A stretch of DNA of 64,000 nucleotides from contig NZ_BATP01000025.1 in assembly GCF_000739615.1 (NCBI RefSeq), positions 1 through 64,000 of the forward strand, given 5' to 3'. The notes beneath the pieces are model-generated. The model was not told the origin of the DNA and searched no databases. It saw nothing but the letters and a program-made list of their open reading frames with translations. The stretch is from Haloferula sp. BvORR071 (lineage in GTDB: Bacteria; Verrucomicrobiota; Verrucomicrobiia; Verrucomicrobiales; Akkermansiaceae). The translations under genes were made by a program, and so were the position numbers. Of this stretch, positions 1 through 64,000 are shown piece by piece. Within the stretch, counting starts at the first letter, position 1. Each line of letters begins with the position of its first letter.

Positions 1-2196
1 GGCGGTGTTGATGTCCTTGATCTTGGTCAGCGAGTGGGAGTGCATCGCCATCGCGTTGACGGTCTTGCCGTCCTTCGGGTAGGTGATGCTGCCGGTGGAA
101 TCCATCAGGTAGTCCTTCAGGCCGTTGGCGGACTCGTAGTCCATCTCGATCACGCTGGATGAGACCAGGGTCGCGCTGCCGGTCGGCTTGGCGAAGATCT
201 CGATCGTGAACTTGTTCTTGCTGAGCGCCTCGACGCTCAAGGGTGAGAACTTGAGCGAGAACTCATCGGTCGCCTTGGCACCGATGCAGCCGCCGCGGCC
301 CATGTTAACGCTACCCTCGGTCTCCTGGTCGGTCAGGCGCAGGCCCTTGTAGGAGGGATTGAACCAGTCGAGGTCGAAACCGATGCCATCGCCGCGCCAG
401 CCCGGCAGGCCGTCGATCGTCAGGGTGCGGGTCGCGCCCGAGCCGCTGTCCCAGTCGGAGAAGGTGCGGTTGCTGTATTCGTCCTTCCAGGTGCGGTTCG
501 GATCGATGTACGGCGAGAACATCATCACCTCGCCCGGCATCAGCCGGAAGGTGGTCGAGCCGACCGAGGGCGAGGCGGCGGTGCCACCGTTGGTGCGCAG
601 GGTCATGCCGAAGCGCTTGGCCAGGCTGCCGGTCTCCGACTGCTGGTAGAACATGGTGTCGAGCGGTGCCGGCTCCTTGGTCTGGGCCGTGCCGTTGCGA
701 TAGACCTGCAAGGCGAAGGGCACGTTGCCGAAGACCACCTTCAGTTCGTTGAACTCAAGCGCGACGTTGTAGGGGTTGTGGAGCGTGACCACCGGCGTGT
801 AGAGCAGGTGCAGGAGGTAGTCGTAGGACGAGCCCGCGAAGTTCTTGCCCCAGGGGCCGTGGAGTTCGGCGTTGGATTCGTCGGTCTTGGTGCCGGGGAT
901 CTTCGGGGTGGTATCGCTGACCTTCGGGTAGTTATAGATGTCGCGGGTCAGCAGGCTGAAGACGACCTGGACCTTGGCGACGGTCGGCATCAGCACCAGG
1001 CCCGGCGGCGGATTCTTCTGGGTGGTGCCGGTGGCGCCACTATTGGGATCGGAGCCCTGCGCGGCCTTCCAGCCGCTGGGAATCTGCGATTTGAGAAGCG
1101 GCGCGCCTGCCAGGCTGGTGAGCTTGCCGGTCTGCTTGTAGACCTGCGCGAGCTGCTGCAGCGATTCCCAGCGCGGGTCGGAGGGCCCGGTGGTGCCAAG
1201 GCGGGAGTTGTAGACGTTCTTGCCCGCATACACCGATGGCAGCGCGCTGGAGTTCGCCAAGAGGTTGAAGTCTTCCTTCAAGCCGCCGGTGGCGACATCG
1301 GTGAAAATGCCGACCGAGTAGGGCGTGACGTCATGGCCCAGCGCCTTGAGCGAATCCCTGGTGCCGGAGGCGAGAGTCGTCGCGGCCAGCCCGTAGTTGA
1401 GGCGGGTGAGACCTTTCTCCACCGTGGCGAAATCCGGCGAGCCCTGGACGAAGAAGGAGCGCTTGAGATCCTCCAGCGCCTTGATCGATGATACATTCGG
1501 GCGCACGCCGGTGCCGAGCTGGGCGGTCTGCATCGCCTTCGAGTTCGCTTCCTCGACGAAGGGGGTGTTGATCCGGACCTTCACGCCCTCGTCCATCACC
1601 GCCCAAGCAAAGGCGCCGTCGCTGGCGCTGCCCTTGCTGTTCTTCGACCCCAGCTCGATGCGTGAGGCGCGCACGATGTCCGTATCCGGCACGGTGTTGC
1701 CCAGCGAGCCCTTGCCCCACAGCGTCGCGGGATTCTTCGGCTCCTTCGCAGCGAAATCGACATCGGCCCGTTCCGAACCCTTGCCGCTGGATGCCAGCCA
1801 GCCGAGGAACTTCTTGTCGCGCGCGGACTTCTCATACTCCGCGGCCGAGGGCGGGCTGGCCGGCTTGATTTCCCATGACTTCCACACCCCGGTCAGGTGC
1901 GGATTGGCGATCTTGCCATTGTCGCGGATGTCGGCCCGCGCAGTGACCCGCTGGTCCGGCCCCGCCTGCTTCTGCAACTCGCCCAGGGCCAGCATCAGGC
2001 CCATCCGGGCATTGGCCTGCGCGATCGCCAGCGCCTCGCCCTGGCCGGTGGCCCGCAGCGAGACCGTCGAGAGCGAAAGCAAACCGACCGCGAGGATGGT
2101 AAGCAGGACCATCAGCGACAGGCTGATCACCAGCGCGAAGCCAGGCTGTCGGGAGACACGTCGCCCCTTGGTTCGAACAGGGAATTTGGGTTTCAT
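1..2196 (-). CDS. Verru_Chthon cassette protein A, pilin-like N-terminus (3' end cut by window)
   Basis: The frame is open from an ATG at 2196 to the window edge, giving 732 codons without a stop; the C-terminus lies outside. After a short basic leader there is one hydrophobic helix (about residues 20-45, beginning QPGFALVISLSLMVLL) like the N-terminal helix of type IV pilin or PilX-type proteins. The motif GPDQRVTA follows, and the rest is a long extracellular region rich in Ser, Thr and Gly. The same N-terminal plan and the same GPDQRVTA motif occur in the 1215-residue protein at 40614-44261, so the two are paralogues. The layout matches the Verru_Chthon cassette protein A family, whose members sit with pilin-like cassette proteins B-D; none of those is visible here, but they could lie beyond the edge. 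Function is unknown; a surface or pseudopilus role is inferred. Confidence 0.8.
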   Translation of the reverse strand, partial: MKPKFPVRTKGRRVSRQPGFALVISLSLMVLLTILAVGLLSLSTVSLRATGQGEALAIAQANARMGLMLALGELQKQAGPDQRVTARADIRDNGKIANPHLTGVWKSWEIKPASPPSAAEYEKSARDKKFLGWLASSGKGSERADVDFAAKEPKNPATLWGKGSLGNTVPDTDIVRASRIELGSKNSKGSASDGAFAWAVMDEGVKVRINTPFVEEANSKAMQTAQLGTGVRPNVSSIKALEDLKRSFFVQGSPDFATVEKGLTRLNYGLAATTLASGTRDSLKALGHDVTPYSVGIFTDVATGGLKEDFNLLANSSALPSVYAGKNVYNSRLGTTGPSDPRWESLQQLAQVYKQTGKLTSLAGAPLLKSQIPSGWKAAQGSDPNSGATGTTQKNPPPGLVLMPTVAKVQVVFSLLTRDIYNYPKVSDTTPKIPGTKTDESNAELHGPWGKNFAGSSYDYLLHLLYTPVVTLHNPYNVALEFNELKVVFGNVPFALQVYRNGTAQTKEPAPLDTMFYQQSETGSLAKRFGMTLRTNGGTAASPSVGSTTFRLMPGEVMMFSPYIDPNRTWKDEYSNRTFSDWDSGSGATRTLTIDGLPGWRGDGIGFDLDWFNPSYKGLRLTDQETEGSVNMGRGGCIGAKATDEFSLKFSPLSVEALSKNKFTIEIFAKPTGSATLVSSSVIEMDYESANGLKDYLMDSTGSITYPKDGKTVNAMAMHSHSLTKIKDINTA

Positions 2197-2266
2197 GGGT
2201 TCTAACGATTTGCCGACACCAAGGAACTTCGTGGAAGGAGCGCCCAGGGGCCGGGCTTGGCGGCTA

Positions 2267-2294
2267 GACCAGAGGCCACTCAAAGCCTCCGGTC
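2267..2294 (-). terminator. Hairpin downstream of the LamG gene
   Basis: An inverted repeat with 10-bp arms (one G-U pair) and an 8-base loop lies about 70 bases beyond the stop of the LamG gene, before the next minus-strand start. It has no T-run, so it may be a processing or 3'-stabilising hairpin, or part of a Rho-dependent terminator. Confidence 0.35.
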
Positions 2295-2361
2295 CGCCGC
2301 CAGCTCCTCCCCAGGTGCGCTGGTCGATTGAATCTCTTCTGATTGATTCCGTTGAGACGCC

Positions 2362-5300
2362 TTACTGCGCTTTCACGCGCACGAAGAGCTTGGTCAAGGG
2401 AGCCCCGCTGAGCGTGACCGACATCGTCTGCACGTCGCCATTGGTCGCGCTGACCGTTTGGCCCGCGGTAGCGGCAGTATCCTCCGTCCAATCCACCAGG
2501 TTGACCGAGGTCAGGATCTTGTAGCTCAGACCGCTCACCGCCGGATTCAGTCGAACGTAGGTGAATGTCCCGGTGCTCCGGTTGAGCATCGTCTTGATCG
2601 GCTGAACCGAGCTGCCGCTGGATGGATTGAGGCCGAAGGCAAATTCATCGAAGTTGCTAACGCCGTCACCATCCGGATCACCACCGGCGGTCTTGTTCGA
2701 CAAGCCGGGGTAGTTCGCGTTGATCCAGGTGTTGAAGTTCGAGGGCGAGCCAAGCGCCTGGACCTGATTGATGAAGAGCTTCTGCTTGTAGATCCGGACA
2801 TCATACAGCAGGCCTTGGAAGTAGTTGCCGTAACCGCCATTGACGTCGTTCTGGCGGGCGCCCAAAGCCAAGTGCCTGCCACTGGCCATGTTCATCACTT
2901 GCCCCAGAGTGTTGACGTCGTGCGAGAGCAAGCCATCGACATAGAGTGAGCGAACCCCGGTGACTTCGTCCCACACGCCGGCGAAGTGGTGCCAGATCGG
3001 CGGGCTGTCATTGACGTTGATCTGGCTGCCGCGGCCATCCTCATTGCCAAGACCGCGAATCGTGAAGCCCGCAACCGGGTCAGCATCCACACGCCGCAAC
3101 TGGTAGCCCACGCCATTCTCACCACCTTTCGCGACCCAAGGATTCCACGTTCCGGGGAAGCCTTTTGCCCAGAAGGAAATGGTGATCTGGCTCCGCGTCT
3201 GATCGTCGAAGGTATTCAGGTAACCCGCATCCGTCGTGGCGCTATTGGCGATCGACACCCCCACATTTCCGGCGCTCAGGTCGAGCGACTTGCCACTGAA
3301 GCCGGGAGGCACATCGGACGAGTAGGCGAGGAGGCCGGCGTTGTCACCCACGGCCACACCGTCATGCGTGCCGGCGGGAGTAAAGCCCGAACTGTCTGCC
3401 AGACTTTCTGCGCCGGAGACCCAACGACCGACCAGAGACAAGGCAGGATCAGCCATCACCACCGCCGACACGCTATATACCCGGGTGACTGCCAGATCCG
3501 ATGAGGTAACGGTGTAGCTCACCGGGCTGGAGAAGTTTTGGGCACTGCCTGAGGGTTTATTGCAGGTGGCACCGGTGCTCAGAACGTAGGTCGGCGCAAG
3601 CGCAGTGACCGGAGTTCCGAAGGGAAGAGTCATCGTGATATTGTTGCCATCCATCTTGATGGTGGAGGGCAGGCTCAGATTGAAGGCGAGGACATTCGCT
3701 TCTGCTGCGGGTGGCAGCACCGGAGCCAGCGTGCCGGGAATCGACACATTGTCCAAACGCGTCCAGCCCCAGCCGCCCTTGTTGTAGTCGAGGAAGTCCA
3801 GGGTATAGCGCTTGCCGTTGTTCACATAAGGCGCAAGTTCCGCCTCGCTGAAGCTGCCATTGGCATAGTTGGGACCGTTGCCATCGCGGCGCTTGCTCAG
3901 GATGTAGGTATTGGTCGCGACATCACGAAGGGCCACGCCGGCAAAGCCACCGTCATCGATCGCGTTCGCCGGAATCGCCGACGGACCGAAATTCGGCGCG
4001 GCAAGGCTTCCTTGACCGCCGCCCAATTGGAAAGACAGCGGACCGGAGTTGTTCAGGAAGAAATCCGGGGAACGTCCGAAGCGAGTGCTCGCACCATCGG
4101 CGTTAGGACCTTCCGGAGTTCCAAGGCCTCCATTTTCCAACAAATTTCCAGAAATCGGCCAGATCTGCGTCCAGCCCTGGAGATCGGTATCGAAGTTGTA
4201 GGTGATCGGATCAGCCTGGATGATGTTCACCGTGTAGACCTTGGTGGTCGCATTCTCCGCGGTGATCGTGTAGGTCTGCGGAGTGCTGAAGTCCCGCACC
4301 GAGCCAGAGGGGAAGTTAACGTCCTCTGAGGCAAAAGCGGAAACCGTATAAGTCGCGGAAAGCTCCGTCACGTCCACATTGAGCGGCACATACTTGGTGA
4401 TCGTATTGCCGACGATCTGTGCAGATGAAAGGCCGCCAACTTCAAAGCTAAGGATGTCCTTCGCGGCGCCCGGCGTCGGAATCGCGCTAATTGCGGAGGA
4501 ATACGGGCCGCTGCCGCCACCATTGCTCCCCAGGACCTTGAACTGATAGGACACGCCATTGCTCAAGCCGGTCTTCACAAAGGGAATCTCCGTGACCACG
4601 TCGGTTTGCTCCGCGTTGGTAACGGTGTTCTTCGTCGACACGGTGTAGCTGGAGGCTCCCACCGAAGGCGTCCAAGTCAGGCTGACCTTGCCGCTACCGA
4701 TTGTCGCCGCCAGATTTTGCGGTGCCTGTTGCGGAATCAGATCGAAGACCGCCTGTTGATCGAGGGTCTGGTTGTAGATCCGCACATCGAAAATCAGACC
4801 TTGGAAGTAAGACTCAAAGTTGGCTCCAGAACCCTGCCTTCCTCCCAGACCAAGATGCGTGGCGGCCGCAAGGTTCATCGATTGGCCTGAGGCGTTCGTC
4901 ACCACATGCGATACCACGCCGTCCACATAGAGCGTCCGCGTGTTGGCTGTCTGATCCCAGACCGCAACGAAGTGATGCCACTTGGCCGGGTTGTCGTTGA
5001 CCGCAATGCTGCTGCCGCCGCCATCCGCATTATCCAGGCCACGCAAAGTGAAGCAGGCACCGCTGCTGTTGGCGAAGCGGCGGACCTGCCAGCCGATGTT
5101 GTCTTCGCCACGCTTCGAAATCCACGGCGCCCAGTCACCCGGGAAGCCCTTGGCCCAGAAAGCCACACTCAGTTGGCCGGTCACCCCGCCATCGAAGGTG
5201 CTCACGTAGCCGGCATCCGCGGTTGAGCTGTTAGAAACCTGCACCGCGACATTTCCAGCCCCTCCAGCCCGAAGGTCCAAGGACTTGCCGGTAAATCCAG

Positions 5301-5544
5301 CGGGCACATCCTCGCTGTAAGCGAGCAGGCCGGCGTTCCCGCCGACAGCCACGCCATCGTGAGTTCCAGGCGGAGTGAATCCGGAGGTATCGGACAAGTT
5401 CTCGGCTCCGGAAAACCAGTGACCGATGAGAGCTGCTTTAGCACCAGTCCCGGTGCTAAAGAGCGCCGCTGCTCCAAGCGTCGAGGCAAACGCGAGGGAT
5501 CTCAGGTGAGATCTGAGATGTTGAATTTTGTCTGTGGGTTTCAT
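2362..5544 (-). CDS. Secreted protein with two LamG domains and a thrombospondin-3-like repeat
   Basis: The ATG at 5544 is chosen because it opens a clear signal peptide (MKPTDKIQ..., hydrophobic core, cleavage near AKA); the frame upstream is open but lacks a signal sequence. The mature protein of about 1,030 residues has LamG 1 (about 38-245), a fibronectin III-like region (about 255-340), an Ig-like region, a middle domain with many Gly and Asn, a second Ig-like region, LamG 2 (from about 700) and a calcium-binding type repeat DPDGDGVSN near 955. It ends in a beta-rich module closing with LFVRVKAQ. LamG 1 and LamG 2 are near-copies, which points to internal duplication. LamG domains usually bind glycans or act as adhesion modules; no catalytic domain was recognised. 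The two-component genes upstream on the same strand may control it. Confidence 0.85.
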   Translation of the reverse strand: MKPTDKIQHLRSHLRSLAFASTLGAAALFSTGTGAKAALIGHWFSGAENLSDTSGFTPPGTHDGVAVGGNAGLLAYSEDVPAGFTGKSLDLRAGGAGNVAVQVSNSSTADAGYVSTFDGGVTGQLSVAFWAKGFPGDWAPWISKRGEDNIGWQVRRFANSSGACFTLRGLDNADGGGSSIAVNDNPAKWHHFVAVWDQTANTRTLYVDGVVSHVVTNASGQSMNLAAATHLGLGGRQGSGANFESYFQGLIFDVRIYNQTLDQQAVFDLIPQQAPQNLAATIGSGKVSLTWTPSVGASSYTVSTKNTVTNAEQTDVVTEIPFVKTGLSNGVSYQFKVLGSNGGGSGPYSSAISAIPTPGAAKDILSFEVGGLSSAQIVGNTITKYVPLNVDVTELSATYTVSAFASEDVNFPSGSVRDFSTPQTYTITAENATTKVYTVNIIQADPITYNFDTDLQGWTQIWPISGNLLENGGLGTPEGPNADGASTRFGRSPDFFLNNSGPLSFQLGGGQGSLAAPNFGPSAIPANAIDDGGFAGVALRDVATNTYILSKRRDGNGPNYANGSFSEAELAPYVNNGKRYTLDFLDYNKGGWGWTRLDNVSIPGTLAPVLPPAAEANVLAFNLSLPSTIKMDGNNITMTLPFGTPVTALAPTYVLSTGATCNKPSGSAQNFSSPVSYTVTSSDLAVTRVYSVSAVVMADPALSLVGRWVSGAESLADSSGFTPAGTHDGVAVGDNAGLLAYSSDVPPGFSGKSLDLSAGNVGVSIANSATTDAGYLNTFDDQTRSQITISFWAKGFPGTWNPWVAKGGENGVGYQLRRVDADPVAGFTIRGLGNEDGRGSQINVNDSPPIWHHFAGVWDEVTGVRSLYVDGLLSHDVNTLGQVMNMASGRHLALGARQNDVNGGYGNYFQGLLYDVRIYKQKLFINQVQALGSPSNFNTWINANYPGLSNKTAGGDPDGDGVSNFDEFAFGLNPSSGSSVQPIKTMLNRSTGTFTYVRLNPAVSGLSYKILTSVNLVDWTEDTAATAGQTVSATNGDVQTMSVTLSGAPLTKLFVRVKAQ

Positions 5545-5713
5545 GGGTTGGGGACTGGAGATTTCAGGGCCTCCAGTCATGGGTATCGGCTTGATGGCGT
5601 GGGTCTCAGACCGATGCCCGCTCCTTGGGTTCAAAGGAGCGGATCCCTGCATTCAGGCGAATCGGATAACCCTCAGACTTGGGCGATCTGACTTCCCACA
5701 ACCGTGACAGATA

Positions 5714-5755
5714 CTGCCCAATCGGGCAGAATCCGATAGTCCCCAAAACGGGGAC
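5714..5755. repeat. Pair of adjacent palindromes
   Basis: Two perfect 6-bp-arm palindromes, 5714-5729 and 5739-5755, lie 9 bases apart in the 5' region of the LamG gene. They could be operators, RNA hairpins or a short interspersed palindromic element. Confidence 0.5.
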
Positions 5756-5849
5756 AAATGCCGCAACGCCGCGGCTTCAAGCCTCCCTCCACCCCGTGCA
5801 ATAGCAACTTGCAGGCCGCTATCCAGCAGCGCCCAAGCTCAACCAAATG

Positions 5850-5866
5850 CAGCCCACAACGGGCTG
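5850..5866 (-). terminator. Hairpin behind the response regulator
   Basis: A perfect 6-bp stem with a 5-base loop begins one base after the regulator's stop codon. No T-run follows, so a terminator function is only possible. Confidence 0.3.
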
Positions 5867-5867
5867 A

Positions 5868-6500
5868 TCAAGAGCGGAACTTGATGATCGCCTCCACCTT
5901 GCTGCGCACATGCAGCTTGATGCAAATCCGCTTTACGTAGGTGCGGACGGTCTCCATCGAAATGTCCAGTTGGTCCGCGACCTCCTTGTAGATGTAGCCG
6001 GACGCAAGCAACCTCAGGACGTCCTTTTCCCGCGGCGTAAGCTTCTCGTTCTCATCCTCGATGTCCTTCTCCGCGCGGAAGTAGTGCGCCACCTTTCTGG
6101 CAATGTGGCTCGAGAAAGGCGCGCCTCCCGAGTAGACGTCGCGGATCGCATTGTAGATGTCATCCGGCGTGCTCGATTTCAAAAGGTAGCCACTGGCACC
6201 CTCCTTCAGAGCCCGGAAAATGTTATCGTCCACGTCGTAGGCGGTCAGCATCACGATCTCCAGCCGGGGCTGCTTCTTTTTGAGATCGCGGATGCAATCG
6301 ATGCCGGAAATCCCGGGGAGATTGACGTCCATCAATACGACGTCCGGATGGTAGGCTGGAATTTTTTCCAAGGCTTCTTCAGCCGAGGACACCGCGCACA
6401 GGCAGGTGATGTCCTCCGGCATATCAAGCATCTTGATCAAATGCTCCTGGAGACGGATGTCATCCTCCACCACCACGACCGTCTTTTTGCCGGGAATCAT
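5868..6500 (-). CDS. NarL/FixJ-family response regulator
   Basis: This 210-residue protein has a receiver domain (about 1-125) with the acidic pocket E12-D13-D14, phospho-acceptor D58 in LMDVNLPG, T86 and K108, followed by a LuxR-type helix-turn-helix (about 147-205, LTPREKDVLRLLASG). It is the DNA-binding output of a two-component pair. The histidine kinase is immediately upstream on the same strand with a 24-base gap, so the two are almost certainly co-transcribed. Likely targets are neighbouring genes: the LamG secreted protein downstream and the divergent GH92 mannosidase. That target assignment is inference from position only. Confidence 0.95.
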   Translation of the reverse strand: MIPGKKTVVVVEDDIRLQEHLIKMLDMPEDITCLCAVSSAEEALEKIPAYHPDVVLMDVNLPGISGIDCIRDLKKKQPRLEIVMLTAYDVDDNIFRALKEGASGYLLKSSTPDDIYNAIRDVYSGGAPFSSHIARKVAHYFRAEKDIEDENEKLTPREKDVLRLLASGYIYKEVADQLDISMETVRTYVKRICIKLHVRSKVEAIIKFRS

Positions 6501-6524
6501 CGCTAAAATTGGGTTGAGGGAAGC

Positions 6525-8144
6525 TCAGACGAGCGGGGCTTCCAATGAAATTTCGAGGCCATCGTCTCCGAGCGGACGAATGTTGCACCTGCCCCGGATG
6601 GACGCCATCCGCTGGCTGATGCTCTCAAGGCCGAGACCGGTCTTACTCCTGTCACGGGTAATTCCAACCCCGTTATCCGCAATAATGATCTTCAATACGT
6701 TCTCATCAAGCCGGATCGTCATTTTGATCTCCGTGGCATGGGAATGCTTCAAGGCATTGTTGATCGTCTCCTTCACCGCCAGGCTCACGTTGTGCCGGAA
6801 CTCATGGCTGATCGCCATGTTCTGGAATACCGACATCGCATCAATGCGGCAGCGAATCTCCGCGAGCCGGCAAAGCTCGCTGACCAGCCGACACAGGAAA
6901 TCCACCAAGGCCTCGAAGTCATTGTTCTTCGGGTTCAGCATCCACACGGTCTCGGAGAGCGCCCCGATGAGTTCCCGGGACATCGCGGTGATCTGGCGGA
7001 AGGACGAGCGGGCTTCGTCGTCGCCGCTATTGCCCTCCCCATAGGCCCCTAGAAGAGAAATGTGCGAGAGCCGCGTGCCGAGGTCATCGTGCAGATCCCG
7101 GGCGATTCGCAGCCGCTCGTCCGAGATCATCTGCGCCTCTTGCAAATGCCGCCTGATCTTCCGGCGGATCAACTGCCGACCCACGAGCGTGGACAAGATC
7201 GTGATCGAGGCAGCCACGATGCCCCAAAACCAAAAGCTCTTCCAGTAAGGCCGCGGGACGAATACCGAGATCGCCGTCGTAGTCCCCAGACGATCACCGG
7301 TGATCGTAAGATCCTCAACCACAAACCGATACGGACCAGGCGGGAGGCGCTCGTAGGTTGTCGAAAAAGTCCCCCCTGCTCCCACGCTATAGGTTTCCTG
7401 CCACTGGACTTCCAGAACTTCACCCGGGGTGATTCGCGGCAGACCGTGGATATCCGAAGCCCAGTCCGCATGACCCGTGAGATCGTCATCCATGATGACG
7501 AGCACTGGCGACCCGCCCTTCCCTTGATCGTGATTCAGGTCATAGGCCATCGATGGGTGCGTGCCGGACTTGATCCAGAAATGCTCGAGCGGCGTCACCG
7601 GTTGACTGTCGGACATCAGAACCCGCGGCGGACTGGCGGCATCGCCCACCGACTTGATGTTGATCGCGGAAACCGCAAACACTCCGACCAGCGATGGAGG
7701 CCCCGCAGAGGTCATGGCGACGGAGAGATACACCGCATCCGCCGGAACGCCGAAGGTCTCCTTCCTGCTTCCGAAATCCGACTTCTCCACAGCCCCCTTC
7801 CAACCCTTGCTCCGACCTCCGACAGGGAAGGACAGCTGGGACAACTGATCGCCTCTCTCATTGAGGAAGCGGAGCATGAAGAACATTTCGTCGGTCCTCG
7901 CCGTCCAATCATGGTCGATCCCTTCAAGCTTGTAGCGGACCAAGGGAACCCGCGGCGTCACGAAAAAGGTCAGCGTGGATGCGTCGTTCGGCACCGTAAT
8001 ATTTGGCCCTTGGAGCGGGGTCGGCGAATGGTCGACGAAGAGTTTGATCGACGTCGCATCCGGTGCCCCCACCGCGATCTGGATACACGACAGGAGCAGA
8101 AGCGCCGCGCGGACAGCGGCTGTTAGATTGGAGTATAGCCGCAT
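6525..8144 (-). CDS. Sensor histidine kinase, HisKA_3 type with periplasmic Y_Y_Y-like sensor
   Basis: The 539-residue protein has an N-terminal signal sequence (1-27), then a large periplasmic region with beta-rich repeats resembling the Y_Y_Y domain of hybrid two-component sensors (YKLEGIDHDW at 71-80; YRFVVED at 272-278). A transmembrane helix (about 303-324) is followed by a dimerisation/phosphoacceptor segment RIARDLHDDLG with H352, then an ATPase domain with N-box NNALKHS (462-468) and G-boxes DNGVGI (490-495) and TGLGLESI. This is the NarX/DesK class that pairs with NarL-type regulators, and its partner is the next gene. Y_Y_Y modules in relatives often sit in sensors of glycan breakdown products, so a carbohydrate cue is plausible given the GH92 neighbour, but not shown. 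Confidence 0.92.
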   Translation of the reverse strand: MRLYSNLTAAVRAALLLLSCIQIAVGAPDATSIKLFVDHSPTPLQGPNITVPNDASTLTFFVTPRVPLVRYKLEGIDHDWTARTDEMFFMLRFLNERGDQLSQLSFPVGGRSKGWKGAVEKSDFGSRKETFGVPADAVYLSVAMTSAGPPSLVGVFAVSAINIKSVGDAASPPRVLMSDSQPVTPLEHFWIKSGTHPSMAYDLNHDQGKGGSPVLVIMDDDLTGHADWASDIHGLPRITPGEVLEVQWQETYSVGAGGTFSTTYERLPPGPYRFVVEDLTITGDRLGTTTAISVFVPRPYWKSFWFWGIVAASITILSTLVGRQLIRRKIRRHLQEAQMISDERLRIARDLHDDLGTRLSHISLLGAYGEGNSGDDEARSSFRQITAMSRELIGALSETVWMLNPKNNDFEALVDFLCRLVSELCRLAEIRCRIDAMSVFQNMAISHEFRHNVSLAVKETINNALKHSHATEIKMTIRLDENVLKIIIADNGVGITRDRSKTGLGLESISQRMASIRGRCNIRPLGDDGLEISLEAPLV

Positions 8145-8350
8145 CGTCAGGGCTCCGGAAAGGGAACTTCGGAAACAGGCCGGGGTTCACGGCCTGAGGG
8201 CAACGGGTCTCAATCTAATTTTCCGTCCCTTTCTTGCCAAGGCTTCTCTCGGCAGTGCTGGCATCAGTGCAAGCTCGACGCCTCTCACTACGTCTATTCC
8301 CTGCCGTTTCCGCAGAACACCGGCGGCCCCGGCAGCACCCGTCCTTGACC
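8145..8350. promoter_or_regulatory. Divergent intergenic region, histidine kinase / GH92
   Basis: These 206 bases separate divergently transcribed genes and must contain both promoters. I see no clear sigma-70 boxes or strong dyad. A nested upstream reading frame continuous with the GH92 gene is open here but lacks a signal peptide at its start, so it is treated as leader. Confidence 0.4.
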
Positions 8351-10594
8351 ATGGAAACCAGAATGAAATCCGGCCTCTTTCCCGCTCTCCTGCTTGCGGC
8401 GTTCGCGCCGTCCATGGCCACCGCAAATCACAGAGAACCAGTCGATTGCGTCAACCCACTCTCTGGGACGAATGGCGACGCGGAGTTCTCCCGGGGCAAT
8501 ACCTTGGCAGCCATCGTCGCTCCCTTCGGCATGACCACCTGGGCGCCTCAGACCGACGGCAATGCCGGTCCATTCTATCAGATGAAGCATACCCGCTTCG
8601 AGGGCATCCGCGCTACCCACCAGCCCAGCATTTGGATTCGGGACTACGGTGACTTCCTGATGATGCCCGTTGTCGGCAGCCATGAGGGCAGCAACAAGGA
8701 CAGGGCCTCCGAATTCTCCCACAGCCGCGAGAAGGCTCTCCCCTACTACTACTCGGTCGTACTGGATCGCTATAAAACGACCCTCGAGCTCGTTCCCAGC
8801 GAGCGCTGCTCCTTCCTGCGTTGCGGTTTTCCTAGCTCCAGCGAATCGGCTCTCGTCTTCGATCTCGAAGGAGACATCGACGCCAGCTTCGACCCCGCCA
8901 AACAAAAGCTTCGCGGCGCAGCTCGCCACGTCACCTTCGGAGCCCCGGGGAATTTCGCGATGTACTTTGTCGTCGAGTTCGACCAGCCCTTCGAGTCGGT
9001 CGATGCCAAGAAGGAGAAGAAGCAGACCGCTGCTGCCATCCGCTTCAAGGCTACCGATGCCTCTCGTCCGGTAAACCTGCGCATCGGCACCTCGTTCATC
9101 AGCTACGAGCAGGCCGAGCTGAATCTGCGCAACGAGATTCCCGATTGGAACTTCGAAGCAGCTCGCGACCGTGCCAAGAGCGCATGGTCCAAGGAGCTCT
9201 CCATCGTGGACATCAAGGGTGCCACCGAGGCACAGCGCAGCACCTACTATACTGCCCTCTATCGAGCCTTGCAGTTCCCGCGCATGTTTCATGAGCCCGA
9301 TGCCCAAGGGAAGATCCGCCACTATAGCCCATTTTCGAATGGCAAGGTCTTCGACGGACCGCTCTACACCGACAATGGTCTCTGGGACACCTTCCGCACC
9401 GGCTTCCCATTCTTTGTGCTCTATACCCCGGAGCACGGATCCCAGATCCTCGAGGGCTGGCTCAACGCTTATCGTGAGGGGGGCCGCCTCCCAAATTGGC
9501 CGAGCCCCGGCAACCGCCCCTGCATGATCGGTTCCCACAGTGATTCGATCTTCGCCGATGCTTGGGCCAAGGGTCTGCGCACCTTTGATTTGAAGGATGC
9601 CTATGCCGCGGTCCGCAAGAACGCCACTGAGGAAGATGGCGCAGGCTGGGCCGGGCGCGATCACCTCAACCAATACCTCGAGAAAGGCTACATCCCCACC
9701 GATTCGCGCAAGGAAGCCGCCACCTCTTGCACGCTGGAATATGCCTATGATGACTTCTGCGTGGCGCAGTTGGCCAAGGCCGCGGGCCACGCAGAAGACG
9801 CCGCCCTCTTACTCAAGCGTTCGCAGAACTACCGCAATGTCTGGGACGCCAAGACCGGCTTCATGCGGGGCAAGAAGTCAGATGGTTCGTGGCAGGAACC
9901 CTTCGATCCTCTCGCATGGGGAGGCCCCTTCGTGGAAGGCAATGCCTGGCAGTGGACTTGGTCCGTGATGCACGATCCCTACGGCCTGATCTCCCTGTTA
10001 GGCGGGACGGACGCGGCAGCCGCCAAGCTCGATACCTTGCTCTCGATGCCCACGACCTCCGTGCCCGGCAGCTACGGTCACCTGATCCACGAAATGCGCG
10101 AGGTAGAGTTCTCCAAAATGGGCCAGTATGCCCATGTGAATGAGCCCTGCCATCACGTCCTCTACTTCTACAACTACCTGCGCCAGCCATGGAAGACCCA
10201 GCACGCCGTGCGCCGCGTGATGGATGAACTCTACAATCCCGATGGCATGATCGGCGACGAGGACACCGGCCAAATGTCCGCTTGGTATGTTTTCAACGCC
10301 GCCGGCTTCTACCCCTTCTGCCCCGGCACTCCGAACTACCTGATCGGCAGCCCGCTCTTCGAGGAGACCACGATCCACCTCCCCGGCAACAAGACATTCA
10401 CGGTCCACGCCGCAAACAACAGCCCGGAGAATCGCTACATCCAGTCTGCAAAGTTGAACGGCAATCCCTTCACCAAAACGTGGATCGCACACGACACGAT
10501 CGTTGCCGGTGGCACCCTCGAATTCGAGATGGGCAGCCAGCCCAACAAGTCATGGGGCAGCGCCGAAGCCGACGCTCCACCTCGTGCGGATTGA
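8351..10594 (+). CDS. Secreted GH92 family alpha-mannosidase
   Basis: The ATG at 8351 (or the one at 8363) starts a signal peptide ending near MATA; upstream in-frame codons lack one. The 747-residue product matches glycoside hydrolase family 92, calcium-dependent inverting exo-alpha-mannosidases. The N-terminal beta-domain has VNPLSGTNGDAEFSRGNT, and the alpha/alpha-barrel domain has DNGLWDTFRT, the GGRLPNWPSP loop and GDEDTGQMSAWYVF near the C-terminus, all family hallmarks. It would trim terminal mannose from N-glycans, mannoproteins or yeast-type mannans in the periplasm or outside the cell. There is no SusC/SusD or PUL context. The divergent two-component pair is the obvious candidate regulator. 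Confidence 0.93.
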   Translation: METRMKSGLFPALLLAAFAPSMATANHREPVDCVNPLSGTNGDAEFSRGNTLAAIVAPFGMTTWAPQTDGNAGPFYQMKHTRFEGIRATHQPSIWIRDYGDFLMMPVVGSHEGSNKDRASEFSHSREKALPYYYSVVLDRYKTTLELVPSERCSFLRCGFPSSSESALVFDLEGDIDASFDPAKQKLRGAARHVTFGAPGNFAMYFVVEFDQPFESVDAKKEKKQTAAAIRFKATDASRPVNLRIGTSFISYEQAELNLRNEIPDWNFEAARDRAKSAWSKELSIVDIKGATEAQRSTYYTALYRALQFPRMFHEPDAQGKIRHYSPFSNGKVFDGPLYTDNGLWDTFRTGFPFFVLYTPEHGSQILEGWLNAYREGGRLPNWPSPGNRPCMIGSHSDSIFADAWAKGLRTFDLKDAYAAVRKNATEEDGAGWAGRDHLNQYLEKGYIPTDSRKEAATSCTLEYAYDDFCVAQLAKAAGHAEDAALLLKRSQNYRNVWDAKTGFMRGKKSDGSWQEPFDPLAWGGPFVEGNAWQWTWSVMHDPYGLISLLGGTDAAAAKLDTLLSMPTTSVPGSYGHLIHEMREVEFSKMGQYAHVNEPCHHVLYFYNYLRQPWKTQHAVRRVMDELYNPDGMIGDEDTGQMSAWYVFNAAGFYPFCPGTPNYLIGSPLFEETTIHLPGNKTFTVHAANNSPENRYIQSAKLNGNPFTKTWIAHDTIVAGGTLEFEMGSQPNKSWGSAEADAPPRAD

Positions 10595-10682
10595 GCCTGA
10601 CCCACACCACTCTTGCGGATCGTTTTGACGACTCCTCGTCAATCCATGTGCCGATTCCCCGCCAATGGATCTTTCGCTTCTT

Positions 10683-10770
10683 CGTCCCAACGGGACGGCT
10701 CATACCAGCCCGGCACGAGGAACGAAGTGCCGGGACAATGCGCAGCGCCAATCGCGTCCTGAAGGGACGC
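10683..10770. repeat. Cluster of three palindromes (REP-like)
   Basis: Three hairpins lie within 88 bases between convergent genes: 10683-10697 (CGTCCC-AAC-GGGACG), 10709-10734 (arms CCCGGCAC and GTGCCGGG, 10-base loop) and 10754-10770 (GCGTCC-TGAAG-GGACGC). The first and third have related arms in the same order. This resembles an extragenic palindromic element and could also serve as a bidirectional terminator. No transposase or RAYT gene is nearby. Confidence 0.6.
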
Positions 10771-10814
10771 CTCATGCGGGGTGCGGATACAACTCCGCCA
10801 CCATCATCCCAGCC

Positions 10815-11717
10815 TCAATCCTTCAGCGACTTCAGCAAAAGCAACACCCCACGCGCCGGCACCGCCTCACGGAAAGTGATCATCGTCTGGCTCGCCTCCT
10901 TGCCCTTGGCCTCTCCGCCCCGCGTCTCGATCCGCGAGACATGGCCAATCGCATTACCGCAGGCATCGATCACCGCCGCACCGCTGGAGCCGGGAGCCCA
11001 ATCGGTGGTAACGTTCAGGCGCAGCCTCGCGGCATCCTCCAGCTTCATCGCATCACCGGCATCGCCGGACTTCCAATAGAAGCGGTTGACCATGCCGGTG
11101 CTAAAATAACCCGCATGCCCGAAAGGCTCGCTATACAAGAAAGCGGCATCGCCCGGCACGATCTGGTCTTGTAGCGGCAGCGGCTCCAGCTCGCTGCCCT
11201 CGATCTGCAAGAGCGCCGCGTCCAACTCCTCGGAGGAGGCCAGCACGCGGTTCACGGCGTATACCTTCTCGTTATCGTCCACAGCCACGAGATAGCCCTC
11301 GCGCATCTCCCGGTCCGTTCGCACGCAATGATCGCAAGTCGCCACAGTGCCCTTGCGATCGACCGCATAGCCACCTGCAAGCCCAAGGTGCCAGTGATCG
11401 CAGCGCGGGCAAAGGTAGTACCATCCGATCCGCACAAAGCCCTTCCGCGCCCGCACTGCGACGTCTTGCGGAGAAAGCTTCTCGGTGTGCGGCGCGATGA
11501 CCTCCACCTCGCTCTTGTCGGGAGACTTGAGCAAATCGAAAACCTTCTCGCGATTGAGCAGCTTGCCTGCGGCTTTCAACTCTCCTGCCTGCTTCAGGAT
11601 TTCCTGATTCTGCTCGATCGGACCACCTCCCTCGATCGGCACCCCGGGTGCCTGACCGAAGGCCGGAATGGCGACGAGCGCGGCAGCAGCAAGCGGAAGG
11701 AGCGCGGGGAGTTTCAT
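10815..11717 (-). CDS. Exported trypsin-like (S1) serine protease with paired cysteine motifs
   Basis: The protein has 300 residues with a signal peptide (1-22). A chymotrypsin-like fold is indicated by a plausible triad: H130 in ATCDHC, D166 in DAALLQI and S245 in APGSSGAAV, the last matching the GxSG nucleophile motif. No PDZ domain follows, unlike DegP. Unusual features are CPRCDHWH at 103-110 and Cys on either side of the catalytic His (C128, C131); together C103, C106, C128 and C131 could bind a metal or form disulfides. It stands alone, with gyrA upstream on the same strand by 67 bases. Periplasmic location is inferred; the substrate is unknown, and inactive trypsin-like relatives exist, so activity is not certain. 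Confidence 0.75.
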   Translation of the reverse strand: MKLPALLPLAAAALVAIPAFGQAPGVPIEGGGPIEQNQEILKQAGELKAAGKLLNREKVFDLLKSPDKSEVEVIAPHTEKLSPQDVAVRARKGFVRIGWYYLCPRCDHWHLGLAGGYAVDRKGTVATCDHCVRTDREMREGYLVAVDDNEKVYAVNRVLASSEELDAALLQIEGSELEPLPLQDQIVPGDAAFLYSEPFGHAGYFSTGMVNRFYWKSGDAGDAMKLEDAARLRLNVTTDWAPGSSGAAVIDACGNAIGHVSRIETRGGEAKGKEASQTMITFREAVPARGVLLLLKSLKD

Positions 11718-11784
11718 GACTTCACATCACTACGCCTTGGGCGGCGAGGGAGTTGCAGAAGCAGCACCCTCGCCTTGCCAAGTC

Positions 11785-14535
11785 TTACTCTTCTTGGGCC
11801 TCGGGAGCAGCCTGAGCCTCGCCGGTATCCGGTGCTTCACCGAAATCAGGCTCACCCCCAGCGCCAGCGGCCTCGCTCTGCGCATCCTCGCCGTCCGGAA
11901 TAACGATCGCTACGTCCTGCAGCTTCTCGCCTTCCTTGAGCGTCAGGAGCTTCACGCCTTGGGCGACGCGGCCAGTCTCGCGGATCCCCTTCTCCCCGCC
12001 GACCTTGATACGGATGCTCTGGCCAGTGGAGGTCATGAGCATGAGTTCGTCCTCCTCGGTCACGGCAACGGCGCTGACGACCTTGCCCGTCTTCTCGGTG
12101 ACGTTCATGGTCTTCACCCCCTTGCCGCCGCGGCGGCGGTATGGATAGCTCGTGAAGGCAGTGCGTTTGCCGAGGCCGTTTTCGGCGGCGACAAGCAAGG
12201 TGGCGCCTTCCGTAACGATAGCCATGCCCACCACCACGTCGTCCTTACCCAGACGGATGCCCGTCACGCCTGCCGTCGCGCGGCCTTGAGGACGGATCTG
12301 CGGAGTGCCGTCATCGTCGGCGGCCTCTTCCTCACCACCAACTTCTTCTTCGACGGCGTCCTCCCCTTCTCCGGGCTCACCTTGCGGCTTCTTGTAGACA
12401 CCTTCGGTGAAGCGGATGCTCAGGCCGTTTCTCGTGACCAGGATGATGTCATCATCACCCGTCGTGAGATCGACCCCCATCAGGTCATTGCCTTCGTCGA
12501 GATTGATCGCGGTCAGACCAGCCTTGCGGTAGTTGCGGAAGTCATTGAGCGCCGTCTTCTTCACCTTGCCGTTGCGGGTGGCGAAGAAGATGAAACCGGC
12601 ACCCTCACGGAAGGTGATGTCGTTGCCGTTCTCATCGGTCGCGCGCTCCAAGCGAAGCAACGCGGCAATCTTTTCCTCGGGCTTGAGGTCGAGCACGTTC
12701 TTGATGCTGCGACCGGTCGAGGTGCGCGAGCCTTCCGGCAATCCGTAGACGCGCTCGACATAAACGCGGCCCGTGTTGGTGAAGAACAGCAGGTAATCGT
12801 GCGCCTGAACGCTGAAGAGGTGCTCGATGAAGTCGTCCGCCTCATCCTTGGCGGTGGCCTTCGTCTCCATGCCCTTGAGGCCCTTGCCCCCGCGCCCCTG
12901 CAATCGGTACTCACTGGCCGGGGTGCGCTTGACGTAGCCGCGATGCGAAAGCGTCACGATCATCGCATCGTTCGCGATCAGCTCTTCCATCGCGATCTCG
13001 CCGGCTTCGGCAAGGATCGGGCACCTACGCGGAGTGGCGTACTTCTCGCGGATGGCGCGGAGCTCATCCTTGATAATGTTCAACACGCGCTCCTCGCGGG
13101 CCAGGATGTCGAGCAGGTCCTTGATGGTTTCGAGGATCTCGTCGTACTCGCCCTTCACCTTGTCACGCTCCAGGCCGGTGAGCTGATAGAGGCGCAGCTC
13201 CAGGATCGCATTCACCTGACGTTCGCTGAAGACGTAGCGATCGCCTTGCACGGCGGCTTGCGAACGGATCAGGATGCCGAGCTGCTCCGCCGTCGCCGTT
13301 GAGAAATTGTAGGCGGCAAGACGTTCGCGTGCCTCATCCCGGTTCTTGGAATCACGGATGATCTTGATGAAGTCATCGAGGTGACCCAGCGCGAGCAGGA
13401 AGGCCTCCAGCAGCTCGGCGCGCTCCTCGGCCTTGCCGAGCAGGTAGCGCGTACGCCGGATGATCACCTCGCGGCGGTGCTCGATGTAGGCGTCGATCGC
13501 TTCCTTGAGCGAAAGCTGCTTCGGGCGGTTCTTGTGAATCGCCAGCATGTTCACGCTGAAGGAAGTCTCCAGCGCGGTGAGCTTGAAGAGTTGCGCGACG
13601 ACGACCTGCGCACGGGCATCGCGCTTCAACTCGATCTCGATACGGGTCTCCTCGTCGGAAAGGTCACGCATACCGGAGATGCCGGTGAGCGTCTTCTCAT
13701 TCACCAGCTCCGCGATGCGTTCCTGAAGCACGGCGCGGTTGACGCCATAGGGAACCTCACGGATCACAATGAGCGACTTGCCGTTCTCGTTCTCCTCGAT
13801 CTCCACCTTGCCGCGGAGGCGCATCGAGCCACGGCCGGTGCGGAAGTATTCCTCGATGCCACGAATGCCGCGGATCTCGCAGGAGACCGGAAAATCCGGC
13901 CCCTTGATGTGCTGCATCAGCTCCGGCAGCGTGATCTCCGGATTGTCGATCTGCGCGCAGATGCCATCGATGACCTCACCGAGATTGTGCGGGGCGAGGT
14001 TGGTCGCCATGCCCACCGCAATGCCGGTGCCACCGTTGACGAGGAAGTTCGGGAAGGCGGACGGCAGGACCGTAGGCTCTTCCTGCGAGCCATCATAGTT
14101 CGGCTGGAAGTCGACCGTGTCCTTGTCGAGATCCTCCATCATCGCCATGCCGAGCGGATGAAGCCGGGCTTCGGTATACCGCATCGACGCCGCAGCATCG
14201 CCTTCCACCGAGCCGAAGTTACCCTGGCCATCCACCAGCATCTCGCGCATCGACCACGGCTGGCCCATGTTCACGAGGGTCGAGTAGATCGATTGGTCGC
14301 CGTGCGGGTGGAAATTACCCATCGTCTCGCCGACGATCTTCGCGCACTTCACGTGGGCCTTGCCCGGCGTCACGCCGAGCTGCCGCATGGCATAGAGAAC
14401 CCGGCGCTGCGAAGGCTTGAGGCCATCGCGGACATCGGGAAGCGCCCGCGAAATAATGACCGACATCGAATACTCCAGGAAGGAGTTCGAGAGTTCCTCG
14501 GCGACGTTGATCGGCTTAATCGATTCTTGAGACAT
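11785..14535 (-). CDS. gyrA: DNA gyrase subunit A
   Basis: The ATG at 14535 gives MSQESIKPINVAEE; the frame upstream reaches only a TTG. The 916-residue protein has the winged-helix/tower domain with catalytic Y120 in SMRYTEARL, then a C-terminal beta-pinwheel with a GyrA-box-like RRRGGKG, which separates it from ParC, and an acidic tail. Breakage and rejoining of DNA with GyrB introduces negative supercoils. In the quinolone pocket the sequence is HPHGDQSIYSTLV: the positions equal to E. coli Ser83 and Asp87 are Q81 and S85. gyrB lies upstream on the same strand, separated by a small four-helix-bundle gene. Confidence 0.96.
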   Translation of the reverse strand: MSQESIKPINVAEELSNSFLEYSMSVIISRALPDVRDGLKPSQRRVLYAMRQLGVTPGKAHVKCAKIVGETMGNFHPHGDQSIYSTLVNMGQPWSMREMLVDGQGNFGSVEGDAAASMRYTEARLHPLGMAMMEDLDKDTVDFQPNYDGSQEEPTVLPSAFPNFLVNGGTGIAVGMATNLAPHNLGEVIDGICAQIDNPEITLPELMQHIKGPDFPVSCEIRGIRGIEEYFRTGRGSMRLRGKVEIEENENGKSLIVIREVPYGVNRAVLQERIAELVNEKTLTGISGMRDLSDEETRIEIELKRDARAQVVVAQLFKLTALETSFSVNMLAIHKNRPKQLSLKEAIDAYIEHRREVIIRRTRYLLGKAEERAELLEAFLLALGHLDDFIKIIRDSKNRDEARERLAAYNFSTATAEQLGILIRSQAAVQGDRYVFSERQVNAILELRLYQLTGLERDKVKGEYDEILETIKDLLDILAREERVLNIIKDELRAIREKYATPRRCPILAEAGEIAMEELIANDAMIVTLSHRGYVKRTPASEYRLQGRGGKGLKGMETKATAKDEADDFIEHLFSVQAHDYLLFFTNTGRVYVERVYGLPEGSRTSTGRSIKNVLDLKPEEKIAALLRLERATDENGNDITFREGAGFIFFATRNGKVKKTALNDFRNYRKAGLTAINLDEGNDLMGVDLTTGDDDIILVTRNGLSIRFTEGVYKKPQGEPGEGEDAVEEEVGGEEEAADDDGTPQIRPQGRATAGVTGIRLGKDDVVVGMAIVTEGATLLVAAENGLGKRTAFTSYPYRRRGGKGVKTMNVTEKTGKVVSAVAVTEEDELMLMTSTGQSIRIKVGGEKGIRETGRVAQGVKLLTLKEGEKLQDVAIVIPDGEDAQSEAAGAGGEPDFGEAPDTGEAQAAPEAQEE

Positions 14536-14553
14536 GGGAAAGTCAGGAGTCAA

Positions 14554-14570
14554 AGGTCATTGGTCATTTG
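14554..14570. repeat. Left arm of inverted repeat around the four-helix-bundle gene
   Basis: The arm reads AGGTCATTGGTCATTTG on the plus strand and overlaps the last codons of the four-helix-bundle gene. Its reverse complement CAAATGACCAATGACC recurs, with a 7-base insertion, in the right arm at 14946-14977. Confidence 0.75.
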
Positions 14571-14937
14571 CGTCAGGCGAGACCGAACCTATGGAGCGAA
14601 TGTAAGCGTTAAGGCGCCTCTTGAAGACGTCGATTTCGTGATAGAGCGAGCGTGCGGCATCTTCGGGAATCAGCTCCCGGCGTGCGGACTTCTCTATCCA
14701 TGTTTGAGTTTCTTGTGCTGAGCCGCGAGAGTAGTAACAAAACTTCTGGTTCTCTTTGAAATGGAAGCGTCCATAGCCCTCGGCGATATTGGCCGCCATA
14801 GAGTCCGCCGCGCGGACCAATTGCTTCCCCACCGTGTCCTTGGCAAAAAACGGCCACGTTGCAACAAAGCCCCAAATGACTTCGCCCAATCGCATCGCTT
14901 CCCGGTAGATTTCCAGATCGTTGATCGAAGCGTTCAT
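14557..14937 (-). CDS. Four-helix-bundle protein (23S rRNA intervening-sequence protein family)
   Basis: This 126-residue protein matches the S23 ribosomal/IVP family of small four-helix bundles: LEIYREAMRLGEVIW (helix 1), GKQLVRAADSMAANIAEGYGR (helix 2, the best conserved segment with AANIAEG), FCYYSRGSAQETQTWI (helix 3) and ARSLYHEIDVFKRRLNAYI (helix 4). The biochemical role of the family is not known; members were found in insertions of 23S rRNA genes and also as free-standing genes. Here it lies between gyrB (43 bases upstream) and gyrA (21 bases downstream), all on the minus strand, and is bounded by inverted repeats that overlap its stop codon. It has no logical tie to gyrase, which supports insertion. 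Confidence 0.88.
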   Translation of the reverse strand: MNASINDLEIYREAMRLGEVIWGFVATWPFFAKDTVGKQLVRAADSMAANIAEGYGRFHFKENQKFCYYSRGSAQETQTWIEKSARRELIPEDAARSLYHEIDVFKRRLNAYIRSIGSVSPDANDQ

Positions 14938-14945
14938 TGTTTTTC

Positions 14946-14977
14946 ACCAATGACAAATGACCACTGACCAATGACCC
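14946..14977. repeat. Right arm of inverted repeat with internal direct copies
   Basis: The sequence holds ACCAATGAC, CAAATGACC and GACCAATGACC in tandem, ending three bases before the gyrB stop codon. It is the inverted counterpart of 14554-14570 and lies in the leader of the four-helix-bundle gene. Confidence 0.75.
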
Positions 14978-14980
14978 AAT

Positions 14981-17572
<2,592 letters not shown>

Positions 17573-17658
17573 TTAAAAAACCCGGCTTATTTTCCGCTTA
17601 ACACCCCCCTCACAACTCACCTGAAATCAGGCGGTTGCAGACCCGGAAAAACCACAAC

Positions 17659-18723
17659 TCAGATCCCCAGGCAAGCCAACTGCCATTTGAGCAAAACCTC
17701 GTCCGGCTGGCACTCGCCTTCAGCGATCGATTCGATCGTGGAGCGCGGCGCAATCAGCGAGGAATCGATGTCCAATTCCGCCGCTTTGCCGTCGCGCAGA
17801 GAGATCAAACGGCCCACCCGCGCATCGAACTCCGCATCACGGCGGCGGCGCAGCCCACGCGGCTTCTCCGGCCATTCCTCAGGCTTCCGGGAGCGCGCCG
17901 CATCCAGCACATCAGTCAGGCGCTTGCGGCGGTCTGGACGGTAGTGCGGCGGAATCTCGATCCGCTTGCCGGAGGCAAGGCCAAGGCTCCAATCGATCAA
18001 CTGGCGGTTGGTCACCACCATGAAAGACGGCCGATCCCAGGACGAAGCCTCGGCATCGCGCCATTCCCACAGCGCCCTCAGGAAATTCAGGCCCCCACGG
18101 TCAAGCCGACCGGACCCTTGGATCCGCCACGGCTCGTCGCGACCCTCTTCACGCTCCAGCACCTTCAGGCGGGCGGCCTCGCAGCTCTCGACGAACCACT
18201 CGAAGCGCCCCTTCTCCTTCAGCGCCGTGCTGATCTTCTCACCCATCGGCAGGAGGTAGCGCACGTCATTGAGCGCATACTCCATCATCTTCGCGGACAG
18301 CGGCCGCTTGCCCCAGTCCGCCTTCTGGGAGGACTTGGAAAGGACCACTCCGAAATAAAGCTCCACCAAATCCGCCAAGCCGAAGCGCCGCACGCCTAGC
18401 AGCCGCGCCCCGATCTGCGTGTCAAACACCACCGGCGGCAGCGACGCAAAGCTCCGCCGCAGCATCGTCATGTCGTAGTCCGCGCCGTGCATCCACACCG
18501 TGCGCTGCGCCAGGAAGGCCCCCAAGGGAGCCAGATCCTCGATCGCCAGCGGGTCGATCAACGCATCATCCCCATCACAGGAATACTGGACCAGACAAAG
18601 CGATTCCCGGTATCGGTGCAGGCTATCAGCCTCCGTATCGATGGCACAAACGGCATCGGGAGACGGCCGGGAAAGCAGTGAAACGAGTTCCGTGGAGTCG
18701 CTGACCAAAGGAAGGGAAGACAT
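17659..18723 (-). CDS. rnd: Ribonuclease D
   Basis: The ATG at 18723 is preferred because an upstream extension starts only at TTG; this gives 354 residues. The DEDD exonuclease motifs are present: AIDTEADS (Exo I), HGADYDMTML (Exo II) and YALNDVRYLLPM (Exo III with the Y-x3-D form, DEDDy class). An HRDC-like region follows (about 200-290, WRDAEASSWDRP). It is a 3'-5' exonuclease that matures tRNA and other structured RNA ends. It precedes gyrB on the same strand by about 130 bases, and the two need not be co-transcribed. Confidence 0.92.
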   Translation of the reverse strand: MSSLPLVSDSTELVSLLSRPSPDAVCAIDTEADSLHRYRESLCLVQYSCDGDDALIDPLAIEDLAPLGAFLAQRTVWMHGADYDMTMLRRSFASLPPVVFDTQIGARLLGVRRFGLADLVELYFGVVLSKSSQKADWGKRPLSAKMMEYALNDVRYLLPMGEKISTALKEKGRFEWFVESCEAARLKVLEREEGRDEPWRIQGSGRLDRGGLNFLRALWEWRDAEASSWDRPSFMVVTNRQLIDWSLGLASGKRIEIPPHYRPDRRKRLTDVLDAARSRKPEEWPEKPRGLRRRRDAEFDARVGRLISLRDGKAAELDIDSSLIAPRSTIESIAEGECQPDEVLLKWQLACLGI

Positions 18724-18832
18724 GACCCTGGGGGAACCTTCAGACGAAAGGGAAAGCTCCGGAGCCCTGATCGCGGACTCCGGAGCTATTGTCGAATTCA
18801 AAAATCCAAATCATGCTGGACCTTGCACGGCC

Positions 18833-20872
18833 TCACTTGAGCGTGACAGCAGCAACGACCACCCGCAAGTCCGGAAGCGGAGCCGAGGGATCGGCAACCG
18901 GATTCACGCTGCGCAGAACGGTAAACTCCCGGGTCAGGGTGATCGTGGTCAGCGGTGCTGGCCGCGGGACCAGCGCCACCGTCGAGCCGTCCGCCGTGTC
19001 GACGACCTTGAGCTCGATGTTCACATCCTTGGTGATCGTCTCGGTGCGCGTGGTCATTTCCCAGTCCGTGCCGATCTTGAGCTTCACCCCCTTCTTCTTG
19101 CCCTCAACCGCTTGGAAGAAGGCATACTTGAGAGTGTTGCCAGTCCGGGGACGCAGCGGCACCTCGAAGACCACGTGGTTGTCGGCATCAAGGAAAGGCG
19201 CCGCAGGGCCGGTCGGCTGGGCGTCCGGATCGATGATCTCGTTCGGCACCTTCGTCGTCACCTTGTTGAACAGCGCCACCAGACCCAAAGCAGGAGCGGA
19301 GGGATCCGTCGTGCGCGACTGGAACTGCTCGCGGGCACTGGCCTGGATATCTTCGTTGGTCGGGAACTGGTAGGCAAACTCCTCGACGTTGGTCATCGAG
19401 TCGTGGTCGACGTTGCCGAATGGAGTCAGATCACGCTTAACCGTGCCGGCTGGCAGCGCGATCTGGGCATATCCAGTGAAGGAATCCACAAATTCGACCT
19501 TGGCGCGGAAGTTGCGAGACGAGAAGTCACCCGAAATACCGCTGCTGAACAGATTCCGCTGATACTCAAGATCCATCACGCCCTTCTGGCCGACATCGAA
19601 GAAGAACGGCGGCAAGGTGTACTGCTGCGCAGTCGGGGTCGGCAAGAACACTGGATTCTGCGGCACCGTCGGCGGGAACAGCAGGCGTTCTTCGGATTCA
19701 TTCAGGATCGAGAAGAAGATCAGGTCGCCGGGGCGAACCACCGTCCGGTCGTTACCCACCCAGCGGATCTTGTTAATCGTCCGCGGGTCCATCTGGTAGA
19801 CATCCTTCCGCCAGGTGCCGCTCGTGAAGCGGAAGCCACCCCGGGTCCGACCAGCCAAGGTCACGGCTTCCAGGTTCGGCACGATCGTCACCGGAATCGC
19901 CACCGGATTCAGATCAGGAGTCCCGAGGCGCGGGTAGGTGAAAACGTAGGTGCCGGGGATGATCTCCTCGTTCATCTGCTTCAGGGCCGCCTCATTCGGT
20001 GCCGTGGAGCCTTGAGTCGTATTGATGCTGGTCGGCACCGGCATGCCGTCCACCAGCGCCGTGCCTACATCCAGGGCCACATTCAGCGTGGTGTCATTGC
20101 CGTTGGCCACGCGCTCGGTGAGCGTCACAGCACTACCGAGACCGCCGATCGCGTAGACCGAGTTGACCGCGGCGTTGGACGCCAGGGCCGAGCGCAGGTT
20201 CTCCGCCCATTGCGACCCCACCAATCCAGCCTCGACATTGTAAGTGATCACCAACGGAGAGCCTACGATATCCACGCCAGTCACCGTCGCCGTCATGGTG
20301 CCCGGGAGGTTCACATTCCCCAAGGCCTGCACCGTTTCCACCTGGCGGACCGAACCGTAGGGACGGTTCAATTCGTAGCGGGATTGGTCATACTGGACCA
20401 CCAGCGCCGTACTGATGTCGAAGAAGGTGATGACCGAGTCATCGCGGAAATTCGCCAGCGGCCGCGGCATCTTGGACGGCGGAGCCGAGTAAAGCAGGCA
20501 GAGCTCGGGACGGCCCGGCTCGACCACCAAGGCGGGAATCACTCCCGAAACCGACCAATACTGGTTGTCGTCGCGCACCCCGTCACGGTCCACGTCACCG
20601 CTCGCAACGAAACCGGTCGCACCCAGCGGGCAGGGCGGAATGTTCGAGGGCGGGAAGAAGAAAAGCTGCGGGTCCACCACGCAGGCACCGTCGAGAATCA
20701 CCAAACCATCCCGCAACAAGACGTTCAGGTTACCCCGCTCAAAGCGGGCGGTAAGAGGAGAAGTCTGGTAGAAAAGCTTGTCCGCCGAGAGCAGCATCAC
20801 GATGTCCGCGTGAGCTGCGGCGGCGGACGCGAAAAGGGTTGCGGCGGCAATGAGACTCCGGTGGGTTTCCAT
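18833..20872 (-). CDS. Secreted protein of unknown function
   Basis: The start at 20872 is chosen for its signal peptide (METHRSLIAAATLFASAAAAHA); codons further upstream do not form one. The 679-residue product is not assigned to a family. Visible features are an acidic metal-binding type loop (DVDRDGVRDDNQYW) near 80, a long beta-rich middle with many Val, Thr and Pro, a second EF-like turn GNVDHDSMTNVEEFA near 490, and a C-terminus with strand-like repeats ending DLRVVVAAVTLK. No catalytic motif or membrane anchor is evident beyond the signal peptide. It lies between rho and rnd on the same strand, each about 110-130 bases away. It may be a lineage-specific surface or periplasmic protein. 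Confidence 0.75.
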   Translation of the reverse strand: METHRSLIAAATLFASAAAAHADIVMLLSADKLFYQTSPLTARFERGNLNVLLRDGLVILDGACVVDPQLFFFPPSNIPPCPLGATGFVASGDVDRDGVRDDNQYWSVSGVIPALVVEPGRPELCLLYSAPPSKMPRPLANFRDDSVITFFDISTALVVQYDQSRYELNRPYGSVRQVETVQALGNVNLPGTMTATVTGVDIVGSPLVITYNVEAGLVGSQWAENLRSALASNAAVNSVYAIGGLGSAVTLTERVANGNDTTLNVALDVGTALVDGMPVPTSINTTQGSTAPNEAALKQMNEEIIPGTYVFTYPRLGTPDLNPVAIPVTIVPNLEAVTLAGRTRGGFRFTSGTWRKDVYQMDPRTINKIRWVGNDRTVVRPGDLIFFSILNESEERLLFPPTVPQNPVFLPTPTAQQYTLPPFFFDVGQKGVMDLEYQRNLFSSGISGDFSSRNFRAKVEFVDSFTGYAQIALPAGTVKRDLTPFGNVDHDSMTNVEEFAYQFPTNEDIQASAREQFQSRTTDPSAPALGLVALFNKVTTKVPNEIIDPDAQPTGPAAPFLDADNHVVFEVPLRPRTGNTLKYAFFQAVEGKKKGVKLKIGTDWEMTTRTETITKDVNIELKVVDTADGSTVALVPRPAPLTTITLTREFTVLRSVNPVADPSAPLPDLRVVVAAVTLK

Positions 20873-21003
20873 GGGCAAAACCTTCCGCCTGCCCTGTCCT
20901 TTGACAAGGCAATTCTTGGCGCAAACAACCACCTTCACGGAGTCTTCACAGACGCCGTGCGGGTCCAAGAATGCATCGTGAATGCTATGTCACACATGAC
21001 GCG

Positions 21004-23004
21004 CTAGCGCAAGCCCCGAAGCAGCAATTCTGCGTTCGTTTTCGTCGCCCGCAGATTCTTCACCAAGGTGTCAATCGCATCCCCCACCGGCAGCTGCGCG
21101 AGCTGTCTGCGCAGGTCCAGCACCTTCATGAACTCGTCGGGATGATACAAGCGGTCGTCGTTGCGGGTCCCGCTCTGCGGAATATGAATCGCCGGGTAAA
21201 CGCGGCGCTCGGCCAGCTCCCGATCCAGCCGGACCTCCATGTTGCCGGTGCCCTTGAATTCCTCGAAAATCACATCGTCCATCCGGCTCTCGGTCTCGAT
21301 CAGCGCCGTCGCCAAGACGGTCAGGCTCCCGCCCTCCTCGACGTTCCGCGCATTTCCGAAAAACTTCCGCGATTTCTGCAAAGCCGCCGGACTGACGCCC
21401 CCGCTGCCGATCGGGCCGCCTTGGTTCGCCGAGTTGTGACCACGCGCCAAACGCGTCAGGCTATCCAGCAGCAATACCACATCCTTGCCTTGCTCCACCA
21501 GCCGGCGCGCCCGCTCGATCACCAGATCAGCGACCTGCGCATGGCGCCGCGGCGCTTCGTCGAAGGTGGAGGCATAGACCGTGGTTCCCACCGTCTCCTC
21601 GAAGTCGGTGACCTCCTCGGGCCGCTCGTCCAGCAACACCACAATCAATTCAATCTCAGGATGATTGCGCCGGATCGCCTTCGCGATCTGCTTGAGCAGA
21701 ATCGTCTTGCCGCCGCGCGGCGGTGCCACGATCAGGCCGCGCTGGCCCTTGCCCAAGGGCGCCACCAGATCCAGAACCCGCACGCTGACGGCCTCGACCC
21801 CCTCGCCCTCCAGGACGATCCGGCGATCAGGAAACAGCGGGGTCAGTTTGTCGAACTCCTTCGGCACCTTGTATTCGGCCGCCGGAATCCCCTCAATCTC
21901 AAGGACCTCCGAGGCGGAAAGATACTTGTCCCGGTCGCGCGGTGCCCGGATCCGGACCTTCACCCGGTGGCCAGCCCGCAAGCCGTGATCCCGCAGGAGA
22001 TGGCCATTCACATACAGATCGTCCGGGCAGGTCCGGAAGCTCCGCGCCGGATCACGCAGCATCGCGTAATTCTCCTTGGCTTGCTCCACAATGCCCTCGC
22101 CGATCAGGGTCGCCCCTTCATTGGCGTAAAAGCTCAGCAATTCGAAAATCAGTTGGGTCTTCGGCGCACCCGCCGTGATCCGCGCAGGCACGGCCTCCGC
22201 CATCGCATGCAGCTCACCCAAGGACTTGAGCCGGAAGGCATTGATATCGATGATCTGGGGCTGGGGGGCCGCCTCCTGCACCGCGGCGGCGGGCGTCGTG
22301 GTGGCAGTCGGATCGGCGGGGAGCTCAGGGAGCTGGGTGTCGTCGCTCATGATGGCGTGAGATAAAAGGAAGCGCCGGATTTGCGCTTCCAGCAGGGCGG
22401 CCGGTCCTTCATTCCAGAAGACATGATCGGCCCGGCGGAGCTTTTCTTCCTGGGGCATCTGGGCCGCGAAAATGGCATCGATCGTGGTATCGTCGAAACC
22501 GTTGCGTTTCCGCAGACGCTGGCGGCGGGTTTCCTTGCCGGCAGCCACCAGAAGATTGGCTTCCTGACCGAGGTCGAATCCGTTCTCGAAGAGAAGCGGG
22601 ATGTCCGCGACAAAGAGGGCCGCCCCCACTCTGCGGGCGGATGCCGAAGATTCAAGACATTCCTCGCGGACCCGCGGATGCAGGATTCCCTCGAGTTCCT
22701 TCCGCGCCGCGTCATCCCCGAAGACCTTGCCGCGCAAAACTTCGCGCCGCACCGCACCGCTTTCATCCAGCACCTCGGCTCCGAAGCGCTCCGCAATTCT
22801 GCGGGGAATTTCTCCCGCAGTGGCGAGCAGCCCGTGCACACAAGCGTCGGCATCGAAAATCACCGCCCCCGGGCAAAGTTTCCCGAGGATCTGGCAAGCG
22901 GTCGATTTGCCGCTGGCGATCCCACCGCTCAGGCCGAACACATGCACGCCGCGAAATAGCCCCCCACTGTCTGGCGGGCAACCGGGAAGTGCACTCGCCC
23001 TCAT
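21004..23004 (-). CDS. Dephospho-CoA kinase fused in frame to transcription terminator Rho
   Basis: One uninterrupted frame of 666 codons covers both enzymes. Residues about 19-218 are CoaE: P-loop [28 protein letters not shown] and [11 protein letters not shown]; this domain phosphorylates dephospho-CoA in the last step of CoA synthesis. Residues 219-666 are Rho: an acidic/Pro-rich lead, RNA-binding fold, Walker A APPRGGKT, Walker [15 protein letters not shown] and [21 protein letters not shown]. There is no stop between them (…[17 protein letters not shown]…). The start may be ATG 23004 or GTG 22950, the latter right before HVFGLSGG. An internal ATG at 22350 could also make Rho alone, but no good ribosome-binding site precedes it. 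Adjacent coaE-rho order is also known from Chlamydia. Confidence 0.88.
22348..22350 (-). other. rho: CoaE/Rho junction and possible internal start of rho
   Basis: ATG at 22350 begins [11 protein letters not shown], a natural-looking Rho N-terminus that would give 448 residues. The 20 bases before it are pyrimidine-rich (TTCCTTTTATCTCACGCCATC region) and show no GGAGG-like site. Whether the cell makes a fusion, separate Rho by internal initiation, or both, cannot be decided from sequence. Confidence 0.5.
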
Positions 23005-23040
23005 CCCGCGATTTCAAATCTCAAATTTGAGATCTGCCTC

Positions 23041-23080
23041 CAAACAAAAAGCGGGCGGAAGGTCACCCTTCCGCCCGCTT
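23041..23080 (-). terminator. Intrinsic terminator of the pilus-like operon
   Basis: A perfect 14-bp stem (AAGCGGGCGGAAGG with its complement, loop of 4) occupies 23049-23080. Read on the minus strand it is followed by TTTTTGTTTG. It lies 29 bases beyond the secretin stop and is the clearest Rho-independent terminator in the window, ending the 30540-23109 operon before coaE-rho. Confidence 0.88.
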
Positions 23081-23108
23081 GGAATCATTCGGCCTTAGCC
23101 TTCTCCGA

Positions 23109-25751
23109 TTAGTTCGAAGGTGGCGGAGGCAGGACACTGCCGCTATCCACGGTCACCGACTCAGACCCCGGCTGGGGCTGGGTGGCACCGGAGGCATCGC
23201 GGATCGGCTTGCCGGTCGCGTCGATGATCTGCGCGGTCACGAAGATGATCAGGTTGCTCTTGATCCGGTTCTCAGCCTTGGACTGGAACAGGCGGCCAAC
23301 GATCGGCAGATCGCCGAACACCGGCACCTTGTCCTCCACGGTCTGGATGTCCTCGCGCATCAGGCCACCGACTGCGACGGTGTAACCGTCATAGATGGTC
23401 AGAGCGGTCGTCACGCGGCGGCTCGAGAACACCGGCATTTCGATCCGGTTTTCCGTGATGGTCACCGTGGTCGGGTTGCCGAGGAAGTCGGTCGCCGGGG
23501 ACTGGATCGGACTGCCGTAGTTCACGAAGCCTTCGAATTCGACGATGTCCGGCGCGAAGCGCAGGTCGATCACGAAGTCGTTGCCACCGATCGTCGGCTC
23601 GATCTCCAGCGTCACACCCGTGTTGCGGGTTTCGAAGGAGGTCGGGGTTGCCGGAGTCACGGGGAAGATACCACCACCGCTGCTCAGACCACCAAGGCCA
23701 CCGCCGTTGTTGTTGCCGCCGCCGATCGAGTTCGGAAGTTCGGGGGGCTCGTATTCGGTCGGGTAGATGAATTCGCGGATGATCTCGATCGTCGCCTTCT
23801 CACCGGAACGAGCGGTCACGCTCGGCGCGGTCATCAGGTCGGTGCCCTTCTTCTGGGCAAGGCCGCGCATGATCATCTGCACCTGGCCGTCCGAGAACAG
23901 ACCGGTCAGGGCTGCGATACCCGGAGCCGGGCTGGCGCTCTGCGCGTTCCGGTTCGGGTTGTTGAGCACCGCATCGATGTTGTTGCGGTTGATCGCGCCG
24001 TCACCGCTGCGGAGACCGCCGGTCACGATGTCGGTCACGTTCGTGCCGGTCGCAGCCGGGACACCCGGGATCGTGGTGTTCGCCACGGTGCCGATGAAGT
24101 CGGCGTTGGTGCGGGTCTGGCCGCTGCCGATCGTGCCACCACCCAGGAACACGGAGTTCGCGGACAGGCCGAAGGGCGAAACGATCCAGTCGAAGCCAAG
24201 CTCGTCGGTGTTCTCCTGGGAGATTTCCACGAACTTGGTGGAGATCTTCACCTGCTTCGGCAGCTGGTTCACCACGGAATCCACCAAGCTTTCGATCAGG
24301 TCGATGTTGGACGGAGTGTTGCGGACCACCAGCTTGCCACCGGTGAGGGTCGCGGAAGCACCAGCCACATCGGCAACACCCTTGTCGCGCAGGACGTCGG
24401 TGATCTTGGGCTTGGGCTTCAGGGCCACACCCGGGCTACCGGAGGCTCCGCCACCGCCGAAGGGATCTTCGGCTGCGCCACCACCACCGCCACCACCATC
24501 TTCACTACCCGTGCCAAGGCGCGAGATGAAGTCCGGCGGCACCGTGAAGGTGCGGGTGAAAAGATCGATGTCGGTTTCGGTTCCGGGAACCAGCGTCACC
24601 GCATACTCGTCCACCTTGTAGCGCAGGCGGGTCGCGTCGCAGATGTACTTCAGCGCTTCAGCCAGCGGCACGTTGCGCAGGCGCAGCTCCTTGATGCGCA
24701 GGGCACCTGGATCGCCACCGGTCGCACCGAGGCCACCACCGGCCGCGTCGGGCGTCACTGCGGCGTCACCGCCACCACCGGCACGTGGCTTGCGCACCAC
24801 GAAGTTGATGCCCTTCTTGGAAGGATCGGTTTCGCGCACGTCCAGCTCGCGGGAGCGCAGGCGCAGGAAGTCGATCGCTTCTTCCACCGAGGTATCCTCG
24901 AAGTCGATGACCGGGATGATGGTGTTGCGGAGCTTTTCGAGGATGTATTGGGTTCCACCCTTGGCTTCCATGGCACCACTGTCAACCGGGCCCGGGGCGC
25001 CGGTGTTGATCGGAGCCACGGCCAGTTCCCAGGCCTTGTCCACCTGCGCGAGCAGCTCGGCGCGGGTTTGGTCATAGGCGGCGCGGTAGTAGTCGGCGCG
25101 GGCCTGGGCCACACGCTCCAAGCCACGGCGGGCGGCCTTGTTGTAAGGGTCGACACGGATCACGTCCTCGTAGTGACGGATCGCGTCGTCGAACTTGCCA
25201 AGATTGTAGGCACCTTCACCGAGGTAAAGGCTGCGGCGCACCTTGTCGACGTTCTCGGTGTGCTCACCGGTAGCGGCAGGGTTCGTGCGGATCGGATCAT
25301 CCAACCATTCGTTGACGCGCTTGGCATCAACGTTGTCCGGGTCCACCGCAAGCACACCATCAGCCAAAGCGCGGGCTTCAGGATATTTGCCATGGCGGCG
25401 GTTCGCATCAGCAGCAGCGATCGAAGCGTCAGACAGGTGCTGAATGATCACCTTGCGGCGGTCTGCAGTCGCCGGCGCTTCCGGCAGGACGCCGAGAGCT
25501 TCCTTATACTTGCCGACGGCTTCTTCGTACTTCTGGTGCGCGTAGGCTTCGCGGCCTTCAGCGAGCAAGCGATCGGCATCTGCCACCGCTTGTTGGCGGC
25601 GGATCATTTCTCTGCTGGCGAGAGGACTGCTGTAGCCGCCGCCGCCGCCTTCTCCGGCGTTGGCAACCGTCAGGGTGACCGGCATTACAGCTGCCAATGC
25701 CATCAGGGTGGCAGCAGTTCTGCTGGTGCGATTGGTTGGCGTTTTTTGCAT
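23109..25751 (-). CDS. Secretin with N-terminal TPR repeats (Amuc_1098 / PilQ-like)
   Basis: This 880-residue outer-membrane secretin has a signal peptide (1-32), a Gly-rich linker, and TPR-like helices (about 50-250; YEEAVGKYKEALGVLP, FDDAIRHYEDVIRVDP). STN/N-domains follow (VSVEEAIDFLRLRSRELDV-type and the LPKQVKISTKFVEI region), then a C-terminal secretin beta-domain with DGYTVAVGGLMRED and VPVFGDLPIVGRLFQSK, the family signature. It would form the multimeric channel through which a pilus or pseudopilus passes. TPR repeats joined to the secretin are typical of the Verrucomicrobia form; usual PilQ carries AMIN domains instead. Last gene of a five-gene operon with the same order as Amuc_1102-1098. 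A small hairpin (GCCGG/CCGGC) lies in its leader. Confidence 0.92.
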   Translation of the reverse strand: MQKTPTNRTSRTAATLMALAAVMPVTLTVANAGEGGGGGYSSPLASREMIRRQQAVADADRLLAEGREAYAHQKYEEAVGKYKEALGVLPEAPATADRRKVIIQHLSDASIAAADANRRHGKYPEARALADGVLAVDPDNVDAKRVNEWLDDPIRTNPAATGEHTENVDKVRRSLYLGEGAYNLGKFDDAIRHYEDVIRVDPYNKAARRGLERVAQARADYYRAAYDQTRAELLAQVDKAWELAVAPINTGAPGPVDSGAMEAKGGTQYILEKLRNTIIPVIDFEDTSVEEAIDFLRLRSRELDVRETDPSKKGINFVVRKPRAGGGGDAAVTPDAAGGGLGATGGDPGALRIKELRLRNVPLAEALKYICDATRLRYKVDEYAVTLVPGTETDIDLFTRTFTVPPDFISRLGTGSEDGGGGGGGAAEDPFGGGGASGSPGVALKPKPKITDVLRDKGVADVAGASATLTGGKLVVRNTPSNIDLIESLVDSVVNQLPKQVKISTKFVEISQENTDELGFDWIVSPFGLSANSVFLGGGTIGSGQTRTNADFIGTVANTTIPGVPAATGTNVTDIVTGGLRSGDGAINRNNIDAVLNNPNRNAQSASPAPGIAALTGLFSDGQVQMIMRGLAQKKGTDLMTAPSVTARSGEKATIEIIREFIYPTEYEPPELPNSIGGGNNNGGGLGGLSSGGGIFPVTPATPTSFETRNTGVTLEIEPTIGGNDFVIDLRFAPDIVEFEGFVNYGSPIQSPATDFLGNPTTVTITENRIEMPVFSSRRVTTALTIYDGYTVAVGGLMREDIQTVEDKVPVFGDLPIVGRLFQSKAENRIKSNLIIFVTAQIIDATGKPIRDASGATQPQPGSESVTVDSGSVLPPPPSN

Positions 25752-25818
25752 GGTTGGGATGGTGTTCTGCCGGTCTAACCGGCTAATGGGAAGCGATTTT
25801 TTTCAAAAACAATTTGAT

Positions 25819-26901
25819 TTACTCCGTAGGTGTGCCGGCTGCGTCAGTCCGCTTCGCCGGGCCGCCCTTGGGGATCGACCAGCTCTGCTTGCCCTTCTCG
25901 TCGGTGTATTCCACCTCGACCCCCTCCGGGGTCACCTTCTTCAAGAAATACTTCTTCTCGGTAGCCGTGGAAGGCAGGGCGAAGGCAGTGCCTTCCTCGA
26001 CCTTGAACTCCTTGCCTTTCTCGCCGACGGCCTGGAGATCCAGAACCGCGGTGCGATCGAAGTAAGCGTGGCTGTCGATCTCGTTTTCCGGCAGGCGCTC
26101 CTGGGACTCATACTTGGTGCCCTTTTTGTTGGCCTTCAGGTCCTCGTAGATGCCCACGTTCACGGTTTCCTCCGACTTCGTGCGCTCACTGGTAACCTTC
26201 TTCGCCACGATTTCGAGGAAGCGGAAGCGCTCCTTGAAGGTCTTGTCCTTGAAGAAGAGATCGCCCGGCTTGATCATCTCCGCCGCGCTCACGCGGTTGT
26301 CGAACTTCGCCCCGGCGGCCGACTGGCCCAGCAACTTCGGCGCCCACTGGCCGTCCGACGCAAGACCGAAGGTCACATACCACTTCACGGACTCGTCCTT
26401 GATGTAAGCCAGCTTCTTGATCACCGGCGGCACATCCTTCTGATCCATCGGATTTGTATGTGCCTCAAACTCTTCCAAGTTGCTGAAGCCATCGTTGTCG
26501 TCGTCGCGAGCCGGCGAATCGGCATGCGTCATGTCAGCACCGGTTCTCTCCCACCAATCGTTGTCGATCGGCGGGTGCACCATGGCGCCGCGGCGCGGCT
26601 CGATCGGATGCGTAGGATCGTTCTTGGTGGCAAACAGGTTAACCCCGGTAAAGAGGTTGACCCCGCGGGTGGTATCCACCGCCTGCTTGACCGTGAGGTT
26701 ATTCATCAGCGAGGCACCTGCAGTCTTGGCTGCTGGAGCCTCCGGAATCGTTGGATCCTTCTTGCCGTCGCGAGCGACTTCATAATTGAAGTCGGTTCCG
26801 ACCGCGTTGGATTTCATGAAGCCCAGAGCGATGAAGCCGATCGCGCAAACGCCGGCAGCACCTAGCAAGGCTTTCTCAAAGTTTTTGGGTAACTTGGACA
26901 T
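25819..26901 (-). CDS. Amuc_1099-like pilus-locus protein with calcium-binding type repeat
   Basis: The product has 360 residues. A single N-terminal membrane helix (about 10-27, GAAGVCAIGFIALGF) anchors a periplasmic domain. Around residue 128 a thrombospondin-3/EF-type loop occurs (DDDNDGFSNLEEFEAHTNP), followed by beta-strand-rich sequence up to a C-terminal KKGG-like basic end. Position between the Amuc_1100-like and secretin genes, 18 and 67 bases away, equals Amuc_1099 in Akkermansia. By position it may correspond to PilP-like alignment proteins linking inner-membrane complex and secretin, but I see no clear PilP signature. Confidence 0.8.
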   Translation of the reverse strand: MSKLPKNFEKALLGAAGVCAIGFIALGFMKSNAVGTDFNYEVARDGKKDPTIPEAPAAKTAGASLMNNLTVKQAVDTTRGVNLFTGVNLFATKNDPTHPIEPRRGAMVHPPIDNDWWERTGADMTHADSPARDDDNDGFSNLEEFEAHTNPMDQKDVPPVIKKLAYIKDESVKWYVTFGLASDGQWAPKLLGQSAAGAKFDNRVSAAEMIKPGDLFFKDKTFKERFRFLEIVAKKVTSERTKSEETVNVGIYEDLKANKKGTKYESQERLPENEIDSHAYFDRTAVLDLQAVGEKGKEFKVEEGTAFALPSTATEKKYFLKKVTPEGVEVEYTDEKGKQSWSIPKGGPAKRTDAAGTPTE

Positions 26902-26919
26902 GACCTTAATTGGTTAGCG

Positions 26920-27921
26920 TTACTTCTTGGGCGCCTTGGCCGCAGGGGCGGCAGGCTCGAGGAATTGAACGATGTCGAGTCGAAGGAAGACATTGATTCC
27001 TTCCGAACCGAGCACCTGCTTGAGGATGATTCCGTCACCGCCTGCTGCCGGTGCGGCAGCCGCTGGCGCGGGAGCGGGCGTTGCTGGAGCCGCTGGCTCC
27101 GGCTCACCGGGCAGGACGAACCCACCGGCGCCGCCGCCGAAGGCATCGCCACCGGCACCACCACCCGTAGCTGCGGGCTCATCGCTCTTGAATTCGGCGT
27201 CAGCCGCGGTCGGAGCCTTCGGCTTCTCGTTGGTCACCCGGATCGAGCGAATCACGTAGTAGTGCTTCGAGTCATCCAGCGCGGAGAGGAACTTGCGGAA
27301 GGTCTCTTCTTTGCAGTTGATGGCCATCTCGAAGGGCAAGGCGCGGAGCATCTTGCCGGTGGCATCGAAGGGCTTGCCATCTTCCTCCGCCAAGTGCGGA
27401 CGATGCAGGTTCAGCAACTTCACGGGACCCGCCGCAGCAAGGTTCTCCATCAATTGGCTGATGCCATCCAACTCGAAGGTCAGGACGCCGGTGGCCTCCT
27501 TCTTCACCGCAGACTCCTTGTAGGCTTCGAACCCGATGAAGAACTCGGCCGGGACTTCGCCCTTGGCATCGGTGATTGCCTTCGCCGCGGCATCGCGCGC
27601 CTTGATCACCGCGGTGTTGAAATCACCCGGGTCGATGTTCGGCGGTTGCGGGGCTTGGAACTTCTTGAAGGCGTCTTGAAGCTTGGTGACGTCCTCCTTG
27701 TAGTCCCGGACGGCCTTCTCCTTTTCGGAGAGGTAGGCGTCCTTCGGATAGAGCTTGCCGTCGGTCATGGTGCTGACCTCCCCGGCAAGGGCATCATAGT
27801 CTTCCTTGGCCTTGGAGTAGCCACTGCCCTGCGAGACGGCAAAGGCGATCAAGCCAATGGCGGCGACGGCGGTGGCACCGCCGAGACCGGCAGCGAAACG
27901 GTTTTCCTGGATCCAGCTCAT
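26920..27921 (-). CDS. Amuc_1100-like pilus-locus membrane protein
   Basis: The protein has 333 residues: a short cytoplasmic lead, one membrane helix (about 10-29, AGLGGATAVAAIGLIAFAV), a coiled-coil (about 33-95), then a compact alpha/beta domain, and a Pro/Ala/Gly-rich linker (about 245-300) before a last strand pair (VFLRLDIVQF). Gene position, length (Akkermansia Amuc_1100 is 317 residues) and local matches such as the YVIRSIRVTNEKP segment against YLFTVNSIRIRNER support homology. Amuc_1100 is the Akkermansia surface protein reported to signal through TLR2, and its fold resembles PilN/PilO-type proteins. In this organism the likely job is assembly of the inner-membrane platform of the pilus-like machine. 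Confidence 0.87.
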   Translation of the reverse strand: MSWIQENRFAAGLGGATAVAAIGLIAFAVSQGSGYSKAKEDYDALAGEVSTMTDGKLYPKDAYLSEKEKAVRDYKEDVTKLQDAFKKFQAPQPPNIDPGDFNTAVIKARDAAAKAITDAKGEVPAEFFIGFEAYKESAVKKEATGVLTFELDGISQLMENLAAAGPVKLLNLHRPHLAEEDGKPFDATGKMLRALPFEMAINCKEETFRKFLSALDDSKHYYVIRSIRVTNEKPKAPTAADAEFKSDEPAATGGGAGGDAFGGGAGGFVLPGEPEPAAPATPAPAPAAAAPAAGGDGIILKQVLGSEGINVFLRLDIVQFLEPAAPAAKAPKK

Positions 27922-27956
27922 GGTCGAGGTATCAAAAAAGGTTTTTTAAAGGGCTT

Positions 27957-29849
27957 TCAGCGGCTCGGTACCTCTTGGGAAAGCGGGATGATGAGTTCGA
28001 AGCTACCCGCAAAGTCGGCTTCAGCGGGAGCGGTGTCGAGATGCTGGACAAGCAGCTCGTCTGGAATCTCTTGCGGTTTGTCGGCATCCTTCGGCGCCTT
28101 GGCACCCGGAGCGACGTATGGCAGCGCGGTGAACTTGAAGTGGCTGCCAGTGGTGTTCGAGCGCAGGCGCTTGATCAGATCGTAGACGATCTTGCTCTGC
28201 GCTGGATTGTCACTGCTGCGCCAGAGGCCACGGATCCGGACCGCATTCGCGTTCGGAATCACATCGGCAGTCGGAGCGGCACCGGCCTTCGGCGTCTTGG
28301 CACCTACAGGCTGGTCGATCTTGATGTTCTCCAAGCCGCTGGTGCCGTAGTTCTGGGCGAAGAACTCACCCTTCACGATCGACTTCGGCTTGTTCTCCTT
28401 GCCGGCCAGCGGCTGGTGATTGTAGAGCGGCTCGAAGTCGGTGACCCACACGATATCGCTGGCGAAGGCCGCCTGCAGCTCCTGCATGGTGCCAAGCCAG
28501 AAGTTGCGGGCTTCCTCGGTCGCGGTGTACTGGGACGCCGTCTCCACCAGGGCTGCCTGCTTCTTGAACTCGTCTTGGATCGGACCGTAAACCTTGGTCA
28601 GGCTGTCCTTCTGGTCACTCAGTTCGCCGAGCTTCTTCTCGGCGTTGGACTTGGCCACCATGTTCAGCACGCCCCAGCCAGCCAGACCCGCCAGCAACAG
28701 CGCCGCGGCACCGATGAAGAAGGGCTTCTGCTTGTCAGCGGTGCGGGCCGCCTGGACCTTGGTCGGAACCAGATCGATGTTGATCGAGGATTTGCCGATG
28801 CTGCGCAGGCCGAGACCGATCAGCTCACCCATCAGGTGGGCTTCGCGGCCGAGCTTCTCGGTATCGACATTCTTGCCGACGGAGATCGCGCTCACCGGAT
28901 TGAAGAACTCCACCGGCAGGTGCAGCTTCTCTTCGAAGAATTCCTTGGTGTAGGGCAGGTTCGCGCCACCACCGGCCAGCACCACCATCTTCGGGGCGTT
29001 GCCGCCATGCTGGCTGCGATAGTAGTTCGTGGTACGGGCGATTTCCGCGGGCAGCTGGCCGAGCGCGTTGCGAATCGTCGAGGCGAGCGCCGCGGTGGTT
29101 TCGTCAAGCTGTTCGGTATGGCCGCCACCCAGCGCCACCAGGCCGCTGTGGGTCTTGTGGGACTCCGCTTCCGCGAAGGGCACACCGTATTCCTTGGAGA
29201 TCGCCGAGGTGATCGACACACCGCCGCGGTTCACGCTGCGGGTGAAGAAGCGCTTGCCCTCGATGTAGAGCAGGTCCGTCGCCTTGGCCCCGATGTCGAT
29301 CAGGAGCACTGGCTCGGTGACATTCGGATAGGCCGCGCGGAAGGCATTGTAGAGGGCCATCGGCGCCACATCCACTTCCGCGGTGGTCAGGCCACTGGAG
29401 GTGACCGACTCGTTGAGTTCGTCCAGGGATTCAGCCTTGATCGCAACGATCACGACTTCCTTCTCGCCGGAGCTTTCCAGAATCTCGTAGTCCCACGCCA
29501 CCTCTTCCAGCGGGAAGGGCACGTGCTGCTGGGCTTCGAAGGTCACCAGCTGCTCGACATTGTCGTCGTCGAGCGGCGGCAGCTTCACGAAACGGGTGAA
29601 GACCGACTGGCCGGAGACCGCATAGCGGACTTTGCCTTTGCCGGCGGCCTTGAGGCGCTGCGTGAGCTGGCCGATGGCATACGAAATCTGTGCCGGGCGC
29701 GAAGGCTCGGTCGCCGGATCGGCAAGCACGGTTTCGCTGTCGTATGCCTTCAGGACCAGGCTATTCCCGGACTTGGCAGGCTCAAATATGGCCATGCTGA
29801 CCCGCTGGGAGCCGATGTTTAATGCAATGGAGGTCTGGTTATCAGCCAT
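27957..29849 (-). CDS. PilM-like actin-fold ATPase joined to a PilN-like segment (Amuc_1101)
   Basis: Residues 1-350 form a PilM/FtsA-type ATPase fold: ALNIGSQRVSMAIF, LPPLDDDNVEQLVTFEAQQHVPF, LLIDIGAKATDLLYI and the second phosphate-type motif VVLAGGGANLPY. After NIDLVPTK comes a transmembrane helix (about 377-398, FFIGAAALLLAGLAGWGVL) and a coiled-coil (AEKKLGELSDQKDSL), then an alpha/beta domain to residue 630. The order cytosolic PilM plus membrane PilN-like region in one chain replaces two separate genes of classical type IV pilus operons. It lies 35 bases before the Amuc_1100-like gene. The single chain would couple a cytosolic ATPase to the periplasmic PilO/PilP-like parts. Confidence 0.9.
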   Translation of the reverse strand: MADNQTSIALNIGSQRVSMAIFEPAKSGNSLVLKAYDSETVLADPATEPSRPAQISYAIGQLTQRLKAAGKGKVRYAVSGQSVFTRFVKLPPLDDDNVEQLVTFEAQQHVPFPLEEVAWDYEILESSGEKEVVIVAIKAESLDELNESVTSSGLTTAEVDVAPMALYNAFRAAYPNVTEPVLLIDIGAKATDLLYIEGKRFFTRSVNRGGVSITSAISKEYGVPFAEAESHKTHSGLVALGGGHTEQLDETTAALASTIRNALGQLPAEIARTTNYYRSQHGGNAPKMVVLAGGGANLPYTKEFFEEKLHLPVEFFNPVSAISVGKNVDTEKLGREAHLMGELIGLGLRSIGKSSINIDLVPTKVQAARTADKQKPFFIGAAALLLAGLAGWGVLNMVAKSNAEKKLGELSDQKDSLTKVYGPIQDEFKKQAALVETASQYTATEEARNFWLGTMQELQAAFASDIVWVTDFEPLYNHQPLAGKENKPKSIVKGEFFAQNYGTSGLENIKIDQPVGAKTPKAGAAPTADVIPNANAVRIRGLWRSSDNPAQSKIVYDLIKRLRSNTTGSHFKFTALPYVAPGAKAPKDADKPQEIPDELLVQHLDTAPAEADFAGSFELIIPLSQEVPSR

Positions 29850-29907
29850 GACGGGCTAGGGAAGAAAGACGGGGTTTTTGACGCGCTAATCCTGGGGACG
29901 GGGAAAA

Positions 29908-30540
29908 TCAGCGTTCCTTCTGGATCTCTGCGTAACGGTCGTACCAGAGCATCGCAAAGGGCGTCTCGTTCTTGCTGAGCAGCGGGAACTTCTCGCTCTG
30001 GTCGGACAGGGCCGGGGCATTCCACCACAGCTCCTTCGCCTTTTCAGAGGCTTGGCCAACCTTCACGCCATCCACCAGCACCTCGATGCCCACGGCTTCG
30101 ACGGCACCCTTGTTGGCCTTGTCCTTGCCGGTCAGGCGCTTGATCGTGGCGGGCGACATGTAGACGGAAGTGAAGACTTCCTCATCCACCGGCACGTTGA
30201 TGTGATTGATGGTCTTGACCAGCTTGATGGCGCCTTTGCCATCGGGATTCTTCAGGCCGACATACCACTTCACGACCACCTGATTGATGTAGCCAATCTT
30301 CTTCTGCTCGGGGGTGGCGTCGATCTTCAGGCTGGCTTCCACTTCGAGCCAATCCTTCGGGGCGAACTTCTTGTCCTTGCCGGTCTTGATGTCCGGGGAC
30401 GGCAGGTCATCGAAGACCGGCTTGCCCACTTCAGCCTTTTGTTGGGCCTGGGCGGCCATTGGAAGCAGCGCAAATGCGGCTGCGGATGCGACTACGGCGG
30501 TGAGCGCCGACCTACGGACGGATGCGAAACGATGTTTCAT
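29908..30540 (-). CDS. Amuc_1102-like exported pilus-locus protein
   Basis: The protein of 210 residues has a signal peptide (1-33, ending MAAQA). The mature part of about 177 residues is predicted to be beta-rich (WLEVEASLKID, NQVVVKWYVGL, VGIEVLVDGVKVG) and ends FAMLWYDRYAEIQKER. It is the first gene of the pilus-like operon, 58 bases before the PilM-like gene, as Amuc_1102 is in Akkermansia, whose protein has an immunoglobulin-like fold like some archaeal pilus components. A structural or capping role at the envelope is inferred. The operon promoter should lie in 30541-30701. Confidence 0.82.
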   Translation of the reverse strand: MKHRFASVRRSALTAVVASAAAFALLPMAAQAQQKAEVGKPVFDDLPSPDIKTGKDKKFAPKDWLEVEASLKIDATPEQKKIGYINQVVVKWYVGLKNPDGKGAIKLVKTINHINVPVDEEVFTSVYMSPATIKRLTGKDKANKGAVEAVGIEVLVDGVKVGQASEKAKELWWNAPALSDQSEKFPLLSKNETPFAMLWYDRYAEIQKER

Positions 30541-30701
30541 GATGGGCTTTCGGTTTTTGGAGAACTAGGGAATGCTTCCCCGCATTGGCCAGAAGAATCC
30601 TCGTAATTTCATAGAAAATTCCGTCAGGTATATACAACCAAACCACGGTGCATCGACTGCTACGGTTGACAGCCGCGGCAGGGGGCGTTTCTGCTCGCAC
30701 C
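30541..30701. promoter_or_regulatory. Divergent promoter region, pilus-like operon / aroD
   Basis: This short region must drive both the pilus-like operon (minus) and aroD (plus). On the minus strand a weak TTGTAT ... TATGAA pair with an 18-base spacer lies about 75-105 bases upstream of the Amuc_1102-like start; the match to sigma-70 boxes is poor, so this is tentative. Confidence 0.3.
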
Positions 30702-31496
30702 ATGAGCCTGCCGCAAGTAACGCTGGATTCCGCTAGACCGCTGGTGGCGGGAAGTTTCGGAAATGCGGAAAGCCTTGCTGCGGCTAGCATCCACGGGGTT
30801 CGCCAAGCTTGCGACCTGGTCGAGATCCGCCTCGATCTGTTGGAGTCCGAAGGGGCCCTAACAAGCTCGCGGCCATGGGCCCATCTGGAGGGCCTGCCCC
30901 TGCTCTTCACCGCACGCCGGGGCGATGAGGGTGGTGCCGCAAACTTACCCGCGGAGCGGCGCATGGATTTGCTCGCCGCCGTCCTTGGCGAGGCCGCCTT
31001 GATCGACGTCGAATGGGCCTCCGCAGAAGAGATGGCCCCGCTGCTCTCCAAGCTCCGCGAAGCCGGCATCCCCTGGGTCGCCTCATGGCACGATTTCGAG
31101 GGCCGCCCCGGGTCCTTCGACCTCATTCCGGCCATGGCTGCCCAAGCCGCCGCCGCCGGTGCCGCCTGCTTCAAGGCCGCCCTGCGCCTCCACGATCTGG
31201 CTGGCCTCGCCCGCTTGGCCGAACTTCAGAAAGCCGCTACCAGCCCCACCGCGCTCATGGGCATGGGCCCGCTGGCCCCGGCCTCCCGCCTGCTCTGCGC
31301 CCAGCACGGCTCAGTCCTGAACTACGGCTACATCGGCAATGCCCCCACCGCCCCCGGCCAGTGGAGCGCCACCCTCCTGAAGGAGGCTATCCGACAATCT
31401 CTACCGGCGCATCCGGCAGGGCATCCAGAAACAGCCTCCCATAGCGCTTGGTCAAAATCCGGTTGTCCAGGATCGACACAAGCCCCTGATCCTTAG
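30702..31496 (+). CDS. aroD: Type I 3-dehydroquinate dehydratase
   Basis: The ATG at 30702 gives 264 residues. Type I AroD residues are visible: E41/R43 in VEIRLDLL, catalytic H130 in ASWHDFEGRP, Schiff-base K158 in ACFKAALRL, and the substrate loop LMGMGPLAPASRLL. It dehydrates 3-dehydroquinate to 3-dehydroshikimate in the shikimate pathway. The family's final helix ends near KEAIRQ; the last 30 or so residues (PAHPAGHP...) are read from the antisense of the convergent dinG-like gene, so the two coding regions overlap by 110 bases. No other aro gene is adjacent. Confidence 0.9.
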   Translation: MSLPQVTLDSARPLVAGSFGNAESLAAASIHGVRQACDLVEIRLDLLESEGALTSSRPWAHLEGLPLLFTARRGDEGGAANLPAERRMDLLAAVLGEAALIDVEWASAEEMAPLLSKLREAGIPWVASWHDFEGRPGSFDLIPAMAAQAAAAGAACFKAALRLHDLAGLARLAELQKAATSPTALMGMGPLAPASRLLCAQHGSVLNYGYIGNAPTAPGQWSATLLKEAIRQSLPAHPAGHPETASHSAWSKSGCPGSTQAPDP

Positions 31497-33384
31497 CTGT
31501 TCTGATCAAGCGCCCCACTCCCTGCCGCAGCTTGAGGATCGCTTCCGGCACCGAGTAGTCCATGAAGGGATTCCCGCCCTCCGCCTCCAGCGCTTCCAAC
31601 CGCGACTGGGTGAGCGGATGATCCGGCACTGCGAACGGCAAACGCGTCACCACCACGTTCGATAGCGTCTCTCCAGGCACATCCACTCCCGTCCAGAAGC
31701 TGTCCGTGCCAAACAGCACGCTATGAATATCCCGCCGGAACTCCTCCACCATCCGGTGCCGGGGCATGCCATCGCCCTGCACCAGCAAGCGCCAGCCCCG
31801 GCCCTCGAAGTGCTTCCGCAGCTGGTCCGCGGCGTCCTTCATCGTCCGGTAGCTGGTGAAGAGCACGAAGGCCTTGCCCTCGCTGGCCTCCACCGCGTCG
31901 CGGATCGCCTCGATCAGCGCCTTGCCATAGGTCGGAGCGGTCGGTTCCGGCATCTTCTTCCAGATCCGGATCTTCATCTGCCGCTTGAAATCGAAAGGAC
32001 TACCAATGCACAGGGGCTGCACGTCTTCCGCCCCCACCCGGCCCCTGAACCAACCCAGGAGCGGATCCCCCACCCCGAGCGTGGCGCTGGTCATGATGCA
32101 GGTCTTACCCGGCGCGAAAAGCAGGGTCCGCAGCTTGTCAGCCACCTTGATCGGCGCGGCATGCAGGGAAAACAGGCTCTCGTCACGGCCCGCGCGCTCG
32201 ATCCAATGAACATTGTCCTCACCGCTCTGGTCGAGGAAGCAGGCGATCGCACCATGCGCCTCGCGCAGCTTGCGGGAGGCGTCTTGCAACTCGGCGCGGG
32301 TGGTCTCGCTCTCCACGTCCGCCGCCAGCGAATCAATCTCGGTCCAGAGCTTGCGCAGCGGCTCGGCGGCGGTGTTCGGCACCAATTCCGCCTGCCGCAC
32401 CCGCCATTCCTTCGAGTACTGGCCGAAGTTCGCGGCGTGGCCGACGTCGCCGAAGAATTCGTCCGCCGCCTTGATTGCGTCTTCCACCGCCTGCAAGGCC
32501 GGGGCCTTGCGGAAAGCGCGTAGCAAGCCCTTCTTGGTCCGCGGGTTGTAGAGCCGCTGGAGATCGAAGCGCATCCCCGCTTGGCTGACCCGCAGGCCGA
32601 GTTGGACCGCAGCGACCTGCTCGAGGGTGTGGGCCTCGTCGAGGATCGCGAAATCGTTCGGGAACAGGAAGCCCGAGGGCTTTTCCGACTCCAGCTCATC
32701 GCCTGTCTGTAGCAGGGCGAAGAACAGGGTATGATTCACCACCACCAGCTTGGCCTCGGCCGCTGCCTTGCGGGCCTCTTGGAAGAAACAATTTCCCCGC
32801 GGTCCGCAGTAGCGGGCCGTGCAGAGATGCGCCTCCGAGCAGACCTGCAGCCAGACCTTCATGGAGGGCTGGAAGTCCAGATCGCTCAGGGTGCCGTCCT
32901 GGGTGGCCTCCGCCCACTTGCGGATCTGCTCGAGTTCATCGCTCTCGCTGGAAGTGAAAAGATCGCCGGACTGCTCCCTTGCCCGCTGCAGCCGCATCGG
33001 GCACAGGTAATTCCCCCGCCCTTTCAGCAGCACCGCGGGCAACTCCTCGCCCAGCAGCTTGCGGACGATCGGGATGTCCTTCCGGATCAGCTGTTCCTGC
33101 AGATTGATCGTGTGGGTGGAGATGACTCCCTTGCGCCCGGTTTTCAGGGCGAAGCGCGCCGCGGGCAAGAGGTAGGCCAGCGATTTCCCGACCCCGGTTC
33201 CCGCCTCCGCCACCAGGCAGCGCTTGGTGTTGAGCGCCTCCGCCACTGCCACGGCGAGATTCTGCTGCTCAGCCCGGAATTCGAAGTCCTTCGACTTCGC
33301 CAGCATCCCGCCGTGCGAGAACGCCAACCCGATCTCCTCGACGAAGGAGTCGGGGAGCGGCTGTCCTTCGAGGGCGGCGATCAT
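31387..33384 (-). CDS. dinG: DinG/XPD-family ATP-dependent DNA helicase
   Basis: The ATG at 33384 gives 665 residues. Walker A is AEAGTGVGKS (59-68), the DEAH box is at 249-252, and the C-terminal motif VI region has RQGVGRLIRT. Between motifs Ia and II lie five cysteines (C128, C182, C188, C193, C199), enough for the 4Fe-4S cluster of the XPD/DinG group. Such 5'-3' helicases resolve R-loops, D-loops or G-quadruplexes. There is no N-terminal exonuclease domain, so it resembles E. coli DinG/YoaA more than Firmicutes DinG; YoaA cannot be excluded. Its 3' end overlaps the convergent aroD. Confidence 0.9.
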   Translation of the reverse strand: MIAALEGQPLPDSFVEEIGLAFSHGGMLAKSKDFEFRAEQQNLAVAVAEALNTKRCLVAEAGTGVGKSLAYLLPAARFALKTGRKGVISTHTINLQEQLIRKDIPIVRKLLGEELPAVLLKGRGNYLCPMRLQRAREQSGDLFTSSESDELEQIRKWAEATQDGTLSDLDFQPSMKVWLQVCSEAHLCTARYCGPRGNCFFQEARKAAAEAKLVVVNHTLFFALLQTGDELESEKPSGFLFPNDFAILDEAHTLEQVAAVQLGLRVSQAGMRFDLQRLYNPRTKKGLLRAFRKAPALQAVEDAIKAADEFFGDVGHAANFGQYSKEWRVRQAELVPNTAAEPLRKLWTEIDSLAADVESETTRAELQDASRKLREAHGAIACFLDQSGEDNVHWIERAGRDESLFSLHAAPIKVADKLRTLLFAPGKTCIMTSATLGVGDPLLGWFRGRVGAEDVQPLCIGSPFDFKRQMKIRIWKKMPEPTAPTYGKALIEAIRDAVEASEGKAFVLFTSYRTMKDAADQLRKHFEGRGWRLLVQGDGMPRHRMVEEFRRDIHSVLFGTDSFWTGVDVPGETLSNVVVTRLPFAVPDHPLTQSRLEALEAEGGNPFMDYSVPEAILKLRQGVGRLIRTAKDQGLVSILDNRILTKRYGRLFLDALPDAPVEIVG

Positions 33385-33485
33385 GTGAACGCATTTGCGC
33401 CGCGGAAGCCACCCCCTGCCAAGCACCAAACCGGCGATCTTTACAAAGCTGCCACCTGCCGCATGCTCCCCGCCGTCGCCCTGCC

Positions 33486-34844
33486 ATGCCTCGCATTCTC
33501 GTTCCCCTGCTCCTCACCCTCGGCGGTGCCCTGCTTGCCTTGTGGATCGGGCCTGCCGAGCAACGCAACGTCGAGGAACAGTTGAACAACTTCCCGAACG
33601 TGCAGGCGGGTGCCCACGCCCTGCGCCCGATCATCGCGATCGTCCTTTGCTTCCTGCCAGCCTTCGGCGGCTTGCTCTACGCCTGTGGCAGCACCCTGGC
33701 GCGCTACGTGACCCGCCAATTCGTCGTCACCTTCCTCATTTGCTTCGCCGGCTTGTTCGTGGTCTGGCTGGTCGCCGACCTCGGCGACAATCTGGACGAC
33801 CTGAAGCTCAGCGGGAATCCCTTGGACTTGGGCCTGAGGCTCTACCGGGTCCGGCTCCCGGAGATCACGGTGATGCTGCTGCCCTACTCGCTGCTGCTCT
33901 CCGTCCTCTACTGCCTAGGCAAGCTCTCGCGTTCCCGCGAGATCGTCGCCATGATCCAAACCGGCCGCGGTTTGGCCCGCCTGACCCTGCCTTTCATGAT
34001 CGCCGGTTCGCTCGCGGCAATCCTCTGCGCCGGGCTGAACTACCAGTGGGCCCCGGCCGCGGTGAGCGCGGAGAAGTCGATGCTCCGCGAAGCCAAGGAG
34101 GGCGTTAAGACTGTCGCCGAGCCGAACATCCGCTACCGCAACTTCGTGAAGCGCCGCCTGTGGATGGTGGGAGCCTTCCCGCCCGACTACCAGAAGGGCG
34201 TGCCGCTCAGTGACGTCATGGTGATCCAGGAGCGCGTGGATGGCCGGGACGGTCAACTGGACACGATCATCACGGCCAAGACCGCGGCGTGGCAGCCCAT
34301 GACGGGCAACTGGATCCTCACTGAGCCGCGCAAGCGCGTCTTCGACGATGCGCCCTATCCGCACTTCGAAATGGATGTTCCTGACCCGCTGGTGGTCACC
34401 AACTGGGAGGAAGTCCCGACCCAGATCATTCGCCCGGGGCTGCCGGCCGAGCAACTCGGCATCCCCGACCTGAACGACTGGCTTACGGCCAATCCCGATC
34501 TTACCCGGATCAGCCGCGGCGGCCACCTCACCCAGTGGCATTACCGCTGGGCCCAACCTGTGAATTGCCTGATCGTGGTGCTGCTGGCGATCCCACTGGG
34601 CGTGGTCTTCTCGCGCCGCGGCACCGGCGGCGGGGTAGCCATGGCCGTCTTCCTCTGCGCCGGCATGCTCTTCGCGTCGAATGTGTTCCTCAACCTCGGC
34701 GATGCCGGGCACATCCGCCCGGCGTGGGCCGCATGGCTGTCGAATATCGTCTTCGGCATCCTCGCAATCTACCTCTTCCAGCGCCGCCTCGCCGGCCGCC
34801 CGATCTACCAGACCCTCACCAAGCTGCTTCCCTCCGGGGCTTGA
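33486..34844 (+). CDS. LptF/LptG-family lipopolysaccharide export permease
   Basis: The 452-residue protein matches the YjgP/YjgQ (LptF/G) family: helices followed by a periplasmic beta-jellyroll (about 190-345, with MVIQERVDGRDG and WQPMTGNWILTEP) and three C-terminal helices containing NCLIVVLLAIPLGVVFSRRG. Five hydrophobic segments precede the jellyroll, so about eight helices are predicted rather than the usual six; the first two (about 4-22 and 48-66) may be an added N-terminal hairpin. With LptB it would lift LPS from the inner membrane towards LptC/LptA. Only one of the usual LptF/LptG pair is here. Start 33486 shares its upstream region with dinG. Confidence 0.88.
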   Translation: MPRILVPLLLTLGGALLALWIGPAEQRNVEEQLNNFPNVQAGAHALRPIIAIVLCFLPAFGGLLYACGSTLARYVTRQFVVTFLICFAGLFVVWLVADLGDNLDDLKLSGNPLDLGLRLYRVRLPEITVMLLPYSLLLSVLYCLGKLSRSREIVAMIQTGRGLARLTLPFMIAGSLAAILCAGLNYQWAPAAVSAEKSMLREAKEGVKTVAEPNIRYRNFVKRRLWMVGAFPPDYQKGVPLSDVMVIQERVDGRDGQLDTIITAKTAAWQPMTGNWILTEPRKRVFDDAPYPHFEMDVPDPLVVTNWEEVPTQIIRPGLPAEQLGIPDLNDWLTANPDLTRISRGGHLTQWHYRWAQPVNCLIVVLLAIPLGVVFSRRGTGGGVAMAVFLCAGMLFASNVFLNLGDAGHIRPAWAAWLSNIVFGILAIYLFQRRLAGRPIYQTLTKLLPSGA

Positions 34845-34890
34845 GCCTGACGGCCTGATCCACATCCCGATTTCGTTTCGTCCGCACTCG

Positions 34891-35757
34891 ATGGCATTAC
34901 CTGAATCCTGGCACATCCGTTCCCGCGCCCGCGTCTGCACCGCCTCCGGGCGGCCTTTTGAAGACGGCGAGAAGATCGTGACCGCGCTGTTTCCTGATCC
35001 GGAATCCTCCGGCTACCTGCGGATGGATTTCGCCCCGGAGGCCTGGGCTGCCCGGACGCCGGAGGACGACAAGCCTTTCTCCTTCTGGAAGGCGGTCTAT
35101 GTGGCCCCCGTCGCCGGTGCCGAGAAGCCGGACGCCTTCAAGAAGGAAAGCCCGGAAGACCTGCTGCGACGCTTGGTCGAGGAGGAGGAAGAGCACACCG
35201 AGAACGTGCGCTACATCCTCGCCGTGATGCTAGAGCGCAAGAAGGTCCTGCGTGAGACCGACAGCCAGCGCACGCCCAGCGGCATCATCCGCGTCTATGA
35301 GCACCGCAAGCTTGGCGATGTCTTCATCGTCCGCGATCCCGACATTCCGCTCAATCAGATCGAGAAGGTTCAGGAGGAGATTCTCATGCTGCTCGAAAGC
35401 GGCGGCAGACTGGAGCCGGAAGCCCCGGAAGAACCGGTAGCCGTGGAAGGCGAAACTTCCGGCGCCGACGCTTCTGCGGAAGCCGCTCCGGAAGGAGTCC
35501 CAGAAGGAGAAGCCCAACCTGCTGAGGAAGCTGAAGGCTCAGTGACGGAGGAAGACGAATCCGAGGAGGAAGACGAATCCGAGGAGGAAGACGAATCCGA
35601 GGAGGAAGACGAATCCAAGGAGGAAGACGAATCCGAGGAGGAAGACGAATCCGAGGAGGAAGACGAATCCGAGGAGGAAGACGATTCCGAGGAGGAAGAC
35701 GATTCCGAGGAGGAAGACGATTCCGAGCACGGACCTTCCAGCAAGGAACCCAAGTAG
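34891..35757 (+). CDS. Cytoplasmic protein of unknown function with acidic hexapeptide repeat tail
   Basis: The ATG at 34891 gives 288 residues. Residues 1-170 form an ordered, charged domain (MALPESWHIRSRARVCTASG, LFPDPESSGYLRMDF, LVEEEEEHTENVRYILAVMLERKK, YEHRKLGDVFIVRDPDI) that I do not assign to a named family; Cys and short beta segments suggest a zinc-ribbon-like start but only one Cys is visible. From about 190 the chain is low-complexity acid, ending in ten tandem (E/K)EED(E/D)S units. It follows the Lpt permease by 46 bases and precedes a membrane protein by 27, so the three may form an operon. The tail may act as polyanion or spacer. Confidence 0.75.
   Translation: MALPESWHIRSRARVCTASGRPFEDGEKIVTALFPDPESSGYLRMDFAPEAWAARTPEDDKPFSFWKAVYVAPVAGAEKPDAFKKESPEDLLRRLVEEEEEHTENVRYILAVMLERKKVLRETDSQRTPSGIIRVYEHRKLGDVFIVRDPDIPLNQIEKVQEEILMLLESGGRLEPEAPEEPVAVEGETSGADASAEAAPEGVPEGEAQPAEEAEGSVTEEDESEEEDESEEEDESEEEDESKEEDESEEEDESEEEDESEEEDDSEEEDDSEEEDDSEHGPSSKEPK
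35545..35724 (+). repeat. Ten tandem 18-bp units encoding (E/K)EED(E/D)S
   Basis: Units of GAGGAGGAAGACGAATCC-type sequence repeat ten times with few changes: the first unit starts with ACG, the fifth with AAG, and the last three have GAT in place of GAA. Near identity at nucleotide level suggests recent expansion by slippage or unequal exchange, and copy number is likely to vary between strains. Confidence 0.95.
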
Positions 35758-35784
35758 GTCTCAAGGCAGGCCGATGACTCCGCG

Positions 35785-36453
35785 ATGAGCGCACGGCTTC
35801 CAGGCATTCTGCGGCTGACTTCCTTTGGGCTCGGGCTGGCGCCCCTGCTGTTCCTGCTCTGGGCTTGGCGCGACTCGATGATCCACGTCGCAGCCGTGCA
35901 TCGGGTCCACGGCGCGGCCGTGGTCATGGAATGGCCGCCCGCAGAGCTTGGCCTCGATCTCCTGCCACCGGAAGACGAGATCCAGCCGATCCCAGCAGCG
36001 GCCTTCGATCTTGAAGAACTTTCCTCCTACCGCGACGCGGGGGCAGAGATCAATCCACCGCTGCTCAAGTCCCGCTGGGTTAGCTTGGAACCATCGTACA
36101 GCTTGAGCGGAGGAGGTCTCCACAGGAAATATCCGAACGACTGGTTCACGAAATCCGGTCAGGAGGAGATCTGGACCTATCGCTCGGCCGGCAGCAAAGC
36201 GGGCGCTCTCTGGGTGTCCCATTGGCGGACTCCGCAAGCGATGCCGCCGCGGGAGTATCGTTTGGCTTCTGCTCCCGAGATAGAGGGCTGGTTCCCCGCT
36301 CCGCAGTGGGGAAGGGAGAATCTGATGGGAGATCGCAGCTTACGCCTGCCCTACTGGCTTTTCACTGCGGTCTATGCCGCGGCATGGGGACTTTTGATGG
36401 CTTGGCGGCTCCGCAGCCGCAGGCGCTCCGAATTGGCCCAAGGCTTGGCCTGA
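35785..36453 (+). CDS. Membrane protein of unknown function, two transmembrane helices
   Basis: The protein has 222 residues: an N-terminal helix (about 9-28, LTSFGLGLAPLLFLLWAW), a periplasmic region of about 150 residues with Trp and Pro, and a C-terminal helix (about 192-210, WLFTAVYAAAWGLLMAW) followed by an Arg-rich cytoplasmic tail. No family was recognised. It follows the acidic-repeat gene by 27 bases and may share its transcript. Confidence 0.7.
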   Translation: MSARLPGILRLTSFGLGLAPLLFLLWAWRDSMIHVAAVHRVHGAAVVMEWPPAELGLDLLPPEDEIQPIPAAAFDLEELSSYRDAGAEINPPLLKSRWVSLEPSYSLSGGGLHRKYPNDWFTKSGQEEIWTYRSAGSKAGALWVSHWRTPQAMPPREYRLASAPEIEGWFPAPQWGRENLMGDRSLRLPYWLFTAVYAAAWGLLMAWRLRSRRRSELAQGLA

Positions 36454-36639
36454 AGACGGAAGGCATCTTGCAAACTGCACCAAAGCAGCGTGCGCCACGC
36501 GCCCCCGCTCCGCGCATTTTTCCCGTGGAATGCGTCTAACGGTCTATTCCTCAACGCCCGTATTCGTGGCATAAGGTATGCGAAGAAGGTCATTGTGAAC
36601 CGGCTGCGCCCCTGGCAGCCCAACCTACAAAAGAAAGCC

Positions 36640-37671
36640 ATGAAGAACTCGCTTCTCTTCCGCTCCCTCCGCTGGATGATCCTGGCTACCGCCCTTGAAA
36701 CCGCCGCCGCGACTCCTTCAATGGGGCCGAGCGGAGCCGAGGAAACCGCCGATTTTATCACCGTCGATGTGCAGGCCGACCGCCTCTTGGTTGGTTGCAA
36801 AATCGACGTAAGCGTCGCGAAGGATATCGCCACCCTCAGCGGCACCGTCTTGTCCCTGGAGCAGGCCGAGCGCGCCGTGGCCCGCGCCAAATCCACCGAA
36901 GGCGTTCGCGCCGTGGTGAATCAACTCAAGATCGTCGATCCTGTGGCCAAGGACGCCGTGCTTGCCGAGCGCGTGAAACAGCGCCTCGCCAAGAGCCCTG
37001 CCTTGGACTCTTCGCGGGTGAAGGTGAGTGTGGACAAGCGCCGCGCGACCCTGCTCGGCCAAGTGGGCACTTGGGACGAACAGGAACTGGCCCGTGAGAT
37101 CGCCACTGAGATCCCCGGCATCAAGGCGATCAACAACCGCTTGGAAGTGACCTTTGATACGGTGCGCACAGACGCCGCGATCAAGGCGCAGATTCAGTTC
37201 ATAGTCGCCGATGATCCGCTCTACGCCGGCACGAATATCGACGTCCGGGTGAAGGACGGCGTAGTCGATCTCGGCGGTGAGGTCGGTAGCACGAGCGAAA
37301 AGGATCAGCTGGTTCACCGCGCTTTCGTCACCGGTGTGACCAATGTGAAGACGGACGACCTGATGATCAGCCGGGCGATGGCGATGGAAGGCATGAGCGG
37401 CAAGGTCCCCTCTGCCAAGGCGACGTTGGAATCGCTTAGCGCCGCCTTCAACGCCGATCCACGCCTGAAGAACGCGGATATCCGCGCTCAGGTCGTGGAC
37501 AAGGTGGTGAAGCTCAGCGGCAGCGTCCGGGATGAGGAGACCCGTGCCGCCGCGGAATCCACCGCCCGCGGCTTGCCGGGTGTGATGATCGTTTCCAATG
37601 AGATCCAAGTGAACGGTGGCAGCGACACCGCCGCCTTGGACCCTGCGGACGGCAGGGTGATTACCCCTTGA
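36640..37671 (+). CDS. Exported BON-domain protein (OsmY-like, about four BON domains)
   Basis: The ATG at 36640 follows a purine-rich AAAGAAAG and opens a signal peptide ending near ETAAA. The 343-residue protein has about four BON-type repeats: 43-97 (VDVSVAKDIATLSGTV), 105-160 (VKVSVDKRRATLLGQV), 170-235 (IDVRVKDGVVDLGGEV) and 250-322 (AQVVDKVVKLSGSV). BON domains occur in OsmY and other periplasmic stress proteins and are thought to bind membranes or hydrophobic ligands. A periplasmic osmotic or envelope-stress role is inferred. Confidence 0.9.
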   Translation: MKNSLLFRSLRWMILATALETAAATPSMGPSGAEETADFITVDVQADRLLVGCKIDVSVAKDIATLSGTVLSLEQAERAVARAKSTEGVRAVVNQLKIVDPVAKDAVLAERVKQRLAKSPALDSSRVKVSVDKRRATLLGQVGTWDEQELAREIATEIPGIKAINNRLEVTFDTVRTDAAIKAQIQFIVADDPLYAGTNIDVRVKDGVVDLGGEVGSTSEKDQLVHRAFVTGVTNVKTDDLMISRAMAMEGMSGKVPSAKATLESLSAAFNADPRLKNADIRAQVVDKVVKLSGSVRDEETRAAAESTARGLPGVMIVSNEIQVNGGSDTAALDPADGRVITP

Positions 37672-37702
37672 GCTCCCGCAAGTCCAACAACAGATTGGAC
37701 GA

Positions 37703-37733
37703 AATGGCGCGGCTCTCTGGGGGCCGCGCCATT
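37703..37733. terminator. Hairpin between convergent genes
   Basis: An 11-bp perfect stem (AATGGCGCGGC with its complement, 9-base loop) sits between the BON gene and the convergent membrane-protein gene. It could end transcription from both sides, although the following T-tract is poor. Confidence 0.5.
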
Positions 37734-37740
37734 CAATTGC

Positions 37741-39159
37741 TCAAGCTGGAAAATCCCTCAGTTCCATCTCCTCGGGCGCGGATTGGAAGCCCTTGGCCTC
37801 GTAGACGGCATTCACGGTTTCCAGCTCCCTCTTGAAGAGTTCGCGCAAGTGTTTCTCGCCGCTCACCCGGGTGAGCGTCATCCCGGCAGTTCGTCGCGCG
37901 TGAGCTTCCAGCAGCTTCACCAGAGAACCCTTCATCTCCACGCAATCCATGTGGGAGGGAATCGCGAAAAAGGCCGGTGGATTGGCGGTAACGATGAATT
38001 GTCCATCCTCCGTCCACGACTGGAGCATGCCCAAGCGGCTCTCCGCGTAGACCTGCATCACCGAAAGACGGGTCACTATCAGCGAGGCAAACGAGGTCCA
38101 ATCTGGTGATGCAAAGCTGAGGGAGCAGACCCGCAGATCACCTTGCGGCGAGTCCCGGTACTGCCAGCTCGCCAGCGTCCAGGAGGCCATCCCGGTGCCA
38201 GCGGTTTCCTGGTGCCAGCGCGCCAGTAGTTCCGGATCAGCCTCGGGCACGCCCTCATAGTCGTTCTCGGGGAAGCGCAGGCGCTCAAGGCGGGGTGACT
38301 TGCCAAGCTTGAAGACTGCCAGCCAGAACAACAGCCAAGGATTCAGCCAGTGCGGGCCGAGCAAGACCGACCACGGCAGCCGGTGCTGGTAAAACTTCAC
38401 CACCATCCGCTTCCGTAGCGGCGGGCGCTCATCCCCAGCCTTCGCCGCGAGCAGTGTCAGCGATGCGTCAGGAACGCCGCGGAGGTAGAGCCAGCCATTG
38501 CGATAGGCGGTGCAGCGCAGCCCGGGCTTCAGGGACTTCCACACAGCTGCGGCGATCAGGATTAGCAGCGCCAGACCGACAGTGGGCAGCAGCCACTCCA
38601 AGGTATCGTTGATCTGGAAGCGCTGGTTGCCGCGGGCCGAGTAATGAAGGCCCGCAAGATACTGCCGCCTCACAACCAGGATGCCCCAGGCTCCGAAAAG
38701 GAGCGCCAGCCCAAGCAGCGTGAGACGCTTCACCCAGCGTTCCCGGCGCGCCTTGGCCTGCAAGTGGGCCACCGGAAAGAAGCCCCAGACCATGGCATTG
38801 ACCAAGCCGCCGCCCTGGCTGCGAACCAGACGCAGCAGCAGGAAGATCACCAGCAGGCCGGCCCACAGGTAGTCCCCGTGCAACCGGATCTTGGAATACA
38901 GCATCCACCCGATGGTCGCCAGCATCGGAAGCGCGAACATCAGTATCCCCTTGCCGCCGGAAAACACCGCGAAGCGGCGCATCCCGGGCGTCAGGATTTC
39001 CCCCTCTCCCTCGAGCGCCACGGGTGGCAACATGGCACCAGGGCGCAGCATCAAGTAGCCGCCCTCAACACTCCACATCCGCCCGGGCTCGGCCTCCGGC
39101 AGATCGGCGGCGGGAGCAGGCGGCGAATAGGGATTGGGATTGTCGTCAGCCTCCGGCAT
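37741..39159 (-). CDS. Polytopic membrane protein of unknown function
   Basis: The protein has 472 residues. A Pro/Ala/Glu-rich lead (1-45) is followed by about four or five hydrophobic segments (about 72-88, 95-110, 145-162, 190-208 and 270-285) and a soluble C-terminal part of about 180 residues with WQYRDSPQGDLRVCSLSF and ETVNAVYEAKGF. No family was recognised. It is 8 bases downstream of the EVE-domain gene on the same strand, so the two are probably co-transcribed. Confidence 0.7.
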   Translation of the reverse strand: MPEADDNPNPYSPPAPAADLPEAEPGRMWSVEGGYLMLRPGAMLPPVALEGEGEILTPGMRRFAVFSGGKGILMFALPMLATIGWMLYSKIRLHGDYLWAGLLVIFLLLRLVRSQGGGLVNAMVWGFFPVAHLQAKARRERWVKRLTLLGLALLFGAWGILVVRRQYLAGLHYSARGNQRFQINDTLEWLLPTVGLALLILIAAAVWKSLKPGLRCTAYRNGWLYLRGVPDASLTLLAAKAGDERPPLRKRMVVKFYQHRLPWSVLLGPHWLNPWLLFWLAVFKLGKSPRLERLRFPENDYEGVPEADPELLARWHQETAGTGMASWTLASWQYRDSPQGDLRVCSLSFASPDWTSFASLIVTRLSVMQVYAESRLGMLQSWTEDGQFIVTANPPAFFAIPSHMDCVEMKGSLVKLLEAHARRTAGMTLTRVSGEKHLRELFKRELETVNAVYEAKGFQSAPEEMELRDFPA

Positions 39160-39167
39160 CGCGCGGG

Positions 39168-39632
39168 TCAGGGCTTCCAGCCGGCGAGCTTGCAGACGTG
39201 CTTGAAGTGCTTCGCATCCACCGGGGTAACCGAGAGCCGCGTGCCCTTTTGCAGGACCACCATACCATCCAAGGCAGCTTCCTCCTTGAGCTTCTGCAGG
39301 GTCACCAGTTCATCAAACTTCGCGACGAATTCGAAATCGACCAAGATCCAGCGCGGGTTGTCCTTCGGCGAGGTGGCATCGAAGTACTCCGACTTGGAGT
39401 CGAACTGGGTGGGGTCCGGATAGGGCTCACCGACGACCCGCGCGACTCCGGCGACGCCAGGCGGCACCACGCTTGAATGGTAGAACAAGGCCAAGTCGCC
39501 GGCCTTCATGTCATCGCGCATCGAATTGCGGGCCTGATAATTGCGCACCCCGCTCCACGGCTCGCGCTTCACCTTCTTCAGGTCGTCGATCGAGAAGACA
39601 TCGGGCTCCGATTTGATCAGCCAATAGCGCAT
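39168..39632 (-). CDS. EVE-domain protein (Thy28/YTH-like fold)
   Basis: The ATG at 39632 gives MRYWLIKSEPDVFS, the family's usual N-terminus, and 154 residues. Conserved segments are WSGVRNYQARNSMR, GDLALFYHSS, GVAGVARVVGEPYPD, and WILVDFEFV. EVE domains have a PUA-like fold and are thought to read modified bases in DNA or RNA; in bacteria they occur both as housekeeping proteins and with restriction systems. No defence genes adjoin it, so a general role is more likely. Confidence 0.92.
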   Translation of the reverse strand: MRYWLIKSEPDVFSIDDLKKVKREPWSGVRNYQARNSMRDDMKAGDLALFYHSSVVPPGVAGVARVVGEPYPDPTQFDSKSEYFDATSPKDNPRWILVDFEFVAKFDELVTLQKLKEEAALDGMVVLQKGTRLSVTPVDAKHFKHVCKLAGWKP

Positions 39633-39687
39633 GGGGCTGGAGCCTAACGACCCCTGCCGCGGAGGCAAGCAAGGGGGAAACAAGGAA

Positions 39688-39708
39688 CGCGGACATTTTT
39701 TGTCCGCG
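39688..39708. repeat. Palindrome CGCGGACA-TTTTT-TGTCCGCG
   Basis: An 8-bp perfect stem with a 5-base loop between a secreted-protein stop and the EVE gene start. The arm GCGGACA/TGTCCGC is shared with two hairpins at 62817-62838 and 62892-62909, so it belongs to a dispersed family. Confidence 0.65.
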
Positions 39709-39714
39709 CCAGAG

Positions 39715-40530
39715 CTACTTCGGCGCCTTCTTGTCTTTTTTCGCCGGCAATTCCACCGGCTCGCGCAGCACGATCGCTTTCAGGGGCAAGCGTGGATCGA
39801 CGCCATCCGCCCGGTAGATGATCGCGACCGAGCGCTCGCTGTCATTTTGGAACAGGCTGCCGGAGTAGAAGCGCTTCAGCCCGCCGGCGACCGCATTGGC
39901 CCCGAGTTCAAAAGGCGTGTCCTTGCCGATCTCCAGCTTGCGCCGGAAGCTCTTGCCGGCCAGCAATTCCAGCTTCTCCGCGCCGAAGACCACGCCCACG
40001 GTCACGGGCGAAATATTGATGAAGCGGACGGTGCCTGGCGGTGCGGATTCCAGATCTTCCGGTAGCACCAGCGAGCGCGTGGCCGCCCAGCTCTTCTCCA
40101 CCGGATCACGCCACAGCAGCACGATGAAATCGCCTTCCTCGGGTCGATCAAGCTGCAGCCAGGGTACGCTTTTCTCATCGTCGCCCTTGCGACGAACGGT
40201 CAGGGGACCCTTGCCGGCAGGCACCTTGAAAGGTTCCGTGACTTGTCCGAGCAACAAGGGTGCAGACAGCTTGCTGTCATCCCCGCTGCCGAGGACTACC
40301 TCGCGCGGCGGGATGCTTCCCGCCGGTGGTTCCAGCTCATACGCGATGCCATTGCGGATCTCTTGCCGGAAGGGCGGCAGGTCGCCGACGGGCAGGAAGC
40401 GGACATGACGGTCGGCTTTCTTCGGCTCATCCTCCTTTTTTTCCGGGGCCTGCCCGAGCACCGGCATCGCGGCGCTCAAGAAGAACGCTAGAAACAAGCA
40501 CAAGGGCATCGGCATGGCTAAAGCTGGCAT
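39715..40530 (-). CDS. Secreted protein of unknown function
   Basis: The ATG at 40530 (or 40515) opens a signal peptide ending VLGQA; 271 residues. The mature part starts with a charged KKEDEPKKA linker and continues as beta-rich sequence (VVLGSGDDSKLSAPLLL, LTVRRKGDDEKSVPWLQL, VRFINISPVTVGVVFG, VAIIYRADGVDPRLPL) ending in a Lys-rich tail. No family was recognised. It is 83 bases downstream of a Verru_Chthon cassette protein A gene on the same strand and may be expressed with it. Confidence 0.72.
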   Translation of the reverse strand: MPALAMPMPLCLFLAFFLSAAMPVLGQAPEKKEDEPKKADRHVRFLPVGDLPPFRQEIRNGIAYELEPPAGSIPPREVVLGSGDDSKLSAPLLLGQVTEPFKVPAGKGPLTVRRKGDDEKSVPWLQLDRPEEGDFIVLLWRDPVEKSWAATRSLVLPEDLESAPPGTVRFINISPVTVGVVFGAEKLELLAGKSFRRKLEIGKDTPFELGANAVAGGLKRFYSGSLFQNDSERSVAIIYRADGVDPRLPLKAIVLREPVELPAKKDKKAPK

Positions 40531-40613
40531 GGACGTAGGGAGACGCAAGCAGCGGGACACGGCAAAACCGCGACTAAAGGCACCGCAACTCCGGTGCGCG
40601 AAAGAGATGAGAT

Positions 40614-43600
40614 TTAGATCTCCTCCGGATCGAGCCAGCGGAAGGCGGTGATCACGAAGCGGCGTCCAAAATCGCCCGGCTGATTGGGATTGGCGCAATC
40701 CATGCCGCTGGCGTCGGGAGCCAAGGGCTCGGGGGTGCGTTGCACCACTGCTTCGCACCAAGAACGGGCTTGGAGCCTGCCATGCTCATCCACGGCATCG
40801 CCGTAGGCTCGGACCACGAAGGAGTCCGAGCGGGCCGAAAGCACCGGCCCGATGACTTGCAACACATCCGCCTGCGTCAGGTAGGAGGAGGCTCCCCATG
40901 CCTTGGATGCCGGCTTGAGCGTCTGCTCCAAGGCCGTGGCATCACGGATGTTGTCGGGATGCTTGTAATCCGGAAGCGACTTCGAGTTATCCAGCGGATA
41001 GGTATTCACGAAGTCCTGGTTCAGCCCGGCGCGCTCGATCGCAGCTTGTAGCGGCCCCATGCGCCCCGTGGAGTCCTCGGCCAGACGGCGGTTCACGAAG
41101 TCCGCCATGGACATGAAGGGCCCGCGGAGTTTCACCTCCTCCACGATCGCACGCGCCAAGGCGTCGATCTGACCTTCGGTCAGCGAACGGTAGCCTGACC
41201 AAGCGGCATCACTATCGGCGGAGCTACCGGACTTCCACTCTCCGCCCGGAGGATTGAGCATGTGCGGAAATGCGGCATCGCCCGACTGGGAGAAGCTCGC
41301 GCGGCGTGAGGAAGATAGCAAAGCCTTCCACGCTTCCACACTGGTCGAATTCACGTTGAAGGCTCCATCCACCATCAGGTGATAGGCCGCCTTGCGGAAG
41401 TCATCGAGTGCATCGGCAGTCGCAGTCTGCTGGGTGGCTGGTGCCAGGCGCATGCGCGCATTCGGTAGCGGTGCGTCCTCCGGATCCTTCAGGAAAGCAG
41501 CCTTCTCCGTAGCGGAGCCGGTGGACAGGAAATAGCGGTCGAAGAGCGTGCGGTTGGCCTCGAAGGAAATGTCGTAGACCATGTTGTCCGTGTTCGGCAC
41601 GCCGTTGAGCATCGCCCGTGCATTCGAGGCCCAGATGCCCTTCGACTGCGAGCGCTGCGAGTCACTGGACCAACCCAGTTCGGTCTCCTGGAAGCCACCG
41701 ACATTGGCCGACACCGAGGGATTCCCCACCGCCGCCGTACGGTTCAGGCCCCGGTCGTTGCCGAGTCCCAGGCGGGGATCCGCCAAGGAGTTGCCAATCA
41801 CAAAAGAGGGATGCCAGATCAGCTCGGAGATCTTCGCATGCTGGAACTGGGCCAGCGACAGGATCCCCGTTTCCTTGTGCGGCAGGTCGAACATGACCAT
41901 GCGCTCCATACCCTCCTGCGGCGTGCCGAAGGGATTGCCGTGATAGCGGCCGTTGCGTTGCACCGGCTGCTGATCACCCCAAGTCACCGCCTGGTCATAC
42001 AGGTCGCGGGTGTAGGCCCCGAAGAACCACGGGCCGCTGGCAGGGTTCGTACCCGAACTCGGCAGCGTGCCAGCCAGATTCTCCCACGGCGAACGCATCA
42101 CGTAGGAAGCGCGGGGATTCCAGTTGGCGAGCAGGGCTTCCTCGAAGTGGCTGGTGTTGGACAAGGGGCCGGACCCGGCAATGTTGGACTTGTGCTCGCG
42201 GAACCAGCGCAGACGGATGCCCTCACGCGTCCTCACGTCCGGCACGATCGTCGGCTTGGGGTTGGCCTTATCGACCAACTGCATCGGCATCTTGTTGTAG
42301 GTGGACCAAGCGATCCGCGGCTCACGTCCGGCACCGTATTGAAGAGAGGCCGAGAGCACGGAGAGCTGCGGCAAGGCATCAAAGTCCTCAAAGCTCACCG
42401 TCTGGCTGGCAGATGGCACGCGCTTGGCGATCACGCGAGTGTCATCCGCTTGGTTGGTGACACCACTGAACCAGTCCCCCGGCGAGTACCAGAACTGCAC
42501 CATCTGGTAGGGCACCCCACCATCGATATCGCTGCCCGAGATGTAATAGCTGCGGGCCGGGTCCGGCGGGACCGTGCAGCTCAGCTCGTTCGAATTGAGA
42601 TTGTACGGACCTGGACGATAGACGCTGCGACCGTCGTACTCCGCGGTCTTGGACGGGCTGAAGACGAGGCATTCACCGGGCTTGAAGGTCGTCGATGGAA
42701 CCACGAAGTAATAGGATCCCATGTAGGGATCATTGTAGCCGGTGGAACTCCGGCTACCGCCATCGAAGTTCATGTCGCGGCCGCCTTCGAACATCAGCCA
42801 CGCGGTGGTGTCGCGGAACTGCGGCGACTTGTTGACGTCGACGTTGCGGGTCCATAGCTCGGCGCGGCCGTTGCCTTGGATCATCACCATCATCCGGTCT
42901 GAGCGGAGCTCGAAATTGTAGGGGTTCCAGAGCGTGACCCGCGGATACATGAAGGTCCGGAACTGGAAGATTTTGGAAGGCGCCGTGGTTCCGCCCATCA
43001 CCTGGGTCCGATCCACGTAGTTGGCCATCTGCTGGTAGTTCACTGCCTCCACCAACACCGGACCGAGTGCAGCATGGTGGTTGCCCGCGAGCTTCACCGC
43101 ATTCTCATTGGAAAGTGCCAAGGTGCGGCTGGCTCCAGCCTGCGACCCATCAAGATCCGGGACCTTCGCTTCCACGTCAGGATTTTGCAGTACCACTGCC
43201 GACTGGGCCCAATCGCGCAAGAGGCCGAAGCGGGGACCCGCCATCGCATGGCGGGTGGAAACCGTGGTCTTCAACTGATCCGCTTCCACCCCAACCAATG
43301 AATCGTCGTCGCTCAGACTGACCCCGTTACCACTGGGCTCGGCCGTCCCCTGACTCTCCAGATAGGCGGTCAGATCGCGCTTGAGACCGCCGCCCACCAC
43401 ATCGCTGAGTACGCCTGAAGATTGCACCGTATAGTCGAAGGCGTGGCCCTTGACCCAGTCCGCGCCGAGATGGGTCAGCCCTGCGGTCCCGCCGCTGACC
43501 AAGCGATCTTCCTCACCCTTCTCCAGAGTGGTGGCATCGCTCATGATCGCGAGATCCGCCGCTTGCGAGGCCATCACGCGGTAAAGGCCGCCATCCGTGG

Positions 43601-44261
43601 GTGACGAGACGTCCGCCTTGCGGTCCGAGCGCGGATCACTGGTCGAAATATTGGCGCGCACCCCAAGGTCACCGGTCCACCAGGCCATGTGACCGGGGAT
43701 GCTACCCGAGCCCGGGTTCACAGCCACCTTCGGCACCTCCACCGCCTTCTTGACCTTGTCGCCGGTGGTGCCTCCGCCGACCATGGTCACGGGATTTTCG
43801 ATGCTCGAGTCACCCGGCAATTTCTCACCGCTGACGAGCCACTCCATCGCTTGGTCACTCCGCGAGGTTCCACCCTCCAAGCGGGTATCGCGCAGGCCCC
43901 CGTTCAGGTCGTCGCGAACCAAATAGGGAGTGCCGTCCTTCCGGGTCGCCCTCCAGACCCCGGTCCAGTGCTTCTGGCCGCTGCTCGGCTGGTCGAGCAT
44001 CTCCGAAGTGGCGGTGACGCGTTGGTCCGGTCCGGCATTTTTCTGAAGCTGGCCGATCGCCGAGAGCAGCGCCAACCGGGCATTTGCCCGCGCCGCGGCC
44101 ACATACTGATCGCGGCCAGTCTTACGTAACTCAATGGTGGAGAGCCCCGTAAGCCCTAAAGCCAGGATCATGAGGAGCACCATCATGAAAATGCAGGCCA
44201 CCAGCGCGAATCCATCGGGGGAGTCACGGGGGGACTTCACTGGCTGGATGGGTCCAGTCAC
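40614..44261 (-). CDS. Verru_Chthon cassette protein A
   Basis: This 1215-residue protein has a short lead, then a hydrophobic helix (about 17-42, DGFALVACIFMMVLLMILAL) like a pilin or PilX helix, the motif GPDQRVTA, and a large extracellular region. The latter contains many Ser/Thr/Gly/Trp-rich strands such as FPRVTLWNPYNFEL-type and WHPSFVIGNSLADPRLG. The C-terminal part includes an ARSWCEAVVQRTPEP segment and ends FVITAFRWLDPEEI. Members of this family accompany pilin-like cassette proteins B, C and D in Verrucomicrobia; those partners are absent here, and only a small secreted protein follows. Paralogue of the truncated gene at 1-2196. Its function is unknown; a minor pseudopilin or surface role is inferred. 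Confidence 0.85.
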   Translation of the reverse strand: MTGPIQPVKSPRDSPDGFALVACIFMMVLLMILALGLTGLSTIELRKTGRDQYVAAARANARLALLSAIGQLQKNAGPDQRVTATSEMLDQPSSGQKHWTGVWRATRKDGTPYLVRDDLNGGLRDTRLEGGTSRSDQAMEWLVSGEKLPGDSSIENPVTMVGGGTTGDKVKKAVEVPKVAVNPGSGSIPGHMAWWTGDLGVRANISTSDPRSDRKADVSSPTDGGLYRVMASQAADLAIMSDATTLEKGEEDRLVSGGTAGLTHLGADWVKGHAFDYTVQSSGVLSDVVGGGLKRDLTAYLESQGTAEPSGNGVSLSDDDSLVGVEADQLKTTVSTRHAMAGPRFGLLRDWAQSAVVLQNPDVEAKVPDLDGSQAGASRTLALSNENAVKLAGNHHAALGPVLVEAVNYQQMANYVDRTQVMGGTTAPSKIFQFRTFMYPRVTLWNPYNFELRSDRMMVMIQGNGRAELWTRNVDVNKSPQFRDTTAWLMFEGGRDMNFDGGSRSSTGYNDPYMGSYYFVVPSTTFKPGECLVFSPSKTAEYDGRSVYRPGPYNLNSNELSCTVPPDPARSYYISGSDIDGGVPYQMVQFWYSPGDWFSGVTNQADDTRVIAKRVPSASQTVSFEDFDALPQLSVLSASLQYGAGREPRIAWSTYNKMPMQLVDKANPKPTIVPDVRTREGIRLRWFREHKSNIAGSGPLSNTSHFEEALLANWNPRASYVMRSPWENLAGTLPSSGTNPASGPWFFGAYTRDLYDQAVTWGDQQPVQRNGRYHGNPFGTPQEGMERMVMFDLPHKETGILSLAQFQHAKISELIWHPSFVIGNSLADPRLGLGNDRGLNRTAAVGNPSVSANVGGFQETELGWSSDSQRSQSKGIWASNARAMLNGVPNTDNMVYDISFEANRTLFDRYFLSTGSATEKAAFLKDPEDAPLPNARMRLAPATQQTATADALDDFRKAAYHLMVDGAFNVNSTSVEAWKALLSSSRRASFSQSGDAAFPHMLNPPGGEWKSGSSADSDAAWSGYRSLTEGQIDALARAIVEEVKLRGPFMSMADFVNRRLAEDSTGRMGPLQAAIERAGLNQDFVNTYPLDNSKSLPDYKHPDNIRDATALEQTLKPASKAWGASSYLTQADVLQVIGPVLSARSDSFVVRAYGDAVDEHGRLQARSWCEAVVQRTPEPLAPDASGMDCANPNQPGDFGRRFVITAFRWLDPEEI

Positions 44262-44399
44262 GGGAAAGTAATTACATCGTGTTCTTTGGTTCCGCGAGCG
44301 GGAAATTAACCGCGCTGCGCTGCGATTTGTAAGATCGCGACCGGTTCCACAGCATCATTTATGCCCGGCACAGGTAGTCCGCGCAAGCCGCGAAGCGGG

Positions 44400-45302
44400 T
44401 TACAACGAAGCGCCGGAGGACCTTTCTTCCTCCGCTGCGACGCCCTTGAGCTCGGCGATGAATACTTCCTGAACGGGAGTCACCGGTCGGGTCAAGGAGA
44501 CGCCTGCGGCCACGCACACCGGGTCAGGCTCGGGCGAAAGCGGCCTGGTAACGGCCCGGTCGAGGCGAGCGCCGACCGCGACAAAGGCCACACCGAGACC
44601 GGCGGCCACCGCTGCGCCGAGACTGGAAATACCATCGAACTCTCCCGCGACCTTGGCCTGCAGGCCGTTCTCGCGGAAGAGGCGGGTCACCGCCTGCCAA
44701 TATTCCGGGTAGTCGTTGCGGGAATAGAGCAGCAGCTTCTGCCCGTCCAAGCTGGCTATCGGAATCTTTTTCTTGGCCGCCAGGGGATGATTCTCCGGGA
44801 TGGCGAGACCCATCCGGTGGCGGCGGATGGTGGTCCAGCGGACGCTCTGGCTATCGCCGTCCCAAGGCACCGTGACCACCACATCGAGCTTCCCTTGGGT
44901 CAAGCCGTCGCGCATCTCCGCGCTGGAGCAATCGGAAAGTTGGACGCGGACGCGAGGGTGAATCTGGGAAAAGCGCTCCAAGGCCAGGCCGAGCAAGGGG
45001 CCCGCCAGCGAGGGAGCATAGCCGATCCGCAAGGGCTCGCCATCCGCAGTGGCGCGGACTTGCTTCACCACGCGCTCGGCGCGCTCCAGCAGCTTGCGGC
45101 CCTCGTCTAACAGAGTCTCGCCGGCCGGGGTCAGGTTGACGGAATGGGCACCACGGGTGAAGAGTTCGACGCCGAGCTCTTCTTCCAGCGACTTGATCTG
45201 GCGGCTCAGCGCCGGCTGGGTCAGGTGCATGCGCTTGGCGGCCGCAGTGATGCTGCCCTCTTCTGCGGCGGCGAGGAAGAGCTGCAATTGGCGGAGTTCC
45301 AT
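44400..45302 (-). CDS. LysR-family transcriptional regulator
   Basis: The ATG at 45302 gives 300 residues. The N-terminal winged helix is canonical (MELRQLQLFLAAAEEGSITAAAKRMHLTQPALSRQIKSLE), followed by the linker helix and a periplasmic-binding-like effector domain from about 90 (LRIGYAPSLAGPLLG). It is divergent from the pirin gene, the arrangement in which LysR regulators usually control the facing gene and themselves. The effector is unknown. Confidence 0.94.
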   Translation of the reverse strand: MELRQLQLFLAAAEEGSITAAAKRMHLTQPALSRQIKSLEEELGVELFTRGAHSVNLTPAGETLLDEGRKLLERAERVVKQVRATADGEPLRIGYAPSLAGPLLGLALERFSQIHPRVRVQLSDCSSAEMRDGLTQGKLDVVVTVPWDGDSQSVRWTTIRRHRMGLAIPENHPLAAKKKIPIASLDGQKLLLYSRNDYPEYWQAVTRLFRENGLQAKVAGEFDGISSLGAAVAAGLGVAFVAVGARLDRAVTRPLSPEPDPVCVAAGVSLTRPVTPVQEVFIAELKGVAAEEERSSGASL

Positions 45303-45499
45303 GCAGGGGAGGAAGAAATCACCAATCACCAATCTTCCAATCATCAAACGAAGTGTTTTTGAAGAGAGCTTGGCTGACGCTTGAAGGAGATGACCCGAGG
45401 TCAAGAGGGCTGCCGAGGACGACCGCCGATGACCCACCTGCATGCTCAGCCTACCGAAGCGGCATTAGGCAAGCGCCCGAATCGTGGCAGGATGGGGAC
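45303..45499. promoter_or_regulatory. LysR/pirin divergent control region
   Basis: Contains a dyad TCAAA-N9-TTTGA at 45344-45362, about 42 bases from the LysR start, which could be a LysR-type operator, and a string of CCAATC-like direct repeats at 45319-45344. The pirin GTG is preceded by GGATGGGGAC. Promoter boxes are not clear. Confidence 0.4.
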
Positions 45500-46216
45500 G
45501 TGAAAACGAACACCGACCTGACCATCCGCCGCTCCGACGAGCGTGGCCACGTGAATCATGGCTGGCTCGACAGCCGCTTCACCTTCTCCTTTGCCGACTA
45601 CTATGACCCTGCGCACATGGGTTTCCGCTCGCTGCGGGTGATCAACGATGACGTGGTCGCACCTGGCGGCGGCTTCCCGACGCACCCGCACCGCGACATG
45701 GAGATCTTCTCCTACCTGCTGGAAGGGCAACTCGCCCACAAGGACAGCATGGGCAACTCGGCCGTCATCTCACCGGGCCAGATTCAGGTGATGAGCGCGG
45801 GTTCGGGCGTGACCCACTCCGAGTTCAACCCATCATCCACCGAAAAGGCTCACCTGCTCCAGATCTGGATCATCCCGGACAAGCGTGGCCTGAAGCCCCG
45901 CTACAGCGAATGGACCCACACGCCGGAACAGGAGAATGCCTCCAAGGTGCTGGTGATCTCGGACGACGGCCGCGAAGGCTCCGCCACGATTTCCCAAGAC
46001 GCCGCCATCTGGCGCCTCAAGCTCCAGCCCGGTGAAAGCAGCGCCCACACCCTGGCCCCGGGCCGCGGCCTCTGGCTGCACCTGATCCACGGCAAGGCGA
46101 ATTTCAACGGCGAGGGAATATCTCCGGGGGATGCCGTCTCCAGTGAGCGCGCCGGTGAATTCACCCTCACCGCGGGTGACGAAGCGGTGGAAGCCCTTCT
46201 GTTTGACCTCGCCTGA
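45500..46216 (+). CDS. Pirin-family protein
   Basis: The GTG at 45500 has a purine-rich site before it and gives 238 residues; ATG codons further up in the same frame lack support. The N-terminal cupin keeps the metal ligands: HPHRDMEIFSYLLEG, then GVTHSEFN with the third His and the Glu. Bacterial pirins are iron-binding proteins, some with quercetin 2,3-dioxygenase activity and some acting in redox regulation. The divergent LysR gene is the likely regulator. Confidence 0.92.
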   Translation: MKTNTDLTIRRSDERGHVNHGWLDSRFTFSFADYYDPAHMGFRSLRVINDDVVAPGGGFPTHPHRDMEIFSYLLEGQLAHKDSMGNSAVISPGQIQVMSAGSGVTHSEFNPSSTEKAHLLQIWIIPDKRGLKPRYSEWTHTPEQENASKVLVISDDGREGSATISQDAAIWRLKLQPGESSAHTLAPGRGLWLHLIHGKANFNGEGISPGDAVSSERAGEFTLTAGDEAVEALLFDLA

Positions 46217-46280
46217 AGAGGTCCCAAGTTCCAACTCCGGGTCACAGCCCAAAATCTTAACCTAATAGACAAACACAACG

Positions 46281-46925
46281 ATGAAACACTACCTCGCCCT
46301 CCCTGCCGCCGCAGCAGTGCTCGCCTTCGCCTCCTGCGAAAACCCGGCCGACAAGACGACGAAAGCCGAAGTGAAGCAATCCGTCGACAAGACGACGGAC
46401 AGCGCCGGCGGCACGAAGTACGTCTTCACTCCGGAATCGAAGATCGAGTTCACGGGCTCGAAGGTCACCGGATCCCATGACGGCGGCTTCAAGGCCTTCA
46501 GCGGCTACTTCAACGTGAAGGACGGCAAGCCGGTCGGCAACGACCACAAGGTCACGATTGAGATGAGCTCCACCTACGCGAAGGACCAGGAGAAGCTGAC
46601 CGCCCACCTGAAATCGCCCGATTTCTTCGACGTGGAGAAGTATCCGCAGACGACCTTCGACGTGACCGAGCTGAAGGAAAACTCGCCGACTTCCTACACG
46701 GTCTCCGGCAACTTCAAGCTGCACGGGGTGGAGAAAAACATCAGCTTCCCCGCCGAGGTCACCAAGAATGGCGACAACGTGAAGATCAAGTCGACCTTCA
46801 ACATCAACCGCAAGGACTTCGGGATCGTCTATGCTGGCAAGGCGGACGACCTGATCCGGGACGAGGTGGTGATCCGCCTCGACTTGGAAGCGAAGCCGGG
46901 CGCGGCGGGTGCATCGGGCACCTGA
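46281..46925 (+). CDS. YceI-family lipoprotein
   Basis: The 214-residue protein has a lipoprotein signal with lipobox AFAS-C19. A YceI-like lipocalin-type beta-barrel (about 45-205) is indicated by the KIEFTGSKVTGSHDGGFKAF, HLKSPDFFDVEKYPQTTF and GNFKLHGVEKNISFPAEV blocks. YceI proteins bind isoprenoid or other lipid-like molecules in the periplasm. Lipid attachment of YceI is less usual than a free secreted form. A strong terminator follows, so it forms its own unit or the end of the pirin transcript 65 bases upstream. Confidence 0.92.
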   Translation: MKHYLALPAAAAVLAFASCENPADKTTKAEVKQSVDKTTDSAGGTKYVFTPESKIEFTGSKVTGSHDGGFKAFSGYFNVKDGKPVGNDHKVTIEMSSTYAKDQEKLTAHLKSPDFFDVEKYPQTTFDVTELKENSPTSYTVSGNFKLHGVEKNISFPAEVTKNGDNVKIKSTFNINRKDFGIVYAGKADDLIRDEVVIRLDLEAKPGAAGASGT

Positions 46926-46947
46926 TCTTCCGGAAAGAATGTGACAG

Positions 46948-46977
46948 GCGGCCGGGGGCTACCCCCGGCCGCTTTTT
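46948..46977 (+). terminator. Intrinsic terminator after the YceI gene
   Basis: An 11-bp GC-rich perfect stem (GCGGCCGGGGG with its complement, 3-base loop) followed by TTTTT, 23 bases past the YceI stop. Confidence 0.9.
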
Positions 46978-47060
46978 CGTGGCGGGATGCTTCGGTTTAT
47001 CGAAGGGCTTTGCTAACGGCGCGATCCGTGCTAACAATTCTCCCCGAGTCCCACGGTCCC

Positions 47061-47648
47061 ATGGTGTTACCACCTTTTTCCCTCGTCCCGCTCCGCTATC
47101 TCGCCGCCTCTTCCTGCTTGGTTTTGGCGGCTTGCGGTCCCGTTAACGTCATCAACAAGCCGCTCCACCCCCAGAAGGCGGAGTATGTGTTGTACGAGTG
47201 GCACGACGACTACGGGCCGGGCAAATTGAAGATCAACATTGATCTAACCGAGCAACGTGCAACCTACCGCCGCGGCGACCGGGTGGTCGGCTGGTCCTAC
47301 GTGGCAACGGGCAAGGAAGGCCACGGGACGCCTTCCGGGAGCTATCGCATCACCGAGAAAATCGAGGACAAGCACTCGAACCGCTACGGCTGGATTGAGG
47401 ATGAGTGGGGCAATGTGACGAACGGTGACGCCACCCCGGGGACCAAGGTGCCTGCCGGTGAGCGCTACGTGCCGGCCCCGATGCCCTTCTGGATGCGGAT
47501 CACCGGCGGCGGGATCGGGATGCACGCGGGAGTGATCCCGCGGCCCGGTGAGACGGCCTCGCATGGCTGCATCCGCTTGCCGAAGGAATTTGCGCCGACG
47601 CTGTTCGAAGCGGTGGAAGTCGGGACGCCGGTGACGATCGAGAATTGA
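47061..47648 (+). CDS. L,D-transpeptidase lipoprotein (YkuD fold)
   Basis: The ATG at 47061 starts a lipoprotein signal with lipobox LAA-C; 195 residues. The catalytic motif HxGxx...SHGCIRL is present (MHAGVIPRPGETASHGCIRL region, active Cys in SHGC). Such enzymes cross-link peptidoglycan by 3-3 bonds or attach proteins to it. No LysM or other peptidoglycan-binding domain is present. It begins after the YceI terminator and so has its own promoter. Confidence 0.93.
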   Translation: MVLPPFSLVPLRYLAASSCLVLAACGPVNVINKPLHPQKAEYVLYEWHDDYGPGKLKINIDLTEQRATYRRGDRVVGWSYVATGKEGHGTPSGSYRITEKIEDKHSNRYGWIEDEWGNVTNGDATPGTKVPAGERYVPAPMPFWMRITGGGIGMHAGVIPRPGETASHGCIRLPKEFAPTLFEAVEVGTPVTIEN

Positions 47649-47651
47649 GGG

Positions 47652-50600
47652 TCACGGCAGCGGCCGGCCACCGGAGAGCTTCCATTGCAGCAAGGGCAGG
47701 GCGACCTTGCCGAGGCCCTGCGCGACCGGATGAACCCCGTCCGGCACGTAGGCTTGGAAGCTGGCAAGATCTTCCTGCTGCAAGGCCGCCCAATTCGGGT
47801 GGTGGTCGATCAACAGCAGGTTGCGCTGTGCGGCAACCTCGCGGTACATCTGGTAGTAGGCCGCGAGATTGGGACGGAGGCTCGCGGAGGCGTTGCTGCC
47901 AGAGGGTGAATTCCAGACCGTGTTCATGGTCTGCAAGATGATCTCGGCAGCCGGGTTCTGGGCCTTGATCGCATCGATCATCGTATTGAGGTTCGCGCGG
48001 GCCTCGGATACGGAGAGGCTCGGGGTGCCATCGCTGTAGAGGAAGGCATCGTTCATCGCGAATTCGATGAAGACGGTGTCAGGGTGGTGGGCCAGGACCT
48101 TGGTGCTGAGCTGGGCCACGCCCTCGGCGGAGTTCTTGCCGCTCAGGCCGCTGTTGATGACGGTGAGGAGGCCCGGATACTTCGCGCCGAGCCATGAGGA
48201 CATCTGCCCGACCCATGCGCCGCTGGCGGTCAGACTGGTGCCGTAAACGACGACCTTGCGGGGCGAGCCTGAGGCAAGGGCTGCCACCAGAGCGGAGGGC
48301 GCTGCATCCAGGCCGATGCGGAAGAACTTCTGCGGCGAGTCCTTCACCACGGGCAACTGGAAGCTGGCCCAAGGGGCTCCTCCCTCCGCCTGCCGGATGG
48401 AGAAGTCGAGCCGGAAGGCATCCGCGCCGCTGCGGACCAGATCCGGCTTCGGCATCCGCAGCTCGAGGATGTCGCCGCTGGTGTAGAGATCGAAGTAGCC
48501 CGGGTGCTCCTTGACCGCGGCGATGAAGGATTCGTTGGAGACGTAGGGATCGAGGCCCAGGGTGAGCTCGCGGACATCGCTCATGCCGTCGTTGTCCGAG
48601 TCCTCGTAAGGATCGACTGGCGAGAAGCCCACCGCATCCGCGATGACGTAGCCATTGGCACCGGCATTCTTCACCACCACGCCTTCGCTTGCCGCGCCAC
48701 TGAAGTCGTATAACCCTAGTAGGTTCCACTTCCCGCCATTGGAGCGCTGGTCCACGGTCAGATTCGAGATGCCACCGCGGTGGCGGACTTCAATGGCCAC
48801 GTTGGAGGCCCGGTTCGTGTGTGCGGTCCAGCGCAGCGACACCCGTTGGAAGCCGCTGAATCCGGCCGGAAGGTGATAGAAGACCTGCTTGGTGCCTTGA
48901 CCCGCATTGTTGTCGTGCAGGTAGTCGGTCCCGACGAAGCCCGCGGTGGCATTGCCGGAAATCCAGGCACCGGTGACATTCACCAGCGCGGTGTCGTTGT
49001 TGTCCACCACGGAGGTCGGCTGCCCGACCACGGCATCGCCCAAGGCCTGGCCGGCTGCCAGCAGCAAGGGCCGCAGCTGGGCGTAAGGCACGTTCTGCAC
49101 CGCCAGGTTCTGGTCGATCGCCAGACTGGCGGCGATCGCGGAGGACTGCGACAGCGCCATGAACACCGGTTCCATGCGGATCGACCCGAAGGCCATGTGC
49201 GTGGCGGAGATGCTCCATGGCACGAGAAGGTTCGAGCATTGTCCCGCCTTCGGAACCATGGCGCGATAGGAGACCGGATAGGGATTTGGCACGGAGAGCT
49301 GGATATCACCCTCGTTCTTGACCATGCCGTTCTTCACGTGGCGCTGCACGTGGTGGGAATCCATCGAGTAGGCGGCGAGGCCCACCGAATCCGCCGCGAC
49401 GACCTCGCCGGTGCAGTGCTTCTGGGTCATCACGTAGTCGGAAACCATGCGCCGCGCCTCGCGGACGTAGAGCTGCCAAGGCCAGTTGCCATTGTCGGCA
49501 AACTCGTCGGCCGGCAGGCCCCACTTCGAGTAGCTGGTGCGGATGGCCAGCGGCACACGCGGACTGTTCTGCAGGGTCCAGAGCATTCCGCGCTGCCAGT
49601 TTTCATGCTGCTTGGCGAGGGCCTGGCGCTGATCATGGTTCAGCGTGGTCCAGTCCCAGCCGGGGCCGTAATTCTTGCCGATAAAGTCGGTCGAAATGCC
49701 GCCCGTATTGTTGGAGTCCGTCTTGCGGTTCGGCATCAGGTCGAGCTTGAAGAAGCCCGAAGTCTGGCCCGCGGTGATGGAGCGGAAGAGCAGTTCGTAG
49801 TCGGCCTCGTTGTAGCCCGGCGGCTGGGCCACCGCGACGCGGTTCGCAGCCACGTCGGTGAGCACCATCCGGAAGCAATAGGCCTGGAGCCGGGCATCGG
49901 CAGCGCCATCCGCACCACCTGGGCCTGCCTCCACTCCGGGCAGCAGGCCGCTGGCGGCAGCGCCAGCGGTGACATAGGGATCCACGCCATCGCGAAGCTG
50001 GTTCTTGGTCGCCCCGGCGGCCTGAATGCCATTCACCGTTTCGCCGTAAGTCGCGTTGGCCTCGCGGCCGACCGTGAAGCTCACCCCGGCCCCCGGCAGG
50101 AGATCGCCTTCATAGCTGGCATCGATGAACATCTTGCCTGCGAACTCGCGACCGTCCTCGAGGCGGATGTGATCGATCTTGCCGGAAGCCATGGTCACAC
50201 CGGCGGCTGTTAGATCGAGCCGGCCGGTGGTGACGGTGACGTTCTGCTCGGTGAGGAGTTGGTTGAAAACCGACTCCGCCACCTTCGGCTCGAAGACCGA
50301 GGCGATCTCAAGCGTGTCGTTGAAGGCCGGCCCACCTTGCCCGGAATTCCCGAAGCTGGCGCGAGTCTGCCAGCTCCATGCCGAGCCCTGCTGGTAATAC
50401 AGGTATGCCCGATGGTAGAACTCGCGGCTGATCCCGCCGAGGATCGAGCTCTTGCCAAGATCGGTCCAGCCGAGTCCGCTGGTGGTCAGCCCGCCGAGGT
50501 GCGCGGTGGGCGAGACCAGCACCACGCTCTTGCCGGAACGGGCAGCCTGCACCGCCGCGGCGATCCCGCCGGAGGTGCCGCCATAGACGACGATGTCATA

Positions 50601-50666
50601 AGAAACAGGCGCGGCGGACGCGGGAGCGGCAAGAGCTGCAGCGAGGAGGAGGAAACGGGGATTCAA
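47652..50666 (-). CDS. Secreted FAD-dependent oxidoreductase fused to an SGNH hydrolase
   Basis: The 1004-residue protein starts with a signal peptide (1-19). Residues 22-560 form an FAD-dependent oxidoreductase of the FAD_oxidored type (VVYGGTSGGIAAAVQAARSGK, LGGLTTSGLGWTD, KMFIDASYEGDLLPGAGV). A beta-rich golvesin-like region follows (about 570-680), then the calcium-type repeat DSDNDGMSD near 690 and a short module. The C-terminal part (about 800-1004) is an SGNH/GDSL hydrolase with block I VVYGTSLTA (Ser), block II Gly in NSGLSGKNS, block III Asn in FAMNDAF and block V DGVHP. It is the last of four minus-strand secreted genes; its start overlaps the upstream stop by 4 bases. A role in polysaccharide deacylation and oxidation is inferred. 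Confidence 0.88.
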   Translation of the reverse strand: MNPRFLLLAAALAAPASAAPVSYDIVVYGGTSGGIAAAVQAARSGKSVVLVSPTAHLGGLTTSGLGWTDLGKSSILGGISREFYHRAYLYYQQGSAWSWQTRASFGNSGQGGPAFNDTLEIASVFEPKVAESVFNQLLTEQNVTVTTGRLDLTAAGVTMASGKIDHIRLEDGREFAGKMFIDASYEGDLLPGAGVSFTVGREANATYGETVNGIQAAGATKNQLRDGVDPYVTAGAAASGLLPGVEAGPGGADGAADARLQAYCFRMVLTDVAANRVAVAQPPGYNEADYELLFRSITAGQTSGFFKLDLMPNRKTDSNNTGGISTDFIGKNYGPGWDWTTLNHDQRQALAKQHENWQRGMLWTLQNSPRVPLAIRTSYSKWGLPADEFADNGNWPWQLYVREARRMVSDYVMTQKHCTGEVVAADSVGLAAYSMDSHHVQRHVKNGMVKNEGDIQLSVPNPYPVSYRAMVPKAGQCSNLLVPWSISATHMAFGSIRMEPVFMALSQSSAIAASLAIDQNLAVQNVPYAQLRPLLLAAGQALGDAVVGQPTSVVDNNDTALVNVTGAWISGNATAGFVGTDYLHDNNAGQGTKQVFYHLPAGFSGFQRVSLRWTAHTNRASNVAIEVRHRGGISNLTVDQRSNGGKWNLLGLYDFSGAASEGVVVKNAGANGYVIADAVGFSPVDPYEDSDNDGMSDVRELTLGLDPYVSNESFIAAVKEHPGYFDLYTSGDILELRMPKPDLVRSGADAFRLDFSIRQAEGGAPWASFQLPVVKDSPQKFFRIGLDAAPSALVAALASGSPRKVVVYGTSLTASGAWVGQMSSWLGAKYPGLLTVINSGLSGKNSAEGVAQLSTKVLAHHPDTVFIEFAMNDAFLYSDGTPSLSVSEARANLNTMIDAIKAQNPAAEIILQTMNTVWNSPSGSNASASLRPNLAAYYQMYREVAAQRNLLLIDHHPNWAALQQEDLASFQAYVPDGVHPVAQGLGKVALPLLQWKLSGGRPLP

Positions 50667-51715
50667 GGCGTGTTGAGGTAAAGGCGCAGGAACTTCTTAG
50701 GCGCGGGCACAGGAGAGAGCAGCGGATTGGATACCGAGTCGATCACGTCGCCGTTGCGCTTTCTGATCTCAAAACCGTAATCGACCGAACCCGCCGAGAA
50801 CACACTGAGAATGGGCCCACGGATCTTGCGGTCAACAATCTCGACGCGCGAATGCAGGTTGAAGAGCCCGGGATTTGCCTTCACCGCTGCAATGAAAGCG
50901 GTATCCGGCACCAAGGGATCGAGACCCAGTCGGATCTCGCGGGAATCGGTGATGCCGTCGTTATCGGTATCCGGATCGACCGGTGGCGTGAACGGCGTCA
51001 CATCGGCATAGGTCGTGCCGATGCGAATCTCATCCACCAGGATTGAGTTGCCGTTCGCACCCGCGACACGCACTCGGTCGTATTGCAGGCCGTTGATATT
51101 GATCGAGCCGTTTGCAGTCGCGGGCTCTACCGCCAAGCCGGGATTGAAGAAGACATCGATCCGGTCAGGCGTGGCGACATCGTTGCCACCTCCGGGAACC
51201 AGATGCAGCACCGCGAATACGGTGGTGCCGAGGGTAGAACCGAAGACGCCGCTATTCACCTGCGGGGTGACGCGCCGGGTCAGGCGGAGATCCTTGTTGC
51301 CGTTGTTCTCGATCGCGAAGCGCGCGTTCGCCTGGGTCAGGTCGTTCTGATAGAAGGAAATGCCGAGGAAGGCGGAGGAAGCAGTCTGCGGTTGGAGCAA
51401 CATCGAGACCCAAGTCTCGGCATTGCGGTCCGTGACCTCCCGGCCGCTGATGGTGGTGGTGCCGCTGCCATCGGCGGTGTTCAAGGCGGAGCCGGTAACG
51501 GTGAGCAGGTTCCCGGTGGCGTCCTTGTAAGTCAGGCCCGGCGTGCGGACGATCACGGGATTCGTGCCATCCCATGGAGCGACCCAGCCGCTGCCACCGC
51601 TGCCCACCAGATCGCCGGCCGGGTAGTCAAAGCCATCGTAGGAGATGAGCTCCGCGGAGAGAATCCCGGGAAGAAGCGCGAGGCCGGCTATTAGAAAAAT
51701 CGGAGGAAGTTTCAT
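50663..51715 (-). CDS. Secreted protein with calcium-type repeat, paralogue A
   Basis: The protein has 350 residues with a signal peptide (1-21, ending LSA). Residues about 22-240 form a jellyroll-like beta domain (YDGFDYPAGDLVGSGGSGW, VWSMLLQPQ-type strands, ILVDEIRIGTTYADVTPF). DTDNDGITDSREIRLGLDP then leads to a C-terminal module of about 90 residues ending KKFLRLYLNTP. The next gene upstream, at 51719, has the same length and plan, and the C-terminal module also occurs inside the FAD/SGNH protein. The beta domain resembles lectin or carbohydrate-binding folds, so polysaccharide binding is possible. Stop overlaps the FAD/SGNH start. Confidence 0.82.
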   Translation of the reverse strand: MKLPPIFLIAGLALLPGILSAELISYDGFDYPAGDLVGSGGSGWVAPWDGTNPVIVRTPGLTYKDATGNLLTVTGSALNTADGSGTTTISGREVTDRNAETWVSMLLQPQTASSAFLGISFYQNDLTQANARFAIENNGNKDLRLTRRVTPQVNSGVFGSTLGTTVFAVLHLVPGGGNDVATPDRIDVFFNPGLAVEPATANGSININGLQYDRVRVAGANGNSILVDEIRIGTTYADVTPFTPPVDPDTDNDGITDSREIRLGLDPLVPDTAFIAAVKANPGLFNLHSRVEIVDRKIRGPILSVFSAGSVDYGFEIRKRNGDVIDSVSNPLLSPVPAPKKFLRLYLNTP

Positions 51716-51718
51716 GGC

Positions 51719-52771
51719 TCAGGGATTCTGGAGCGTTACGCGAAGGAAGCTCTTGTCCGAGGGCAAGCTCACCGGGCGGGTGACGGTCTCGAGCACCGGC
51801 CAGCTCACGAGGTTCGTGCTCTGCTGGATCTCGAAGGTGAGGCTCACCGGATTATTCCCGGACTTTTGCAGGACCACCCCACCCTCGGTCTGCGCGAGGA
51901 TGCCGGCGGAAGTGTAGAGATCGAAGTAGTCGGGGTGGGCCTTGATGGCGGCGATCAGGGCGGTGTTCGAAACCTGCGGATCGAGCCCTAGCAGGGCTTC
52001 CTGGGCATCGCTCAAGCCGTCGCCATCACTGTCGGCAGCGCCCGCCGCCACGTGCGGTGTGACATCCGCGAAGGACTCCCCGATCCGCAGCTCATCGACC
52101 AAGAGCGTGGCTCCATCCTGGCCGGCGATGCGGACCGAGGTGAAGTCGAGGTTAGCGCCCTGGGTGATGGCATCCGGAATCGATGGATTGCCCGTGAGCA
52201 GAGGGTCGATGTACATGCTGACCTTGTCAGCCCCACCGCTGCCGGCTCCATCCTCCAGATGCAGGACCACCAGATGCGTCGTGCCAAAGACGCCCTTGAG
52301 GCTATTCACGCCCCCCGATGATCCGGTGCCGAGGAAAATGTTGGCGGAGGCATTCACGCTGGGCTTGCTGACCGTGAACAGCGCGGTGGCGCCACGGTAG
52401 AAGCTCACGCCCTCGAACTTGTTGTTCGTGGCGGGCAGGCGGTAGAGGAAGGAGATCCACACGTCATTCAGGCCCACGCCGCCACCAACACTGCGGAAAC
52501 TGCGGGTCGTGGCGCTGCCGGTGGTTTCCGCCGCGAGCCCAGAGACACTGAGCACGCTGCCGCTGGCATCGGTATAGCTCATGCCATCCGCAGCGGTCAC
52601 GCAGGACTCGCCATCCTGGGTCCAGGCGAAGTCCCAGCCACTGCCGCCTTCCAGATCGGTGACCGGGGCGGCTGCGGTGTAGGCGAAGGGCTCATAGGCG
52701 ATTTGCACCGCGGAGGCGCAGTCGCCCGCAAGTGCGAGGCAGAGGGATAGAAGGGGCGTTGGAACTTTCAT
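51719..52771 (-). CDS. Secreted protein with calcium-type repeat, paralogue B
   Basis: The ATG at 52771 opens a signal peptide ending GDCASA; 350 residues. It has the same plan as the gene downstream: an N-terminal beta domain (YEPFAYTAAAPVTDLEGGSGW, RSVGGGVGLNDVWISFLYRL, LLVDELRIGESFADVTPH), the loop DSDGDGLSDAQEALLGLDP, and a C-terminal module with STNLVSWPVLE and KSFLRVTLQNP. It lies 3 bases from paralogue A, so tandem duplication is likely. Function is unknown. Confidence 0.82.
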   Translation of the reverse strand: MKVPTPLLSLCLALAGDCASAVQIAYEPFAYTAAAPVTDLEGGSGWDFAWTQDGESCVTAADGMSYTDASGSVLSVSGLAAETTGSATTRSFRSVGGGVGLNDVWISFLYRLPATNNKFEGVSFYRGATALFTVSKPSVNASANIFLGTGSSGGVNSLKGVFGTTHLVVLHLEDGAGSGGADKVSMYIDPLLTGNPSIPDAITQGANLDFTSVRIAGQDGATLLVDELRIGESFADVTPHVAAGAADSDGDGLSDAQEALLGLDPQVSNTALIAAIKAHPDYFDLYTSAGILAQTEGGVVLQKSGNNPVSLTFEIQQSTNLVSWPVLETVTRPVSLPSDKSFLRVTLQNP

Positions 52772-52803
52772 CTTGGGTTCGAAAATCGGGAAATGAATTC
52801 GCT

Positions 52804-53676
52804 TCAGCGGCGGCGACGCAGGCAAAGCAGACCGAGGGCACCCAACAGCAGCGAAGACGGCTCCGGCACCGAGACGACCTGCACCATGTTCAGGAAACCA
52901 CGACGATCGATCGCATCGTTGCCGCCATCGACGGCGAGGAAGAAGGATTGGCCCTCGGCGATGGTGAAGTTGATCTTCTGATAGTTGTCCCCCAGCACGA
53001 AGGAGGTGAACTGTCCCGCGTAAGCGGCCGTGGTGTAGCCGGGGTTCGCCTGGACCGCTGCGGCCAGCGAACTGAAGGCGAAGGAAGTCGAGGTCCCAGC
53101 GACACTCGAATAGATGTTCATCGGATACGAGGCCGTGCTGGTGTTCGTGTTCCGCGCCATCACATAGGCGACGTAGTCACCGGCGGCCAAGCCATCGAGG
53201 CGCATCCCGATCGCCGCGCCGGTGGTGGTCGCGGCACCGCTGCCGAAGAAGCCGTCGCGGGTAGCAGCGGTGCTGCTGGTATTGGTCCCGTAGATCGAAC
53301 CGGTGCCGAGCAAGCTCTGCTGCCCCGAGGCACCCCCGCCGGTGCCGGCGAGGGTGAGGTTACCGATGCCGGTGCCGAAATCGATCGTGCCATTCCCGCC
53401 GGTAGACTCCTGCCCGAGATCAAGGGTAAGGGTCGAAGCAGAGTTCCCATTCGCATAGATCAGATCCGTGCGATCCGAGGAGGTGGTGATGGTATTCCAG
53501 CTCGTCTGGGTACCTGGGATAGCACCGACACTATGGGCGGGGCTGAGAGTCAGATAAGGGTCCGCCACCACCGAGTTCGTGGCGGGGTTGCCGAAATCGA
53601 GCATCAGGTTCACGGCGCTGGCGGGCAACGCGCAGGCACATGACAGCAGTAGCAGGGAGGTGAATTTCACGGGCAT
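52804..53676 (-). CDS. PEP-CTERM protein
   Basis: The ATG at 53676 gives a signal peptide (MPVKFTSLLLLSCACALPASA) and 290 residues. The last 21 residues carry the PEP-CTERM sorting signal: VPEPSS, a short hydrophobic helix and a terminal RRRR. Such proteins are processed by an exosortase and commonly released to the outside or attached to exopolysaccharide; no exosortase gene lies in this window. The middle is Gly/Ser/Thr-rich and beta-like. It is the first gene of the minus-strand secreted set and faces the ECF sigma gene. Confidence 0.92.
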   Translation of the reverse strand: MPVKFTSLLLLSCACALPASAVNLMLDFGNPATNSVVADPYLTLSPAHSVGAIPGTQTSWNTITTSSDRTDLIYANGNSASTLTLDLGQESTGGNGTIDFGTGIGNLTLAGTGGGASGQQSLLGTGSIYGTNTSSTAATRDGFFGSGAATTTGAAIGMRLDGLAAGDYVAYVMARNTNTSTASYPMNIYSSVAGTSTSFAFSSLAAAVQANPGYTTAAYAGQFTSFVLGDNYQKINFTIAEGQSFFLAVDGGNDAIDRRGFLNMVQVVSVPEPSSLLLGALGLLCLRRRR

Positions 53677-53835
53677 GATTTGGGGTTTTGCGCGCTCTGC
53701 CGGCTTGGGACCGGGCGCGGGATTCATGCTTGGATGGCCGGAATCACCCCGGACTTAGCAAAGCACCTGAAAAAAAATTCGCGGTGGATGCTAATTGCGG
53801 GAGCTCCCGCGACATTCCATCTGTGACGCGAAACG
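53677..53835. promoter_or_regulatory. Divergent region between PEP-CTERM and ECF sigma genes
   Basis: Holds a perfect 14-base palindrome GCGGGAGCTCCCGC at 53797-53810 and an A-rich stretch near 53770. Both promoters must be here; the palindrome is a candidate operator, or an ECF-controlled element may be present, but neither is established. Confidence 0.4.
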
Positions 53836-54384
53836 ATGCCCGAGGACCCTGACAAGCTGACACCGGGAGAAGCCCACACCGCCGCGGTGCAGGGCTTGTT
53901 CCTGAAATACCAGCCGGCGATCCGCAGCTATATCCTCTCGATCATCCCGGACTTCTCGCTGGCCGATGACGTGGTGCAGGAAACCTTCATCGTGGTAACC
54001 CGCAAGGCGGCCGCCTTCGAGCTCGGCACCAGCTTCACCGCTTGGGTGAAGACGATCGCGCGCTTCAAGGCGCTGGAAACCCTCCGCGCCGGCAAGAGCC
54101 GCTGCGAGTCCCTCTCGGTCGAGGTCCTCGAAGCACTCGGCACCGAACAGGCCGAGTTCCGCACGGACAGCGACGAGCGCCTGGCGCTGCTCTCCGCCTG
54201 CATCGAGGAACTCGCTCCGCAGGCGCGCCGCTCGATCGAGTTCCGCTACCGCGGCGATCACCTGCCGCCACAGATCGCCGGGATGATGGGCTGCACGGTG
54301 CAATCGGTGAATGTCACCCTCTCGCGGGCGCGGGCTTTCCTCCGCGAGTGCGTCCTGCGCAAAATGTCGGCCCCGGCCTCCTGA
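53836..54384 (+). CDS. ECF RNA polymerase sigma factor (sigma-70 region 2/4)
   Basis: The protein has 182 residues. Region 2 includes LKYQPAIRSYILSIIPDFSLADDVVQETFIVVTRK, the core-binding DDxxQ type motif. The short linker is followed by region 4 with ELAPQARRSIEFRYRGDHLPPQIAGMMGCTVQSVNVTLSRARAFL. It resembles the sigma groups that pair with FecR-LamG proteins in Verrucomicrobia and Planctomycetes. The membrane regulator gene follows after 21 bases, and the divergent secreted-protein set is the natural candidate regulon. Confidence 0.93.
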   Translation: MPEDPDKLTPGEAHTAAVQGLFLKYQPAIRSYILSIIPDFSLADDVVQETFIVVTRKAAAFELGTSFTAWVKTIARFKALETLRAGKSRCESLSVEVLEALGTEQAEFRTDSDERLALLSACIEELAPQARRSIEFRYRGDHLPPQIAGMMGCTVQSVNVTLSRARAFLRECVLRKMSAPAS

Positions 54385-54405
54385 CCCCTTTCCCGCGAGT
54401 CTGCC

Positions 54406-55986
54406 ATGTTCGACGAAACCCGCCTCGAGCGCTTGATCGCCGCCTACTTCGACCAGGAGTTGACGGCTGAGGAGAAGCGCGAGCTGGAGGAGATGCTGCT
54501 CGGCTCCTCGCGGGCACGGGAGATCTTCCAAGACCGCTGCGACTGGCACGGACTGGCGCGCGAGTGGGGGCTCCAGAGCCGCACCGAGCGGGTGATGGCC
54601 GATCCCGCCGCGGAGAAGAAGGTAATCCCTCTCGCCCGCCGCGCATGGATGTCAGCCGCGGGGATCGCCGCCTGCCTAGCCTTGGGCTGGTGGCTCCTGC
54701 CCTTCGGCAAGAAGGACCCCAAAGAACTTGTCGACAAGCCGGCTACCAGTGGCAGCCACGTGGCCACCCTCGGGCAGGCACTCGACGTGCAATGGGAGGG
54801 CACGAACTTCAGTGAAGGATCGCCGCTGCCGAAGGGCTGGCTGAAGATCGCCAAGGGGACCCTGCGCCTGGACTTCTACAGCGGTGCCCGCGTGATCCTG
54901 GAAGGCCCCGCCAGCCTGGAACTGCTCTCGCCGGATCTGGCGCGACTTGAGAAAGGCAAGCTCACGGCCAAGGTGCCGCCAGCGGCACAAGGCTTCGCCG
55001 TGCTGAACGAAAACCTCAAGGTCGTCGACCGAGGCACGGAGTTCGGCATGAACGTGACAGGCGAAAAGGCCTGCGAGGTACACGTCTTCGACGGCAAGGT
55101 AGAGCTGCAGGGCGATCTGCCCGCGAGCGCCAAGAAGGACCTGCGCGAGGGCAATGGCGTGGCCATCCGCCAGGGCAAATGGGAAGCCATCACCGCAAAC
55201 CGCGCGACCTTCGTGGACCCCGCCAGCTTCCTGAAAGCCGGAGCCCGGGAGACCGAGGCCAAATGGGAGACCTGGCGCAGCGCGTCACAGGAAGTCCGCA
55301 AGCTTCCAGACCTGAAGGTTTATTTCGATTTCGAGGACATCGTGCCAGGTGACTCGCTCCTACAGAACAAAGCGCAGGACGCCGCGGCGGGATCCCACGG
55401 CACGGTGGTCGGCTGCGATCCCCTGCCCGGCCGCTGGACCCGCAAAGGGGCGCTCGGCTTCGCACGCACCAGCGACCGCGTGCGCTTCCGAGCCGAGGGT
55501 GGCAGCGTCCCCTCCGTAACCATGGCCGCCTGGGTCCGGGTCGACAGCCTGCCGCAGGATCACAACGCAATCTTCTCCATGGCCCCGACCCAGATCGGCG
55601 AGGTGCACTGGAAACTGGACAAATCGGGACGCCTGCTGCTCGGCCTGCGCGCGGACAAAGCGTTCGCCTTCGATTCATGGGAGCGTCTGGAAAGCCCGCG
55701 GGTGGTCACACCCCAGGATTTCGGCCGCTGGATCCATTTCGCCACGGTGATCGACGGCACCGCCGGTGTGATGAAGCATTTCGTCAACGGCAAGGAAGTC
55801 GCCTCGGGTCCCATGAAGCGCCGGCCCGCGGTGCAACTCGGCTTGGCCAACCTCGGCAACTTCGACCCTGCGGCACCGGAGCAGAAGGACGGCATCATTC
55901 GCAGCTTCAACGGGCGGATCGACGAGTTCGCACTGTTCACGCGCGCGCTATCCGCCAGTGAGATTGCCAGCCTGACCGCGAAGTAG
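54406..55986 (+). CDS. FecR-like membrane regulator with C-terminal LamG domain
   Basis: The 526-residue protein has a cytoplasmic N-terminal segment (1-75) with anti-sigma-like helices (LERLIAAYFDQELTAEEKRE), one membrane helix (82-100), a FecR-type domain (about 115-260: GARVILEGPASLELLS, VVDRGTEFGMNVTG, EVHVFDGKVEL) and a LamG domain (about 305-526). The usual HxxxCxxC zinc motif is not visible, so it is a non-ZAS type. It would sense glycan or another ligand outside through LamG and control the sigma factor encoded just upstream. Confidence 0.9.
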   Translation: MFDETRLERLIAAYFDQELTAEEKRELEEMLLGSSRAREIFQDRCDWHGLAREWGLQSRTERVMADPAAEKKVIPLARRAWMSAAGIAACLALGWWLLPFGKKDPKELVDKPATSGSHVATLGQALDVQWEGTNFSEGSPLPKGWLKIAKGTLRLDFYSGARVILEGPASLELLSPDLARLEKGKLTAKVPPAAQGFAVLNENLKVVDRGTEFGMNVTGEKACEVHVFDGKVELQGDLPASAKKDLREGNGVAIRQGKWEAITANRATFVDPASFLKAGARETEAKWETWRSASQEVRKLPDLKVYFDFEDIVPGDSLLQNKAQDAAAGSHGTVVGCDPLPGRWTRKGALGFARTSDRVRFRAEGGSVPSVTMAAWVRVDSLPQDHNAIFSMAPTQIGEVHWKLDKSGRLLLGLRADKAFAFDSWERLESPRVVTPQDFGRWIHFATVIDGTAGVMKHFVNGKEVASGPMKRRPAVQLGLANLGNFDPAAPEQKDGIIRSFNGRIDEFALFTRALSASEIASLTAK

Positions 55987-56051
55987 GCCTTCAAATCCGC
56001 CCGACAATCCCGCTCGCCAAGCCAGCGCTCCCCTGCCAAGGGTGGGGTGCC

Positions 56052-56516
56052 ATGAGCGATTCCCACATTCCAGAAGGCTATCACTCGGTTACTCCCTCCC
56101 TGACCGCCCGCGATGCGCGTGCCTCGCTCGATTTCTACGTCCGTGCCCTCGGCGCGGAAGTGAAGTTCAACATGGACGATCCCAGCTCAGGGAAAGTCGC
56201 CCACGCCGAGTTCGCGATCGGCAACTCGCGGATGATGATCTCCGATGAATATCCGGGCTACGGGGCCATCGCCCCTGAAGTCGGCAAGGGCTGTGCCTTC
56301 ATGATCTACGTGCCGGATGTCGATGCCGCCTTCGCCAAGGCCGTCGCCGCAGGCGCCACGCCCACGCAGGAGCCGATGGACCAATTCTGGGGCGACCGGA
56401 CCGCGCGGGTGAATGATCCCTTCGGCTACCGCTGGTCCTTCGCCGCGCACGTCCGCGATGTCTCGATGGAAGAGATGGACGCCGCGATGAAATCGTGGGG
56501 GGAAGCGAATAGCTAA
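56052..56516 (+). CDS. VOC-family glyoxalase-like protein (PhnB type)
   Basis: The protein has 154 residues with two beta-alpha-beta-beta-beta units. The N-terminal SVTPSLTARDARASLDFYVRALGAE, FMIYVPDVDAAFAKAVAAGAT and the C-terminal DPFGYRWSFAAHVRDV are typical of PhnB/YdhR-like VOC proteins. Metal ligands are not obvious in the short form, so glyoxalase activity is not certain. It is 3 bases before the Kef ancillary gene and begins the presumed stress operon. Confidence 0.88.
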   Translation: MSDSHIPEGYHSVTPSLTARDARASLDFYVRALGAEVKFNMDDPSSGKVAHAEFAIGNSRMMISDEYPGYGAIAPEVGKGCAFMIYVPDVDAAFAKAVAAGATPTQEPMDQFWGDRTARVNDPFGYRWSFAAHVRDVSMEEMDAAMKSWGEANS

Positions 56517-56519
56517 GCC

Positions 56520-57083
56520 ATGCCCAAGGTATTGGTGGTGTTTGCGCATCCGGCCTTCCACCGGTCGCGGGTGAATCGCGCGCTCTTGGCTACCGCCAAG
56601 GCGACCGCGGGCGTGACGGTGCACGATCTCTACGAAACCTACCCGGATTTCCTGATCGACGTGCGGGACGAGCAGAAGCTGTTAGAAGAGCACGAAGCGG
56701 TGGTGATCCAGCATCCTTTCTTCTGGTATAGCAGTCCCGCTCTGGTGAAGGAGTGGCTCGACCTCGTGCTGGAATACCGCTGGGCCTACGGCGAAGGCGG
56801 GGACAAGCTGCGCGGCAAGATTCTGGCCCAGGCGATCAGCGCCGGCGGCCCCGAGGACGCCTACCGCCGCGAGGGCTCCAACTTCTTCACGGTCCGCGAG
56901 CTGCTGGCGCCCTATGAACAAACCGCGCGCCTCTGCGGCATGGGATATGCAGAGGCTTTCGCCGTGCACGGGGCCAATCATATCGATTCCGCCGAACTCA
57001 CCGGCTGGACCCAGCGCTATGGTGACTGGCTTTCGGCTTTGCGCGATGGCAGTGCCCCGCTCTGGCTAGCCGCTCCCCATTGA
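56520..57083 (+). CDS. Kef-type ancillary NAD(P)H oxidoreductase, flavodoxin fold
   Basis: The protein has 187 residues and matches the KefF/KefG (NQO/flavodoxin-2) family: KVLVVFAHPAFHRSRVNRALL, the FMN-binding loop, HEAVVIQHPFFWYSSPALVKEWLDLVL and GGDKLRGK. Such proteins bind to and stimulate Kef potassium/proton antiporters. The Kef gene follows after 19 bases. KefG is the closer assignment by adjacency to a KefB/C-like antiporter, but the sequence does not decide between F and G. Confidence 0.9.
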   Translation: MPKVLVVFAHPAFHRSRVNRALLATAKATAGVTVHDLYETYPDFLIDVRDEQKLLEEHEAVVIQHPFFWYSSPALVKEWLDLVLEYRWAYGEGGDKLRGKILAQAISAGGPEDAYRREGSNFFTVRELLAPYEQTARLCGMGYAEAFAVHGANHIDSAELTGWTQRYGDWLSALRDGSAPLWLAAPH

Positions 57084-57102
57084 TCCATTGATCTGATCCG
57101 CC

Positions 57103-58977
57103 GTGGCCTTCGAAAGTTTCTTCGCCCAAGCCTTCATGTATCTCACCGCCGCCCTGCTGGCGGTGCTGGTGGGCAAGCGCCTGGGAATTGGCGCAGTGCT
57201 GGGATACCTCGTCGCCGGCGCCTTGATCGGACCATCTTGCTTGAAATGGGTGGGCGGGGAGAGCGAGCAGATCACCCACTTCGCGGAGTTCGGCGTGGTG
57301 ATGATGCTCTTCCTGGTGGGGCTGGAGTTGCAGCCCTCCCACCTGTGGAGCATGCGCAAGCAGATCTTCGGTCTCGGCAGCTTGCAGGTCGTCGGATCGA
57401 CTTTGGTAGTGGCGGCCATGGCAATGGCTTTCGGCCTCGATTGGAAGGCGGCGCTGGCGATTGGCATGATCCTCGCGATGTCGAGCACCGCCATCGTGAT
57501 CCAGTCCCTGACGGAACGGAACCTGATGCGGACGGAGGCAGGGCAGAATTCCTTCGCGGTGCTGCTCTTCCAGGACCTCTCGGTCATTCCGATCATGGCT
57601 TTGCTACCCTTGTTGGCTGGCAAGCCGGTAGCCGCGGGTCATCATTCAGACGGTGCGGTCGCGTGGATGGAATCTTGGCCGGTCTGGACGCGGCCGCTGG
57701 CGACCATCGGCGCAGTGGTGCTGATCGTGCTGGTGGCCCGTGTGGCAGTGCGGCCCTTCTTCCGGGCAATCGCGCAGACGCGTCAGCGCGAGGCCTTCAC
57801 CGCGACCTCCCTCCTCCTGATCATCGCCGTGGCCCTGCTGATGACCAAGGTTGGACTCTCGGCGGCTCTGGGCACCTTCGTCGCGGGCGTGGTGCTGGCG
57901 AACAGCGAATACCGCCACGAGCTGGAGAGCGACATCGAGCCCTTCAAGGGTCTGTTGTTAGGCCTGTTCTTCCTCGGGGTCGGCACCAGCATCGATTTCA
58001 AGCACATCGCCTCGCATCCCGGGACCGTCTTCGGTGCCTCGGCAGGCCTGCTTTTGCTCAAGGGTGGCCTCCTCTTCGGCTTGGCGCGGTGGCGGGCCAA
58101 CCCTTCCTGCTCGGCACTGGTCTTCGCCTCGGCCCTCGCGGCCGGCGGGGAATTCGCCTTTGTGCTGATCGCGCTTGCGACCGGAGCTGAAGTCTTCAGC
58201 GCGGAAGTCGAGCACACCTTGGTCGCGGTGGTGGCACTGACCATGGCTGCAACGCCGCTGCTGATCATGGCCAGCCACCGCTTCTCCCTGAGTGGACCTC
58301 CAGATCCGAAGGAGGAGCGCGAGAGCGATGTGCGGGACGAGGGGGCTTCGGTCATCATCTGTGGCTTCGGCCGCTACGGCCACGCGGTGGGCCGTCTGCT
58401 CCACACCCAGGGCATCGAGTCCACCGTACTCGACAACGATCCGGAGCAGGTGGACACCCTGCGCCAACTCGGCTTCCCGGTTTTCTATGGCGACGCGGGC
58501 CGGCCGGATCTGCTGCTGACCGCGGGTGCCGCGCGGGCAAAGGTGCTGGTCATCGCGCTGCGCGATCCGGAAATCAGCCTCAAGATCGTCGGCGTCGCGC
58601 GGAAGCACTTCCCCCATTTGCAGATCTTCCTGCGCGCCCACAGCCGTCGCGAGGCTTACGATTATCTTGAGGCCGGCGAGGAGCGGGTCTATCGCGAGAC
58701 GCTGGATTCCTCGCTGCGGATGGGCAGCGATGTCATGCGGATGCTCGGAATGCCCGCCTATACCGCCCAGCGCGCGGCCAAGCTCTACCGCAAGGCCGAC
58801 GAGACCTTCGTCCGCCGCATGGTGGCCCACCGCCACAACCGCGCGACCTTCCTCAGCGTCGCCCGCGAGTCGCAGGTGATCTTCGATGAAGTGATGCGCG
58901 CGGACCCGCTGCAAGGCGTGGACGAAGGCTGGATCCCCCCTGCCAAGGGCGATACCAAGGACGACCTCGTGCCCTGA
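57103..58977 (+). CDS. Kef-type glutathione-regulated potassium/proton antiporter
   Basis: The GTG at 57103 gives 624 residues. Residues about 1-390 form the CPA2 transporter with 12 or so helices (GAVLGYLVAGALIGPS, the GVVMMLFLVGLELQPS block, LFQDLSVIPIMALLPLL). An RCK/TrkA-N domain begins near 416 (VIICGFGRYGHAVGRLLH, LDNDPEQVDTLRQLGF, YGDAGRPDLL). Electrophile adducts of glutathione open Kef and acidify the cytoplasm as protection. The sensitive Q-loop between the domains cannot be judged here. Activator gene upstream. Confidence 0.93.
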   Translation: MAFESFFAQAFMYLTAALLAVLVGKRLGIGAVLGYLVAGALIGPSCLKWVGGESEQITHFAEFGVVMMLFLVGLELQPSHLWSMRKQIFGLGSLQVVGSTLVVAAMAMAFGLDWKAALAIGMILAMSSTAIVIQSLTERNLMRTEAGQNSFAVLLFQDLSVIPIMALLPLLAGKPVAAGHHSDGAVAWMESWPVWTRPLATIGAVVLIVLVARVAVRPFFRAIAQTRQREAFTATSLLLIIAVALLMTKVGLSAALGTFVAGVVLANSEYRHELESDIEPFKGLLLGLFFLGVGTSIDFKHIASHPGTVFGASAGLLLLKGGLLFGLARWRANPSCSALVFASALAAGGEFAFVLIALATGAEVFSAEVEHTLVAVVALTMAATPLLIMASHRFSLSGPPDPKEERESDVRDEGASVIICGFGRYGHAVGRLLHTQGIESTVLDNDPEQVDTLRQLGFPVFYGDAGRPDLLLTAGAARAKVLVIALRDPEISLKIVGVARKHFPHLQIFLRAHSRREAYDYLEAGEERVYRETLDSSLRMGSDVMRMLGMPAYTAQRAAKLYRKADETFVRRMVAHRHNRATFLSVARESQVIFDEVMRADPLQGVDEGWIPPAKGDTKDDLVP

Positions 58978-59007
58978 AGTGGGACAACTTTCGAAGCTGC
59001 CCCACTT
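58977..59007. terminator. Hairpin after the Kef gene
   Basis: Arms AAGTGGG and CCCACTT, loop 17 bases with a further partial stem, begins at the last base of the Kef stop codon. There is no clear T-run; terminator role is possible only. Confidence 0.35.
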
Positions 59008-59051
59008 TCCGCCTGTCACATGGCCCGGCGTTTTCCTAAAACAGGAGAACC

Positions 59052-59651
59052 ATGACCAAGATTCTCGTCCTCTACTACTCCACCTACGGCCACATCGAAA
59101 CCATGGCGGGCGCGATCGCTGAAGGCGCGCGCTCTGTCGAAGGCGTGGAAGTCAGCCTCAAGCGGGTCCCGGAAACCATGCCGGAAGACATCGCCAAACA
59201 ATACGGCGCGAAGCTGGACCAGGCCGCCCCTATTGCCAACCCCGCCGAACTCGCGGACTACGATGCGATCCTCTTCGGCACGCCGACCCGCTTCGGCAAC
59301 ATGGCCGCGCAGATGCGCAACTTCCTCGATCAAACCGGCCAGCTTTGGCTGAAGGGCGCGCTGATCGGCAAGGTCGGCAGCGTCTTCGCCAGCACCGGCA
59401 CCGGTGGCGGCAATGAATCGACCATCCTGACCTTCATCCCCACCCTGCTCCACCACGGCATGATCTACGTTGGCCTGCCCTACTCGGCTCCGGAGCTCAC
59501 GGACATCAGCGAACTCCGCGGTGGCAGCCCCTACGGCGCGGCGACTATCGCCGGCCCGGACGGCTCCCGCCAGCCGAGCGCGAAGGAACTCTCGCTCGCG
59601 AGATTCCAGGGCCAGCACGTCGCCACGATCGCCGCGCGGCTCAAGAAGTGA
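59052..59651 (+). CDS. wrbA: NAD(P)H:quinone oxidoreductase WrbA
   Basis: The 199-residue protein is a canonical Wrb[25 protein letters not shown] (FMN phosphate loop), [52 protein letters not shown] and the C-terminal [16 protein letters not shown]. It reduces quinones by two electrons and limits redox cycling. A separate transcript is likely, with 74 bases and a hairpin between it and the Kef gene. Confidence 0.96.
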
Positions 59652-59663
59652 TCCACTGCCGGC

Positions 59664-61193
59664 GTGAGACGGCTCGCGACCATTGCCCTGACCATCCTTA
59701 GCCTCGCCGTGACGGCCTGCGTCCCGGCGAAGCTCGAGCGTTTGGTCGAGAAGCGCCGCGCTCCGCACACTGCGGTGGAGACGGACGAGGACCTCGCAAG
59801 AGCCTTCGATGGGGCGAGTGATGAGGCCGCCACCCGATGTTTGGGGCGCTGGATTGAGGAGCAGTATGCCAAGGGCGTTACTGCGGCTGCGGTGCAGGTA
59901 GGCAGCCATCGCGTGCACTTCCACCCGGGTGGCGAGGGAATCTTCGCACCCGGCTATTTCGACAAGTTGGAGTGCGTCGATCACTTCCGTGTGGTCGGAC
60001 TGAAGGACCATCATATCGACGGTGTCGGCGCTGTGATGACAGGACACCGCGAGAACAAGCACACCGAACCCGTCGAGCAGTGGTATCCGCCGGAGGCGAT
60101 TACGCGGGCGGTCACTGCGGTGGCGGTACCCGGAGCGCCACGCGGCGGGATCCGCGAAGTGGAGATCCGGCTCTACAACCGGATGAAGACGGAGAGCGTG
60201 GTGCTCGCGGCCAAGCGGCAGACGCTGGCGGCGGATTTCACGGTGCCATTTGCCAGCTTGCTGGCGAATACCCGCAGCCTGGCGCGGAGCGGCCTGACTT
60301 CCGTATTGCAGCAAGACACCGGAAAGAAGACCGGCTTCTACATGACGGAGGAGTACGATCCACATCGTACCCCTTTGATCATGATCCACGGCTTGTTCTC
60401 GACGCCGCTGGCTTGGGCGGAACTGACGAACGAACTGCGGGCCGACCCGGCGATCCGGCAGCGCTACCAGATCTGGCACTATCTCTACCCAACGAATGCG
60501 CCGCCGCTCTACTCGGCGCGGATCATGCGCCTGCAGCTCGATGAATTCCGCCGCTTCCTCGATCCAGAGGGAGATGATCCGGCGATGCAGCGGACGGTAG
60601 TGGTGGCCCATAGCATGGGCGGCTTGCTGGCGAAGTCGCTGGTGGTCGATCCGCAGGAGGCATTCTGGAACCCGATCTTCACCCTGCCGCTGGCAAAGAT
60701 GAATCTTACCAAGGACGAACGGGCGATGATGAAGGAAGCCTTCTACTGGAAACCTCGTAAGCACGTGGACCGGATCATCTTCTGTTCGACACCCTTCGCG
60801 GGCAGCACTTGGGCGGCCTCGTGGGTCGGAAGCTTTGGCAAGCTCTTAGTAGCACGCAGCCATGGCTTCACCGATTTCTTCGAGGAGATCGAAAGGAAGA
60901 ACCCCGGGATGTGGCAGCCCGCCTACAACTCCACCTCCGACGGCACCGTGAACAGCATCTTGAGCCTGAAACCCAAGCAGCGCTCCATGGAGATTTTCCG
61001 GCAATTGCCGGTGGTGCCTACCACGGCGACCCATGTGATCAAGGGCCAGCGCGACCTCTTCGTATCTCCCGAAAGTGCCGACATTGCCGGAGCTGAGTCC
61101 ACACTGACCGTACCTTCCGGCCACGGCTCATTCCATCACCCGCAGGCTATCGCGGAGATCAAGCGCATCCTCGCGCTGCCAGCGGCGCATTGA
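59664..61193 (+). CDS. Lipoprotein alpha/beta hydrolase (lipase-like)
   Basis: The GTG at 59664 starts a lipoprotein signal (lipobox AVTA-C) right after wrbA; 509 residues. The C-terminal half (from about 220) is an alpha/beta-hydrolase: YDPHRTPLIMIHGLFSTPLAW, nucleophile elbow VVAHSMGGLLAKSL and the terminal His in PSGHGSFHHP. An N-terminal region of about 200 residues of unknown fold precedes it. The HGLFSTPLAW and AHSMGG pattern suggests a lipase or PGAP1-like esterase. It is expected to be anchored at the outer or inner membrane facing the periplasm. Confidence 0.82.
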   Translation: MRRLATIALTILSLAVTACVPAKLERLVEKRRAPHTAVETDEDLARAFDGASDEAATRCLGRWIEEQYAKGVTAAAVQVGSHRVHFHPGGEGIFAPGYFDKLECVDHFRVVGLKDHHIDGVGAVMTGHRENKHTEPVEQWYPPEAITRAVTAVAVPGAPRGGIREVEIRLYNRMKTESVVLAAKRQTLAADFTVPFASLLANTRSLARSGLTSVLQQDTGKKTGFYMTEEYDPHRTPLIMIHGLFSTPLAWAELTNELRADPAIRQRYQIWHYLYPTNAPPLYSARIMRLQLDEFRRFLDPEGDDPAMQRTVVVAHSMGGLLAKSLVVDPQEAFWNPIFTLPLAKMNLTKDERAMMKEAFYWKPRKHVDRIIFCSTPFAGSTWAASWVGSFGKLLVARSHGFTDFFEEIERKNPGMWQPAYNSTSDGTVNSILSLKPKQRSMEIFRQLPVVPTTATHVIKGQRDLFVSPESADIAGAESTLTVPSGHGSFHHPQAIAEIKRILALPAAH

Positions 61194-61244
61194 ACGAGAG
61201 CGAGTCGAGGTTGCGCAGGGCCTTGTCCGGGTCCAGCTTTGCCA

Positions 61245-61970
61245 ATGCCTCGCGCCATCCCCGGTTTTTTGATCCACCGTCTCGGCGAATGGCGCCGCAA
61301 GCCCCTGGGTCCCCTGTTGCTACTGGCGGCGGCCGCCGGGGTTTTGTTCTTCTTGAAGCTCGCATCCGAGGTTCGCGAAGACGAATTCCGCCGCGCCGAC
61401 GAAGCGATCCTCCTGATGATGCGCGAGCCGGGCAATCCCGCCGATCCGCTGGGCCCTCCGCGGGTGGAGGAAATGGCACGCGATCTCACCGCGCTGGGCA
61501 GCTTGACGATTCTCACCATCGTTTCGACGATTGGGATCTCGTCAGCCTTCTTTGCCGGCCGCTGGAAGCTCGCGCTCGCCGGGCTTGTCTCCGTCTTCAG
61601 CGGCATGGCGGTCATGAACCTTCTCAAGAGCACCTACGCCCGGGCGCGTCCCGACCTCGTCGCACATGTCACGACGGTTCACGACGCCAGCTTCCCGAGC
61701 GGCCACACGACGATGGCCTCGGTGGTCTATCTGACGCTCGGAATCATGATCGCTCGAACCCAAGCGCGAAAGCGGGTCCGGATTTTTGTGATCGCCCTCT
61801 CGATTCTCATCACCCTGGCGGTCGGGATTAGCCGCGTCTACCTCGGCGTCCACTGGCCCACCGACGTTCTCGCCGGCTGGGCCCTCGGCACCGTGTGGGC
61901 GGTTCTGTTCTGGTTTGCGGTAGTGAATATGGATTCGCGGAAGGCGCGACTCGCGGCGGCGGGGCACTGA
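61245..61970 (+). CDS. PAP2-family membrane phosphatase
   Basis: The ATG at 61245 is preferred over a TTG six bases upstream; 241 residues with about five to six membrane helices. The phosphatase signature is complete: KSTYARARP (KX6RP), PSGH and SRVYLGVHWPTD (SRX5HX3D). Likely substrates are lipid phosphates such as undecaprenyl or phosphatidyl-type molecules. It overlaps nothing and lies 51 bases after the lipase gene. Confidence 0.94.
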   Translation: MPRAIPGFLIHRLGEWRRKPLGPLLLLAAAAGVLFFLKLASEVREDEFRRADEAILLMMREPGNPADPLGPPRVEEMARDLTALGSLTILTIVSTIGISSAFFAGRWKLALAGLVSVFSGMAVMNLLKSTYARARPDLVAHVTTVHDASFPSGHTTMASVVYLTLGIMIARTQARKRVRIFVIALSILITLAVGISRVYLGVHWPTDVLAGWALGTVWAVLFWFAVVNMDSRKARLAAAGH

Positions 61971-62032
61971 ACCTGGAAGCAGGGCCCGGGAATCCCGTGG
62001 ACCGCGGACCCAGGCTCGGGCATGTTAGGCGC

Positions 62033-62806
62033 ATGTTTTTCCCGATCAGCGACGACAACCGCGAAGTGATGGGCACAGCCTACGTGTCCATCGCGTTGCT
62101 TCTGGCGAATGTGGCGCTCTTCATCGTGCAGCTCATGCACCCCGCCTTCACCTACGGTTGGAGCGTGATTCCCTACGAAATCACACACGGCACGGACCTG
62201 GTGGGCGTGGCCCACATCAATGCCGGAGGAGCGATCCACGACGTTCCGCAGGTTGCCGGTCCGTCACCGATCTACCTGACAATCTTCTCGGCAATGTTCA
62301 TGCACGGTGGCTGGATGCACATCGGCGGAAACATGCTCTACCTCTGGATCTTCGGCGATAACGTGGAGCACCGCTTCGGCTCACTGAAATTCCTGATCTT
62401 CTACCTCGTCAGCGGCATCGTCGCCACCTTCGCCCAGATCGCCGTGAATCCGCAAAGCGTGATCCCGAACCTCGGTGCCTCCGGTGCCATCGCGGGGGTG
62501 CTGGGAGCCTATTTGGTTCTATTTCCGCGGAACAGGGTGAACGCGGTCTTCTTCTTCACCATCGTCTCGGTGCCAGCCGTCTTCGTGATCGGAATGTGGG
62601 CCTTCACCCAGTTCGCCAGTGGCTTTGGCTCCATCGCCACAACGGATCAGACCACCGGTGGCGTCGCCTACATGGCCCACATCGGCGGCTTTCTCGCCGG
62701 CGTTGCAATGGCGCTATACGCCCGCAAGCGGATGAAGAATCACGAGCCACCCTCGGTCTTCCGGAGGATCTACGAGGAGCAGCCGAGGGTGCGGAGATAT
62801 TGGTAG
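62033..62806 (+). CDS. Rhomboid intramembrane serine protease
   Basis: The ATG at 62033 gives 257 residues with six or seven helices. The catalytic serine S150 is in NLGASGAIAGVLG and the histidine H216 in YMAHIGGFLAGV; HGGWMHIGGNMLYLWIFGDNVE is the typical loop 1/helix 2 block. It cleaves membrane proteins within the bilayer; substrates are unknown. An insertion between helices 1 and 2 (about 40-80, ITHGTDLVGVAHINAGG...) is usual for bacterial/plant-type rhomboids of this class. Confidence 0.94.
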   Translation: MFFPISDDNREVMGTAYVSIALLLANVALFIVQLMHPAFTYGWSVIPYEITHGTDLVGVAHINAGGAIHDVPQVAGPSPIYLTIFSAMFMHGGWMHIGGNMLYLWIFGDNVEHRFGSLKFLIFYLVSGIVATFAQIAVNPQSVIPNLGASGAIAGVLGAYLVLFPRNRVNAVFFFTIVSVPAVFVIGMWAFTQFASGFGSIATTDQTTGGVAYMAHIGGFLAGVAMALYARKRMKNHEPPSVFRRIYEEQPRVRRYW

Positions 62807-62816
62807 GCCCTGTGGA

Positions 62817-62909
62817 GGGCGGACACTTTTGTCCGCCCAAGGCTTCGGTGGAAGGGACTCCAGCGACAGGAATGTCGCTGCTCCTTACCGAGCGGACATG
62901 AGTGTCCGC
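62817..62909. repeat. Three palindromes between convergent genes (REP-like)
   Basis: Hairpins at 62817-62838 (GGGCGGACA/TGTCCGCCC), 62861-62880 (CAGCGACA/TGTCGCTG) and 62892-62909 (GCGGACA/TGTCCGC) fill the space between rhomboid and vsr. The first and third share their arms with 39688-39708. Confidence 0.7.
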
Positions 62910-62927
62910 CCCCCACAGCGCTTCGCG

Positions 62928-63401
62928 TCATTCAGGCTCCTCCGCCACCCGCGCCCGAAGCACCCTCACCAAGGGCCTCCCTATCAAGGCCGGCAATCTC
63001 GCCTCCAGCCACTCCCGTGCCGCGGCATTCTTCACCGCACAGGCCCACAGAGTCACCACGTGCCAGCCCATACCCTGGAGCTGCTTCTCCACCCGCGCAT
63101 CCCGTGCCTTGTTCCCTGCCAGCTTCGCCCTCCACCACTCGGTCTTGGACGAAGGCATCTTGAAATCCGGGCAATGCTCGTGCCCGTGCCAGAAGCAGCC
63201 GTGGACGAAGATCACCACCTGATATTTTGGCAGCACTAGGTCCGGCTTCCCCGGCAGGCTCTTGTTCTTCGGCCCTGTCACCGTGAAGCGGTATCCCAGC
63301 CGGTGCAGCATCGAGCGCACCAGTAGCTCCGGCTTGGTATTCCCGCCGCGGATGCGGGACATGACCTCCGAGCGCTTTTCGGGTGACCAGATGTCGGCCA
63401 T
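62928..63401 (-). CDS. vsr: Very short patch repair (Vsr-like) endonuclease
   Basis: The ATG at 63401 gives MADIWSPEKRSEVMSRIRG and 157 residues. Vsr features are RGGNTKPELLVRSMLHRLGYRF, PGKPDLVL (catalytic Asp), VIFVHGCFWHGHEHC (catalytic His and zinc-type Cys/His), and WWRAKLAGNKARDARVEKQLQGMGWHVVTLWAC. Vsr nicks DNA at T:G mismatches made by deamination of 5-methylcytosine. No cytosine methylase gene lies in the window. A related restriction-type nuclease function is also possible. Confidence 0.93.
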   Translation of the reverse strand: MADIWSPEKRSEVMSRIRGGNTKPELLVRSMLHRLGYRFTVTGPKNKSLPGKPDLVLPKYQVVIFVHGCFWHGHEHCPDFKMPSSKTEWWRAKLAGNKARDARVEKQLQGMGWHVVTLWACAVKNAAAREWLEARLPALIGRPLVRVLRARVAEEPE

Positions 63402-63499
63402 ATGGGCAATAGCGCGGAGCTTGGAGCCTGGAGCAAGAAGGAAGAGACCATCGGTGGAATTTCTCGCCTTCATGCTCCTCACAATTCAAGATTCCCGCC

Positions 63500-64000
63500 A
63501 TGTACCTGCCCTCATCCCGCCGGCGCTTCCTGCGCAACTTCACCCTCGGGGCCGCCGGGCTCTGGGTCCCGGGTGCCTTCGCCGAGGCGCTCACCCTAAC
63601 GCCCAAGCAAACCGAGGGCCCCTTCTACCCGATCAATCTGCCGCTCGATACCGACAACGATCTGATCCGCCTGAATGACAGTCTGACTCCGGCGCTCGGC
63701 GAAGTCACCCACCTCAGTGGCAAGGTTACCGACGTGCAGGGTAATCCAATCCGCAACGCGCTGGTCGAGATCTGGCAAGTCGACCACAACGGCGTCTATC
63801 TCCACAAGGACAGCGGCAATGCAGAGAAGCGCGACTCGAATTTCCAGGGCTTCGGGCGCTTCATGACCGGCTCCAGTGGCGAATACTATTTCCGCACCAT
63901 CAAGCCCGTCCGCTATCCCGGCCGCACCCCGCACATCCACTTCGCCGTGAAGATGAAGGGCCGCGATAAGTGGACCACCCAGTGCTACATCAAGGGCGAA
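63500..64000 (+). CDS. Tat-exported intradiol ring-cleavage dioxygenase (3' end cut by window)
   Basis: The ATG at 63500 gives 167 codons to the window edge without a stop. The N-terminus has a twin-arginine signal [17 protein letters not shown]. The mature part matches the intradiol (catechol / protocatechuate 3,4-dioxygenase) family: [55 protein letters not shown] with two Tyr and two His likely to be iron ligands. Exported members of this family are less well known than the cytosolic ones and may act on plant or lignin-type aromatics. Divergent from vsr by 98 bases. Confidence 0.9.

Follow-up and report, generated by a model that had tools for sequence, protein, structure and literature searches.

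Amuc_1100, a widely studied beneficial protein of Akkermansia muciniphila, is usually called an outer-membrane pilus-like protein. Which machine do its homologue and the genes around it build in a bacterium outside the genus Akkermansia? We examined a window of 64,000 nucleotides (the whole stretch analyzed, contig NZ_BATP01000025.1) from Haloferula sp. BvORR071, whose genome is 7.8 Mb and Luteolibacter-like. We consider it probable that the operon found there encodes the envelope-spanning scaffold, i.e., the alignment complex and the outer-membrane secretin, of a verrucomicrobial type IV pilus machine.

The five-gene locus and its surroundings

Members of the Amuc_1102, 1101, 1100, 1099, and 1098 families lie in that order, codirectionally, on the minus strand between positions 30540 and 23109 (Table 1). 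All five proteins exceeded their curated NCBIfam cutoffs in the profile search against Amuc_1098 to Amuc_1102 proposed by an earlier, sequence-only reading of this DNA, and the scores, coordinates, and strand bear out its claim of five genes in the Akkermansia order outside that genus. The gaps between them (58, 35, 18, and 67 bp) are consistent with an operon. Compared by sequence, the 210-amino-acid protein matched the Amuc_1102 structure 7dsz (E value of 2.3e-31) and the 333-amino-acid protein matched the Amuc_1100 crystal-structure chains (6lad; E value of 9.4e-16), so that the latter, as had been claimed, does match Amuc_1100.

Table 1 Features of the operon and its flanks (positions in the window; scores are bits versus cutoff)
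Feature	Position	Strand	Evidence
Type I 3-dehydroquinate dehydratase, upstream divergent neighbor	30648..31496	+	PF01487, 103.2 vs 22.2
Amuc_1102-family (MUL2A) exported protein, 210 aa	29908..30540	-	NF042424, 240.6 vs 55
Amuc_1101-family (MUL2B) protein, 630 aa, PilM domain and PilN-type membrane/periplasmic half	27957..29849	-	NF045709, 873.6 vs 650
PilM (actin-like) domain of the Amuc_1101-family protein, residues 11-350	28800..29819	-	PF11104, E value of 2.5e-37
PilN-type half, residues 378-630: TM helix, long helix, alpha/beta domain	27960..28718	-	
Amuc_1100-family protein, 333 aa, N-terminal hydrophobic helix, putatively PilO-like	26920..27921	-	NF038287, 349.4 vs 180
Amuc_1099-family protein, 360 aa, PilP position	25819..26901	-	NF042425, 371 vs 50
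Amuc_1098-family TPR secretin (PilQ-type), 880 aa	23109..25751	-	NF042912, 1143.4 vs 750
Intrinsic-terminator-like hairpin, 3' of operon	23049..23080	-	Perfect 14-bp stem (10 G-C pairs), 4-nt loop, T-rich tail
Dephospho-CoA kinase (CoaE) and transcription terminator Rho, single ORF, downstream neighbor	21004..23004	-	CoaE residues 22-200, Rho RNA-binding 303-373, ATPase 408-611

The occurrence of this gene set outside gut Akkermansia is already known and less new than the sequence-only reading held, given that NCBI applies the Amuc_1098 to Amuc_1102 family names in Luteolibacter and Haloferula and that Wilkie et al. (2026) described the locus (MUL2), with the same neighbors, across aquatic Akkermansiaceae (PMC13174399). 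The legend of the published MUL2 map names CoaE, Rho, and 3-dehydroquinate dehydratase among these neighbors (PMC13174399). The genes for CoaE and Rho were also found 3' of the operon in other loci, and the CoaE-Rho open reading frame (ORF) is a conserved neighbor outside the pilus machine. The terminator reported for the operon end is real in form; across the 10 kb scanned, such sites were no more frequent than expected by chance (9 observed versus 9.3 expected), and the operon-end hairpin is the only one of the nine with a stem of more than 8 pairs. A search for a sigma-70-like promoter 5' of the operon found none.

A PilM-PilN-type protein and its putative partners

The N-terminal half of the Amuc_1101-family protein scored 164.7 against a cutoff of 133 with the pilM model TIGR01175, and its PilM domain matched PilM chains in the PDB (best match 3jc8_Ma; E value of 4.7e-31). 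The single hydrophobic window of the protein starts at residue 377, and the profile of the C-terminal half that follows found PilN chain 3jc8_Na (E value of 2.8e-9). In hhalign this half aligned with PilN at 97.2% and also with PilO at 89.6%, which makes the choice between PilN and PilO a matter of degree. One of four proteins scanned, homologue L045, exceeded the cutoff of PF05137; the window's own protein, scanned alone, fell below that threshold. Foldseek alone gave no PDB match for this half at an E value of ≤0.001, which counts against an envelope scaffold. To the description of the locus we add that, on its profile matches, this C-terminal half constitutes a PilN-type domain of the PilM-like protein. 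With this assignment, the order 1101-1100-1099-1098 reads as PilM/N, a PilO-like protein, a protein left unassigned, and PilQ.

For the Amuc_1100 family, the PilO assignment comes from homologue L046, which scored 26.2 bits with PF04350 against a cutoff of 22 and was the only protein above it both in a scan of 4 proteins and in one of 22; a further scan of 33 gave 2 matches, with E values of 0.035 or worse. Alignment of Amuc_1100 with PilO by hhalign reached 43% at best, in a set of 14 PilO proteins of which L103 and L105 appear to be mis-started, and the PDB match to PilO had an E value of 0.067. Apart from L046, the apparent link to PilO is therefore weak, and this counts against the proposed scaffold. 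With PilN placed in the 1101 protein, Amuc_1100 looks like an inner-membrane-anchored PilO-type protein and not like a pilus subunit, on weaker evidence than that for the PilN domain.

The Amuc_1099-family protein has an N-terminal hydrophobic helix, a TSP3-type DxDxDG motif at residue 133 (TSP3_bac, 24.1 bits, just below the gathering score of 25), and a C-terminal beta domain; its AlphaFold model has a mean pLDDT of 80.7. It occupies the PilP position by gene order. Neither a profile nor a fold match to PilP was found, by a test that is insensitive (PF04351 matches in none of 14 control genomes), and this lack of detected homology counts against the scaffold as well. The Amuc_1098-family protein combines a secretin domain (PF00263, 95.5 bits) with TPR repeats. 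It scored slightly higher with the GspD model TIGR02517 (102.6 against a cutoff of 351.35) than with the PilQ model TIGR02515 (92.5 against 284.35), both values being far under their cutoffs. Tandem or second secretins of the Amuc_1098 type also occur.

In a simple motif scan, the signal of the Amuc_1102-family protein of the window was of the ordinary Sec type, its AxA-type site being AQAQ at residue 30, and no prepilin motif was found; we therefore rejected it as a pilin. Inspection of its relatives, which include mis-started ORFs, covered the first 40 residues.

Distribution of the locus and the remaining pilus genes

We surveyed 144 Verrucomicrobiota genomes, the synteny check that the sequence-only reading had proposed. 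An Amuc_1100 match directly followed an Amuc_1101 match in 103 of the 105 Amuc_1100-positive genomes, adjacency being defined as the same contig, the same strand, and an 1100 match no more than 1.3 kb after the 1101 match. For this count, 1101 places were taken for 123 of 138 positive genomes, the other 15 having weak best matches (E value of 4.8e-9 or worse); genome G121, one of the two counted as nonadjacent, is among these 15. The 1100 family went unmatched in 39 of the 144 genomes and the 1101 and 1098 families in 6 each, and many of the weaker 1100 matches span only the first ∼90 residues. Among 14 control genomes, the 1100 family matched in one (Bacillus subtilis) and the 1101 and 1098 families in eight each, always below cutoff. 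In 20 loci hand-picked among the 1101-positive genomes (limit in that small set, E value of <0.1), 1101 and 1098 were found in all 20, 1099 in 19, 1100 in 17, and 1102 in 9; 16 loci had all of 1101, 1100, 1099, and 1098, and the other 4 had an unmatched ORF in the gap.

The gene order thus reaches across the phylum, which we add here. Together, the wide synteny and the PilN-type C terminus of the PilM gene support the earlier suggestion that the ancestral role is envelope or pilus assembly. An order shared with ordinary pilMNOPQ, which that reading had set against itself, was found insofar as the order is of a diverged pilMNOPQ type; as surveyed within Verrucomicrobiota, this explains the locus rather than refuting it. 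The lack of canonical PilN, PilO, and PilP (each in 0 of 16 genomes of the family) was considered as a sign that this is the sole scaffold, a weak one given that the Pfam models match in 2, 2, and 0 of the 14 controls.

The sequence-only reading saw no pilin, PilB, or PilC gene in the window and allowed that the machine might lack parts or have them encoded elsewhere. Of these alternatives, the latter agrees better with the genome, in which one other contig carries PilB-like, PilC-like, and prepilin genes, and PilT-family ATPases, which power pilus retraction, lie on further contigs (427.8 and 419.8 against a cutoff of 319.1). There were 14 prepilin-motif matches, and the PilT family was above cutoff in 136 of the 144 genomes. 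The PilB/GspE-like, PilC/GspF-like, and prepilin genes were assigned by Pfam and are under the NCBI equivalog cutoffs, so that these genes do not distinguish a type IV pilus from a type II secretion system. The genome also encodes other secretins and a separate secretin cluster, which counts against the scaffold. The motor and prepilin genes probably work together with the operon.

Competing explanations and known systems

In the arrangement that we favor, the Amuc_1101-type protein would be PilM fused to PilN, the Amuc_1100-type protein its PilO-like, inner-membrane-anchored partner, the Amuc_1099-type protein a periplasmic linker, anchored in the membrane and placed where PilP would be, and the Amuc_1098-type protein a PilQ-type secretin that carries its own TPR part; the Amuc_1102 type would be an extra Sec-exported Ig-like protein, periplasmic or at the surface. 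This membrane topology is a predicted one. The motors PilB, PilC, and PilT and the pilins, encoded elsewhere, would dock on PilM/N, and the retractable pilus may serve to capture particles or glycan polymers, a role that has been proposed for this locus in Akkermansia. It seems unlikely that the operon instead encodes a type II-like secretion scaffold, with the fusion as GspL, Amuc_1100 as GspM, and Amuc_1098 as GspD, that moves proteins or glycans by short pseudopili: the first half of the fusion is PilM by both TIGR01175 and the PDB, the second half retrieves PilN in a profile search, PilT-family ATPases are nearly universal in the survey, and the second secretin cluster could serve a type II system instead. 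Also rather unlikely is that the locus (MUL2) captures glycans with no true pilus being extruded. MUL genes are reported to be required for mucin accumulation in Akkermansia (PMC13174399 and PMC12418764), and marine Akkermansiaceae cells accumulate fucoidan (PMC13174399); against this stand the PilT-family ATPases and prepilins in genomes of the same family and the PilB/C-like genes in the window's genome. Glycan capture is nonetheless compatible with an envelope-spanning pilus scaffold.

That Amuc_1100-type proteins are pilus or outer-membrane surface subunits that mainly signal to a host or partner appears highly improbable, even though immunofluorescence and envelope-fraction enrichment of Amuc_1100 in A. 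muciniphila are reported (PMC5332112). We find it reasonably likely that the host-signaling locus of Akkermansia is a phylum-wide, ancestral PilMNOPQ, with Amuc_1101 as the PilM-PilN fusion and Amuc_1100 in the role of PilO. On this view Amuc_1100 would be a periplasmic scaffold component anchored in the inner membrane and not a surface subunit, and its host effects would be a by-product of its release. If Amuc_1100 is the PilO-like partner of the fusion, conserved as a scaffold in much of the phylum, then where the native protein resides and what it does need retesting, for which Luteolibacter-type relatives would be useful organisms.

The locus resembles Amuc_1098-Amuc_1102/MUL2 of A. muciniphila and aquatic Akkermansiaceae in its five families, their order and strand, and the CoaE, Rho, and 3-dehydroquinate dehydratase neighbors. 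It differs in an Amuc_1100 protein of low similarity, both to the crystal sequence (E value given above) and to that of the Akkermansia-like locus L054 (27% identity), and in encoding CoaE and Rho in one ORF, versus separate frames in the Akkermansia-like loci L054 and L055. The canonical order of the type IVa alignment complex is PilM-PilN-PilO-PilP-PilQ, and PilM, the PilN-type half, the putative PilO-like protein, and the secretin keep the same relative order here. Unlike that complex, the operon has PilM and PilN in one protein, a TPR part fused to the secretin, an extra Amuc_1102 gene, and no detectable PilP, and its Amuc_1100-type protein has 333 amino acids versus mostly 175 to 201 for canonical PilO of the same phylum. 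With GspL-GspM-GspC-GspD of type II secretion, it shares a GspL-like architecture in which an actin-like part in the cytoplasm is fused to an alpha/beta domain in the periplasm; unlike in that system, the sequence profiles favor PilM and PilN, and PilT-family ATPases are present.

Operon composition and taxonomic setting

The five co-directional genes in Akkermansia order that the sequence-only reading had described were all named by NCBIfam models (5/5) with scores over the curated cut-offs, and a single terminator-like hairpin closes the operon, in line with the terminator of that reading. Successive intergenic gaps are 58, 35, 18, and 67 bp. The Amuc_1102-type protein matches 7dsz by sequence (E 2.3e-31), and the expected profile match of the Amuc_1100-type protein to Amuc_1100 was obtained, with the crystal chains matched by sequence (E 9.4e-16).

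Features of the operon and adjoining ORFs in the window
Feature	Coordinates	Strand	Assignment
Amuc_1102-type gene	30540-29908	minus	NCBIfam equivalog over curated cut-off
Amuc_1101-type (PilM-like) gene	29849-27957	minus	NCBIfam equivalog over curated cut-off
Amuc_1100-type gene	27921-26920	minus	NCBIfam equivalog over curated cut-off
Amuc_1099-type gene	26901-25819	minus	NCBIfam equivalog over curated cut-off
Amuc_1098-type gene	25751-23109	minus	NCBIfam equivalog over curated cut-off
Hairpin closing the operon	23080-23049	minus	14-bp stem, T-rich tail
Single uninterrupted 666-aa ORF	21004-23004	minus	dephospho-CoA kinase (CoaE) + transcription terminator Rho
711-aa ORF	18833-20968	minus	

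The nearest named proteins to the operon products are from Luteolibacter, with identities to Luteolibacter sp. Populi of 71% (Amuc_1100 type), 66% (Amuc_1099 type), and 69% (Amuc_1101 type, residues 360-630). The window's genome (7.8 Mb, 66 contigs) belongs to the same family, f1, as a set of small genomes that includes G111, whose Amuc_1100 protein (L054) is almost the same as the crystal sequence (E 1.7e-171). These small genomes are taken to be Akkermansia, which puts the operon outside the gut genus, as proposed, in a genome of Akkermansia's family. Four loci from records titled Akkermansia muciniphila (L056, L062, L063, and L073) encode Amuc_1100-type proteins 43-53% identical to the first member of the query family, versus 27% for the Akkermansia-like L054, suggesting that these four titles may be wrong.

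Beside the operon, CoaE and Rho share one ORF. Both are present in 18 of the 57 scanned loci, in one frame in 11 and in separate frames in 7. For the adjoining 711-aa ORF, searches of Pfam at E <= 0.1 and of NCBIfam at E <= 0.01 gave no match.

Spread and gene order across Verrucomicrobiota

Among 144 genomes of the phylum (completeness at least 90%, the window's own included), the Amuc_1100 family had matches in 105 (12 over cut-off), the Amuc_1101 family in 138 (12 over cut-off), and the Amuc_1098 family in 138 (15 over cut-off), many of these matches being distant. In 14 control genomes, the 1101 and 1098 families each matched in 8 and the 1100 family in 1; the 1101 and 1098 matches presumably arise via ordinary PilM-, FtsA-, or secretin-type proteins. 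Synteny is a stronger test of spread than family matches alone. Of the 105 Amuc_1100-positive genomes, 103 have that match no more than 1.3 kb after an Amuc_1101 match, on one contig and one strand; the two exceptions are G071, with the match on another contig, and G121, whose weak 1101 match is not among the matches listed.

We also examined 20 loci of 7.8-13 kb, hand-picked among 1101-positive genomes from 19 families. All 20 share one arrangement, in which two genes (and, in one locus, an extra small ORF) separate the 1101-type gene from the secretin of 1098 type; our own profiles recognized all four genes (1101, 1100, 1099, and 1098) in 16. All five genes occur in order in 26 of 37 loci from named genome records, and the remaining 11 stop at a contig end.

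A probable pilus scaffold and its likely partner genes

In type IV pili, PilM docks at the motor side, PilN pairs with PilO in the periplasm, and the secretin serves as the gate in the outer membrane. We read the operon as a phylum-wide scaffold of PilM/N, a PilO-like protein, a putative linker, and PilQ, Amuc_1100 included. Its parts and gene order are directly observed, the PilM/N identity and the synteny across the phylum are well supported, and the PilO assignment is moderately so. The Amuc_1100 type has a hydrophobic helix at its N terminus, and a search of the protein for a prepilin motif found none. After Amuc_1100 itself, the first PDB match of a broad Amuc_1100 profile was PilO, weakly (E 0.067); profile comparison with the phylum's PilO proteins was likewise weak (43% at best), and one homologue of 22 scanned, L046, exceeded the PilO cut-off (26.2 versus 22). 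We assign the protein as PilO-like with moderate confidence.

The Amuc_1099 type carries an N-terminal hydrophobic helix and an almost invariant DxDxDG (TSP3) motif; neither profile nor fold searches found a PilP match. In the alignment of this type (A6), CxxC pairs resembling a zinc ribbon precede the conserved DxDxDG in several non-Akkermansiaceae relatives (e.g., L041, L042, L047, L048, and L051), and 5 of 21 touch DZR (best E, 0.011). No such pairs are present in the protein of the window. The Amuc_1098-type secretin has TPR repeats ahead of its secretin domain.

That the machine is completed outside the window fits better than an incomplete one, with PilB/GspE-type, PilC/GspF-type, PilT-family, and prepilin genes on other contigs. 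On contig C65, two genes for PilB/GspE-type ATPases stand in a row with those for a PilC/GspF-type protein and a prepilin, and C7 adds a third PilB/GspE-type match. C47 and C60 encode PilT-family ATPases that exceed the cut-off, and a further one on C60 is slightly under it (299.9 versus 319.1); PilT-family matches over the cut-off occur in 136 of the 144 surveyed genomes. Prepilin motifs matched 14 times in the window's genome, and each of 40 family genomes had one or more matches. A separate cluster, on C45, comes with a secretin of its own and two ATPases, one T2SSE and one PilT-family-like with a score under the cut-off. None of the PilB, PilC, and pilin genes reaches its NCBI equivalog cut-off, so each may belong to either a pilus or a secretion system. 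All pieces are present; their grouping into machines is inferred. The Amuc_1099 type would link PilN/O to the secretin, with PilB predicted to drive extension and PilT retraction. By analogy with Akkermansiaceae, for which this has been proposed (PMC13174399), the pilus may be used to hold polymeric glycans and particles or to pull on them.

A second, off-operon Amuc_1098-type secretin over cut-off occurs in the window's genome (L107:8291-10768; C60:89305-91719) and an Akkermansia-like one (L110:7344-9866), adjoined in both by an unnamed protein of 518-548 aa. Tandem Amuc_1098-type secretins at the operon end in two other families (L112:2210-8068 and L113:2158-7208) may represent its origin. 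Also on C60, two very long proteins (L108:5675-10687, 1670 aa; L109:3075-9968, 2297 aa) are partly similar to the region ahead of the Amuc_1098 secretin domain; the former contains von Willebrand A domains, and the latter had no Pfam match at E <= 0.01.

Relation to the published locus

The locus is confirmed, well annotated, and of a kind already in print. The Akkermansia locus was described by Ottman et al. (PMC5332112, PMC4960237), and the mucin-uptake mutants of Davey et al. 2023 are recounted in PMC13174399 and PMC12418764. Amuc_1100 is named "PilO" in one 2024 paper (PMC11573778), and according to a review its fold is similar to those of proteins from type IV pili and type II secretion (PMC13119276). 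Wilkie et al. 2026 (PMC13174399) report MUL2A and MUL2B (Amuc_1102 and 1101) in 266 of 352 Akkermansiaceae genomes from outside A. muciniphila, with MUL2 synteny conserved among aquatic members, of which Luteolibacter predominates in freshwater (PMC13174399). Our gene-order survey within Verrucomicrobiota reaches past the published order-level statement. The neighbors on the published MUL2 map include CoaE, Rho, and 3-dehydroquinate dehydratase (PMC13174399), and the same three flank the window's operon.
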